A DNA stretch of 64,000 nucleotides from Isoetes taiwanensis (lineage: Eukaryota; Streptophyta; Lycopodiopsida; Isoetales; Isoetaceae): the NCBI GenBank assembly GCA_021234155.1, contig JAJEKV010000055.1, positions 1,729,090 through 1,793,089 of the forward strand, read 5' to 3'. Below, one piece after another: positions 1 to 64,000 of the stretch (the stretch's first letter is position 1; each line of letters begins with the position of its first letter). Below the pieces are notes generated by a model. The model saw nothing but the letters and a program-made list of their open reading frames with translations. It had not been told where the DNA came from and did not search any database. A program made the translations under genes and the position numbers.

Positions 1-83
1 AGCGGCCCGGTGGGCAAAGGTGACCTCGCAGTCCAAAGACTTCGAATGTAATGACCCTGTGGCACGCATCGAGGGTGTGTTCA

Positions 84-609
84 TCAGCCAGATGTAAGGG
101 CAAGTCCGCCGTGCATTTCAAGGGAGCGATATCCGCCTTGGATGTGATCAACGCCGGGCAACTCGAAAGTGTGAGACTCATCCTCAATGGCACCCGCTTG
201 ACAAAGATCGGCCAGAGCCCTGGCCCCGGCGGGGCTCCCAATCCACCGCCTGCCTCGATCGAAGATGGTGGGCACCTCGTGCGAATGGAGGCAATGAGTC
301 CGCGCTTTTCGGGGCACCGAACGCAGTAGAGCTGTGGCCCCTGCTAACACGGGTTGATTCAAGCCCCTTGTAATGGGCCGCTTTGACCTCCTTCTAGAGC
401 CGCCGGGTCCCGTGAGCTTGCCAAGGAAACAAGCGCCTAGGGTACTCCCGCAAAACGATCGTCACTGTGGTCCACTCACGCGCATCTATGCTCCCCGCGA
501 CGCTCCATCCGGCGAACCACCGATGTCTCTTACCCCTCCAACAGTTCCTAAGCCGCCGCGGACCCATTGCCACAAGTAAGCCCGCGCTGGAGCCGAAAGC
601 ATCACCCAT
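84..609 (-). pseudogene. LINE ORF2 C-terminal region, degenerate
   Basis: Downstream of the reverse transcriptase the minus strand keeps the high GC content and gives peptide fragments (394-609 and 84-362, the latter including CLHSHEVPTIFDRGRRW) that resemble the poorly conserved C-terminal part of plant LINE ORF2. A clean CCHC knuckle is not visible. The call rests mainly on position after the RT and on continuity of composition. Confidence 0.45.
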
Positions 610-746
610 AGTAACTACTTTTCAAAATAGACGATGTGTCTATCATACGCTGCCACCGGCTGCAAGAATCCAGTTTCTGCAGCGAACCGATAGGGGATCA
701 AGGTTTCACCCTGTGCGGTGGCCAAAATGCCTTCGGCTGCTCCAAG

Positions 747-2266
747 TCATTCCGGTGTCGCCATAGAGACGACCGGGCCCCAAACCTCGACCCCGCATGT
801 ATGACCAGTTTCGACCCGGTTCGAACAGATGTGACCGATGGCCCCAATCATAGAGCTCGCCGGATCGTTGTTCTCGCATGGCATAAAGCGCTTCTGCTTT
901 GTCACCCGCAAGCGGATAGACGCCTCCCGCCAGAGCGAGGAGGGGAACTCCACCCCTAGGTACTTGTAGGTGGGCGCGACGCCCACAAAGCTGCCCCCGA
1001 TATGTGAGAGTGGGAGGCATGGGGTGACGCCAAGAGGATATGAGAACCACCCGGTCTTGGCCAAGATTCACGCCAATGTCTCGTAGCCCCACAAAATGTG
1101 TCTAGGGCATCCAAGTGAGACCCATAGCTTCGGGGTGTGGGCCAAAGAGCCAACATCGTCGCAGATAGATGAGCCGGGCGGATGACCCGGTGCAAAGTCG
1201 TATGCCATCCCCCATGCTCCGAGAAGCCGTGGCTCTAATCGATCAATGTAGAGGCCAAAAAGTGTTGGCGAGGGGGCAACCCCCGACCCTCGATACTATC
1301 GGTGAATGCTTGGCCTGGCCGGCTGCATCCCGCCAAAACAACTCTCATACAACTCAGATATGGCATTCTCGCACCGGCAATGGAGCCCCGATTGACGCAG
1401 CCTAGCCCACAGCTTTTCTCGGGAACCAGATCAAAAGCCTTCGCTAAGTCCACAAAGCAACAATACAAGTCCCCGATGATTCCGGCCGTCTTCAATCGCC
1501 CGCAGTGTAAAGATATGGTCAATCGTTGAGTGGCGGGGTCTAAAGCTCCGCCAGGTGAGGGCCCGCATCATGTGGCCTCTGCCAGCGTGTCAACCGCCGC
1601 TCGAGAATGCTAGCCAACAGTTTGGCAAATCTTGAATCCGACCATGATCGTCCGTTAGTTGGTCGGACGGGTGGGTCGCCTGCCTTGTGAATGGGAACGA
1701 CCACGCTTGTAGTCCATTGTCGGGGAGACCTTCCCAATGCTCTATTGAATAGGGTAGTGAGGACCTAGCACAAGCGGCTGCCCTGCCCATTTGAGTAACT
1801 CGGCCTGCATACCATCGAGGTCAGCTGCCTTCCCATTAGCCAGCCGTTGCAGGCCCTCCTCAACATCCTCCTCCACGAGAACCAATGGGGGGCCATCCTG
1901 TGGGGGTATGGGCGTATGCGTCCCTGGCGGGTCATAGAGCCGCCGCAAAAAATCTGCTCCCACCGCCGGGTGTGATGTCCCCTGTAGGCTGGGCTGGCCT
2001 TCGAAGCACTCTGCGCCAAAAGGTTCGAGGATGAGTGTCCAGCAGGCCGAACATCTCCCCCTGATGCCTGGCAAGATACCGCGCCTTTGTCTCCTTCCGG
2101 ATGGGCGCTGATCGCGTGTGGTGGCTCGCAAGCGGGCACCGGATCCGTATGTGACTCGGAAGCCGCCGCTTGCATTCTTTACACTCGCATCAAACCATCG
2201 GTTCTGCGGGAATGTTCTTGACCCGAATGGCCGGGGAGGGGGGTCCGCCAAAGCACCCGTCCGCAT
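747..2266 (-). pseudogene. LINE reverse transcriptase, frameshifted
   Basis: Homology is spread over three frames. At 2266-1742 a 174-residue open stretch carries NRWFDASVK and the conserved EDVEEGLQRLANGKAADLDG segment found before the RT fingers. At 1737-1540 is SVVVPIHKAGDP followed by AKLLASILERRLTRW. At 1522-1235 is CFVDLAKAFDLVPEK, the palm motif with its first catalytic Asp. At 1064-747 is YKYLGVEF followed by CGVEVWG, typical of the region after the catalytic core. I did not find an intact YADD box. The family order and spacing are normal; the reading frame is broken at least three times. Confidence 0.82.
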
Positions 2267-2330
2267 CCCGTAATAGCGAAGTCGGCTGGTCTCGCCTCAC
2301 GCTTTACTCTAGTGTGGAGGTCCGCAGAAA

Positions 2331-3269
2331 TTACGGGGAGGCGTCCATAAGGACCTCGACATAGTTCTCTGCACGCTCATAATCTAGTCTCAACCGAGGG
2401 ACGGGCGAGGGGCTGGCATAGTGGGGGTCCGCGGCTTGCCAAACCAGGTCCAAATAAAGTGGGAGGTGATCTCGAGTCGACCTCCTCATCCCGGGATCGC
2501 TCTGTGCCCACCCGGAACGACCGATGAGATGCATATCTTGGGCAACTACAAGCACATAGTCCACCACACCGGACCCTCCCCCCGATTGTCCCGCCAGTTC
2601 TCGCATGTGCACTTGGTGAACCCGGGCCACGCGGATGTGCCATTGCAAATTATCAAGTCAAAAATACCACATAGCGGGGAGCAATCGCGCCAAAGCGGTG
2701 ACCCGGGCCGTCATCCAATCCTCGCGGGCCGTGGTTGCTTCAAGGGCGAAATCTGCAGGACATCGCCGGGGGGTCAAGTCGCATGGGCTGCTCTACTCTG
2801 TCCGGTGCATTGAAATCTCCAAGAAGGGACGACCCTACCCAACCGGCTGGTCTTTTCCAGATGTCATCATATAGATCGACATAAGGGTCCATCCCGTCCC
2901 GCATCGGGTGGCTGCGATAGAAGGTGCTCTCTCGCGAGGGAAATAACAGCGCCCGAAAAAGAGGGTTGCCATCGGTATTATGCACACGGACCCACAAGTA
3001 CCGTTGTGCAATGCGTGTCTTCGGAGGGTAACCGAATGTGCCAAGGTTGTCCCAGAGTAGCAAGCCACTCCACCATGACCCCTCCGTCTGTGCACCGGTA
3101 TTGAAGACCGAGAAATGTTGGTAACCCTCGGCAGATCGTAGCTGCGCCAAAGATGCTCCCATGTCTCCATGAGAAAGATGAGATCCATATCGGCCGCCAC
3201 GGAGTTCAGACCGTCCCCTTCGCCTAAGGGAAGCCTCGACAATTCCATGAGACCACCCCGGAGGCACAA
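2331..3269 (-). pseudogene. LINE endonuclease domain, frameshifted
   Basis: The LINE endonuclease nicks target DNA to prime reverse transcription. Visible in several frames, reading leftwards, are the N-terminal VVSWNCRGFP, then DLIFLMETWEH, GHGGVACY, the metal-site block LLGDFNAPD near 2810-2790, and a C-terminal stretch with VVDYVLV and DHLPLYLDLVW (about 2580-2440). These correspond to the conserved strands and the GDFN and SDH motifs of the exonuclease-endonuclease-phosphatase fold. No single frame spans the domain, so it is inactive. The reverse transcriptase follows directly downstream. Confidence 0.8.
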
Positions 3270-3290
3270 TTCCTATTTGTCAAATAGGAT

Positions 3291-4090
3291 GGTATCGCAG
3301 CACGAGTCGCTGGGAGGACGGGAAGCGAGGTTGAGGAGAAGTAGATGGAGCGGAGGCAAAGATGTGGCTGAGGGCACGGGTCGTGGAGGGAGCAGGAGTA
3401 GGAGCAGGAGAAGGGGGCCGGTAGGGGAAGCGGGGGCCACTTGGCATTTCGCGGTTGGGGCCGCGGGTCCGCAGCAGCGAGGGCGTGTGTCGGAAAATGT
3501 GCATCCCGCCGAACCAATCCCGGCACCCCCACGTTGGCACGCCCTCGACCTGACAAGCTCCCCCGCTGCGTGCCTCTGTTGCTGCACGTGTGAGGTCCCG
3601 TCCCACGCATGGGGATGTCCCCTTGAAAGATCTGGGCCCGGCGCAATATGGCATCACGCACTGCATCCGCGAACCGCGAATATGACAATACGGTCACGCA
3701 CTCCGGGCGCCGAGCCCCATGACGGGCCGCCGAGAAATGTGAATCGCCCGAATGTCATCCGATCGAGAATGCGGTTCGATGTTGTGGGCGACTCTCCCCT
3801 CGCTGTTCGCATGCCTCAACTACCGGGATTGGCCCTCCGCCAAGCCCCCCGAGTTCCCCCGCGGCTCAAGGGTCAAAGGTGGGCGCAGGACCGGTCCCGT
3901 GGCCGGGGTGGTGGTGGTGGTGGCCGGGATGGCGTGGAGTGGTTGGAGGCGGGCAAAGAAGCAGCGGGGCCCGGCCACGGCGGGAGGGTGTGGGCGGGGT
4001 AGCGGTCCGAGCCGCGCCTCGCCCCCCGTGAAGTCGGGAGCACGCCTTGCTTGGGCCTCGCCGCCGCTTGGCCATCTCCCTCAGCCAGAC
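3291..4090. other. GC-rich stretch upstream of the LINE endonuclease; no gene recognised
   Basis: This 800-bp segment is very GC-rich, includes a run of GGT repeats near 3905-3922, and has long open frames on both strands that look compositional (proline, arginine and glycine rich). Its position just upstream of the endonuclease would fit a decayed ORF1 or 5' untranslated region of the same LINE, but I see no zinc knuckle or other ORF1 motif. Composition changes abruptly to purine-rich DNA at about 4110. Confidence 0.4.
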
Positions 4091-4109
4091 TCACCAGAAA
4101 TTTACTATG

Positions 4110-4440
4110 AACCTCGGTGGGAAAGAGGTAAAGTGAGAAAATGAAAAGGGGAGGGGAAAAGGGAAAAGGGGAAAAGGAAAGGGGAGGGAAAATAAAATGA
4201 AAAAATAAAACGGAAAAAAGAAAATGAAGAAGGTGAAAAGCGAAAGGGGAGGAGAAAAAACGGGGGAGAAAAAATAGAAAAAGGAAAAAAGGGTATACCG
4301 GGAAGTGGTAAATAGAAAAGGAAAAAATGGAAATGTGTAAGGAAAAAAGGAAAGGAGAACGAGAAAAAGGGAAGAGGAGGGAAGGGCAAAAAGGAAAAGG
4401 AGAAAAGGAAAGGTAAAACAGGGAAACTGAAAGGGCGGAT
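4110..4440 (+). repeat. Purine-rich dispersed repeat, copy 1
   Basis: The plus strand is almost entirely A and G in runs such as GGGGAAAAGG. It is not merely random low complexity: the order of blocks matches 55260-55580 over about 300 bp, including the shared landmarks GGTGAAAAGCGAAAGG, GTGGTAAATAGAAAA, ATGGAAATGTGTAAGG and GGGAAACTGAAAGGG. The long minus-strand Phe/Ser/Pro-rich reading frames here are shadows of this composition. The copy ends at about 4440, where ordinary sequence begins. Confidence 0.75.
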
Positions 4441-4639
4441 GCACACTCACCCCGGTTTTTGGTCCACTGTTGAAAACATCAGTTTTGGTAGGTCTACATG
4501 TCCTGTTTTCAAAGAATCCTACATGTGGATTTGTGGAGGTATGGTTTTGTTCGATAATGGTGTTCTTTTTTCAGTGGACTAAAACATCCACTGTTGTTTT
4601 GTAGTTTCTTCTATTGTGACATGTCATTTTATAATACAA
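4441..4639. other. AT-rich spacer, no gene seen
   Basis: Contains scattered copies of the words ACATGT and CTACATGTCC that foreshadow the tandem repeat to the right, but no reading frame or element end that I can support. Confidence 0.4.
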
Positions 4640-5107
4640 TCCACTGTAGGAAAGAATACTTGAATTTCTACATGTCTAATAGTTCTATTGTCACATGTCT
4701 TTATAGATGTAGGAAAGAATATTTGATTCTCTACATGTCCTATACTTCTATTCACATGTCTTTATAGTAGTAGGACAGAGTACTTTATTTGCTAAGGCAT
4801 TGTAGGAAAGAATACATGAATTACGACATGTGTAATACTTCTATTGTCACATGTCTTTATAGAAGTAGGAAAGAATACTTGATTCTCTACATGTCATATG
4901 CTTCCATGTCACATGTCTTTATAGTAGTAGGACAGAGTACTTTATTTGCTAAGGCATTGTAGGAAAGAATACATGAATTACGACATGTGTAATACTTCTA
5001 TTGTCACATGTCTTTATAGAAGTAGGAAAGAATACTTGATTCTCTACATGTCCTATCCTTCCATATCACGGGTCTTTATAGTGGTAGGACAGAGTACTTG
5101 ATTTGCT
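4640..5107 (+). repeat. Tandem repeat of ~60-bp units in a 158-bp higher-order period
   Basis: Units begin GTAGGAAAGAATAC or GTAGGACAGAGTAC and end with CACATGTCTTTATAG. Two ~62-bp units plus one ~32-bp unit form a block that recurs with a period of 158 bp (for example the word TGTAGGAAAGAATACATGAA at 4801 and 4959). Copies are close to identical in places, so the array has expanded or been homogenised fairly recently. Confidence 0.8.
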
Positions 5108-5135
5108 ACATGTGATGCGCGCACGCATCACATGT
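5108..5135. repeat. Perfect 12-bp inverted repeat with 4-nt loop
   Basis: ACATGTGATGCG, loop CGCA, then the exact reverse complement. It sits at the right end of the 158-bp repeat array. It could be a cruciform-prone site or the scar of a small element; no target duplication is evident. Confidence 0.85.
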
Positions 5136-5606
<471 letters not shown>

Positions 5607-5664
5607 CTTTTTATGCCTCAAATCCATTTTTGAGCATATGCACATGATCTCAGTCCCAATCAGC

Positions 5665-8600
5665 TCAAACATGCCAAGGTGAGCCAAACATGCCACCAAG
5701 GTGGCTCAAACATACATAAGGTGCCTCAAACATGCCACAAAGGTGGCTCCAACAACCCAAGGTGGCTCCAACATAACATGCCATGCAAAACCAATATGCC
5801 AACGCGGCATTAACATGCCACGTGGGCTCCACCATGCCACCCTAGGGCTCCAACATGCCAAGGTGGCTCACAACGTGTCACCTAGGCTTAAATATGCCAA
5901 GTTGGCTCAAACATGCCACCTAGGCTCCAAAGATGCCACCAGTAGCTCCAACATGCCACCTAGGCTCAAACATGCCACGGGGCTCCAACATGCCACCTAG
6001 GCTCCAACATGCCAAGGTGGCTCAAACATGCCACCTAGGCTCCAACATGACAAGGTGGCTCAAACATGCCACATGGGCTGCCACGGCTACATGCCACCTA
6101 GGCTCCAACATGCCAAGGTGGCTCAAACATGCCACGTGGGCTCCAACATGCCACATGGGCTCCAACATGCCAAGGTGGCTCTAACATGCCACCTAGGCTC
6201 AAACATGCCAAGGTGGCTCCAACATGCCACCTAGGCTCCAACATGCTCAAACATGCCACGCAGGCTCCAAAGATGCCACCTATGCTCCAACTTGCCAAGG
6301 TGGCTCAAATATGCCACGTGGGCTCCAACATGCCACCTAGGCTCCAACATTCCTAGGTGGCTCAAACATGCCACATAGGCTCAAACATGCCATGCAGGCT
6401 CACTTAGGCTCCAACATGCCAAGGTGGCTCCAACATGCCACCTAGGCTCAAACGCGCCAAGGTGGCTCAAACATGCCACCTAGGCCCAACATGCCACCTA
6501 GGCTCAAACATGCCGTGGGCTCAAACATGCCAAGGTGGGCTCAAACATGCCACCTAGGCTCCAACATGCCACCTAGGCTCCAACATGCCAAGGTGGCTCA
6601 AACATGCCACGGGGGATCCACCATGCCACCTAGGCTCCAACATGCCAAGGTGGCTCAAAAACATGCCACCTAGGCTTAAATATGCCAAGTTGGCTCAAAC
6701 ATGCCACCTAGGCTCCAACATGCCACCGTGGCTCTAACATGCCACCTAGGCTCAAACATGCCACGTGGGCTCCAACATGCCACTTAGGCTCCAACATGCC
6801 AAGGTGGCTCAAACATGCCACCTAGGCTCCAACATGACAAGGTGGCTCAAACATGCCACGTGGGCTCCAACATGCCAAGGTGGCTCTTACATGCCACCTA
6901 GGCTCAAACATGCCAAGGTGGCTCCAACATGCCACCTAGCCTCCAACATGACAAAATGGCTCAAACATGCCACCTAGGCTCCAACGTGCTCAAACATGCC
7001 ATGCAAAATCCAACATGCCACCTATGCTCCAACTTGCCAAGGTGGCTCAAATATGCCACGTGGGCTCCAACATGCCACCTAGGCTCCAACATTCCAAGGT
7101 GGCTCAAACATGCCACATAGGCTAAAACATGCCATTAGGCTCACTTAGGCTCCAACATGCCAAGGTGGCTCAAACATGCCACGTTGGCTCCAACATGCCA
7201 AGGTGGCTCTTACATGCCACCTAGGCTACATGACAAAATGGCTCAAACATGCCACCCAGGCTCCAACGTGCTCAAACATGCCAAGCAGGCTCCAACATGC
7301 CACCTATGCTCCAACTTGCCAAGGTGGCTCAAACATGCCACGTGGGCTCCAACATGCCAAGGTGGCTCTTACATGCCACCTAGGCTCAAACATGCCAAGG
7401 TGGCTCCAACATGCCACCTAGCCTCCAACATGACAAAATGGCTCAAACATGCCACCTAGGCTCCAACGCGTGCTCAAACATGCCATGCAAAAGTTCCAAC
7501 ATGCCACCTATGCTCCAACTTGCCAAGGTGGCTCAAATATGCCACGTGGGCTCCAACATGCCACCTAGGCTCCAACATTCCTAGGTGGCTCAAACATGCC
7601 ACATAGGCTCAAACATGCCATGCAGGCTCACTTAGGCTCCAACATGCCAAGGTGGCTCCAACATGCCACCTAGGCTCGAACATGCCAAGGTGGCTCAAAC
7701 ATGCCATCTAGGCTCCAACATGCCACCTAGGCTCAAACATGCCAGGTGGCTCAAACATGCCAAGGTGGGCTCAAACATGCCACCTAGGCTCCAACATGCC
7801 ACCTAGGCTCCAACATGCCAAGGTGGCTCAAACATGCCACGTGGGCTCCACCATGCCACCTAGGCTCCAACATGCCAAGGTGGCTCACAACATGCCACCT
7901 AGGCTCCAACATGCCACCGTGGCTCTAACATGTCACCTAGGCTCAAACATGCCAAGGTGGCTCAAACATGCCACGTGGGCTCCAACATGCCAAGGTGGCT
8001 CAAACATGCCACCTAGGCTCCAACATGCCAAGGTGGCTCAAACATGCCACGTGGGCTCCAACATGCCACGTGGGCTCCACCAAGGCTCCAACATGACAAA
8101 ATGGCTCAAACATGCCACCTAGGGCTCCAACGTGCTCAAACATGCCACGCGGGCTCCAACATGCCACCTATGCTCCAACATGCCAAGGTGGCTCAAGCAT
8201 GCCACGCAGGCTCCAACATGCCACCTAGGCTCTAACATGCCAAGGTGGCTCAAACATGCCACGTGGTCTCCAACATGCCACCTAGGCTCCAACATTCCTA
8301 GGTGGCTCAAACATGCCACCTAGGCTCAAACATGCCAAGGTGGCTCCAACATGCCACCTAGGCTCAAACATGCCAAGGTGGGCTCAAACATGCCACGTGG
8401 TCTCCAACATGCCACCTAGGCTCCAACATGCCAAGGTGGCTCCAACATGCCAAGGTGGCTCAAACATGCCACCTAGGCTCCAACGTGCTCAAACATGCCA
8501 AGGTGGCTCAAACATGCCAATGTGGGCTCCAACATGCCACATAGGCTCCAACATGCCATGTGGGCTCCAACATGCCAAGGTGGCTCAAACATGCCACCTA

Positions 8601-9078
8601 GGGTCAAACATGCCAAGGTGGCTCCCACATGCCACCTAGGCTCCAACATGCCACCTAGGCTCAAACATGCCACGTGGACTCCATAATGCCACGTGGGCTC
8701 CAACATGCCAAGGTGGCTCAAACATGCCACCTAGGGGTCAAACATGCCAAGGTGGCTCCCACATGCCACCTAGGCTCTAACATGCCACCTAGGCTCAAAC
8801 ATGCCACGTTGTCTCCATAATGCCACGTTGGCTCCAACATGCCAAGGTGGCTCAAACATGCCACCTAGGCTCAAAAATGCCAAGGTGGCTCCAACATGCC
8901 AACTAGGCTCCAACATGTTTGGCACATGCCACGCAGGCTCTAACATGCCACCTATGCTCCAACTTGACAAGGTGGCTCAAATATGCCACGTGGGGTCCAA
9001 CATGCCAAGGTGGCTCAAGCATGCCACGCAGTTCCAACATGCCAAGGTGGCTCGGGCATGCCACCCCTAGGCTCAAGC
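5665..9078 (+). repeat. 19-bp minisatellite, left array
   Basis: About 3.4 kb of head-to-tail 19-bp units of the form CTCMAACATGCC followed by a variable 7-bp core. The common unit types end CCACCTAGG, CCAAGGTGG or CCACGTGGG; rarer ones end CCACGCAGG or CCACGCGGG. Because 19 is not a multiple of 3, three units (57 bp) encode a 19-residue periodic peptide in every frame, which produces many spurious 60-130-residue frames. A larger block containing the odd words CAACGTGCTC and CCAACTTGCCAAGG recurs (for example near 6950, 7230, 7435 and 8095), showing higher-order duplication. The same unit and orientation resumes at 11096. Confidence 0.97.
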
Positions 9079-9680
9079 ATGCCAATCCCCTCCCCCCAGA
9101 GCTCAATTTTTCCTATCCGGACCGCTGAATCCGTCATTCAAGTAACCCGCCGAGCAGGCTCAAAAGAATCAAAGATCCGCCCAGAGAACTTATCAAACCA
9201 CAAAGCGAGTTGTGGCGTTGAAAAAACCAAGTGTTTTGTCGTTGCTCGCGATTACAAAGGCTCGAATGGAGATTGACTTAGCCATAATCGTCCTAATGGC
9301 GAAATTACCCCAGGGACCAAGTTACATGGTCATTTTTGGCAACGAAGAAACACGAACCCTCTACATGGCGGTATTCGCGACCACCTCCTAGGCCAATTGA
9401 CTACTGAGCGTGTTGGACATGAGCTACTTTGGTGCTTTTTGAGAAGGGTGGTCTTACGCCCGAAACTTGGTCCCGAGGGTAAAGTCGACATTTTGAGTCC
9501 ATTGGCGGAGTCAGTTCCGCAGTTTTGGAGTGGGAGAGTTGCGTCCCAGGTGGCGGGGGCCTTAGGAGAGGACCTTTAGGGCTTGCTTCCGGAAGGTTTA
9601 AAGGTCCATCTTCGGCATCAACACTCTCCCTCTATGTGATGACATTGTGCAAGATCCTGTTCGAGATCGACTAGGATACG

Positions 9681-9742
9681 GCCTCCAAAATGTAAACCAC
9701 CGTGTGTTGCTAGGTTATTGAAAGGTTTGCGTTATGGAGGTC
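9681..9742. repeat. Foldback module, copy 1 of 3
   Basis: A ~62-bp segment that is itself an imperfect hairpin: CCTCCAAAATGTAAACC, a loop containing GTGTGTTGCTAGGTTATTG, then a complement ending GGAGG. The same module recurs at 10001-10067 and 10322-10382. Confidence 0.75.
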
Positions 9743-10000
9743 GAGTTTTAGTCGGTTGCATTTGGGACATGGTCAAGAAGTCTGCGATTGAAAATGTGAA
9801 GCAATAGGGCGAGGAATGGGATTTGGATTTATCTTCCTCCCGCTGTGGCAATTAGAGTCAAGAGCACCTTTTGCGGTTGCAAAATTGTTTGGGATCATTA
9901 GGGATGGCCAATAGATCCAAACTACAAAGATTTCGGTTGCCATGGCTCAAGATGTGTGTTTAGCAAAGGTGCACCTAGCTATCCGAGAAAACGATCACAT

Positions 10001-10067
10001 TTTGGCCTCCGAAACGTAAACCCTACAATAACCTAGCAACACACGTGGTTTACGCTTTGAGGCCAAA
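10001..10067. repeat. Foldback module, central copy
   Basis: GGCCTCCGAAACGTAAACC, loop ATAACCTAGCAACACAC, then GGTTTACGCTTTGAGGCC. This copy forms the apex of the long inverted repeat, so the whole 1.9-kb structure is symmetric about a module that also lies within each arm. Confidence 0.78.
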
Positions 10068-10321
10068 ACGTGGGTCGCTTTTTGATAGCTAGGTGCTTTT
10101 TGCTAAACACACATGCGAGCCATGGCAATCGAAATAACGAGTTTGGATCTATTGGCCATCCCGAATGATCCCAAACAATTTTGCTATAGCAAAAGGCCTG
10201 GCTTCTAATTGCAACACCGGGAGGAGGATAACTCCAAACCCCATTCCATCGGGCCTTATTGCTTCATGTTCTCAATTGCGCCTTTCTCAACCATGACCCA
10301 AGTGCAACCGACTAAAACTCG

Positions 10322-10382
10322 ACCCCCATAACGTAAACCCTTCAATAACCTAGCAACACACAGGGTTTACGTTTCGGAGGCT
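10322..10382. repeat. Foldback module, copy 3 of 3
   Basis: CCCCCATAACGTAAACCC, loop CAATAACCTAGCAACACAC, then GGGTTTACGTTTCGGAGG. It is the inverted counterpart of the copy at 9681-9742. Confidence 0.75.
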
Positions 10383-11007
10383 ATATCCTAGTCAGATTCG
10401 ACCAAAATCTTGCACAATGTCATCATGTAGAGGGAGGGTGTTGACGCCATAAGATGGCCCTTTAAAACCTTTCGGAGGCAGTTCGCCCCAAAGGTCCTCT
10501 CCCAAAGAACCCTGGCCACGGACGGGCAACTTTCCCACTCCGGAACTGTGAACTGACTCTGCCAATGGACTCAAAATGTCGACTTTACCCCGGGGAGCAA
10601 GTTTCGTGGGCAGAAGACCACCCCTTCTCCAAGAAGCACCAAGATAGCTCATGTCCAACACGTTCGTAGTCAATTGGCCTAGGAGGTGGCTGCGGAATAC
10701 CATTATGTAGAGGGTTCGTGTTTCTTTGTTGCCAAAATGACCATGTAACTTGGTCCCTGGGGTAATTTCGCCATTCCGGACGACATGGTGAAGTCGAATC
10801 TCCATTCCAGAGCCTTTGTACTGCCCGAATGACAAAACACTTGGTTTTCTATGCGGTCAACCCGCAGAACGCTTCGTGGTGTGATAAGTTCTCCCGGATG
10901 GATCTTGGATTGTTTTGAGCCTGCTCGAAGCAGGTTACTTGAATGACGGATTCAACGGTCGGATAGGAAAATTGAGCTCCCGGAGGGGGGAGGGGATTGG
11001 CATTTGC

Positions 11008-11095
11008 CCTCCCAAAGGAGCGCTGATAGGAAAGGCTGCCTCGACAACCTTTCTGAGGTCCATCTCCTGGGGTCTGGCCTCTGAGATCCATCTCC
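11008..11095. other. Short spacer between foldback and right minisatellite array
   Basis: Contains a direct duplication of GAGRTCCATCTCCTGGG (about 11057 and 11081). It has no counterpart at the left edge of the foldback. Confidence 0.6.
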
Positions 11096-13397
11096 TGGGC
11101 TCAAACATGTCACCTAGGCTCCAACATACCACCTATGCTCAAAGATGCCAAGGTGGCTCAAACATGCCACATGGGCACCAGCATGCCACCTAGGCTCCAA
11201 CATGCCAAGGTGGCTCAAACATGCCATGTCGGCTCCAAGATGCCACCTAGGCTTCATCATGTCAAGGTGGCTCAAACATGGCAAGGTGGCTCAAACATGC
11301 CACGTGGCTTCAACATGCCACCTAGGCTCCAACATGCAAGGTGGCTCCAACATGCCACCTAGGCTCAAGTATGCCAAGGTGGGTCAAACATGCCACGTGG
11401 GCTCCAACATGCCACCTAGGCTCAAACATGCCAAGGTGGCTCAAAACATGCCACCAAGGCTCCAACATGCCAAGGTGGCTCAAACATGCCACCTAGGCTC
11501 AAACATGCCAAGGTGGCGCAAACATGACAAGGTGGCTCAAACATGCCACGATGGCTCCAACATGCCAAGGTGTCTCAAACATGGCAAGATGGCTCAAACA
11601 TGCCACGTGGCTCCAACATGCCCCCTAGGCTCCAACATGCAAGGTGGCCCAAGCATTCCACTTAGGCTCCAACATGCCACCTAGGATAAAACATGCCAAG
11701 GTGGCTGAAACATGCCACGCGGGCCCCAACATGCCAAGGTGGCTCAAACATGCCATCTAGGCTCCAACATGCCACCTTGGCTAAAACATACCAAAGTGGC
11801 TCAAACATGCCACGCGGGCTCCAACATGCCACCTAGGCTCCAACATGCCAAGGTGGCTCAAACATGCCACGCGGGCTCCAACATGCCAACTAGGTTCCAA
11901 CGTGCCACCTAGGCTCAAACATGCCAAGGTGGCTCAAACATGCCACACAAGCTCCAACATGCTACCTAGGCTCCAACATGCCAAGGTGGCTCAAACATGC
12001 CACCTAGGCTCCAACATGCCACCTAGGCTTCAACATGCCAAGGTGGCTTGAACATTTCAAGGTGGCTCAAATATGCCAGGCGGGCTCCAACATGCCAAGG
12101 TGGTTCAAACATGCCAAGGTGTCTCAAACATGCCAAGGTGGCTCAAACATGCCACTAGGCTCCAACATGCCATCTAGGTGCAAACATGCTAAGTTGGCTC
12201 AAACATGCCAAGGTGGCTCAAACATGCCACGCAGGCTCCGACAAGCCATCTAGGCTCCAACATGCCAAGGTGGCTCAAACATGTCACCTAGGCTCCAACA
12301 TGACATGTAGGCTCAAACATGCCAAGGTGGCTCAAACATGCCACGCGGGCTCCCTAGGCTCCAACATGCCATGTCGGCTCCAAAATGCCACCTACGCTCA
12401 AACATGCCACGTGGACTCCAACATGCCATTAGGCTCCTGCACGCCACCTAGGCTCCAAAATGCCACCCAACATGACAAGGTGGCTCAAACATGCCACGCG
12501 GGCTCCAACATGCCACCTAGGCTCAAACATGCCAAGGTGGCCTCAAACATGCCACCTAGTCTCAAACATGCCACCTAGATTCCTACATGCCACCTAGGCT
12601 CAAACATGCCAAGGTGGCTCAAACATGCCACGTGGGCTCCAACATGCCAAATAGACTCCAACATGCCAAGGTGGTTCAAACATGTCGAGGTGGCTCAAGT
12701 ATACCACAAGGGCTCCAACATGCCACCTAGGCTCAAACATGCCAAGGTGGCTCAAACATGACACGCAGGCACCAACATGCCACCTAGGTTCCAACATGCC
12801 AAGGTGGCTCAAGCATGCCACCTAGGCTCCAACATGCCACCTAGACTCCAACATGCCACCTAGGCTCCAACTTACCACCTAGGTTCAAATATGCCAAGGT
12901 GGCTCAAACATGCCACATGGGCCCAAACATGCCACTAGGCTCTAACATGCCAATGTGGCTCAAACATGCCAAGATGGCTCAAACACGCCACCCAGTGCTC
13001 CAACATGCCACTTAGGCTCAAACATGCCACATGTCCTCCAACATGCCACATAGGCTCAAACATGCCAAGGTGGCTCAAACATGCCAAGATGGCTCAAACA
13101 AGCCACCTAGGCTCAAAACATGTCACCTTGGCTCCAACATTCCACTTATCCAACATGCCACCTAGGCTCCAACATGCCAAGGTGGCTCAAACATGCCATG
13201 CAGGCTCCAACATGTCACCTAGGATCAAACATGCCAAGATGGCTCCAGCACGCCACCTAGGCTCCAACATGCCAAGATGGCTCAAACATGTCATCTAGAC
13301 TCCAACATGCCACCTTGGCTTTAACATGCCACCTAGGCTCAAACATGCCAACGTGGCTCAAACATGCCATGTGGGCTCCAACATGCCGCGTGGGCAT
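11096..13397 (+). repeat. 19-bp minisatellite, right array
   Basis: About 2.3 kb of the same 19-bp family as 5665-9078 and in the same orientation, somewhat more diverged, with more CCACGCGGG-type units and several truncated units (for example near 12350 and 13145). It ends at a CCGCGTGGGC unit followed by unrelated AT-rich DNA. The reading frames across it, up to 179 residues, are repeat artefacts. Confidence 0.96.
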
Positions 13398-14376
13398 GCG
13401 CCTATAGAGCGGTTCTTGCCTGCCTTGGTTCTATTTTTGAGATCTGAGATGTTTTTTTTTTGCTTCTACTGGAACTCGATATTATCTCCAGTTTTAATGC
13501 TAATTTTCATAGGATTGGCAGATCCAGCACAACAGTTGGTCGGGCTTCCAATGTGAGGAGGAGTAATTCTTTCCACGCAAGCTATTATTTTTTTTTGAGC
13601 CATATAATCTTCTCCAGAATTTTGTTCTCGCATCTTATATTGCTTCAAGCACTTTAGGATGGAAATAGTTCTAAACACTCGGCAAGAACTACAGCTTTTG
13701 CACTTTGCCTATGCTATCCGGAGTCAGTGCTACCATGCGTACCTCTCGATATAAAACATACCGAGAGTTGTTGAAGCTCTTACAATCTCGACCTTTGCTA
13801 TTGGGGGTTTTATTTCGGGTGTGCATATAACCTTTTCCTTTTATCATTTAAAATTTCGAGAATGTTTTTTGCTTTCTTAAGAACACGAAAACCGTACCGG
13901 TAAGCCAGATCAAGCAAAACCAACTCGTGTGCATTGCCAAGCAGCCAGGTTGCAAATTGCAGCCGATCCACCTAAAGGATCGACTAGAAATAGTTTTCAA
14001 GGGCAATCGCTACTCGACATCCCCAAGAAATATATGGGCACCGCCATACCTCAAGGGTAGGGGTAGGGAGTTGTATATAAAAAAAGCTAGAGAGAAAAAG
14101 AGTGGGGCACAATAGGAGAAACAATAGCCCCTCAGCAGGAAAAAAGGGGGATAAAATCTAATTATATATATTTAAAAAAATATGCATGCAAATGCAAGTA
14201 GTATTTTATCAAACCGTCAAGATGGACGGTTGAGATCTTCATCCCCATTTTATTATGTTAGATATTGGCCCTTGAAATTGATGGTCGAGATTGACAGCAC
14301 GATGAACGGCTAAGATGTTGATCCAAGTCCTCTAATGTGATTGGCCTTGCGCCATGTGTTTCCCTCCGCCCTGTGC
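13398..14376. other. Intergenic AT-rich DNA, no gene seen
   Basis: A few short frames (13326-13556, 13927-14115) have no recognisable motif. A partial inverted repeat CTCTCGATAT/CATACCGAGAG lies at about 13743-13767. Confidence 0.45.
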
Positions 14377-14682
14377 TTTCCTCTCTGTGTTTTTCCTCTC
14401 TCCCCCTTGACTATGGCGCCGCTTGGCGATGGCGAATCCGGCAGAGCTCCTCCCTATGTTTTTCCTCTCTCCCTGTGCTTTCCTCCCTGTTTTTTTCCTC
14501 TCTACCCCTTGGCTATGGCGCCCCTTGGCGATGGCGAATCCGCCCAGAGCTCCTTCCCCGTTTTTCCTCTCTCCCTCTGCTTTCCTCCCTGTTTTTTTTC
14601 CCTCTCTCCCCCTTGGCAATGGCGCCCCTTGGCGTTGGCGAATCCGGCAGAGCTCCTTTGCTTGGCGATGGCAAAGCTTCTT
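14377..14682 (+). repeat. Tandem repeat, three 102-bp units
   Basis: Units start at 14377, 14479 and 14581 with TTTCCTCYCTGT and contain CTATGGCGCC and TTGGCGATGGCGAATCC. The period is a multiple of three, so all frames stay open as 34-residue repeats. That could be coding (Pro/Leu/Phe-rich) but is equally expected from the repeat alone. Units 2 and 3 differ mainly in short T and C runs. Confidence 0.85.
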
Positions 14683-15136
14683 TTTGATGTAGGTGCTCTG
14701 TCGCTGCATCAACTGGTATAAAATGGCCTGTAAAAAAAGGCCAGGAAAATATCAAGAACATCAAGGTCATTACATAGATCCATCGATGGGAGCCCGGAAA
14801 TGGCTCTGAGCGCACTTCTGGATGCAGAAGGGTAGTCAAATGGACATGAGCTGCAATAAATCCGGACAAGACAATCTGGACAGCCTAGATTCTGAATATC
14901 CTTGTGCTCAAAGAAATTAATTGTTCTGAGTTTGGAGGTCTGGCTATGGCGGTAGAGGACTGCAGAAGATGTGGCTTGGACTCCAAGGTAACTCCAGCAA
15001 AAAGCATATTCAGTCTGCTCTCTTGATCTTGTAAAAAATCTAATCTGTTCTTTCAATCACAGATGACCTAGTCCGCCCATCTGGAGCTTCCGTTGCAGAT
15101 CCTTAAAGATGACTTAATCCAACAGAGTAGACTGGA

Positions 15137-15665
15137 ATGAGGATCGAAGAAGGCTTGGCAGCTCTTGTCACAGGAGGGGGCTCGTGGATCGGTAAATCTT
15201 ATTCTACTCTCTATTTCCTCCCCTGATTGCATATGCCCATGATGTATTTCTAGAAACTACATAGACGGTCTGTTTCTATGAATATGAAACTAGAACGTAG
15301 TAAGAATACTGCAAGCTAATTGTTTTTGATATGCCTTTGAAACTGGAAAAGGACCAACATTGTTGTCTTTCTAAACCAATTTTTGAACATTGTTGTCTTT
15401 TTAAACCAATTTTTGAATAAAAGGTTCCGTCCAAAATTTGGCAATGAGCATACGATTGTTCTGTCTACTTCAAAATAAGATCAATTGAGCACTCAATATT
15501 CTATTGTGTTTGTTTTGCAGGAAGAGCATTGGCACTGGCTTTTTCTATGAAGGGGGTGACTGTCACGGTGTTTTATTATGCAGAAGAGAGAGGATTAGAA
15601 ACTGCAGAAAATGCATTTGGCAGCCCTCCATTTGTAAAGAAACATGCGAACTTGTCAAAGGTTGT
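15137..15665 (+). pseudogene. Short-chain dehydrogenase/reductase fragment, two exons
   Basis: Short-chain dehydrogenases bind NAD(P) through an N-terminal Rossmann fold. Exon 1 (15137-15191, ATG start) reads MRIEEGLAALVTGGGSWIG up to a donor ATCG|GTAAAT. Exon 2 starts after TTTTGCAG at 15521 and continues in phase with RALALAFSMKGVTVTVFYY and then AEERG, which is the first helix and second strand of the fold. It most resembles plant 15-hydroxyprostaglandin-dehydrogenase-like members. The usual TGxxxGIG motif is present as TGGGSWIG, with Trp where Gly is normal. Homology fades after about 15665. I see no exons for the catalytic YxxxK part, so this is a truncated copy or the start of a gene with very long introns. 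Confidence 0.7.
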
Positions 15666-15669
15666 TAAA

Positions 15670-16766
15670 GGGATCTTTCTTTTCTTCAGAATATTTTGGC
15701 ATAATGAAAGGAAACAGACAGGTTTGCAAGGCGGCAGTGCCATGAAAAGAAGAATATGCATATCATTTACTATGTATCAAATCAGCTCCATGGCAAGAAT
15801 TTGAATAAAGCAAAATTGAGTTTATACAATATATAAATTTGTGAAAATATAATCTGTGTTTTAAGGCAAGCTTGAGTTTAAAGGCAAACTTGAGTTTAGT
15901 GGACATTTAAATGATGCTTGCTCCATGATGTCTTTTTCCTTTTAGTAGATTGAAATTATCAATAGCTAATAAATAATTGTTTTTTTTTTTGAAAAATTGA
16001 GTGCCACGTGTCAATATTTGATTGGTTAGACAGATGTTCCAGAGCGGACCAAACAGGTTGTTTCTCTAAATTTAAATAAAAGCCACATATATTTTATTTC
16101 ATTGAGACAACAACTACATTAAGAAACAACGTGTCTACTTCTTAATAGCTACATATCAAATCAAGGAAAACAATGTTCCCTATATGTGGGTTTCTTTAAA
16201 ACTACGTATTGTTTTTTAAGAAAATAATGAAAATTTTAAAACCAACATGTAAAGAAAAAACATAATACATATAGAAAAAAAAGATATATCTAATAACTAC
16301 ATATTGTCGTAGTAAAACAACATTTGAAAACAACAATTATTCTAAAATAATACATGTGGATTTCTTAGATATTACGTATTTTCTTTTGTGAAAACAATGT
16401 TAACTTAAAGACTACAAGTGGAGAAAACAAAACAACACACATTGAAAAGGAAAAAAAAAACTATTCTTTTTCAATTTTCCACGTATTAATATTCAAACCT
16501 ACATGTGTTTTTTGGAATACAAACAACGCGTGGCTCCTCCACACGTTGACAAAAGTTCGTGAAAAACAATAGTGAAAAAAAGGACACGTTGATCAAAAAC
16601 AAAAAGCTGCCAGAAAAACCATTGGAATGTTTTGCCAAAACCACCGGCCTCTTTGTGCAAATCCGGATAAACGGGCCCGCGTGGACTTTTGGGGCCATTT
16701 TGGTGTTGTTTTGGCATAAAACAACACTTCCAGAAACTAAAAAACAACCGTGGACCAAAAATTGGG
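15670..16766. other. AT-rich DNA without recognised genes
   Basis: Short frames only. Repeated words such as AACTACATRT and AAAACAACA between about 16100 and 16450 suggest decayed tandem duplication. The purine-rich repeat begins near 16767. Confidence 0.4.
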
Positions 16767-17064
16767 GTCAATGTGATGGGGGGTAAGGGGAAAATAGAAA
16801 ATGGGAAAATAAGAAAATGGAAAAAGGAAATGTGAAAGGGGAAAGGGAAAAGGGAAGGGAAAAAAGGAAAAAAAAAATAGGAGAACGAAAAGCAAGAGTG
16901 GAAAAAAAAGAAAAGAAAAAGGAAACATGAAAGGAAAAAGGAAAATGAGAATGCAAAAAAGAGAAGCGCGGGGAAGGACAAAAAGGAAAAAGGACATGGG
17001 CAGGTGCAAGTCCCACCAACCACGCCTTCAACAACAAAAAAAGAAAAAGAAAAAGGGGGAAGGC
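16767..17064 (+). repeat. Purine-rich dispersed repeat, copy 2 left part, with SINE 3' fragment
   Basis: It matches 55575-56150 with small gaps (shared landmark GATGGGGGGTAAGGGG at the left edge) and so belongs to the same repeat unit. At 16993-17036 it contains GACATGGGCAGGTGCAAG and CACGCCTTCA, which is the 3' end of the SINE found whole at 31245. The same fragment is at 56071-56113. Its continuation after the LINE insertion is at 17632-17830. Confidence 0.75.
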
Positions 17065-17631
17065 CCATTGTGAGTCAATTTAGGCCGAGTGTGAGCCCTC
17101 TCTGCCCTTGTTGTGGCCTTCGTCGTGAGACTGCAGAGCATTATCTGGTTTTATGCCCTCACTTGCAGCCCGCACAGGATTGGGTCGGGGCTCGCTTTGT
17201 GAGATTGACTAGCCGCCAGCTTGCGCTTCATGTGTATCCTCGGTGCTTGGCCGCTCTTCTGCGAAAGCCTTGCATCCGTGCGCGGGCTTGGTTGGTGTGG
17301 CTGATTTGGAAGCGGCGGCGGTTGTGGATCTTTTAGGGGATTCAGCAGCCTGCAGCCTCTCTGATTCCTCGACTCGGGTGCAAGCTATTTCAAAGCTTTC
17401 TGGTGTTCCCGGGATTAGTAGAGAGGAAGTTTGCCATTTGGCGGGACTTCTTGGGTGTTGTAGATGGTGATGGTCGGTTTGTACAAAGAGTGGAGATTCG
17501 CGTTTTTGTGAGTTTGTTGTGGAGTGTCAAGGTATCGCTGTCTCTTTGGGGCAGTTCTCCTTCCTCCTCACTTGCTTTGTAATATTACCATTCTTTTAAT
17601 ATATTGATGACACAGTTCTTCAAAAAAAAAA
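17065..17631 (+). mobile_element. 5'-truncated LINE, 3' end with A-tail
   Basis: The plus strand encodes the end of a LINE ORF2 with the zinc knuckle CPCCGLRRETAEHYLVLC (about 17098-17151, CCHC spacing), then Trp/Arg-rich sequence. It ends TTCTTC plus an A-run at 17621-17632. The homologous unit at 56140-56170 lacks this segment, so it is an insertion after GGGGGAAGGC (17055-17064). A target duplication is not clean because the site is purine-rich. The reverse transcriptase itself is absent, as expected for 5' truncation. Confidence 0.8.
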
Positions 17632-17830
17632 AGGAGGGGGGGGGGGAGGGAAACGTTAAAGTAGAAAGATGAGGGTAAAAATGGGAAGGGAAAAACAGAA
17701 AAAGGGAAAAATAAAAAAGCAAGGAATGAGAAAAGAGGAAATGAAGGGAAAAGCGGGAAAACAAAAAGGGAAAACAAAAATAGGATAAAAGAGAAGAAAA
17801 ACAAGTGAAGGAAAAAACGTACAAAAACAA
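17632..17830 (+). repeat. Purine-rich dispersed repeat, copy 2 right part
   Basis: It matches 56165-56330 closely (GTTAAAGTAGAAAGATGAGG near its left edge; AGAAGAAAAACAAG near its right edge). The match resumes at 22400 against 56331, which defines the X1 insertion between them. Confidence 0.8.
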
Positions 17831-18576
17831 GGTGTTGCGCACGAGGGGTTGCCCTCCGATGGCGCGAAAGTGTGTTTTCATGGTTTCTGTTTTTCCAAGT
17901 TCTTAAGATTAATGTTGCTTACTCTTCGTATTTCAGCTTGTTACTATCGAAAGAATTATATGTTCCTCATTATGATATTTTGAATGCCACAATTTTTCAA
18001 TAAAATACAAGCTTATATGGCATTGCCATGATATCAGATTGTTCCTATCAATGCAAGGTGTTAATTTCATTGGAGAAGAAAAACTAACTGTATGTGCAAG
18101 ACAGTCCACCAGCTTTCAGTGTTACATCATGTGTTCTTGGAACAATAATGAAAAAAGTCTCATTACATTTCGAGAGCAAACAACAAAGAACATTGAATGC
18201 TCCCTTGCAACTGACCATACTCCAATTGACTTGATGGTTATCACACTTATGGTGATGATTTATATCACATTTTCAATGTGTAAAATCTCAATTGGAAAGC
18301 CATTATTAAAATTGTATCCTTTTCAATGAAGAGCTATTTCGGCTATAGACAGCAATGTCACGAGGGCTCAATAGCTGTGGGATAGCTGTGGGAACAAGGA
18401 GTTGCCCTACCAAAGGGCAAAAAAAAAGGCAAGGTATAAACTACATGCATTGCAGAAAATTGTGAACACAACTCATTGGATAAAGCAAGTGTGTCCAAAA
18501 TAGATTAATAATGCACAAGAGCCCTCCCATACAAGTTTATTTAATCCAACATCTATGTTCCATATAAATTATCTGG

Positions 18577-18684
18577 CACCCACCATTAACAAGTTCTTTT
18601 GGATCCATATTTGTATTTCATAGATATATGGAGCCACCCTTAACAAGTTTTTTTCAATCCAAGAATTGTGTTTCATAGATTATC
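18577..18684 (+). repeat. Two diverged ~54-bp tandem units inside X1
   Basis: Both units share CCACCMTTAACAAGTT and GTRTTTCATAGAT. The significance is unknown. Confidence 0.6.
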
Positions 18685-20224
18685 TTGTATACAAATATCC
18701 CTGGCAGACGCCATTAGAGAGAGGCCAAAAATGCAATTGCTTGCACAATAAGGTTCAATAAAATGCAATTTTAACGGACGGGTGAAAATCTCGTAACATT
18801 CTTAAAAAAAATTATGCCACTTTGGCATCGTGCGTCTGAACACTCAAATGCATTTAACCGAACTTCAAATGTAAGAGCTTCCTCGAGATTTTTCTCCCTC
18901 TTTTTTGTATGAACACAATTTTGGGATAAGAAATTATATCCGAAATGGGAATGCCGAAAAGTAAATTATTGGAACGCAACTTAACCAGATCTCTCTAAGA
19001 AACATGGCTCTCTGAGAAATATGGTGTGCGAAACCACGTATTTTAGTCAAACTATAACTTTGTAGATTTAATTTGTAATTGCCGCGATATGTCTCAACAA
19101 CAAATGAGAATCAAATGACGTTTGGAAATATCGCCCGAGCTACAAATGATCGCAAGCTATTTCTCACAACTATGACCGATGGATGCACAAAAGCAATTGT
19201 CCCTAGATGGACGAGCTTAGTTGTTCGTGCTAAAACACTTGGTATTTGTCAAGAATAAAAGGCGTGGTCCTCGCTGCAAACTTTACATCATCTCCATATC
19301 AGATCCGGTTCACACTTGCAACCTGCAATGTACAGTAAAGCCATGTGGATGGACGACAAAAGAACCTCGAGCCGAACGCAGACTTTTTTCTATCATCTTT
19401 ATTTTTGTTTTGTGTGTGAATAGTGTGCTAAAGTTTTGGATGACGACACTACTTAATAATTCAATTGAAATAGTGTATTCTTTCTGCAGATATATTTTTG
19501 AAAATAAGATGTTAAAAGTTGTCAGAGTTGGAGATGAACGGTGCATATGAATGATATATGATACTTTAAAATTAGAGACTAGATCAATGAAGGCATTAGT
19601 ATTCAAAATTTATCACTCATGGAACAATTGTTTTTCTCTCAACATATGCATGTCATTGACTCTTGGAGCACATACTTGTGGAGTTGAAATAAAAAACTGA
19701 CTGCCGACAACATGCCAAGCTGAAGGAACAACAAACTGAGCTGGGAATCTGCCATGCAAACCCCACCTGATCCAAACGGAGAAGGGAGTGCAGAAATAAT
19801 GCGAAAATCTTCTTTCTCTGCTGTGGCAATAACTACATGTTCAGGAAACACTTTGGGTTTGATTAGTTGCCTGCATTCTGCCCTAGAAACATGAAGATGA
19901 CGCTCAAAAACCCCCCTTCTCTCTTTATTTGCGATGAAACATCCCATCTTCTAGATGATTGCTTTTTCACAATCATGCCTCTGTTGGAATTGGAAAACAA
20001 AGCATTTACCTTTTGCAGAGCAGGAAGTAAAAGAATGGAGGAAGCTTAAAAAATGAGGAGCCTTCCTGACCTACCTAGACAGTCAGTTTCAATAAAAATT
20101 GGGATGCATCAAATGATTTAGTGCTGAATTAAACCTCTGAAATGACTGCTGTAATACAAGAGGAAAATAGTTATTACTTAAAAAGCATGTAAAAGTAGTT
20201 GTTAGCATGCTGAAGCTGTCATTC

Positions 20225-20420
20225 TCTCAAGCGCTTTGAATGCATACCCACTGCCATATCTTTCATTTACTGCAATTAGTGTATTCCATGCTATCACATA
20301 CATTTGATGAAGCATCCTCTAAAACATGAACATCGCATCATCCAGAAATACACACTTGCCATACATATTAACAAGGATAGTCCCAATTATGTTATCGATC
20401 TCGTCGTTGATCATGATAGC
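20225..20420 (-). pseudogene. PPR protein fragment in X1
   Basis: PPR proteins are plant organellar RNA-binding proteins built of ~35-residue helical repeats. The minus strand reads GTILVNMYGKCVFLDDAM, then an in-frame stop, then VIAWNTLIAVNERYGSG and FKALERM. This is the typical S/L-motif pair (ALVNMYGKCG..DA..F and V..WN.LI). Only one to two repeats survive. No targeting peptide or start is visible, so it is a captured or decayed fragment. The flanks inside X1 (17880-20220 and 20430-22240) show no other family that I recognise. Confidence 0.7.
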
Positions 20421-22582
20421 ATAGGACCTAAGTGCTTCATTCCCTGATGTAAAAGATATATGGTCCCATTATCATTGATTAAGATGAGTCTTAAGCAAAC
20501 CAAATCCATCTTTAGTGTCTGCTATCAAAGTAGAACAATTGCCTTAAATGATTGTCTTGCCAAGACAAAAAGAAATAAACCGCTTTTATTATAGACAAGC
20601 TAGCTTTAAGATTTAAGCGGAGAATAAATCCAAAGACTTACCATCGATATCGGTTTTAATTCACGATCTAGTGTTTGTGGGCATCCAAAGAATTTGAAAT
20701 GAGCACTTGCTTCTAGTGTTTGCATGTTTTGCTTGATGTCATATCATCTCCATATAATTCCCTCGGCGGTGCCTCAAAGATATTGCCCTCTTTTGAAGGC
20801 AAATTACCCGCATGCGGTTCTTTCTTCATCGCCACAATTGGGCCATCCATGGCTGAAGTAAATATAATATCCCTCTTGCTAGAATATCCAAAACAGGCAA
20901 GTTTTCTCGCTCTTTAGTCTTTTTTCACGCATCGAATCCCTCCGGATCACCAAAATTCTTTTTGTTCATGCTTCCTTATATCCAACACATGTGAATATAA
21001 TGATCCCGCTTTTTCATAGCCTTGAGAAGACATAATTCTTGGCTTCGCCTCCCCCAGACAAAAGACACAATAGAATGAATAACGGAAAATTCTTTTTAGG
21101 GATAGAAGAATCTATTCTACAATCTATTGCAAGCATGTGATTTCTTCTCCTATGTTGCTTTATACCTAGAAACATGGTATCAAATAACAGAAAGCAGGGG
21201 ATATAATATGGATTGTAAAAAGCCCAGCATTTTCTCACATGCCTCTAGGAAATAAAGTAGACAGACCAAAATCCCATCCCGAAAGCTTCGTTAGATTCAA
21301 ATAAATGCCACGTGAAAGACGCACCATTGATATACTATATTTCTAGAAAATAAAACAACCAGGATATTTCTTATTTGCATGTCGATATCCAAATTTAAAA
21401 GCCAAAATCTTACAAGGTGTCATTAAAGGCATGGGGTCTCGAAAAATTCAAGGTGATAAAGATGCACGAAGAAACAAACGGGGAAGGAAATGCAGATCAC
21501 GGAATCTTGCGACAAGAATCTGACCACAAACTTATGCATAGTCCGGTATGTAAAGAAAAGTTGCACTTTGACCGCACATCATTACCATTTTCTCGGGTAA
21601 AAACGATATAGCATACCATGCGCAATGCAAAATTACCTAATCATCATGTCATGGATGAGAATTTGTGGAGGCAAAACGAACCAAACTAAGGCACCAAATC
21701 GGTAAAAAAAAAAAAAAAAAAAAAACAGACAAAGAAAGTACTAACGTAAGTTAAACGGAAAACTATGCATCAAACGCACCTTATGAGCGTAATGAGTAAT
21801 AAATGTGACAGAATAATGTGGATCGCCTTTGGCAAGAGCAAACCGCTTTGCTACACTGACCGCAATTAACATAGTGCATACAAGAAGATTCGATTCTTAA
21901 TCTAACATGAAGGAGTTGCTTCACCAAGCTTTGCGACTCATCAAATAGCTTGCTCCCCGGCTTCTAGATACTCGTTTCTTGCTATTAAATCTAATTTCTT
22001 GCTTGAATCCAAAATACCTGTAAAATTTCCTTGTTCCGATCACCGGTCTTAAAACCAAATCCCTACCGGATTTCTTTCCACGGTCATTTGGGTTTTTCCC
22101 ATCTCTACGTGCTTGTCCCTGCCGGACTTCTTGATTCCATCATCTGCGCCAAGCCAAGACTTTGCTCTTTTTCTACCATCTCTTAGAAGCCGAAGATCTG
22201 AAAAGCTTCTTGAATAAGAATGCGAGGACCCAGCACCGGTTCGCCGGTTTCGAAAGTGGCTGCCCACCAACGGCGGCCACCGCCAGTTTACCTCCGATAT
22301 CAAGTTTTTAGCATTGGCATATTTCAGGCTGTACTGGCACATACCTGGAATATGCCATAAACCCACATAAACAAGGGTTTGCCCCCCTAGGGGCAACCCA
22401 AAAAAGTAGGAAAGGAAAATGCAAAAATGGAAAAAGTTGGAATGTGATTATGGAAAAGGAATGATGAGAAAATGGAGAAGGGGGAAGAGGAAAAAGTGAT
22501 CATATATTTTCATCGTGTAATTTTATAAGCGTGAATTAATTCAACAATTGCATCAATTTATCATTTACCATTCATAGTTTAT

Positions 22583-22610
22583 GCCCAGTAATGCTGGGCA
22601 CCATTTCTAG
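22583..22610 (+). mobile_element. Helitron-type 3' terminus (H2)
   Basis: The hairpin GCCCAG-TAATG-CTGGGC is followed by 7 nt and CTAG, then T. This is the 3' signature of Helitrons (hairpin, short spacer, CTRR, insertion before T). The same end is at 56513-56540. It matches the H1 end in the shared word GGGCACCAT. The 5' end was not located. Confidence 0.6.
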
Positions 22611-22764
22611 TTTGTTCTAATGCTTAGTCCAATAACAATGCAGTAGAAAATATACATCAAGTTGATCATCAAATCAGATAGCATGTGCAGTACTCTACTG
22701 ATTTATGAAGTGTATCTTGATGCGTATTCTATGCTTAACTATCATTCTCTTGTAGTAAGAATGA

Positions 22765-23338
22765 TTACATTATAGTGCAAAGGGCAGAGATATCAGTTAG
22801 GACGCTAGTGGCTACAGACTTGGCTCCCCATACTAGCAATTCCTTAGAGGGATCAGAAGATGAGATATTATACTGTATCACAGCCTGAGAGTTGCGAGGA
22901 CGATCTATTATACAGTACTGTAGCTTGAGAGCTGTCAGAAGATGAGCCACTTCCATAAGATAAAAGTCCCCCATGAGGCCTCCTGCGACACTGATCGCAC
23001 TCGTTGGGGTTGAACAAAATATACTTGCAGTCTTTGCAAAATCGTTCGGTCTTCATGGTGAAGTAGAGTATAATACACTCCTCAAAATCCAACATCTCGT
23101 CTCTGTTCCTATCCAGGATGTTAAAGTAGCTCAGAATCTGATTTCTCATATGTTGTTCTACCAAAGCTGCATAGAGCTCATTCCTAGTTATCCCACCATC
23201 ATTGTTCTTATCCAAGGACTCAAACAGGTATTTGCACTCTTTCTTCTATTCTATTCTATTCTTCTATGCCGTTGAAAGGTCATTGTAGAAATATTGTGCC
23301 CTTTTGTGGAGGGCATCTAGTTTTGACATATTTGCCAT
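22765..23338 (-). pseudogene. EF-hand/zinc-ribbon gene, decayed copy A
   Basis: Homologous over its whole length to the intact frame at 56695-57252. Two lesions are clear. An 18-bp (ATTCT)n-type insertion at about 23232-23250 brings in-frame TAG codons into the region before the first EF-hand. A 2-nt deletion near 22895 shifts the C-terminus. The EF-hand loops DKNNDGGITRNE and DRNRDEMLDFEE and the CKDC/CDQC pairs remain readable. Confidence 0.85.
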
Positions 23339-24565
23339 ATCCCTCCTTACGAAAAAGAAAGCAACCCAAATCTACCTATGATGCTTCTCACAAGTCTTCT
23401 TCTTTTGTTTGACAAGCTGGCTAAATACAGGAAATTGAATAGGAGATTTTTCCTTGCATATTTCTTAAAGACTTTAATTGCTTGTAAGTCATGGCGTAGT
23501 TTCTGAGTACTTACGCACTCAGCCTTCTTTCTTCTCTGCCACTGATAGTTCCTCGTAGAAGTATTGTGCCCATTTGTGACGGTTATCTATTTCTGCCATC
23601 CAATTAAAATCTCCCTATGAATATTCACATACATTTCCTTTGTTATTTGTGATGGCTAAAAACAAAAAATTGGAGAGGAATTTTTTCCTTGGGCCTTCGG
23701 AGAATGCAAGTAGCAGGATAATCAACATATTTTTTAGAAAATTATAATTGCTTGTAAGGCATAGTGTAGTTTCAAGGTACTTATGCATTTTCAAAGTAGA
23801 CCCCATGTCTTCGAGTGAGAAAGATTCAAACTTGGCATTTTTGTTATGAAGGCTTTAACAAGTTAGAACCTAGCTTTGCTTTAAAGACCATTGTCGTTTT
23901 GTTTTAAAGACGTTAGACTAGATTTCATTTTCTTTGCTACCACCTATGCTTTAAAGACAATTGTCATTGTTCTAATGATTTTAAACATGACTTCAATTTC
24001 TTTCCTACCAAGTGATTTTTTCTTGAACATGGAGATTTCTTTTTGTAGTTCAAACATTGGACATTTTCTTGCATATGGAAACTTGCCAGTTGCAATTGTA
24101 TGATTTAAAAATCAGTGGGATTAAGAAATAGCAGTTGTCAACTCGATGCAAATGGAATGCAGTTAAATATGGATAATGCAGGAAAAAAAAAAGATGCCCC
24201 GTGGTTGATTGAGGGATTTTGCACTTAAGTGTTTATGTTTCTTGTCTTTTTCAGGCAACGTGATGCGTCAATAACACCCAAGTGTGGCATTTGTTATTTA
24301 GTGCATTCGAGCTTCAATCTAGTCTCAATTAGCAGCCTCTTTTTTTATTTGGTAGATATGATTATCATAAACAAATCTATTAAGAAGATGCACATGTACC
24401 AAAACGACTCATGATATTAAAATTTCAAGTGCAAATAGGCAAACAATACAGTTACAGTCGCATGCTTCCATATAATAATTTAAAATTCATTAATAAGATG
24501 GAAAATAGATTAGTATATTGTCCTTAAATGAAGTTGGACGGTGTTTTTCCAAATTTAAAATTATA

Positions 24566-24593
24566 CTAGTTATGGTGCCCGGCGTTGCCGGGC
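24566..24593 (-). mobile_element. H1 3' terminal hairpin and CTAG
   Basis: GCCCGGC at 24577-24583, loop GTT, GCCGGGC at 24587-24593 (plus-strand reading), then 11 nt to the end including the terminal CTAG at 24566-24569. Confidence 0.8.
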
Positions 24594-26311
24594 CTAGTAA
24601 CGATTTGAAAGGTGGTTGTTTAATATAAAAAAACGATTTGGAGTATGAAAATTTGCATTTGAAGATTGTATGAGCATGTCTCAAGTTTATTATCCCGGGC
24701 TTTAGAAAGTATTTGCCATGCTGGTGTATGTAGCAATTTGTAGATGATGAAGGGCAAGATTTTAACATTTGGTATTAATTCTATCAATCAAAGATGTACG
24801 TGATGTGTGAAATTGTAATAAGTAAATACCATAAGATGTAGAGGAAGAAAGAATTGCGCCTAAAGCATTAAACGTCTACTTGGGTAAGGATGCCAGTGTT
24901 GGAACTTTAGCAAATGTTGTCATATGAACATGAATTTTCTTTTTGTTTTTCCTAAGCTTTTCTTTTTGTTTTTCCTAAGCACGATCTATCTAAAATACAA
25001 ACTATTGTGGATTGCTATTAGCTTATAATATGGTATACATCCTAAGAAGTGGCATTTTTGTGCTAGCATTTATTATAATGTGACAATTTGATTGTCGTTG
25101 TAAATTCTATATTAAGAGATTTTGAGTTCTCAATCTCTTGTGCAAGTTTATAAAAATTCTTCCTTTTGCCTCTTGCAATTTTTTGAAGTCAAGCCAAAAA
25201 CTTCTACATTATATCTAGCACAACACACTATGAAAGAAAGCTATAGTTGGCTAATATAAACAGTGATATATGAGTTTCTGCAATTATGCAAATATATGAG
25301 TTTCTACAATTATGCAAATGTGATAGTCCTAGGATAAACCCTATGGCAGATGCATGGATGAAAAAATAAAGATGTTAATTTTTATACAACTAACAAAAAG
25401 TCTTAGCTCTAAATTAAATATGGTTTACATGAATTAAAATGGCTACGGGTACATGAACATGATGGGTACCACGTGAATGGAGTATCAGTACTAAATGTCC
25501 TGAGAATAATCAAGTTGATGTAGGTTAAGCAAATACATCAATGGCTATATCTTCTATAGGGTTTGAAGAGTCAGCAGCAACATCGTGTTATTCCAAGGTT
25601 GAAATGGAGAAGCAGGGTTGAAATGGAAAAGCAACGCCTTGACATGATGAGGCATGTCTAGGACTGTCACCCTGTAATTGAATCTGAGTCATTCAGAACG
25701 TTCAGAATCATGCATTATCATAATATATATCTTAACTTGGATAAATAGACAAATGAGACCAAATATTTGGTTTCCCTCTATAAATAGTTAGTTTAAGATG
25801 TAAGTACAATATATATCGGCAAAAGATATGCTCGAGTAATTTGCCAATTGCTATCTATTATTGCCTAGAAAGAAACACCAACAAAGATGATATTAGCCAT
25901 TCTTTATCAACTTGAAGCTGCAAGAGTGCCATAGTAATTTCCAACCATTTTTACAATCAAGCCTGTTATATTAGCACGGAGAGCCTGTAAGGGAATTGAA
26001 ATATGAATCCCGTTCATCATGAATGCATATGTTCACTCCATCACTTTTCTATGAAATCTGGATCACAACAAAGAATATATTTTTGCCGATAGTTAGTTTA
26101 ACTGAATGATCACATTGAAATTAGAGTTGTGCAATTGTTTTTGAAAGTCTGGTTTTATTGTGGAATTCCAAAAAGGGCGTGGCCGTCCATTTTTTGCAAC
26201 CTCTGTGTGCACGTTTTTCCCTAACCTTACAGTTGGCGAGGGCCTGGCAGGGGCCGAGTTCTAGGCGATTTTGGGCGACAGAGGGATGGCCGATTGTGTG
26301 AGACAGTTGCA

Positions 26312-26399
26312 GGGCAGCGATGATATTAGGCAGCCATGGATTTACAGACATGGATGGGCAGCGATGATATTAGGCAGCCATGGATTTACAGACATGGAT
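26312..26399 (+). repeat. Perfect 44-bp tandem duplication in H1
   Basis: Two adjacent copies beginning GGGCAGCGATGATATTAGGC start at 26312 and 26356. Apparently identical, so recent. Confidence 0.9.
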
Positions 26400-27344
26400 G
26401 GGCATAGAGAGCAGGGCGGGCTAGATCAGGGAAGAGAGCTTTGGGTTTAATTTGGCGTCCTTGCTTCGAATCCGAGGCTTTGAATGTGAGGCTTTATTGC
26501 TTCCATACTGTTTCTGTTTTGTGTTGTGCAGCATGAAAACCATCAACGGATCAAATAGAACTGGGTTTGCAGTTGAACGATTCTTTCTTCTCCTTGTAGC
26601 AGGATACAAAGCTTGTATTCTAAAGCAGGGCAGCCAGAATAAATCCGTTAAAAGTTTAATTCGGCGCAAAGCTTGGCTCCACCGTGCTTAGATGCCATGG
26701 CTTTCTTGCTTCAACGCCATAGCCGGATCAAGGGAGGAGTTCGGCGCACCGCCATTCTCTCCATGGGACTGCCACGTTGGTGAGAGGCCATGCCACCTGT
26801 ACGGCATCTAGGGGAGCAAGCCAAAACCAACGACGCACATCTTTTTTAATTTTTTTTTTTCAAATAGAATCTCTTTTGATTTAGTAATAGTTGATTGATG
26901 AAAGAGCATATATTACATTTGAGAAATAATTTTTTTTGGCTTGGTGCAATTTTAAGTACCTGACATTTCAAGCGGAACTCTTGGAAGAAAAGAGAAGGCA
27001 GTCAAACATCTAAAGTAATATCATAATTGTTGATAAACTGGCCGATTTTCATGGTTGCATTCATCTAACATTTGTACATTTGTTCAGAGTCTTTGGAAAC
27101 ACTGTGGTGATCTTGTTGTCCTAAATAATAATTATCGAAGTTGCAGGAGTGTGTTACTGCGTCAAATGTATCATCTGACACCAGCCCGTGAGACCAAAAG
27201 CACTCATACATTTATGCTATATCAAAGGCCAAGTTTAACATTGGATTTTCAATTTGCAGCACAAATATCAAGCCAGGTTTTTGAAGAACTTTCTTTTTCT
27301 AATCTGAAGAATTGAAGCATTTCAAATGGTTTGTTGTTGCTTGC

Positions 27345-27693
27345 AGCTATTCCTTTTAGATTGAACTTGTACCTGCCTTCAATGCAGTTATATTTGAGCA
27401 GAAGAGAAGCTACCTGAGGCACATAATGTCCTGCAAAACCCAGATGGCCGAGAATTGGAAACAAATTTTAGCAACAAAGCTAGATTTATATGCAAAAGCC
27501 CAACAAAAAATATGAGTATCTTGTGTTGTTCATCATGAAAGAAAGCGTTAGAAAAGCTGATAATCGATGTACTGCAATGGATTGGCAGAAGCTCGGACCA
27601 GTTTTGCATCATTTATCTTCTCATGATCAGAGCTAGTGATTGAATAGGCCCATCCCATGCCAATTGCAGAGTCAAGGAAGATCACATTTCCCA
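27345..27693 (-). pseudogene. Serine carboxypeptidase-like exons captured in H1
   Basis: Serine carboxypeptidase-like proteins (S10 family) are secreted or vacuolar hydrolases or acyltransferases. One exon starts after a CTACAG acceptor at 27693 and reads VGNVIFLDSAIGMGWAYS then ITSSDHEKINDAK, the strand before the oxyanion region. A second starts after TTTTGCAG at 27430 and reads GHYVPQVASLLLKYN then YKFNLKGIA. Both intron positions are those usual in plant family members. The segment between them, which should contain the GESYAG catalytic serine, is missing, and GNP after KGIA is replaced. This is a non-functional captured fragment. No exons for the N-terminus or for the catalytic Asp and His were found in H1. 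Confidence 0.75.
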
Positions 27694-27747
27694 CTGTAGC
27701 ACAGGAAAAAGGTTCATCAGATGGAAGAATATTGACAAACATGACTG

Positions 27748-30700
27748 ATTTTAAAAAGAGATCTGTAAGCTACATGTTTGTTCCATGACTGTAGATTTCT
27801 AAAAACTCCTATAGCAGAAGCATTTGTGTGGATATCCATGATCCAACAATTGCATAAAGTTTGGCCAAGGATTCCAAAGATAGGCAAACATCATGAAAAT
27901 ATTGTAATCCATCTTAGCGCCATCTTGCAGCATCAGGATCATACCTGATTATTAAGAGAAATGTTTAAGAGTCATGCTAGATTCAGAGAATCTCTTTCAC
28001 AAAGAAATATTTAGCTCGGGAATAGAAGTAAATAGTTCTATCTTTTTATTCAAACAAAGGAATGCCTGGATCTCTACGATGTCATTGATTAATTAAAAAG
28101 GAAGAAAAGTACATACTGGTTATGATTTTCAAAGCATGCAAAAGCCTTAGTTTGTATTAATAACAATGATACATATGAATGGTGGAAGATTGTTCTGCAA
28201 AGAGAGAACATTATCCAAGCCTTTGAGTAACACTCTAGCTTGGCCTCTTCTTCACAGGCTCTAGGCTCTGGCTTGAATAGAGAACCTGTTATTAAGCAGT
28301 AGATGGATTAGCCTGGAAATATTTCTACAACAACAAAGATGGAATTGAAACATTTGTAACATTATGTCTCTGAATGTGTATATCTATATTTGAATAATAT
28401 AGATTGTATTCGCTATCGTCTGCTTTATCTGCCCCACAAATACATCAACTTAGTAAACCTGATGCTAACATGTCCCTAATGCCTTCTTCAAAATTACCTC
28501 CACTGCCACAATATCATCACAGTCTCTTTTAGAACTCTTTGCTCAATGCTATATAGTAGTCAATCTTGAGCATGATAGGGCAATCATCATTGTAGAATAG
28601 TCCTTCAGGCAGACATGTATGCGTTTAGAAATAAATAAGGTGGATGAGAAGCTCATTAATAATTCAATGATGATATATGCTCTGCAATAAAGTCATTTCA
28701 TGACTCAGCCCTTACTTTCAAATATAATGTTCATGGAATCTGTCGCAGTCTGTGAAATAAATAGATAGAGATGATGTACAAAAAACTGAGGGTTATGCAT
28801 GAACTGGTTACGACCATGTATCCACTCTACCAGTATCATGAGAATCAATAATGAAATAATAGAGATGCCATGATGGAAATTATAAGAAATGGATGATTCC
28901 TTGCAACATAGAAGCTTGACTATAGGATTCATTAGTATAGATATCGTGTTCTCTAGGCTGCGTTTAAGATATCCTGTTCCTGTTAGCATTCCTGATTGGG
29001 TGTGCTGCTGATGAAGGGGATAAAGCTCATTGTGTAAAAATACATATATTATGATATTCAAAAGAATGTGCATCATGTGTTGAAGTTTCTGGATTTAGTA
29101 CAATTATTCTAAGGAATTGCTCCTATCTAGATAAGCTAAAATAGATTAGGACAAAGGTTGTAAGGGATAAGTTCCAGACTTGAGAGATGCAAATAACCAT
29201 ACGATGACTTATGGATATGCTATGAGAAGTAAAATTATTCACTAAACACTCATTCGTAACCAATCCTTCAGTAGCAAGGGAATTCTATACGTGAGTACCT
29301 TGATAATCTCCAGCCCATAAACCTTTTTGGATTCTCTAAACGGGACAACAGGTCTCAGATGCACCAAAAGATCCCCTCGTAATCTTAACAAATCATAAGA
29401 TAGGGTTAGATTCCTTCAGGTCTCTGCAAACTGAAGCAAATTCTTCAAGATAGAAATTCCGAACCTCGTTGAAGATGAAGAGGCTCTGCCACTGGAATAC
29501 GGCAAAATGGGCGAGGCAGAAACATCTTCAACATGTGACAATAGTAATAAATTTAGAAGCCAACTTGCGGCAATTGTGGCAAAATCTTAGACGATTGTGA
29601 AATCGCGGCATACAGATGCATATTAGATAACTAAAAATTAGATCTATCTTCCACACCTCAGTAGGAAGGCTTGAGCAGACTGTCAAAGATTCATCTCATC
29701 ATATACAGTCCTTTGCTTACTGCTGAGTTCCACTGCCTAGTGCTGAGTTCCAGTAGAAACCTCTCTTCATGGTAGAGATTGTTCTCTGGAAAAATGGTAG
29801 AGAACAATAAATATCAAAACAAATATTCTAGAAACCAAACTCATCATGAACTCCATTGACTTCTAATAGAATGAGAATGGGAGGAACATATTGAAAATCT
29901 CCACCTGGTCAATCTACTCAAAACAAAATAATCTTATCTTCCATTCTTGCTCCTGGTTTAACATACCTTATGCTTTTACGCTCCCATAAATGGACATAGA
30001 AATGAACTAAGAAACACCAACTTTCCTTTCCCCAATGAAAACAGAAACAGAGGCCATTTATTGCTGTAAAGCGTTTGTATATCCATTATCTCTTAAAGAA
30101 ATATGAGACTGTAGCTAACTGCCCTTACATCACCTCTAAGAGAGAATATGTTCTCACCTACTTGCAACAATGTCTTTTACTGCAGGATTCCCAGTTGCCT
30201 CTTTAGCTCTTTCATAAATAAAAAGGTCTAGCTTGTGCAATGATGGTTGAGAACTCAAATTCATCCACGGACTTCTTCAAAACCTGAAATCCTTGTGAGT
30301 AAGAATTCATAAACAAACTAAATAAGCCAGTAAAAAACCTAAGGAGCTACAACCTGTAACCATTCATCTTGCGGTCCAATGCAGGCAACCGTATGCTTGC
30401 TTATAATTCTAGCTTTAGCCTGGAAACCATGCATGCCGGCCTTCCAATGCACAGGCATTGGATGCATGCAAGAGTTTTTCCTGATCTTGAGAAATTAGAA
30501 ATTTGTTTAGGGAGCTCTGCCTGCTCTATCTCGATATTAGATAGAACACAAAGGAAAATCAAATAAACAAAAGATATTAAAGCGTACCTGTCTTAGCTCC
30601 ATAGAAGATTATACGGAAAACATTGCACTGGCAAAAATCTAAAGTCATCATTCGATTACAGGAAGCTCTTGCAGTTTCCACCAAATATGCCCTGGGGATA

Positions 30701-31070
30701 GGCAGAATAGTCGATTCCGTTGTGAAGCCAAGCAGTGGCTAAACATAGATCCAGCATCATCCTAGTCTGCCTTTGATGTTTTCACGATTAGAAAGAAAGC
30801 AAGCAGGAGGAAAGGGAAACCCTATCGGCCCTTTTCCCTTGCCCCACAATCGTGGCATATGCATGCCCAAAATTGAAAGGAAAACCGTGCCGAAGATTGG
30901 AAAGGAAAAAATTATATCGAGATCGTACCCAAAGAAATTTTCTCAAATTTTTGGATTGCCGGAAGTTTTTTCCCGGCGGCAAAAAGCCCTCAAACCTTAG
31001 GAAAATCACTTAGAAATAAATCCAAAAAAGTTTTTCTCCAGACCAGAAAAACCCAAATTAACAAGATTGA
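27748..31070. other. Remaining 5' part of H1, nothing identifiable
   Basis: AT-rich, with scattered short frames (28705-29076 minus, 123 residues; 30369-30566 plus) lacking recognisable motifs. The terminal ~300 bp (30780-31070) resembles the last 200 bp of the window, which is the corresponding end of Helitron H3. Confidence 0.5.
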
Positions 31071-31244
31071 TTTAGAAAACCCCTCCCTCTCCAACCGGCC
31101 AAGAAAATCCCCCTTCCTTTTTTGTTACCAAGCTGTAAAGTAGGCTTGGGACAGGGTTGGGGGGAGAAAAAGAAGGGTTTTGAGTAATGGGATGGCAAAT
31201 GAAGATATTTTGAATATAGATGTTGTAGTGAGAATAAGAGGTCA
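31071..31244. repeat. Host repeat unit, copy A resumed after H1
   Basis: Matches 58472-58635 and 35451-35624. It ends with GAGAATAAGAGGTCA (31230-31244), which is the 5' target duplication of the SINE. Confidence 0.88.
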
Positions 31245-31390
31245 GCCCATCGCGGTGGTGGTCTAGTGGTAAGGCCTTGAATTGGGGTGAGCCCCATTAG
31301 GGTTCAAAACCCACTGGCTACCATCGGATGGGAGACGTGGGCGGGTGCAAGTCCCATCAACCATGCCTTCAAAAAAAAAAAAAAAAAAAA
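31245..31390 (+). mobile_element. tRNA-derived SINE, copy 1
   Basis: A short retroposon with internal RNA polymerase III promoter: box A-like GGTCTAGTGGTAAG at about 31259 and box B GGTTCAAAACC at 31301-31311. Its body ends CATGCCTTC and an A20 tail follows (31371-31390). The 15-bp target duplication GAGAATAAGAGGTCA is at 31230-31244 on the left. The right copy is 3.4 kb away at 34756-34770 because element X2 sits in the A-tail. Locus 58621-58635 is the empty site. It is too short and unpaired to be a tRNA gene. Confidence 0.88.
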
Positions 31391-31856
31391 GGTCTTTGCG
31401 CGGAGGGGGTTGCCCTCCATATGGCCGGAGAGTGAAGTGGCTTAAGTTGTAGTTGTAGACAATAGAGTGTTTGAATCGAAATTGCTATTTTAAGACATTG
31501 ACATTTTGTGAACGTGTTGGTACGCATTTGCATTACTAAGTTCTGCTTAGGTGTTGAGGTGTTGTTGGAGTAGGATGTAGTTGGACATATGGACTTTGGG
31601 ATTTGAGCGCAAGGTATTGGTGTTTGGTGCTTGGTATGGAACTAGGATGGCAGAAGCATAAAGAGAAGTGTAATAAAGGAGAGAATGGATGTACATGTTT
31701 TGTGAAGTGGCTTAAATCGTAGTTGAAAGTTATGTTTTGACATTTTATTGAAATTGGTACTTTTAGACAATAGAGTATACTTGAAACCATGAGTTTATTA
31801 ATAGGATGATATACATTGGAGTAGTTGATAGTTGATAGATGAAAAGGTCCTCAAGG

Positions 31857-33213
31857 CATTGCCATTACCCTTCACCAAAGTTATTAGCACTCATGGCTAA
31901 AGCAAACAAAACACAATCAACCAAATTTATTTACAACAAAGGTGGGCATTTTGCCACTTTAGATAGTAAATTCCCAAACCATCTTAACATCTAGAGATAG
32001 TTTGGTCTACAATCCTCTATCCTTCAGTTTCATCTAATTTAATAGCAGTCTTGACATTGCACATCATAGTGGGCCATGTGCATTGAAGCATTGCCAAGTT
32101 GAACTTGCTCACATGCAAAACCAATTTTTGCATCCCAAATATTATTACGGGAATAATATTGGCATCTCCAATCAGTCGCAGGCTTCTCAAACTATCACTA
32201 CATTTAGGTGTGCCTTATGGCCAGCTTTAGATCTTTAAAGTGGTGGGTTGGGCAAACCATTTCCTATCCCCCACCCAACACACCTGTTTACATTTTGAGT
32301 TTAGAATACAATGACTACTTTCGAGGTGTCTATGGCAATACACTCAAAAGAGTAGCTTCAAGTGCAGAAAATGAGCTTTGAGATGCATGCTTGCTGTCAA
32401 GCGCACATTTATATGACAGAAATAAAAAAGCCTGCAAAAGTAATTTTGAGAAGCATTTTTCTGGAGATATACAGGAGCTATTATCAAGAAAATGCAAGAG
32501 CAATATCGTATTATATATTACAAATGTGAAATGGTGTAAGTGTAAAATAGGATTTGAACCCAATTGTAATGCACTTCATTCTCCTCGAGCATTTAGGTTG
32601 ACAAATCTGCATGCTGCTTTCTGTAGTAGAAAAACACCAATAAAATATTTTTATCACCTAATATATATGTGCACAAAACAATTCTAAACAAATTGCAACA
32701 ACATGATAAGACTTGAGCAATTGATAAAACCTGAGCAAGAGGGGTGCCTGAGGTTGGGATTTCGCTGTTGCAGCCAAGTACATAAGGTTTTACTGTAGCT
32801 TTAGCTGATATTTACAAAAGAATGACTGATTACGCGACGTTCCTAGACAAAGAACTCAAAAATTTATCTTCCCAATCCTTAATGGAACTGGTAAGACAAA
32901 TTGGACTATATCTTCAGTATATGAAGAAATACACATTTAAGTTCACTTATAAAAGATTCTAAAATATAATGCAGAAACCTTGTTTGAAGATGCACATCAA
33001 CAAATCAACATTAAAACGAACTATGCAGGGTTTAGCAAGTGATAGAACCTGAACAGGACATGTCACAAAAGGAATAATGAACAGATTGCATATTTGTTTA
33101 CCAGGTCCACAGAAGCACTGATACGTATAGCCATTGCCATTACCCTTCACCAAAGTTTATTAGCATCCCTGGCTGAAGCAAACAAAATACAATCAGCCAA
33201 ATTAATTTACCTG
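31857..33213 (+). repeat. Diverged direct duplication within X2
   Basis: Segments 31857-31935 and 33138-33213 share GCCATTACCCTTCACCAAAG and AAGCAAACAAAAYACAATCA. Only these two ends are alike; 31936-33137 separates them and has no recognised gene. Confidence 0.65.
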
Positions 33214-33424
33214 GTGGTAGTTAGATGCAATAGAATCCAGATCCTCTACATCTCACATCCTCTAGCATGAACTCTAAACAGAGAAGAACTGGACCATCAA
33301 TGAGAAAGGCAGAATATTGGGGACAGAACACTGGACCTCTTTGAAATCTTGGAGGCAGGGTATATGGACTCAAAGATGCTTTCAATTCAAAAGTAAAACC
33401 CTTGAGAAAGGAGGCCATGTATGC

Positions 33425-34075
33425 TGATCTGAATTAAAGCCCTTACAGGTTTTTTCATCGTCCCTGCAGCTTTTCTTAACTCTTCTATCCTCTTTGCATC
33501 CTCTTGCCTACCGGCACTTGCATAAATACTGCTACATGACTACATAAGACGCAGAATGCTCTGGCTTTATTTGCACCACCCTCTGAAGGCACCTTAATCC
33601 TAAGTCTACATCTGTATATGTTTTGCATGCACTAAGCAAAGCTAACCATGTTTCTTTAGATGGCAATGATCCTGCATTTTCAAGTAATTCCACTGCCTCA
33701 TGCAAATGTCCAGATCGTCCAAGAAGAATCATGCAATTGTAATGATCAATTGTCAGTGTGATGCCATAGCTCGCCCTCATCATGCTAAAATATTGCTGAC
33801 CTTGACTCATCAAGCTGGCATGGCTAGATGCTGTAAGAAGAGATAGAAATGTAAGTTAACATCATCTGGTTTGACCATCATGGTTCATTCCGTAACCTCT
33901 TATAATTGCAGAATAGATAATAACATCTTGCATTGGAAGTTTGTCAAATGCCTCTCTTGCTCTGCAACGAAGCCACATTTGGCATACAATATTAACCAAG
34001 CTGCTATTGACAAAGAGATCTCCTTCTAAGTGTAACTTCAGAATGCGTAGCAAATCAATTCACAGGGCTCTCTTT
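33425..34075 (-). pseudogene. PPR protein C-terminal fragment in X2, frameshifted
   Basis: On the minus strand the order is LEGDLFVNSSLVN, AREAFDKLPMQDVI then SAIIRGYGMNHDG, VKPDD, TFLSLLTASSHASLMS then QGQQYFSMM, DHYNCMILLGRSGHLHEAVE, TWLALLSACKTYTDVDLG, and finally SSIYASAGRQEDAKRIEEL. This is the repeat, E and E+ region order of a PLS-class plant PPR protein, normally an organellar RNA-editing factor. At least three frame changes are visible (near 33970, 33835-33865 and 33530), so it is a pseudogene. It ends near 33425 without a DYW domain. Confidence 0.85.
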
Positions 34076-34755
34076 CTACATTTCAGCACTTACTTTTACT
34101 GGATCGGATCAGAAGAGGCCGAGGTAGGGTTGGAAATGCCCCTTCCGGTTGTGGAGGCGAGCTTTTTTTCTTTCTTTTTATCTAATATCGTGGATCACAT
34201 AAATGAATAGAGCCTAATTTGCAGCTTTCCAACCCTTGCCTGAGTAACGCGTAGTGAAGGAGGAAGACCAATGGTTGCATGTAGCACATCTCCGTTAACA
34301 TCTAAGGCAGTAGAAAAACGTAATTTCCCAATTAAGATTGTCAGAATGCAGCTTGTTTATATCCTAAAATTTTTTTAAGTTGTGATTACCAAGATTATGC
34401 AATTGCACATTTCGACCCTGAAGCTTGAACTGCTCTTTAGAAAAGGAGCGGAGCCAATACTTGAGCTTTGATTCCAATGCCTTTGCTATCAAGGACTCCA
34501 TTCTTCAACGAAAAAGGAAACCCCAGTGCAATTACTGCTTCCGAGAGTGAGTATCATAAGGATACGAAGAACAGAACTTTTCCGGTTAGCCAGTTTGAAG
34601 AGTGGCTGCCCAACAACGAAAACGACCTAGCATTTACAGCCAATAAAGGGTTTTTAGCAGTTATAGGCATATTTCAAGCATATACTGGCATATACCTATA
34701 ATATGCCACAAACCCACATAAACAAGGGTTTGCCCCCTTAGGGGCAACCCAAAAA

Positions 34756-35033
34756 GAGAATAAGAGGTCATAAATAAGTAGAAGACAATTGTCTTGGTCG
34801 CATAAATAAATTGAGGATAAAATATATATTGTCTTCGTGGCCATTTAAGTTGTGAGACATGTGTGTCCATTGAGTGGCACAAAGGCACACCAAGAAACTT
34901 TCACAAAGTCATGCTTAATAGACATTGTGTGGAGTTGTTGTAAGTCATAATCTCTTTGCTTTGTATTATGCATTTGCATGCGGATCATTGCATGGCGTTA
35001 TTGTAAAGTCATAAGTTGTTGCTATTAATTGTG
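34756..35033. repeat. Host repeat unit, end of tandem copy 1
   Basis: Begins with the SINE's right target duplication at 34756 and matches 35769-36050 and 58621-58900. The junction to the second tandem copy is at about 35031-35035, where GTGCA meets TATGGAATGC with a 3-bp microhomology. Confidence 0.85.
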
Positions 35034-36260
35034 CATATGGAATGCAGTTAAATATGGATAATGCAGGAAAAAAAAAAGATGCCCCGTGGTTGATTGAGGG
35101 ATTTTGCACTTAAGTGTTTATGTTTCTTGTCTTTTTCGGGCAACGTGATGCGTCAATAACACCCAAGTGTGGCATTTGTTATTTAGTGCATTCGAGCTTC
35201 AATCTAGTCTCAATTAGCAGCCTCTTTTTTGATTTGGTAGATATGATTATCATAAACAAATCTATTAAGAAGATGCACATGTACCAAAACGACTCATGAT
35301 ATTAAAATTTCAAGTGCAAATAGGCAAACAATATAGTTACAGTGGCATGCTTCCATATAATAACTCAAAATTCATTAATAAGATGGAAAATAGATTAGTA
35401 TATTGTCCTTAAATGAAGTTGGACGGTGTTTTTCCAAACTTAAAATTATATTTGGAAACCCCCTCCCTCTCTAACCGGCCAAGAAAATCCCCCTTCCTTT
35501 TTTGTTACCAAGCTGTAAAGCAGGCTTGGGGCAGGGGTGGGGGGAGAAAAAGAAGGGTTTTGAGTAATGGGATGGCAAATGAAGATATTTTGAATATAGA
35601 TGTTGTAGTGAGAATAAGAGGTCAGCCCATCGCGGTGGTGGTCTAGTGGTAAGGCCTTGAATTGGGTGAGCCCCACCAGGGTTCAAAACCCACTGGCTAC
35701 CATCAGATCGGAGACGTGGGCGGGTGCAAGTCCCATCAACCATGCCTTCAAAACAAAAAAAAAAAAAAGAGAATAAGAGGTCATAAATAAGTAGAAGACA
35801 ATTGTCTTGGTCGCATAAATAAATTGAGGATAAAATATATATTGTCTTCGTGGCCATTTAAGTTGTGAGACATGTGTGTCCATTGAGTACAAAGGCACAC
35901 CAAGAAACTTTGACAAAGTCATGCTTAATAGACATTGTGTGGAGTTGTTGTAAGTCATAATCTCTTTGCTTTGTATTATGCATTTGCATGCGGATCATTG
36001 CATGGCGTTATTGTAAAGTCATAAGTTATTGCTATTAATTGTGCATTTGCGCGTAGAGTTGTTGCTACTACTCATGCATTTGCGAATGGAAATTTTGTTG
36101 ACAATGTGAAGTTATTGTAAAGTCATAAGTTGTTGCTATTAATATGCATTTGCAAATGGTGTTTTTGTCTTCAAAATAGATGGTAGTCATCACAGACAAA
36201 AAAATGAATTGTGAATTATTGGTGGCCCTTTTTAATGCACTATTCAAAACTTAAATTGAA
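35034..36260. repeat. Host repeat unit, tandem copy 2 (copy B) without H1 or X2
   Basis: 35034-35624 matches 24148-24565 joined to 31071-31244, and 58072-58635. 35769-36260 matches 58621-59372 without the MITE. It contains its own SINE at 35625-35768. It provides the empty site for H1 (35450/35451), for X2 (inside the SINE tail) and for the MITE (about 36055). Confidence 0.88.
35625..35768 (+). mobile_element. tRNA-derived SINE, copy 2
   Basis: Nearly identical to 31245-31390, with both 15-bp target duplications intact: GAGAATAAGAGGTCA at 35610-35624 and 35769-35783. It has the same insertion site as copy 1, so it arose by the local tandem duplication rather than a second retroposition. Confidence 0.9.
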
Positions 36261-37483
36261 AGAACAAAGCATCATGTAGTTATGATAGTTGTGACTTTTT
36301 TGTTCAAATATTTGATATTGATTGTTTCAAGTGCTTCTATTTTAACTTCCTGGCATATACGAGTTTATCTTAACATGTACCATGTTCGCTCACAAATTTT
36401 AGACATACGTATTTTAAAAAGTGTTTTTCAATGAGTATTCATTAGTACTGGAATTTCCAGTTGAAAAGTATCAAGATTTATGTAATACTGTCTAGATATT
36501 ATTTTATTTCTAGGAAATTATTGTGGTTGCTTATTTCTTATTCATAAACCTAGTCTGAAATAACTGATTCACATAAATTGTTTTTTCTAGTCATATTTTA
36601 CGTCATATGCAGGAATATCCTTGGAGAGCATTAACTTTTATGAATTCCTTTGACACCTCTAATCGAGGTTTCTTTTGCTACCAATCTATCGAAGCCTTCC
36701 CAAACAGGTTTCATTCTCGTACTAGGAATGAAGTTACAACTAAAATGTCTAGTAATATCTGCATCTAAAAATCACTAATTTAGCTGGCTACTATTTCCCC
36801 TTGTTCAATTTAGTGGCTAGTCCATTGGGTTAGCAATTAAGAGATCTAGTGTTCAAGTTTGTGGGGGTCTGTCATATATCCTTATGGATGCTGCCAATGT
36901 GGCATGTAGGTTACATCATTGAGCTGTTGCATGTAGGTTGCAGTGTCTGAAACGCGTTGCTTCTCTTTTTCCAGTTATTTTTTGTGCAATTTAGGCAGCG
37001 AGAAGTGTATTACTTTTGCCACGCCTGGAATCCTAGTAGTATTTCCCTCAACCGTTGCTTGGATCTGTTTCTAGCTCTCCACAGGTGCCCGATCAAGTGT
37101 GTGTGAATGGTTTGCTGCTAGATTTGAGTACTACCCATATGCGTACCAGACCAAGTTTGTTGAATGAGCCTTTGCACGAGCCTCTTTTCTCATGGTAGAT
37201 TCGTCTTTCTTGCCTTTACTATCTATTTTATATAGCGGAGGCCATCTATATATTCCCTCAAGGTAAGCCTGATTACCACGTTGTAGATCATGTCCTCACG
37301 TGCTTCCTGAGTCCATCTGCCTGTCTCATGGCGAAGGTAATGCGCACCCATGCGTATGGAAGCTATCACCCTATGCTCACGTAGGTAGCATTGTGAGCCT
37401 TGTGTGAACGTGGGACAAATCTATTGCCAGTAATGTGTTGTCTTAATATGTGCCAGTGCACCTGTATCCCAGGGTTTACTAAT
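36261..37483. other. AT-rich DNA, probably further host-unit flank; no gene seen
   Basis: Continues past the point where copy D is interrupted by Helitron H3. Nothing recognisable is encoded. Confidence 0.4.
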
Positions 37484-37636
37484 GCCACGGTTCTATTGCG
37501 ACAGCAATAGAACCGACATTCCTTGGATGGGGACGTCTCTTTGTCACTCTTCCTATTTATTCGGCTTCTCTTCATTGTTCTATCATCGGTGTTCTCTTGA
37601 GCTAGATTTCTCCTTCTTCTCTATCCTATCAGTTTC
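37484..37636 (+). repeat. ~150-bp dispersed repeat Y with terminal hairpin, copy 1
   Basis: Almost identical to 50242-50395. It starts with a perfect hairpin: GGTTCTATTGC at 37489-37499, loop GACA, GCAATAGAACC at 37504-37514. Homology stops abruptly on both sides. It could be a terminal fragment of an unidentified element; no target duplication was found. Confidence 0.8.
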
Positions 37637-40600
37637 TAGGGTTCTTTGTGGATGGCTGCCTGTCCCAATCAGTTTCCACGCTCCACCAAAAGATTCAATA
37701 TTTTCTACAAGCAGCCCCACTCGCTCCATCTCTGGCCACAAACAGATTCAGATGTTTCTCCAAGCAGCACGACCTGCTTCAAAGCACACCACGCTCAAAC
37801 TCGGAGACTTGCATCAAGCACTCCATGCTCCCAGAACGAATTTCTTGCAAGGAAGGTATGAATCTCGTTCTTTACAATAGGGGTGGCCACATGCGATCTT
37901 TCTGACCTCCGCCTCCGTATATGAATTTTATATGAGAGGGGATACGAGAGAGGGCAAAAGTGGCGAAAGGGAGGGGGAAGAACTGCGGAAGAGAGGAAGA
38001 ACAGCAGATTAGACTAAATTTTTTGGGTGCTCCCCCTTTCGGAATGGAACATTCAAAATTGGCCTCCGACCTCAAACGGAGGCCTCCACCTTCATCTTGA
38101 CATCAGAATCAGAGAAAAATCGATCATGTGGCCAGCCCTAATATTTCTGTTATTGGTTTTCGTTTTGTAGGCTTTGTGCATCGGTGGTGGTTGTTCTGCT
38201 CCGGTGTGCAGGAATAGAGTTTGCCATGGCTTGTCAGTCAGGTTTTTCCTTCTTTGCTTTTGTTTGATTTGAAAGCATGATATTCTTGGGTTCGTGATCA
38301 TGCATCCCTTTGGCGATGATGGATTCATGGTTTCAGGTCTTTTATTCCTTCCCTTTTTCCTCTAAGTGTCTGCTGCTCTTTCTAATCTCTTCTTTTCCAG
38401 CCCCTTGGTATGTTTTCGACATCATGCCCTGGATTGGGTCTTCCAGATTTGCTTTCCTCCTTCCTCAGGTCGCATCTTTGCTTTTGTCTGGTTTGTGGAT
38501 CAAGGGGGCTCGATTTTGCCCTTGTTATACAGAATGGTTTGGCAGTGGAGATCTATTCCGACTTACCTTGCCGGATTTTAGAGGGGTTAAATCTGTTATT
38601 GCCTTCCTCTTTTCGATTCGCTTCTGCCATCGGTTCTCGCTTTGAAACCCTCTGCTTTCCTTGGCTGATCCTACGAGGTTGTGGGGCATACTCAGCAATA
38701 TTCAATCTTCTGCAATCTTCCCTCGTAATCACTCATTTGCAATCTTCCCTCGCAATCCCTCTCTCGTTTCTTTTCCTCTGCAATCGGCAACCGCTTCCGC
38801 TTCTGTTGCAAACACTTGGAAGCGGGATACCAGGTTGTCCCTTTTTTGCTGGGGGATACCGGGATTCTGCTTTCCCTTTTTTGTTTTTGAAGTTCTGGAC
38901 CCTTGCACCTCCTTTTGTTTATGTTTTTTCCCATTCAATCCTTAGAGTTTACTCTGGTCGTTTCTTGTACTTGCTAGAGCCTAGATCCTTGTTCCTGTGC
39001 TCTTCATTTTCTTTTTCGAGCTTGTGTGTTCCTGCTCCTTTTTGTTGGTTCTGCATCTATTCTTTGCTTGCTTTGTCTCCTTTAAAGTTGCTTTAGTCTT
39101 TGTTGTTAAGTTGCCCCCTTTTTTCCCCTCTTTTTTGGTTTCGTAGTTCTCCTTTATTTTGTATTTTGGTACATAACATTCTGAGGGTTTTTTCTTCTTG
39201 TTTGCACATTAAGGGCGTAATAGAGGTGCCTCTCTCTTGTTGGTTGATGTTGTGGATATAATTAACCCTTTGGATTGGTGAGTCCAGCTTGGTTTTCTCT
39301 CTGAATCTAGCTTTGCAGTCTGGGTTAGGGGTTTAATGCTCCACCGTCCTTGTTGTTTGATTCCTGACAAGTTTCTCTTGAGCGAGAAGTTTAGTGTTTC
39401 CAGGTTTAGCATGGTTGTCGCTTTGCCTAGGCTTCTTGTGACGTTCTTTTCTAATTTCTTCCCGTAATCATAATATAGTAATGATATTCGATGCCCCAAT
39501 TGTTTTCTACGATTTCCTTAATTTTATATTCCAGTATTCCTGATGTGTTTATAGATTAGCCTTTTTTGGTCAATTTATTGGAGGTTTCTAGTTTTTTATT
39601 GCTCGTGCATCTATTTAGGTTATGTGCTTCTATCAACAAGGGGTTCCGATATGCATTCTCAGGAACTTCACTCGTTCTATTTTCAATATATGTGTATACA
39701 TGGTTCTTAGAGTTGTTTTTCTATATGTTGGTTTCGTTTAGCATTAACCATTGTTATTGTAGGTGTTTCGAGGATACGCTCACACATGCATGTTATCCTT
39801 ATTTGCGCTACTATTTGTTGTCTATCAGTGTTGTGGCCCCTTGGTTGCAATTCACAACGCTCACATTATGCGGTGCTGAGGTCTAACATAATTGATCTTG
39901 TTTCTTTTAGCTAATGCCACAGATGGCTGATGACCTAGGAGTTCTTTATGGTTGGTAGGACTTCACCAATTCCTTCTATTATCTTTAAAGTGAGTTCCCT
40001 TTCCTCTTTGCATCGTGCTGAGATATTTTTTAGCTCAACGATCTGCACAGGGTATATCCTCATTTACATATGGTTCTTACCTAGAGATGTGTGCTGGCAT
40101 CTTTGCCTTATTTCCATCTAGGTTGCTAATTCATTTTCCAATTGCTGCACGTATATTTTGTCCTCGTGCCGGTTTCATGTTACCATAGCCAGGATAGGTG
40201 CTTGTTGTCGTCCTTCATTTTTCCATCTCTGGGTCAGTATGTGTGGGTGTGCTTGAGAATGTGATGTCATAGATCCCAGAAGGGGTGCTGCCAAAGTGGT
40301 ATGACGTTAAGTTATGGTGTAATCATTTGTCAAGTTTCATGTTAGTGCATATCTTTTGGCACTTTTCATCTATGTTGATAGTCCTTACATCCCAGGCTAG
40401 TAGTTGGCTTGTGTTGTCAGACAAGCTGCATTGTATGTCTATACGATGTATGCATCTTTGAGTCCTACATATTTTGTTATAGTGGCATATGCACCTTTAT
40501 CTTGGAGTTTCCGTGTTACATGATCTCACACCACGAGAGATAGTGGTAGAGGATACGACTTTGTTTGCGCTTGACTTATCTTGATGACATGGTTTTGAGT

Positions 40601-42039
40601 TTTGCGTCCATTTAGTTACTTGCTTCATCTACCTGGTGATGTTTATACGTGATCTGCTCATGGTTTCATATGCATCGGTTAAGGCAAATTCAGCCGAGTT
40701 ATTCTAAGCTTCTACAGTTTATGTCCGGATAGATCTTGTCTTCCTATGTCCTTGCCATTCTCACATGGACGGTCTCAGTTTAGTATTTTTTTCTCCTTAG
40801 TTGATCGCACAGGTTCTAGTCCTCATTTCTAGTCATAGAGGCTTATTCAGTTGTTTTCGTTCCAGTTATACGTTGTTTCGTAGAATGTATTGGCATTCAT
40901 TTCGCATGTGGTATTTCATAGTTGGATGTCTAGTTGATCACTTTGATATTTCGTCAAATTCTATCTTTGCATTCTCGTAATGTTATATTTTTTAGTTTGA
41001 TAAGTGCTTATCGTCTGGTATGAATATGATTTTTGACAGGAGTTCTAGTCTTCTTATTCTGCATGTTTTTGGGGTTCACCATTTGTGCTCTGCATTTACT
41101 TCGTTCTTGGGTTTCTTTTGAGATTTCTTATGCTGGCACGATTTTTGCCTCGTGACTTCCATTTCTTTCCTTATCTCTATTATTATTTTTCATTTTCTTG
41201 TTATGCCATTGATTGGGTTTTACCCACTTAACCCATTTATTATTTTTTGGTCATGGGGTCCATTTTTTATTGCTCTCTGATTGTTGGGTTGTGGTAGGTT
41301 CTTAGTCTTGTCACTGAAAGGGCGTTACGTATGGCTAGTTACGATCCATTCTAGTGGTTCCTTGTGTTCCTTAAATTTGCTGGGTTAATGGTACTTTTGA
41401 CTATGCTAGTGATCTTTTTGGAATGATTTGTCCCTTTCATTTTCTTCTTTATATCTCGTTCTTTGTTCCTTTTTTGCTTTAGTCTCTCTATTCTCTCTTG
41501 CATCCTACGTTTGCCCCGCTATTATTCCATTTGTTCCGCTCTTATCTTTATTTTAGTCTGAGGGCACCATGGTTCCCGGCCACGTCAGCGCCTTTGTTGT
41601 CATTGTTCCGTCTATATTGGTCAAGTTCAAGTAATCCCTTTGGTCTCTTCATTTCATTGGTTACCATTACCTCATCGTCTCTGCTAGCCACTTGCTTATG
41701 TGCTCCCTTGCTCCATGATTGTTCCACCTTAGGTGCCCCTCAGTTGTATCCATTTGCCCCTATTTGGTTCATTTGTATTTTTAGTTTCTATACCCCATCG
41801 TTCTAGCTGCTCCTTTGGTGTGCTATTTTTGTGTTTGTTCTATCTGTCTTGGTTAACCCATTCTTCTCATGTTCCTTTTTTGTTAATTCTTTACAGATCG
41901 TTGTTCTTTCCTCTGTCTTGCTCCTATTAGGGCTTTTTTGTCCCATAATAATTAGTTTTCCTGGTTCTCCATTTTGCATATTTGTGATGTATTTCCTTCT
42001 AAATACAATTGGCAGATCTTTATGCTAACATTGGCTTGG
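37637..42039. other. T/C-rich region, no recognised gene
   Basis: The plus strand is strongly pyrimidine-rich. Frames up to 228 residues (38410-39096) are Phe/Leu/Ser-rich and look compositional. No domain, LTR or splice structure could be supported. Similar composition resumes beyond the CACTA element at 48075-50200. Confidence 0.45.
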
Positions 42040-42064
42040 TTTTTTTTTTTTTTTTTTTTTTTTT
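42040..42064 (+). repeat. Poly(T) tract, 25 bp
   Basis: May be the A-tail of a minus-strand retroposed sequence lying to its right, but no element body was identified. Confidence 0.7.
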
Positions 42065-44275
42065 CTCAATATTCTTAAAAGTAGATGCTCCAATTTAGTG
42101 GAAAACTATGCTAGTTTTCTAGAAAGCATGATGGATTAAATTTATTACGTAATAGGTGGAACATTGATCACTTGCCACGTATGCAGAACATTATGCAGTT
42201 ATGAAAGCAAAATTATCTAAATATATTATGCAATTTGCTTCATGTACTTTTGGTGCAGAAAACCTACTGTGGTGCCACTTGAAGCAGCCTGCACACTTGT
42301 ATAAGGTTAGAGTCTATTTGGTTTCTATTTTGATGGCATGTGGTTTGTTGAACCATTGTTGCATAACGAAGGGATTTTTCCAAAAAAAAAAAAGGTTCCA
42401 TATGTTAAAGCATATGAATGCATGTCTTTTGAAGTGCATGTTTGACATGTGGATGTCAAACAACAACTATGCTAACATGCAACCTTTATTATGGCTTAAA
42501 AGTTTTTTTTAAAAATGGCTCATGCACTTGACGATACATGGGGCTTTTGTATAGTTATTGCAAGGACGATTCCTTGGAGTTCTAAAGATGCATGAAGTTG
42601 GATTTCTTCATTTTCCCTTATTCAAGGCAACTATTGCCATGAGTAACTATAATATTTAGGCTGAGCATATTGATGGCATATGGCAGCTGAGCTGTATTTC
42701 TATGCATTTTGACTCATTGGTCGAGAAAATTTATGGCTTATAAAATGGGATGGCATACCTACACAAGGCATTGATGAGGTTAGTATTCTGAATTCTACAT
42801 TTGGCGCAGCAGCACATATTGAATGCAACAACGGAACGTGTCTTCAAGGATATTTAGGTGCCAAGAAGGCATGCCGCTTGCTTATATTTTCACAAGTTTA
42901 GCTTCATCTTTCCTAAGCATGAGCTTCGGCTTTCCCTTGATTACTTCTTATTTTATACTCTTGGTCGGATCGACACATCACTGAAGAAAAGACTTGTCTT
43001 TGGGGCAAGAATCATGCATATGCAAGCGTGCCATGATTTATTTGGAACACAATGAATGCTGGTTACAGAAAAAAGCTCAAGAGCATGGTTGTACCAGCAG
43101 CTTAATTTGATAATTTTAGGCTGAAGAAATCCAGGTATAAGGGTTTTCTTTCAAATAGATTTCCTTTGTAGAACAGTTTTGCCTATGGGCTTAGATGTTC
43201 ACGAGCTTTAGGGTGACGGAGTTGCCATATTTTTAGAAGCCAAAGAGTTTGCAACAAGCTGGGCCTTTCTTATATAAGATTTGGAGATTACAAGTTCCTT
43301 GACATGATAAAGGTCTATGAAAAGATTCTGTATAAATAATAGGATGCATATTTCTGTTTCTCTAGACAACCTGCCATACTTTTATTTCAAATGTCTTTTC
43401 CATATAGCTGGATCACAATGGGCAATCAGTGATGAACCGAGAGGCCCAATGTACCTTTTGGCCCTTGCACTGTTACCATTATCATGCTAACAGTGTATTG
43501 TTTGGCTGCAGGTACGGGCCTCTCTTCCCATTGTGGTGTCTTTTTGTCCTTGGTGTCTTGGATAAGCTTTAGGCGATGTGGACAACTGAAGAAAATTGAA
43601 TACAAGAGCTGATGCTATTTTGGTCAGTGGCTGCTCGTGGTGGTTCCGAGTTGAAGACGATAAAATCTGATACGTTTGCATATGTTGACTGGTTTGAACC
43701 ACTTTTGTTAAACATAGGCTGGGAAAAGGAAAAACAAGCCTTGCTTATTAAAACTGATGCATAGAATAGCTTTGATAGATCTAATATTATATCTTATCTA
43801 TTAGTATAAACAATAGTTCAAATTTCAGCAGGCAAATGCCTTACTAGTTTGCATTACTAGTATGCTACTGTACTAGAATTTAAGGATGGTCTCTTGCTAT
43901 ATGGTATACTAATTTGAAGTAGTTTGTACAAGTGTACCGTAGCTTATAGTCAACTATATCAGGGAAGTGTTCTATTTCTCTATGTATATTGTGGCCTTTT
44001 GACGACTGCTATATACATCAGAATAACATGATGATTGAATGTGTTAAATCTTGAACATTCTTAGTTTATGAACTAGATATCTTATCTTGTCTTACCCTAG
44101 GATGATCTAGATCTAAATATCAAAATGTAACATCTTGGCATAAGACCTTGGAGGGCTGGTACCGTCTTGGACTTTATTGTCCATGTATGGCCAGATAAGA
44201 CAACGGAGGGATTGACCAATGCTGATGTTTGTGCTAGTTTAGGCTAGTCCAAGCCAGTTTTTTTTTTTTGTCGAG
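42065..44275. other. AT-rich DNA left of the CACTA element; no certain gene
   Basis: A plus-strand peptide at about 42306-42353 (KVRVYLVSILMACGLL) resembles the start of a PPR motif but is too short to call. The remainder shows nothing recognisable. Confidence 0.35.
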
Positions 44276-44304
44276 GGACACTAGTAGAGATAACCCTTGT
44301 TTGT

Positions 44305-44620
44305 CACGGTTTTTGTCACGCAAAATACACTATATTATTATATTATTAGTGTCGTGACAAATAACTTTTCTCACTCGTGACAAACATGAAACCACTTGTC
44401 ACGCGTGATAAATAAATATATTTGTCACGCGTGACAGAATGTTAGTTTGTCACGCGTGATAAATAAATATATTTGTCACGCGTAACAAATGTTAGTTTGT
44501 CACGCGTGATAAATAATTATATTTGTCACGCATGACAAATCTTAGTTTGTCACGCGTGATAAAACCTTTACTTTTGTCACGCCTGCCAATTTTACTTTTG
44601 TCACGCGTGACAAACTGATA
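44305..44620. repeat. CACTA left subterminal repeat array
   Basis: About a dozen copies of TTGTCACGCGTGAYAAA, most separated by AT-rich spacers such as TAAATAATTATA. In CACTA elements such arrays bind the element's regulatory TNPA-like protein; that role here is inferred from position. Confidence 0.85.
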
Positions 44621-44871
44621 TTTAATAATATTTATTTATTTGATTTTTTTCTACATAATATTTTTTTATAATTTATTAATATTATTATATATAAGTTTTG
44701 CTACCTGTGGCAAATTGTATATGGAAAAAAAAAAAAAGGAAGCTTGGGGCAGCTAATTTTGATTATCCCTGATTGGTTGCAAATTGGCACAAACATAAAA
44801 TGAAATTGATATACATAAAATTTATATAAAGTACATATGCAAGTATACAAAATATAAGTATGCAAAGTCTA

Positions 44872-46074
44872 TCAATACGCACAACTGCCACTGTCTCCAT
44901 CCCTGTCATCATGGCGTCGAGACATATCGTCCCCCTCTACTCCATCTCCCTGAAAAAATGGTCTGTCATCTGGGACATCGATGTCATAGTCTTCCTCTGC
45001 CAAATTCTGGGCCTCGCCTTCTTGGCGCATCCGTACAATCCTCTACAAAAAATAAGTAGCATTAGAAACTATGTTGATCAGTGGTATCTTCATTGGATTC
45101 AAGTTAGTTACTGACCTCTCTATCGGCTTCATGAAGTGGCCATATGTTCAGTCCTGCCATGTACAACTCAAAGTTAGAACGTGACATATATTTTCTTACA
45201 TCACACTGGTCCTGAGTGGGCGCAAATCCGTATTGCGCATACTAAAAATAAAGTAGCAGTTAGTATGCAAAACGCGAAAGCCTCATATAAGACTATAGGC
45301 CATTACAAAAAAATCAAATACTTACAAACTTAGCCTCGAATCCTGATTGGCCAGAACTACCAAAACGATGACCTGCTTTGTTTCTTTGTGCAATTCTCGC
45401 CTTTGCACATGTAGAAAGTCTTAAAAGAGAGAATAAAATATTGCAAGCTAAAATAAAGTAAACTTACGATGTGGCTTCCTTCTGCTGCGTATGTGCATGC
45501 AGTTACGCATCATCTGCCGCGATCTCTCGAAGGGCCCACTCCCATGCTTCGTCAGGGATACGTTTTCGCTTAGAAGTTCTCTCTTCTAGATGATGCTTAA
45601 CCTCTTTCTTCAGCTTAGAGCGATGGCTTCTGGAAAAAATAAGAGCATTAATACAATAAGAATTTTAATGAAGATGGTTGAAATTTAATAAAATTGAAGA
45701 CAATAATAACACACCTATGGATCTCAGATAACTTGTGCCGTATAAAGGACTCCGAGACATCCCCATGTATTTTCTTAACCTCACGTATCACCCGCATTTA
45801 AGTATGAGATACAAACGCTTTTAATTTAGTACAAAGAGAGTGATTGTTGTAAGAAATGATGAGTAAAGCATTTCACCAGCTCAATGTGCTCTTTCATTTT
45901 CTTGTGAGGTGCTTTCCAATAAAAATGATCGTGCGCTATATTTTTTATAGTCCTGCGTAAGGCACTATCTCCTGGTCCAAACTTTGGCTTGCCCATCGGG
46001 CTTATCACCAAAGCAGGTACATCTGGTGAGCCCTCTAAGATCCTACAGCCTGCAGGATACTTAAATATCCCCAC
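44872..46074 (-). pseudogene. Spliced Transposase_24-like (En/Spm accessory) gene with an in-frame stop
   Basis: Exons read on the minus strand: 46074-45877 (VGIFKYPAGC, then ISPMGKPKFGPGDSALRRTI), about 45797-45715 (MRVIREVKKIHGDVSESF), 45629-45468 (SHRSKLKKEVKHHLEER, IPDEAWEWALREIAADDA), 45419-45326 (CAKARIAQRNKAGHRFGSSG), 45241-45116 (YAQYGFAPTQ, WPLHEADRE), 45042-44872 (acidic C-terminus, stop). Phases agree and most borders are GT..AG. The ISPxGxxxFxP block and the later NRxKxxHxxGS-like block are those of the plant Transposase_24 family. Lesions: an in-frame TAA at 45503-45505 and no clear acceptor before the second exon. The role in transposition is inferred from the family and location. 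Confidence 0.65.
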
Positions 46075-46462
46075 CTGCAAGTCAAACATCTTAGTTTATA
46101 TTTTAAATTATTATGGAAGTGTGAAAAATAGTTACCTGCACTTCTTCAAAGTCTCTAACCACTAGTTGCCAAGTAAGCACAACAATAAGTAGGAGCACAT
46201 AAATTGAATAAATAAAGAAACGAAAAATGAAAGAAACCTAATGCACTTTGAATAGCATTAAATGTTGCACATAGAATCTAAGCATTACACTTGATGGTGT
46301 TAAGTATGCACAACATTAATATGAGTACATGATTGAAAAAAAAAAGCAAAGAAAAATGAAACAAGAACAAAGATTCAGATTTAATAAGATAAGTATCATT
46401 AATATCGAGTAGCGATTTATTAAAAATAAAAGTTTGTTTTAAATAACTAAAAGTTTTTATCT

Positions 46463-46950
46463 CTACAAAAACCGATCAGGTACAGTCTCATGGAATTCAT
46501 AGTCCAAAAATAACTCGTCGACCTCTCTAAGGCTCTTGATAGCAACAACCATAACAAAGTGCTTACACATTCTTGTCATGAACTCCTCGCGATCATTACT
46601 TCTTTCTTCAAACATGCAATTGATGATATTTTTATTGGCACCACAGCTGTTGATCAGCCCCGCTATATTGCCATGTTCTTCCACACGACCATCAATGTAA
46701 GATCTCTTATCCTCATTGTACTCTGATCTCATTTCCATAGTGCGTGCATTACTGTTGCAACCGTATACCATCATAGAAAATGAATAATATGTTAATGCTT
46801 CCCACTTGGATGCACTATACTCTGGACCTCCATAGATCATCAAAGGGACAACTGAATTATACCCAACACGATGATTTTGGGCAATGAATAATCCCCTTCG
46901 GATCCGGGGGCGTGAGATCGCTTTATTACATATCGACGACCCCAATAAGT
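46463..46950 (-). pseudogene. SET-like domain frame inside the CACTA element
   Basis: SET domains are protein-lysine methyltransferases. The 160-residue frame reads RGLFIAQNHRVGYNSVVPL then MIYGG (the opening GxGLFA..xxG...Y.G strands), EEHGNIAGLINSCGANKNI (compare the GNxxRFINHSCxPN cofactor motif, here one residue shorter and without the His), and CKHFVMVVAIKSL then DELFLDYEF (compare I..GEELxxDYG, with Glu for Gly). The match in order is good but the catalytic motifs are altered. There is no ATG at its start. Its N-terminal extension lies in another frame (46840-47250), so it is frameshifted or spliced. An alternative is an unrelated element-specific protein. Confidence 0.5.
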
Positions 46951-47250
46951 GAATATGTCACCTAAGTTGGGCAATGGACCATTAAATAGACCTAATCTTC
47001 GTCGATCTACAGGTTTTAATAATCTCTCAATGTGATGCGGCATTGGTAAATCAGGTATGTCACACCCCACAACTTGGTAACTACTTCCACCATGTACATT
47101 TATGTCGCTTGATCCACGGGTCCTATAGTGGGATGCACTTTGTGCAGAATCTATTTCATCATCATCTCCAACATGTCTCCAAACTCCCCTCGAAAAATTG
47201 ATTATGCCTCGTTGTGTTGAGTTCTCGCTTAACCATAGAATGCTTTTCAA
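46840..47250 (-). pseudogene. Frame upstream of the SET-like domain in the CACTA element
   Basis: A 136-residue frame with PHHIERLLKPVDRRRLGLF and NLGDIFTYWGRRYVIK, overlapping the start of the SET-like frame in a different phase by about 100 bp. The most economical reading is one protein interrupted by a frameshift near 46920. I recognise no domain in it. Confidence 0.4.
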
Positions 47251-47694
47251 ATAAAAGACTATGTATTAACTAAAAATACAACTATTTACCCCAACATGCT
47301 AGATAATAAAATAAACCTATAACAAATCAAATCATTTACTAACTTTTGTCCATCTAGTGGTGTTGGGTTGTAGGCACACCAAAACGCCTACAAAAGCCTT
47401 GAAGCCCCCAATAAGTACCATTTGATTTGCAAATGCCGCTCAATCACCAGTAGCAACCGGTTTGTCTTTGCCCCACACATGACCGACACCAACAAGGTTC
47501 AAACTCACCAAAGATGGTGTCCTCGGCGATGTCTCAAATTTGCTGGTTGGGAGCAAACACATCTATCAACTCTTTTTATCCTCCTCCTCCTAGTACTAGG
47601 AGGAAGATTGCTAAAAAGGTTGGGATCCATACCAAGCGCCCAACAGAGCGCCTAAGAGAAGAGGAGCATAAACAGATTTAAAATAAACGGCTAT

Positions 47695-48055
47695 ATTATT
47701 TGTCACGCGTGACAAAAATTTGTCACGCGTGACAAAAGCTACGAAGGTTTTGTCACGCATGACAAATAATATAGCCGTTTATTTGTCACGCATAACAACT
47801 AATATAGCCTTTGTCACGCATGACAAAAATTTGTCACCCGTGACAAACTTTTGTCACGCGTGATAAAGGCTATAAACATTTGTCACGCATGACAAATATT
47901 TGTCACGCGTGTCAAATTTTAGTCTTTTGTCACGGTTTTTGAGTTTGAATTCTTGTCACGAGTTGCAAAAAAAGATTTGCCTTTGTCACGAGTGGCAAAG
48001 TTAAAATGCGTGACAAACTTTATTGGCGTGACAAATTTGCCCGTGACAAAAGACC
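47695..48055. repeat. CACTA right subterminal repeat array
   Basis: About fifteen copies of TTGTCACGCRTGACAAA-type palindromes, including tandem pairs. It mirrors the left array at 44305-44620. Near the end the palindromes degrade to half-sites (GTCACGAGTKGCAAA). Confidence 0.85.
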
Positions 48056-48074
48056 CTTGTGCCTTGTAGTGGGA

Positions 48075-50203
48075 GGTCTTGTCCCATAGGCGACTGCTTT
48101 CCTCGTCGTTCCCCATATCTCCTATGGTGACTGAATTCGTTTCTTTTAGTTGAGATCAAGGTGCTAGAGATGGCCTTTGTGCTTCATTATGGTATGATGT
48201 TACGTATGTTCATGGTAGGTATATTGGTTTAGCGATATGGCTGTTTGATACTCTCGGGCACTTTACTGATCTAGGCTGTGTTTTTCTCTATCTTTTTTCT
48301 CTATCCCGTTTCTTCATGTGTTCCAGTGGCCTACCTTTGTTTCTCTTTCGGCATGATACCGATGTGCAGTCGTTTGGCCATTTTCTCTATCAACGTATGC
48401 CATGTTCATTTTTTCCATTTCATTATATTGGCTCTTGCTTCACCTTCCTCCTTCTATTACCATTAACTCAGTTGTCTCTTCCGTTTCGATTCGTCATTTT
48501 TTTTAGTTTTGACGTTGACAGACCCAATTCTCCACTTCACTTCTTTGCTCTGACTATTCTATTATTTCTGACGTACCCCATTGTGGATTTGTTGCGCTCG
48601 AGTTGCTATATGCCCCTCATTATCTCAATAGTGCCATTGGATATCATTTCTCTTTTTGACGGTACATTCTTTCCTTCATAGAATTCCTTTGGCTTGTTGC
48701 TCTGTTTAACGTTGTTGACCTTATTACTTCTTTTATTGCATGGTTCCGTCTCTGGTTTCTTTGTCTTTTTGTTCTTTTCTATTCCTAGGAAGGCTAGTTC
48801 GGTTTATAGTATCTTTGATCCTTTTGCATGCCACATTTAGTCATTTGCTTCAGATTAACTTTTGCTTCGCATAAATATTGATCCCTTTGTGCCATTTACT
48901 TGTGGTTGGTACCTCTAACTCCTTTTATGTCGTTGTTTTAGTTGTTTCACTCGGGTCTTTTGCATAACTTTTCTATACTTCTAACTGCGAGTGCACCTTT
49001 GCCAAGTGCGCTAAATTTTTTTCTATTCTTAGTCCAGTTTATCACAGTTGTCCTTTTTGCTCTAGGTTCTGTTTCTTTCCTTGATATCATCATTCCAGTT
49101 ATTCTGTATTCCCTGGACATGTTTTGCTATTCTAATCCATCCATTTGCCATTGCTTCATTATCTAAATGTGCTTTTTTCCCTCCTTTGCTCATCGTTTTT
49201 CCATGTTTTCCCTTTTTCCAAGTACTTGGTGCCTTTATCTCCATTTGTTCCAGTCTATCAGTCGATTTGTTTGTTTCTAGGTGTTTTATATTGGGTCACT
49301 TGGGTCACTTGGGTTGTTTCTATGTCTTTCGCATTGATCTTTTGTTGTCTCGATTTATGAATTCACTCCACTTGTTCCATGTGTCCCATCAGCTACGTTT
49401 GTGCATTCTATTTTGTTGCAGTGACCTTTGTAGACTCGTTCTGCCCTTTCTTTATACCACATTTTCAATCGCTTTTATTAGATTCTACATGCTTCATTAT
49501 GGGTTTGGTACGCTCCATTTTGCTATACACTCCTCATTATCTCGTTAGCTCCATTTGCTATCATTTCTCTATTTGGTTGTGTTTGCATTGTTTCCTTAAT
49601 TTATTTTCTTTAGCTTATTGTTCCGTTTAACTCTAGTGACATTATTAGTCGCATTTGTTCCTTCTTTGGGTTTCTTTGTCTTCTTGCTCCTTTTTTCTAT
49701 TGCTAGTTAGGATAGTTTGCTTTTATAGTATCTTTGTTAGTGTAGTATTTATTGGTACATTAGTCATTTGAGATCGTTGCTTTGATGATGACATCATGTT
49801 CGTAGCTCTGCCTGCTGTTGTCCCATAAGTTCCTTCCCTCATCTCTTACTGCACTATTCCATTGTCTTCTTCATTCTTATGTTCCCGTTTCCATCTCTCA
49901 TAGCATTCCTCCATCGTGTTCTCCTTCATTTTATTCATTCCATTGTTTGCATTCCGGCATTACTTGCTCTTTCTGCTTCTTCATTGTTCCTTTGTCTCTG
50001 TCTTCTCTTTATCCCCTTTTCCCTCCATTTTTCTTAGTTTCTCTTCCTTCGTTTTACTCTGATTGCCATCAGCCTTATCTATGCATTCTTTTCCAGTGAC
50101 CTTGTAGACTCGTTTCTCCCTTTCTTTATACTATATTTCTCTTTAGCTTCTCTTCTTTTCAGTTTACATGCTGAGTAGTTTTTTGAGTTTGTTCCTCTTC
50201 TAT
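48075..50203. repeat. T-rich region with diverged tandem duplications
   Basis: Segment 48560-48840 resembles 49480-49745 (shared words CCTCATTATCTC, TATCATTTCTCT, TTATAGTATCTTTG) at about 920-bp offset, and 49380-49460 resembles 50065-50140 (GTGACCTTKTAGACTCGTT). No gene is recognised; Phe/Ser-rich frames are compositional. Confidence 0.6.
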
Positions 50204-50241
50204 CGGCCAGTATATGCCTATCATAGGACCCATCCTAGGAA

Positions 50242-50395
50242 TGCCATGGTTCTATTGCGACAGCAATAGAACCGACATTCCTTGGATGGGGACGTCTCTT
50301 TGTCACTCTTCCTATTTATTCGGCTTCTCTTCATTGTTCTATCATCGGCCTTCTCTTGAGCTAGATTTCTCCTTCTTCTCTATCCTATCAGTTTC
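50242..50395 (+). repeat. ~150-bp dispersed repeat Y with terminal hairpin, copy 2
   Basis: Near-identical to 37484-37636, with the same perfect hairpin at 50248-50273 (11-bp stem, loop GACA). Confidence 0.8.
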
Positions 50396-50489
50396 CCTCA
50401 CCCTCCCTCCCTTGATGGTTTTTTCGTTTGATCGTGTTCGTTATTTCCTTTTCTATGACCTTTAAATTTGCATTCTTTATTTCCTCAGC

Positions 50490-50800
50490 GTGGCTTTGTA
50501 GCCTCTGAGGCATACTTATTGGTTTACTCTTTCTCGGCATGGCACTAGTATTTTATTTATTTATTCATGTTTTCTCTGATTGTGGCATTGTAGCCTCCGA
50601 GAGTCAATATTTATTATTTATGTTTTCTCTCTCGTGGTATTTGTTGCCTCCGGACATCATATATATTATTTTTTTTTTCACACAGTAGCCTCCGAGGCAA
50701 AAGATCGATCGGTTGTTTTTTCCCGCGATGGTCATTCCATGGGCGGTTCCCGATTGGTCGGCTTGTTGTTTCTTTCTCGGTGGCCTGAGCCTCCGAGTCT
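50490..50800 (+). repeat. Degenerate tandem repeat with TAGCCTCCGAG core
   Basis: The core GCCTCYGAG or GCCTCCGGA recurs at about 50502, 50597, 50648, 50688 and 50791, several times followed by T-rich sequence with TTTATTTAT and GTTTTCTC. Confidence 0.5.
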
Positions 50801-51479
50801 TCTTGCCTATGGCATCTAACTCATTGACGGGTTATTTTTCTTTCAGCCTTGATTCTGCAGGATTATTTAAGGTCTTGTGGTTGCCATAGTGCGTGGGGGT
50901 CGTGCTTCAACTATTTTCTTGGGTTTCCTCAAAAACCTAAGAAGGCGTGGTTCTTCTTCCCGATGAGGAGCAATCACCGGGTCTTCTCACCTTTGCATCG
51001 ACCAAGTGGTGGATAAAACCATTTTTTATGTTGTATTCTTCAGTTTCATCATGCTCTCGATGATTGTCTAGTTTCAGAGCATTTAAAGTTCATATTTCCA
51101 AATTTATCTATCCCTAGTGAGGGATCCATTTGTACTCAATGTTTTACAAAGCTCAATGAGAATACCACTTCACTTCGGCCAGTATATGCCTATCATAGGA
51201 CCCATCCTAGGAAAGACTCATGCATAAAGTTCCTGCTATAAGTGATTGTGATCCTCCTCAGATTGGACATGGCTGTACCTGTGTGCCTGAATATTCCATC
51301 GGGATATGAGCTTGTTTTTCCTTTCAACAAGCTTTAAGACATTGTGGGCCCAATGTCGCGATATAAGCAAGGTTGGAGAGACGAGCATCACCACGTTCTA
51401 AAACTAGATGAGATGACGGTTCCATGCGGCCCTTTGAAGGGGTAAGAAACTTGTGTTTTGCAGTAGAATTTGATATGTG

Positions 51480-52440
51480 ATTGTCGACTTCACTGCGAGC
51501 ACTTGACCTAAGAATGCCTTCTCCACCTGTTCTAGATCATTCTACTAGAGGGGGGTATCACCGGGCTCCAGACCTCTACCAAGGCCCAAAACAATTGCAA
51601 CTGATGGCTCCAAGCATAGAGCTCTGCTTTCTGACTATTATTCTACATAGCATACAGTCCTTTCCAACTTGTTGTGATGCGCAACTGGATGGAAGCATCC
51701 TAGTATGTGGTAATAGGAAACTCCACTACCAAATACTTGTAAGTGGGAGCCAACTCCATATTTTGACATAAATAGGTGAAGGAGGGACTCCATGGCTGGT
51801 GTGAGGATGAAACTACTAGTACCTTCGTCTTGGCCAAGATAGTCCGCATGCCAATGAATTGTCAAAGGATATCCAAAGCATCCAAATGGTGTTGCATGTC
51901 GTCTGAGGTCCAGGTTAAGAGGTCCACATACATAGCTAGATGAGGTGCCAAAATCTGGTGCACGAACCGAGACCCCCATCCCGGCAAGTTAAGCTTCCAA
52001 TTGGCAGGCCAATGAGTGTCTGGGAGAACGGGCAACCCTAGCGTACTCCAATATCATTGATGATTGGTTTTCCTGATGGTGTTAGTCTACCGGAGAGTAC
52101 CTCATCTAATCTGCATATCGCATTTTGCAAATCCATTAAGGCTCTCAACTGCCTCGATCTATCCCATAACATGTCTTGAGGCACAGACCAAAGTCCACAA
52201 AGCAATAGTACAGATCTGACCAATGGTGGAATGGTGTTGCCAGAATCCTGCCTGCATAGGATCTTTACTTCCTTTGCGCACATTGTCAATTGCTGCCCAA
52301 GAATGCCAGCCAGCAATTTTGCAAAGAGTGAATTGACCATGATGGTGTGATAATTGGCTGAACAGTGAGGGTCACCCACGTTGTATATTGGAACTGCTCT
52401 GCTAGTGGTCCACTGTGGGGGAAGATGTATGATTATGATG
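51480..52440 (-). mobile_element. Decayed LINE fragment, minus strand
   Basis: The minus strand gives FAKLLAGILGQQLT near 52320 (compare AKLLASILERRLT in the LINE at 1-3290) and, further along, LGQDEGTSSFILTPAM. The plus-strand text CTTGGCCAAGAT..CATGCCAATG..AAGCATCCAAATG at 51830-51895 parallels 1060-1115. It is a related LINE with many more transitions and frameshifts, covering only the reverse transcriptase and the following region. Confidence 0.65.
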
Positions 52441-52805
52441 AATGGCAGATAATCCGAAATGGCTATAATTCGAATAAGTCAAATAGCTATAATTCTAAAC
52501 TCCATTTTCTAGGGTGTTAAATCTTTGTATGATATAACTCTATGCACCACATCTTTGTATGATAAAACTCTATGTACCACATTGATCCTACAACACATAA
52601 GCTGTAATATAATAAGCAGCGCCTTGACTGTAGCCATAAGCACTTGAATTGTGAACTTCTATTTAGGTGGAGCGTGGTTTAAGAATTGTCCACCATGCAT
52701 GGTTGATGGAAAAGGGCATGCATGAATTACATAGAATATCACTAGGATGCTCCTTAGGACCCCTTTTGTAGTTTTACTTTTGATCATAACATATTATACT
52801 ATTTT

Positions 52806-53602
52806 TACTTCGGAGAATGCAAGTAGCAGGATAATCAGCATATTTTTTATAAAACTATAATTACTTGTAAGGCATGGTGTAGTTTCAGAGTACTTATGCA
52901 TTTTCAAAGTAGACCCCATGTCTTCGAGTGAGAAAGATTCAAACTTGGCATTTTTGTTATGAAGCTTTAACAAGTTAGAATCTAGCTTTGCTTTAAAGGC
53001 CATTGTCGTTTTTTTTTAAAGACGTTTCTTTGCTACCACCTATGCTTTAAAGACAATTGTCATTGTTCTAACAATTTTAGACAGAACTTCAATTTCTTTT
53101 CTACCAAGTGACTTTTTCTTGAACATGGAGATTTCATTTTGTAGTTCAAATATTGGACATTTTCTTGCATATGGAAACTTGCCAGTTGCAATTGCATGGT
53201 TTAAAAATCAGTGGGATTAAGAAATAGTAGTTGTCAATTCGATGCAAATGGAATGCAGTTAAATATGGATAATGCAGGGGAAAAAAAAAAGATGCTCCGT
53301 GGTTGATTGAGAGATTTTGCACTTAAGTGTTTATGTTTCTTGTCTTTTTTAGATACCAGCATTTGTTATTCAGTGCATTCGAGCTTCAATCTAGTCTCAA
53401 TTTGCAGACTCTTCTTTGATTTGGTACATATGATTATCATAAACAAATCTATCAAGAAGATGCACATGTACCAAAACGACTTATGATATTAAAATTCCAA
53501 GTGCAAATAGGCAAACAATACAGTTACAGTACCAAAATTCATTAATACGATGGAAAATAGATTACTATATTACTATTCTATTCTATTCTTAAATGAAGTT
53601 GG
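52806..53602. repeat. Host repeat unit, partial copy C
   Basis: Matches 57612-58440 with small deletions, for example the loss of about 30 bp at 53350. Both edges are abrupt. It lacks the EF-hand gene, the SINE and the Helitron. Confidence 0.85.
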
Positions 53603-54866
53603 ATGATTCCATTGAAGCTATAGAGTGGGTATATCACTAACTATGTATTTATGTGGCTGTGATTGCATTGTTTTCTTGCCTCAATATATCATGTTGATTT
53701 TATAGAAAATTGGGCGCACTTGATTTTGTGTCTTTGGGTCGCATTAGTTGTTTCTCCATGGATCTTTGACATTCGTGTCTGAACCAATCCTTCGTTCCTA
53801 TAACAACAAACAACAACTATCTATCTATTTCTAAGATTGTAAATGTGTAGATAATACAAAATATCCATAACCAAGTTGTCAAGATGTTATGTTCCAAGGT
53901 GCCAAGGTATTCTGTATTTGTGGATGGCATGAGAACAAAGTAACCAAGTTGCCAGGGTGTTATGTTCCAAGGTGCCAAGGTATTATGTATCTATGGATGG
54001 CATGAGAACAAAGATCAAACAGATAGTTTATTCAAACAACTACAAGTTCTCCTCAATGAATCAAGATATGTGCGTACAACATTGTATTTTATATAATGAA
54101 TACATAAGATCCTTTTAAGAAGTTTACATAAAGACAAATTTAAATGAACAAATGAACGAATGAATTCATATATAAGGGTGAATGCGTATTTGCACACCTT
54201 GGACTTTTGAAAGTTGGTGTTCTCATGTAAAATTCCGCTTGGAATTGTGAAAGCTGGTATCTTCATAAATGTATATTTGCACACTTTGGAAATTTGAAAG
54301 TTAGTATTTTTATGTAAAATTACTATACCTCAACCCAATGCTGGATATACATTTAACCTATAGTGTCTCCAAGTTCAACAACATATGGCATTTTGATTAG
54401 AATTTTTTTCCAAATACAAAAACAATAATAGAAAATTAACAAAGATGACCCCCTCCGTGTTGTATTATATTAGTTTGTTCAAATCAAAGATCTTTGTAAC
54501 TCTCAATATAATACAAGCTATATTGTGTGACTTAACCATTTACATGTTCCGATAGAACCCAAAGAACCTTGGCACCACCTTTATGCCCACCTTTGCAAAG
54601 AGATAGACTTTGACTATAGTTATAGCCTTACCTAAAACATGTTCCTATTAACAACAAACACCCATTCATACTTGCTATGTTCAAGTGCCACTCAAACCTC
54701 AAAAAGATACAAAATATGCAACACTATCTAACATGAAGGAGCTTAGGTTTCCTTTAAAACATTGTTAAAGCTTGCGTAAAACATTTGTTAAATTAAAAAT
54801 GAATACAAAAGTTGGATTATTAAGAACGTTTTCTCATTGTGGCAAAAATTTACATGAACGAACTTA
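53603..54866. other. AT-rich DNA, no gene seen
   Basis: Contains a local duplication (AAGTTGCCAGGGTGTTATGTTCCAAGG-like text at about 53873 and 53943) and short meaningless frames. Confidence 0.5.
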
Positions 54867-54896
54867 TGCCCAAATAACACCGGGCACCATTATTAG
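54867..54896 (+). mobile_element. Degenerate Helitron-type 3' terminus
   Basis: ATGCCC..CCGGGCACCATTATTAG then T has the same form as the ends at 22583-22610 and 24566-24593, including GGGCACCAT, but the CTAG is TTAG and the stem is short. Confidence 0.4.
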
Positions 54897-55199
54897 TAAG
54901 TAAATATGTATCATGTATCAAAAAATTCCCTAGATTGAGGGAGCTGGATTGGCCATCCTATTGAGAGGCCGGAAATTTAATTTATTAGAGTTTTTCAATC
55001 CCAAATCAAAAGTTTTGAAAGAATAGAATATATTTTTTAACGTCCGCAAGAATACAATAGATCATTTTGACCCATACAATTTTTGAAAAACAATACTACT
55101 AGGATTAAAAAAGATTTTTTCCAGGAAAACCTTGCGAAAATGATACTAGACAAGCCCCTGATAATTATACTCTTTAATCAAAGAATTGCAAACTAATAT

Positions 55200-56435
55200 C
55201 CTGAGGGAGGAGGCAAAAGGAAAGGATTTAAGGGTTAAAGGAAAGCCAAAAGGAAAAGGGAAGGAGAAAGGGAAAAGAGAGAAATGAAAAGGGAGGGAAA
55301 AGGGAAAAGGGGAAGGAAAGGGAGGGATTCATAAAATAAAATGAAAAAAAAAAAAGGGAAAAAAGAAAATGAAAAAGGTGAAAAGCGAAAGGGAGAAAAA
55401 ACCCTTTAGAAAATTGTTAAAAGGGAAAAGGGTATTAAATTAAAAGTGGTAAATAGAAAACGAAAAAATGGAAATGTGTAAGGAAAAGGAAAGGAGAATA
55501 GCCTAAAAGGGAATAGGAGGGAAGGGCAAAAAGGAAAAGGAGAAAAGGAAAGGTAAAATAGGGAAACTGAAAGGGAGGATGGGGGGTAAGGGGGGAAATA
55601 GAAAATGGGAAAAGGAAATGTGAAAGGGGAAAGGGATAAGGGAAGGGGAAAAAAGGAAAAAAAAAACAGGAGAAAGGGGATGGAAAAAAAGGGAAGGGGA
55701 AAACAAAAAAAAAAAAAGGGAAATTTTAGTTCCCTAATCAAATTTGAACCTTTTTGAAGAAAGAAGAAGAGAAAAAATGGATGGGGAAATAAAAATGGGA
55801 AGGGAAAAAAGAGAAAAGGGATGCGGAAAAAGAGAGAAAATAGAAAAAAGAGAAAATAAAAAGGGGAGAGGATATAGAAAAAAGGAAAACAAAAGGGTAA
55901 AATGCTAAAAAGGAAATGGGAGAGAAAAAGGGGAAAGGGAAAATAGGAAAACAAAAAGCAGGAGTGGAAAAAAGAAAAAGAAAAAGAAAAAGAAAAAGGG
56001 AAACATGAAAGGAAAAAGGAAAATGAGAATGCAAAAAGGAGAAGAGTGGGGAAAGACAAAAAGGAAAAAGGACATGGGCAGGTGCAAGTCCCACCAACCA
56101 CGCCTTCAACAACAAAAAAAAAAAAAGAAAAAGAAAAAGAACAAGGGGGAAGGCAAAAAAGAAAAGTGAAATGTTAAAGTAGAAAGATGAGGGTAAAAAT
56201 GGGAAGGGAAAACAGAAAAAGGGAAAAGTAATGAGAAAAGAGGAAATGAAGGGAAAAGCGGGAAAACAAAAAGGGAAAACAAAAATAGGATAAAAGAGAA
56301 GAAAAACAAGAAGGAAAAAGCGTAAAAAAAAAGAGGAGGAAAGGAAAATGACAAAAATGGAAAAAGTTGGAATGTGATTATGGAAAATGAATGATGAGAA
56401 AATGGAGAAGGGGGAAGAGGAAAAAGTGATCATAT
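55200..56435 (+). repeat. Purine-rich dispersed repeat, copy 3 (longest)
   Basis: About 1.2 kb of nearly pure A/G on the plus strand. 55260-55580 matches 4110-4440; 55575-56150 matches 16767-17064; 56165-56330 matches 17640-17825. It is therefore a defined repeat and the best copy in the window. The minus-strand frames of up to 231 Phe/Ser/Pro residues are shadows. Such mirror-rich purine DNA can form triplex structures. Confidence 0.8.
56071..56113 (+). mobile_element. 5'-truncated SINE fragment
   Basis: GACATGGGCAGGTGCAAG and CACGCCTTCA followed by an A-rich run match the last ~45 bp of the SINE at 31245-31390. The same fragment is in copy A at 16993-17036, so it predates duplication of the unit. 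Confidence 0.75.
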
Positions 56436-56512
56436 ATTTTCATCGTGTAATTTTATAAACGTGAATTAATTCAACAATTGCATCAATTTATCATTTACCA
56501 TTCATAGTTTAT

Positions 56513-56540
56513 GCCCAGTAATGCTGGGCACCATTTCTAG
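56513..56540 (+). mobile_element. Helitron-type 3' terminus in copy D (H2)
   Basis: Hairpin GCCCAG-TAATG-CTGGGC (56513-56529), 7 nt, CTAG (56537-56540), T. Identical to 22583-22610, so this end was already present when the unit was duplicated. Confidence 0.6.
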
Positions 56541-56694
56541 TTTGTTCTAATGCTTAGTCCAATAACAATGCAATAGAAAATATACATCAAGTTGATCATC
56601 AAATCAGATAGCATGTGCAGTACTCTACTGATTTATGAAGTGTATCTTGATGCTTATTCTATGCTTAACTATCATTCTCTTGTAGTAACAATGA

Positions 56695-57252
56695 TTACAT
56701 TATAGTGCAAAGGGCAGAGATATCAGTAAGGACGCTAGTGGCTACAGACTTGGCTCCCCATACTAGCAATTCCTTAGAGGGATCAGAAGATGAGATATTA
56801 TACTGTATCACAGCCTGAGAGTTGCTAGAGGACGATCTATTATACAGTACTGTAGATTGGGAGCTGTCAGAAGATGTGCCACTTCCATAAGATAAAAGTG
56901 CCCCATGAGGCCTCGTGCGACACTGATCGCACTCGTTGGGGTTGAACAAAATATACTTGCAGTCTTTACAAAATCGTTCGGTCTTCATGATGAAGTAGAG
57001 TGTAATACACTCCTCAAAATCCAACATCTCATCTCTGTTCCTATCCAGGATGTTAAAGTAGCTCAGAATCTGATCTCTCATATGTTGTTCTACCAAAGCT
57101 GCGTAGAGCTCATTCCTAGTTATTCCACCATCATTGTTCTTATCCAAGGACTCAAACAGGTATTTGCACTCTTTCTTCTGTGCCGCTGGAAGGTCATTGT
57201 AGAAATATTGTGCCCTTTTGTGGAGGGCATCTAGTTTTGACATATTTGCCAT
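56695..57252 (-). CDS. EF-hand calcium-binding protein with a four-cysteine zinc-ribbon-like motif, 185 aa
   Basis: A single unbroken frame from ATG (57252) to TAA (56695). An N-terminal helical region (MANMSKLDALHKRAQYFY) is followed by EF-hand 1, FESLDKNNDGGITRNEL (about residues 33-49, loop residues D, N, D, G, E in place), and EF-hand 2, FNILDRNRDEMLDFEEC (about 65-81, usable D, N, D, D, E ligands). Then comes ERFCKDCKYILFNPNECDQC (about 91-110), two CxxC pairs likely to bind zinc. The C-terminus is Ser-rich, then hydrophobic. No signal peptide or membrane segment is clear. It is probably a calcium-responsive protein; I do not recognise a named gene. It lies in a repeated unit and its partner at 22765-23338 is broken, so expression is uncertain. 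Confidence 0.7.
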   Translation of the reverse strand: MANMSKLDALHKRAQYFYNDLPAAQKKECKYLFESLDKNNDGGITRNELYAALVEQHMRDQILSYFNILDRNRDEMLDFEECITLYFIMKTERFCKDCKYILFNPNECDQCRTRPHGALLSYGSGTSSDSSQSTVLYNRSSSSNSQAVIQYNISSSDPSKELLVWGAKSVATSVLTDISALCTIM

Positions 57253-58915
57253 ATCCTTCTTTAAGAAAAAGAAAGCAACCCAAATCTACCTATGATGCTT
57301 CTCACAAGTCTTCTCCTTTTGTTCGGCAAGCTGGCTAAATACAGGAAATTGAATAGGAGATTTTTCCTTGCATATTTCTTAAAGACATTAATTGCTTGTA
57401 AGTCATGGCGTAGTTTCTGAGTACTTACGCACTCAGCCTTCTTTCTTCTCTGCCATTGATAGTTCCTCGTAGAAGTATTGTGCCCATTTGTGAAGGTTAT
57501 CTATTTCTGCCATCCAATCAAAATCTCCCTATGAATATTCACATACTTTTCCTTTGTTGTTTGTGATGGCTAAAAACAAAAAATTGAAGAGGAATTTTTT
57601 CCTTGGGCCTTCGGAGAATGCAAGTAGCAGGATAATCAGCATATTTTTTAGAAAATTATAATTGCTTGTAAGGCATGGTGTAGTTTCAAGGTACTTATGC
57701 ATTTTCAAAGTAGACCCCATGTCTTCGAGTGAGAAAGATTCAAACTTGGCATTTTTGTTATGAAGGCTTTAACAAGTTAGAATCTAGCTTTGCTTTAAAG
57801 ACCATTGTCGTCTTTTTTAAAGACGTTAGACTAGACTTCATTTTCTTTGCTACCACCTATGCTTTAAAGACAATTGGCATTGTTTTAATGATTTTAAACA
57901 TGACTTCAATTTCTTTCCTACCAAGTGATTTTTTCTTGAACATGGAGATTTCATTTTGTAGTTCAAACATTGGACATTTTCTTGCATATGGAAACTTGTC
58001 AGTTGCAATTGTATGGTTTAAAAATCAGTGGGATTAAGAAATAGCAGTTGTCAACTCGATGCAAATGGAATGCAGTTAAATATGGATAATGCAGAAAAAA
58101 AAAATGATGCCCCGTGGTTGATTGAGGGACTTAAGTGTTTATGTTTCTTGTCTTTTTCAGGCAACGTGATGCGTCAATAAGACCCAAGTGTGGCATTTGT
58201 TATTTAGTGCATTCGAGCTTCAATCTAGTCTCAATTAGCAGACTCTTTTTTGATTTGGTAGATATGATTATCATAAACAAATCTATTAAGAAGATGCACA
58301 TGTACCAAAACGACTCATGATATTAAAATTTCAAGTGCAAATAGGCAAACAATACAGTTACAGTGGCATGCTTCCATATAATAACTCAAAATTCATTAAT
58401 AAGATGGAAAATAGATTAGTATATTGTCAGTAAATGAAGTTGGATGGTGTTTTTCCAAACTTAAAATTATATTTAGAAAGCCCCTCCCTCTCCAACCGGT
58501 TAAAAACCCCCTCCTTTTTGTTACCAAGCTGTAAAAGCAGGCTTGGGGCAGGGGTGGGGGGAGAAGGGTTTTGAGTAATGGGATGGCAAATGAAGATATT
58601 TTGAATATAGATGTTGTAGTGAGAATAAGAGGTCATAAATAAGTAGAAGACAATTGTCTTGGTCGCATAAATAAATTGAGGATAAAATATATATTGTCTT
58701 CGTGGCCATTTAAGTTGTGAGACATGTGTGTCCATTGAGTGGCACAAAGGCACACCAAGAAACTTTGACAAAGTCATGCTTAATAGACATTGTGTGGAGT
58801 TGTTGTAAGTCATAATCTCTTTCCTTTGTATTATGCATTTGCATGCGGATCATTACATGGCGTTATTGTAAAGTCATAAGTTATTGCTATTAATTGTGCA
58901 TTTGCGCGTAGAGTT

Positions 58916-59163
58916 CCCGGGGGATGCACCTATTATATAGGGGGTATGCCACCTGCGTGCAAGGGGTTGGCAAAAACCCCCTTGTATACGTGTTTGAATT
59001 TTTTCAAAAACCCCCTTTCCAGCCATATACAGTGCCAAAATCGCCCTAAAAACCTCAAAAAACTACCCCTAGGTACGAGTATATGTATGGTTTGAGGGGA
59101 AAACAAACCCTTTCGGGTCACTCACGTGGTTTGTACGGCCAAAACTATGTGAACCCCCCTTGT
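58916..59163. mobile_element. 248-bp MITE in copy D
   Basis: It is absent from copy B, where TTGCGCGTAGAGTTGTTGC is continuous at about 36048-36066. The ends are imperfect inverted repeats (GGGGGATGCACCTAT against GGGGGGTTCACATAG on the other strand). The flanking TAGAGTT is duplicated (58909-58915, 59164-59170), possibly 8 bp with one mismatch, which would fit a hAT-like MITE. Confidence 0.75.
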
Positions 59164-60235
59164 TAGAGTTGTTGCTACTACTTATGCATTTGCAAATGGC
59201 AATTTTGTTGACAATGTGAAGTTATTGTAAAGTCATAAGTTGTTGCTATTAATATGCATTTGCAAATGGAATTGTTTTTGTCTTCAAAATAGATGGTAGT
59301 CATCACAGAAAAAAAAATGAATTAGAATTATTGTGGTTCTTTTAATATTAATTATTCAAAACTTAAATTGAACTAGCAGGAAAGCTGCTGCTGCTCTGCC
59401 TAAGAATAAATGTACAGCGGTTGTTTAATATAGAACAAAGATTGAGGCGTGAAAATTTTGTTACAACAATGGGCGCATAAATTTTGTAATTCTCGAGCCA
59501 CATATACAACAATTTAGGCATTCCTACCGCTAAATCCATTGTTAAGCATTGCAAGGTTTAGAAGAATCTTCTATGTTGAAGGCTAGGGTTGCAGAACGAG
59601 ATGTCCAACACGTAATCATAAGAAGTTGTATGTCTTAGTAACCTTTTACCAATTTCTTGAATATCGTGAACAAAATATCTTAAACATAAAGGGACTGCTC
59701 TTTTTTGTTGTCATCTCCATATGCAAATTTACATAGCCTGATATATTACACTCAAGCAATCAAGGAAAAAAAGGTTCTGTAGACAAATCATCGATCATGA
59801 ATTGTAATCCAAATAAGTGCTAATTTGCATAGAGGGGTTGAGAGACTTATCATTCAAAGATAACCTCAATTATGTAATCCCCAATCTTAAAATTACATTT
59901 TTTAGTAAACATGAATTAATATTTGACGTGGTTTGTAATGAATGCTTTAATGAAAATGGAACCTCTCCATGTTCAAATGAAGCATTTACCATTTGTGGAA
60001 GATGGAATATTTGCTATTTGGACTTAAAAGCGTAAGATGTCTTTCATTCTACATACATTCTATAATGGGCATGCATTGCCATGTTTGGTGCAAGTTCTTT
60101 GGAGACTTCATCTTGTTGCCATGGCTGCCTGTGTTTTTGCTCTAAATGCTTACATATGGTGATATATATAAGCATGTGGAATTCAAGCAATATATGCACC
60201 CTTTAAAACCTATCTAGCTTATCTCGTATCTGTTC

Positions 60236-61215
60236 ACATTAAAATCTATCTATATTCATTAGCAAATTTATTCACTTCCCTTATTGAATGTTCTATCTAC
60301 CATGATCTTTGATTAGCCCAAATCCAAAGCAAAGTCTATATCTTCCAATACCTTGCGAGTCTCTCCTTAGTAAGTATTTTCTATGTTTACATTCAAATAT
60401 AGGAAAAAATAGCGGCTAATATTAAAGAAAATGGCTCTTTTTTTTGACATTTTGGAAAAAGTACGGCTAAACTATAAAGGAGGAAATTTTTGGAAAAAAG
60501 AAAAAAATCGCCAAATATTTTCAAAGTTGACCTCCCTTACACCAAGGTTTAGCCAAACATAAGAAAGAAGGAGAGGAAAAATTCTTCCACTTTAGCCAAA
60601 TGTTTTTGCGAAAGTTTTCCTATGCATTTAGGGATAGATTATGTTCATATGAAGCTTTTTAATAGCTAATGTAAAATATGAGATTTTCATTCACTTATTA
60701 TGGAATAGAGGTTGCTAATACTATATTAGATGGACAGTTTTTTGTTCTCCAACTAGTAGATTTCTATTATTAATATGTTCGTACAATAAAAAGTTTGGCA
60801 TAGCATAAATGTTTGGCTAAAGTTTATATAAAGGTTCAAACAAAAAATAGCCAAACATTCGAAAGTTTTCCTATGTATTTTGGGTTAAATCAGCCAAAGT
60901 TGTTCTAGCTAATCTAAAATATGACTTTAGTAATTTTTTCCCTGCATTCAAACCTATTTGTATTCAAAAATAAATTTATTTATTTCATTTATATTGAATG
61001 GTTCTACCTATTAAACCTAGAAATGCACCAGAGCTGCTCCAAATCCAGTGAAAAGTCTGTGTATAACCATTTGTGTTGCTCATTCTCAGACCTACTTGTA
61101 TTCAATAAGAAATGTATTTACTTCCCTTATTTAATGGTTCTAGCTATTAAAGCTCGGAACACACCAGAGCTGCTCTATATCCGTGAACGTCTAAGCTTCC
61201 AATACCTTGCATTCT
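60236..61215 (+). repeat. Three diverged ~130-bp repeats within H3
   Basis: Segments 60236-60370, 60946-61075 and 61079-61215 share TATTCAWWARNAAATTTATT, CTATTAAA and CCAAATCCA/CTCTATATCC landmarks and, in two cases, CTTCCAATACCTTGC. The frame at 60921-61247 spans two of them and is not convincing as a gene. Confidence 0.6.
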
Positions 61216-62385
61216 CTTCTGCGTATAACTATCTATTTTCAAGTTAGTTACTTCATGCACCTCCTCAACTAAGCTGATCTCCAATTCTAGTACATTCCAT
61301 CAGAACATCATCTCAATACAGGTCTAATACTGAATCACAGTAAATAAAAGAGTATTTTATTTAATGTCTAGCCAAGCCAGTTTATGTGTAAGGCCTAAAT
61401 TTTATGTAGAGGAGTTTCTCTTTCTTTGTTCTCTGACTCTCAAACATAAATTAATGGGCATGTGAAATGTATGTACCCAAAGGGTGGAGCAGAACATCTC
61501 TAGAGGAGCCTGCACATGCTTCAATAACAATTTCTTGCAGATTTTAGATTATGTAGTAATAGGCATCTATTTGATGTGTCTATACTTTGTCCAATCAAGA
61601 AAAGGGCTTTTTCATCTGGAAAACATTTGATGTGCTATATCAGGAATTGAAGCCTTATGGGTTAGCAATTGCCACATCTAAGTCTCCGCAGAAAACAAAA
61701 GTCTAGTGGCGTGTATTATCATGCTATCAAGACTATTGTTATGTTAAAGGTCTGCAGATGAAGGGATACCTATGTCTCATGATTTGACTTTTTAGCTCGA
61801 ATAAGATATGAAGGTTTGACAATTTAAACTATGACGCTCCAATGTTTTCCTGTGACATCCAATTAGAAGCATAGAGCTGCAAGATTTCATGCTTTGGCTA
61901 TGGCCAATTGTTGATGCCACATGGATGTTTTACAATATTTAAAATAGAATGAAACAGTCATAGGAAACCTAATTCAAATACAAACAAACCTGCCAAGGAG
62001 ACTGAAGTTATGATCTTTCGATTGTATTAGAGTATCCAAAGCAGATTCACTATGAACACATTGGAGGAACGACAGAATCTCAAAAAGAAAATTGAACCTG
62101 TAACATCCATGAGAATGAGTGGATGGATAAAAATGATCGGACTTAACAGGTTAAAGAACCCTAAATTTCTAAACTGACTAAATAAGCTAAAAACATTTAG
62201 ACATTAGAAGTCTAAACTCACAATCCGGATGGTTCTTGAAAGCTAGCAATTTGGTTCTGTCAAATTTAAGCATATTAAAAAAAATGGAATCATTAGGGGA
62301 AGAAAAGGGCTACATGAACCCCATGCATCTAGAGTATGTGCAGGAAGATCCAACAAAAACATCCATCAAAATCCTAACTCTGATA

Positions 62386-62404
62386 ATCATCATCATCATC
62401 ATCT
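62386..62404 (+). repeat. (ATC)6 microsatellite
   Basis: A short trinucleotide run that reads as poly-Asp on the minus strand. Confidence 0.9.
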
Positions 62405-64000
62405 GTACATATGCGCTCAAACAAAGGCCAGCCATGGTTCAAAAGATTCTCCTATATCTCAACTACAGAATGAGACCTTACCCAGCTTATCCACAACTTC
62501 AGAAGATGCAACACCCACACCCGGAGCAGCCCAGAGAAATCAGAGGATCGTAGGCAAAATGGCAAAGCTGCAATAAAGTGCAGAGAACAATTTATATTTC
62601 TAGCACCACACAAAATCATGAAATTACCAGCATATGACAACCCACTATTCCATTCATTCATCAATTGAAAAATTAAGCAGGCATGATCTCTGAAACAATA
62701 AATGTATGAATAAAACTCCCAAATCTTGTGGCAAGCAGTTCCGGCATGCATGCATCTACCCATTTCATATTATGCCAGAAGAGATTCGTTGGAGAAAGAT
62801 ATGAACGCTGGTGAGACAACCTAAAAAAGAATGTGCCAGTCAACATGTTGCATCTGTATTCAAAACCCCTAGCATATATTAATTACACTTTTAACAATCA
62901 TGAATAATACCAATGAGAACCTACATCTGAGAATGATAGAAAATTAAATAGTTGCAAAAAAACATAAACTTTATGTGACACTCATAGTATTTCTGTTCTG
63001 CTATACATATAAATAGATGAAAATATAAGAACTTTCATTTCGAAATGCCATAGTTGTCTTAAAGTTCTAGTCAATTACCTGGGGCAAAATCGTGTCTAAT
63101 AGCAATATGGAAGAGCGAAGCGGTTTCCAGCGAACTGAGCTTAATGTACAGAACTTGGGAAGGATGATAATAATATACGAAACCTGTGATTTGGCGTGCG
63201 GCAGGGAAGACCATACCGAAGCTACAACACCGAAATTTGAATGTGAATCCACTATAATTTCTTGTGGACCTTTCCATACTCCAGTGTTGTTGCAGTGCCA
63301 CAGGCAGGAACTCCCTTTTGGGCTTCTACTTTAGTCATGGCAGTCATGACTCCCCCTTCATAACGTTTTCCTCCCGGCCCCTGACCTTGTAAAAAATAAA
63401 ACCATGGCGTCTATTGGGGTGCTTGGGGTGCTTGAGACCTCACCATAGCCAGAGAAAGAGATTGCATGTTGACCTCACCATAACCAGAGAAAGACCATAA
63501 CTTGTTTGAAAGCAAATGCCGTAGCTGACATTTCTGAAGCCGTTCTTCCTCAAACAAATCGAAGCGCTATTAGTTCTGGCTTTCTTATTTTTGCCCTGTT
63601 ATCGCCCCTGTTGTGACTCCTGATTGCTCCTTCAGGCTTCTGCTTCCCCATTCCACTCAGCTCCCATGTAAACATTCCCAATAAAATTGCATGCCTTTTC
63701 TTTACAACAGAGCGCCATGTCTTGTGCTTCAATCTGCTTCTGCCAAACCCATCTTGCCCTAATCTGAGCTACGTGGCCAGTCCCTGCCGATGCAAGGAAA
63801 TTTCCTGCAGATGGCTTTGTGTGGCATCCTGCGGTACGCCACTTCGATGAGATAAAGGGAGGAAATCCATGACTAAAATTGTATGAAAAAAAATCTACAA
63901 TATTTGGCAAATCTGAAAGTTTCTCCGGCAGGTAAAACACCTAAAATCTTAGGAAATGAAGTTAAAAAAAATTCCAAAAATATTTTTAGCCAACCTGAAA

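What the first reader, a model, noticed from the sequence alone, without database searches (positions are those of the whole stretch)
44279..48071. CACTA transposon carrying a SET-like frame and a spliced Transposase_24-like gene
A complete element (CACTA ends, GGA duplication) lacks the usual TNP2 transposase but has a multi-exon accessory gene with consistent phases and a frame whose motif order fits a SET methyltransferase domain. A chromatin-modifying domain inside a DNA transposon would be notable, either as captured host sequence or as an element-encoded counter-silencing factor.
Basis: partly seen in the sequence, partly recalled or inferred. Interest (0 to 1): 0.85.

Follow-up and report, generated by a model that had tools for sequence, protein, structure and literature searches.

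The report
SET-domain exon inside CACTA transposase gene
The window holds a shortened copy of a plant jumping gene whose full-length relatives carry, next to the transposase, a conserved exon that looks like a histone-modifying (SET) enzyme, suggesting that these elements may encode their own chromatin modifier.

Summary
The SET call holds. Window 44279-48071 is a CACTA element (GGA duplications) with an internal deletion. Relatives in the same genome match both halves but stop at one junction; the two read in full span 15.4 and 18.3 kb and contain a TNP2 transposase. There the SET region is one 268-aa frame; the window copy has a 1-nt frameshift.

Pfam SET reaches its cut-off in 7 of 7 frames scanned, from six divergent lineages. 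Capped searches listed about 150 SET matches each, identity down to 38%. Exon 1 lies upstream at 31 of 38 distinct places read, TNP2 downstream at 27 of 38.

Between the two closest families SET is constrained (dN/dS about 0.2, dS about 1), so it is no recent passenger. The SET exon lies in what looks like intron 1 of the TNP2 gene, with phase-0 sites for both, so one N-terminal module could serve two proteins. Counter-silencing is my leading guess, untested. One motif residue is altered and a single-sequence fold failed.

Transposase_24 is not supported. Assembly size points to the lycophyte Isoetes taiwanensis. SET-carrying Harbinger and MuDR elements are reported from oomycetes; my searches of open-access papers showed no SET-carrying CACTA.

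The parts
44276..44278 (.). GGA target-site duplication, left
   Evidence: equals 48072-48074
48072..48074 (.). GGA target-site duplication, right
44279..48071 (-). CACTA element, internal-deletion derivative (coding sense is the minus strand)
   Evidence: ends and duplications; copies
44364..44614 (.). left subterminal repeats (TTTGTCACGCGTGACAAA type)
   Evidence: family D1
47696..48017 (.). right subterminal repeats, same motif
   Evidence: family D1
47344..47630 (-). exon 1 (C-W-C-x2-C module), decayed in this copy; resemblance to Transpos_assoc is below cut-off
   Evidence: donor GTTAGT at 47343
46463..47223 (-). SET exon, own stop codon at its end; 1-nt deletion near 46900
46154..46164 (.). 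deletion junction: TNP2 and the 5' part of the left gene are missing here compared with full copies
45877..46074 (-). left gene, exon a
45715..45791 (-). left gene, exon b (acceptor GG in this copy)
45468..45629 (-). left gene, exon c (holds an in-frame stop in this copy)
45326..45419 (-). left gene, exon d
45116..45241 (-). left gene, exon e
44872..45042 (-). left gene, last exon

Best explanation
The window element is a broken, internally deleted copy of a CACTA lineage that encodes, besides TNP2 and a second accessory gene, a SET-domain protein. Shown: the SET exon lies between a small cysteine-rich first exon and the TNP2 exons in several divergent families, ends with its own stop shortly after the conserved SET tyrosine, and is under purifying selection. 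Inferred: exon 1 is spliced either to the SET exon or to the TNP2 exons, giving an exon-1-SET protein and an exon-1-transposase that share one module, perhaps for targeting. Inferred with less certainty: the exon-1-SET protein is brought to the element's own repeats and methylates a lysine on histones or on an associated protein, keeping the element expressed against host silencing.
For: SET matches Pfam at or above its cut-off in 7 of 7 frames scanned, best E 9.5e-7. Seven aligned frames share 57 invariant positions, including the SET signatures GxGL, YxG, HGNxA..IN and GxEL...Y. The full copy c952 carries TNP2 (Transposase_21 E 8.5e-29, DUF4218 2.4e-19; DUF4216 at 27.2 bits is under its cut-off of 30.6) downstream of one 268-aa SET frame; c1077 has the same order by tblastn (L009). 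Exon 1 upstream at 31 of 38 and TNP2 downstream at 27 of 38 distinct places, both at 23. SET pN/pS between L012 and L050 0.31 (bootstrap 0.24-0.40), dN/dS 0.20, near TNP2 (0.16) and exon 1 (0.25). Within the window's family, changes shared by two or more copies in the SET core show omega about 0.50 (p 0.007), while single-copy changes show no constraint. Phase-0 donor and acceptors in three families. In a deep family (L065) an exon-1-like motif runs in one open frame through the sequence read, and one search gives that place a 431-aa frame that reaches SET.
Against: Pfam scores are only just above cut-off, the whole-genome PF00856 scan does not list the window's own frame (72 rows, 150 of 521 scored), and PDB sequence searches gave no significant SET match. 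The His of the canonical NHS motif (motif recalled) is Ser in 7 of 7 frames. The one AlphaFold job failed (single sequence, pLDDT 33). Only 3 of 22 copies of the window's family have an uninterrupted SET exon. Several AG sites in different phases precede or begin each SET frame, so the chosen acceptors are a judgement, and the exon-1 donor of one copy (L049) is out of phase. No transcript, splicing, enzymatic or chromatin data. Exon 1 matches Transpos_assoc far below cut-off in 2 of 6 frames and not at all in 4.
Confidence: 0.5

Rival explanations
1. The SET-fold protein is a non-catalytic module: it keeps the fold and binds nucleosomes, histone tails or the transposase, helping target choice or complex assembly, without methylating anything.
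For: The His of NHS is Ser and the Glu of YxGE is Pro in 7 of 7 frames (canonical letters recalled). Constraint alone does not require catalysis.
Against: GxG, YxG, the Asn at the NHS position and the C-terminal Tyr are invariant in 7 of 7 frames, as SAM binding and catalysis would require.
Confidence: 0.28
2. The SET protein represses its own element (self-regulation of copy number), for example by depositing a repressive mark at the ends.
For: Many SET enzymes act on H3K9 or H3K27 (established knowledge). SETMAR, a SET protein with a transposon-derived DNA-binding domain, is reported to bind transposon ends with stronger repression of bound loci (highlights seen in the listing, PMC8327481).
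Against: A purely self-repressing gene is expected to be lost by selfish lineages (argument, not a test); here it persists in divergent families.
Confidence: 0.12
3. A captured host gene fragment carried as a passenger, with no function for the element.
For: Plant DNA transposons often carry host fragments (established knowledge), and the window copy is broken.
Against: Same position and direction in divergent families, matching splice phases, dN/dS about 0.2 between the two closest families.
Confidence: 0.05
4. No SET domain: a transposon-specific protein that meets the SET profile by chance.
For: Scores close to cut-off, no significant PDB match; unrelated chains score as well as SET chains in the PDB lists.
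Against: Seven of seven frames scanned, from six lineages, reach the cut-off over the same part of the profile; at least 19 of 72 rows of the whole-genome PF00856 scan lie at transposon SET places, above cut-off (against 37, 64, 82); SET motifs are among the invariant columns; sub-threshold alignments to MLL1 (C-terminal half) and MECOM (N-terminal half) fall in the expected register.
Confidence: 0.05

Closest known systems
SET-carrying DNA transposons of oomycetes (HarbingerS and MuDR families; Kojima and Jurka, Repbase Reports 2014, seen only as cited in the introduction of PMC12730594)
   Same: a DNA transposon that carries a SET histone methyltransferase gene beside its transposase
   Different: other transposase superfamilies and other hosts; whether the SET sequences are related was not tested; here the SET exon lies in an intron-like position of a CACTA TNP2 gene
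Plant CACTA/EnSpm elements with extra domains (PMC8978399, passages read)
   Same: TNP2 with Transposase_21 and DUF4218 (DUF4216 here below cut-off), subterminal repeats, 3-bp duplication, a variable second ORF
   Different: that survey lists Peptidase_C48 and Transposase_24 as the extra domains; 'methyltransferase' and the whole word 'SET' were not found in its main text
EnSpm and other fungal transposons with TET/JBP dioxygenase (PMC12730594, abstract and passages)
   Same: a DNA- or chromatin-modifying enzyme carried by CACTA-type elements, proposed to counter silencing
   Different: different enzyme class and host kingdom
Vandal MuDR elements with an anti-silencing protein (one sentence in PMC12730594)
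   Same: plant transposon with a protein that acts on its own silencing
   Different: not a CACTA element; no relation of that protein to SET is known to me (recalled, not tested)
SETMAR/Metnase (abstract starts in the listings)
   Same: SET domain joined to a transposon-derived DNA-binding module
   Different: a primate gene formed by fusion with Hsmar1; here the combination belongs to multicopy elements

Membership tests
CACTA (En/Spm) superfamily | CACTA...TAGTG termini | tested here: met
   window and both full copies
CACTA (En/Spm) superfamily | 3-bp target-site duplication | tested here: met
   GGA in window, TGG in c952; not matching in c1077 (ACA and CGA): 2 of 3 elements
CACTA (En/Spm) superfamily | subterminal repeats in direct and inverted orientation | tested here: met
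CACTA (En/Spm) superfamily | TNP2 transposase (Transposase_21) | tested here: met
   in full copy c952 by Pfam; absent from the window copy, which has lost that segment
SET domain (PF00856) | profile match at curated cut-off | tested here: met
   7 of 7 frames scanned; the window's own frame exactly at cut-off
SET domain (PF00856) | motifs GxG, YxG, Asn of NHS, C-terminal Tyr | tested here: met
   invariant in 7 of 7 aligned frames; motif names recalled
SET domain (PF00856) | His of the NHS motif | tested here: not met
   Ser in 7 of 7
SET domain (PF00856) | SET fold | tested here: inconclusive
   single-sequence AlphaFold model of the window frame, pLDDT 33; no alignment of relatives was submitted
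SET histone methyltransferases | lysine methyltransferase activity | not testable with these tools
   needs biochemistry
Transposase_24 (PF03004) | profile match of the spliced left gene | tested here: not met
   no match up to E 10 for the two pieces and the joined product; HMMER's filters drop most very weak matches
Transpos_assoc (PF13963), for exon 1 | profile match at cut-off | tested here: not met
   14.2 and 13.7 bits against 27.7 for two exon-1 frames, no match for four others (L064, L050, L046, L065)
SET transposons of oomycetes | Harbinger or MuDR transposase | tested here: not met
   the transposase is TNP2/Transposase_21; relatedness of the SET parts not tested

The most novel reading that the evidence does not exclude
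A deep CACTA lineage of a lycophyte carries a histone methyltransferase as an alternative exon of its transposase gene: one shared N-terminal module directs either the transposase or the SET enzyme to the element's ends, so that mobility and counter-silencing are coupled by splicing.
Probability: 0.3. Interest if true: 0.88.

Novelty: new variant of a known kind. Interest (0 to 1): 0.72.

Why it matters
Plant transposons are controlled largely through histone and DNA methylation, and few cases are known (to me) of an element encoding its own chromatin modifier. A multicopy, selected SET protein inside CACTA elements would make the question whether transposons fight silencing with histone marks directly testable. 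It also means that some SET genes in automated annotation of such a genome may be transposon genes: at least 19 of 72 PF00856 rows in this genome lie at transposon SET places (against 37, 64, 82).

Tried and rejected
Transposase_24 for the left gene: Pfam on the spliced pieces and the joined product gave nothing. SET as a chance match: disfavoured by recurrence in divergent families. Passenger host fragment: disfavoured by dN/dS and position. SET and TNP2 as one polypeptide: not favoured, because the SET exon ends with a stop 10-13 residues after the conserved Tyr in 7 of 7 frames. PDB sequence searches with single frames and with the seven-frame profile: no significant match. NCBIfam: nothing near a cut-off. 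AlphaFold of the window frame failed. Viral and prokaryote collections: no relative confirmed. Origin among host SET genes was not resolved: one search lists host and transposon SET matches together, but no host SET sequence was fetched and no tree was built. PF13963 over the genome: 11 matches 2-5 bits above cut-off, 150 of 198 scored, not cross-checked against SET places. PF03004 over the genome did not complete. In one search, 86 of the 150 SET rows were typed in (number worked out from the printed chance value); the lower-scoring rest were left out. In some searches together, 134 of the 137 TNP2 rows were used; three extra fragment rows were dropped. In one search only 34 SET rows, picked partly because they lie near TNP2 rows, were typed in, so its count is a lower bound and not a random sample. 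(another dN/dS program) failed or saturated for many pairs and gave ratios up to 0.49 for the most distant ones.
Full report
Observation. The element at 44279-48071 has CACTA and TAGTG ends, GGA on both sides and dense palindromic subterminal repeats. Its coding sense is the minus strand. Searching the window's own genome (G000, 1.658 Gb) gave 88 matches, 40 of 464 candidates scored. Apart from the window's own match, no listed match crosses query 1876-1886 by more than about ten bases, and matches to the two sides lie in pairs on one strand with gaps of, for example, 11.6, 14.6, 17.0 and 27.2 kb. Two such elements were read in full: c1077 (15.4 kb) and c952 (18.3 kb). The window copy is therefore an internal-deletion derivative; c1077 holds 11.6 kb more at the junction. 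c952 has matching TGG duplications; c1077 does not match (ACA, CGA).

The SET frame. In the window the frame is split by a 1-nt deletion near 46900. In both full copies it is one 268-aa frame. Pfam SET scores: 22.4 bits for the window frame (cut-off 22.4), 25.2 for L012, 26.2 for L050, 22.8 for L064, 22.8 for L054, 29.6 for L062, 27.3 for L063, that is 7 of 7 scanned at or above cut-off. In the whole-genome PF00856 scan 72 rows are listed (150 of 521 scored); at least 19 lie at transposon SET places, and the window's own frame is not among them. The alignment of seven frames, three of them from the window's family, keeps GxGL, YxGP, IDGR..HGNxA..INS, NC and GxELxxxY; the His of the canonical NHS motif (recalled) is Ser throughout. 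A motif pattern written from these sequences fits 6 of 7; L063 differs at the first Gly. PDB searches were not significant. Sub-threshold alignments to MLL1 (E 0.46) and MECOM (E 1.1) are in the expected register, but unrelated chains scored as well or better in the same lists.

How widespread. With the window frame as query 150 of 1222 candidates were scored, identity 100 to 38%. With L063, 141 of 1954 were scored and 148 matches listed; with the SET part of L054, 150 of 1393 were scored and 151 matches counted. Many frames of 250-330 aa have no stop. Lists overlap and are capped, so no total can be given. Of 54 loci with sequence, 38 are distinct places: exon 1 upstream in 31, TNP2 downstream in 27, both in 23; some loci are too short to show both, and five loci of 6 kb show no TNP2 (L024, L028, L029, L030, L031). 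Of 49 TNP2 rows at 58% identity or more, 35 have a typed SET match within 3.5 kb upstream on the same strand, against about 9e-5 expected per row by chance. Of 85 rows below 58%, 17 do. Whether the others lack SET or fall outside the capped and partly typed lists is open.

Gene anatomy. Exon 1 begins with ATG in L012 and ends at CAG|GTTAGT in phase 0 in L012, L050 and L064; in L049, a damaged copy, the same donor is out of phase. The SET exon has a phase-0 AG acceptor in L012, L050, L064, L062 and L063, chosen among several AG sites. The first TNP2 exon has a phase-0 acceptor in L012, L049 and L064. In L050 and L064 no Met precedes the conserved start of the SET exon. In L065, a deep family, an exon-1-like CWCxxC sequence runs without a stop through the 212 codons read, across a possible 63-nt phase-0 intron picked out by eye; one search lists this place as one 431-aa frame ending in SET. 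I infer one exon-1-SET protein and one exon-1-TNP2 protein. No transcript was seen. Exon 1 resembles Transpos_assoc far below cut-off in 2 of 6 frames and not at all in 4.

Selection. Between L012 and L050: SET dN 0.19, dS 0.99, dN/dS 0.20, pN/pS 0.31 (0.24-0.40); exon 1 dN/dS 0.25; TNP2 0.16. More distant pairs give 0.09 to 0.30 and up to 0.49, with dS above 1.2 or saturated, so these ratios are rough; pN/pS for L012-L062 is 0.64 (0.55-0.77). Within the window's family of 22 copies, changes shared by two or more copies in the SET core are 26 silent, 33 replacement and 2 stop against 16.9, 42.7 and 1.5 expected (p 0.007); the N-terminal part alone shows no signal (p 0.36); exon 1 gives p 0.026. 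Single-copy changes show no constraint, with even fewer silent changes than expected (44 against 58.6 over the whole exon). This fits a gene under selection while the elements move, decaying after insertion. 3 of 22 copies have an uninterrupted SET exon.

The left gene. Six exons in consistent phase; in the window one acceptor is GG and exon c holds an in-frame stop. Mapped to the two full copies, acceptors are AG in 12 of 12 and donors GT in 8 of 8 mapped internal ones, exon a's donor not being mapped in either; both copies hold frame lesions in this gene. Pfam finds no Transposase_24.

Host. G000 has 1,658,258,908 bases in 1110 contigs. The Isoetes taiwanensis assembly is reported as 1658.30 Mb in 204 scaffolds plus 909 contigs (PMC8566536, passages read). 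This is a strong but indirect identification; 'CACTA' does not occur in that paper's main text.

Mechanism. Most likely the SET protein acts on the element's own chromatin. Counter-silencing is the reading I rank first, by analogy with Vandal and TET/JBP-bearing elements (passages of PMC12730594). A non-catalytic role is the main rival because of the altered motif.

Literature. Ten searches of the open-access library showed no CACTA element with a SET domain in titles or abstract starts. Of the 22 papers holding 'CACTA', 'SET domain' and 'transposon' I opened passages of four: PMC12730594, which mentions SET genes in HarbingerS and MuDR families of Phytophthora, and PMC8616336, PMC5745447 and PMC2874221, whose passages describe none (in PMC5745447 the terms were not in the text held). 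The CACTA papers PMC8978399, PMC4158355 and PMC2613891 (passages) do not hold 'methyltransferase'. The other 18 of the 22 were not opened; subscription journals and Repbase Reports were not searchable. Earlier description cannot be excluded.

Noticed in passing
L054 (G000:C1042:13842218-13845667): A SET frame 57-66% identical to the SET frames of the window, L050 and L064 lineages (38-40% to L062 and L063) sits at the C-terminus of one uninterrupted 831-aa frame with a long N-terminal part without Pfam match; no TNP2 or exon 1 found within the fetched flanks. The N-terminal part gives 27 matching stretches in the genome, its own included. Possibly a fusion or domesticated gene.
   Followed up: partly
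window 56695-57285 (-): Open frame of 196 aa with EF-hand matches in Pfam (E 9.6e-10), possibly a host calcium-binding protein gene.
   Followed up: partly
window 11118-11684 (+): Open frame of 188 aa built of short repeated units (AQTCHLGSNMPRWLKH type); no Pfam match.
   Followed up: no
G000 C1038:8127060, C1025:7197090 and 9 further places: 11 recognisable Transpos_assoc exons, 7 of them with 94-aa open frames, against the diverged exon 1 of the SET-bearing lineage: other CACTA lineages may coexist.
   Followed up: no
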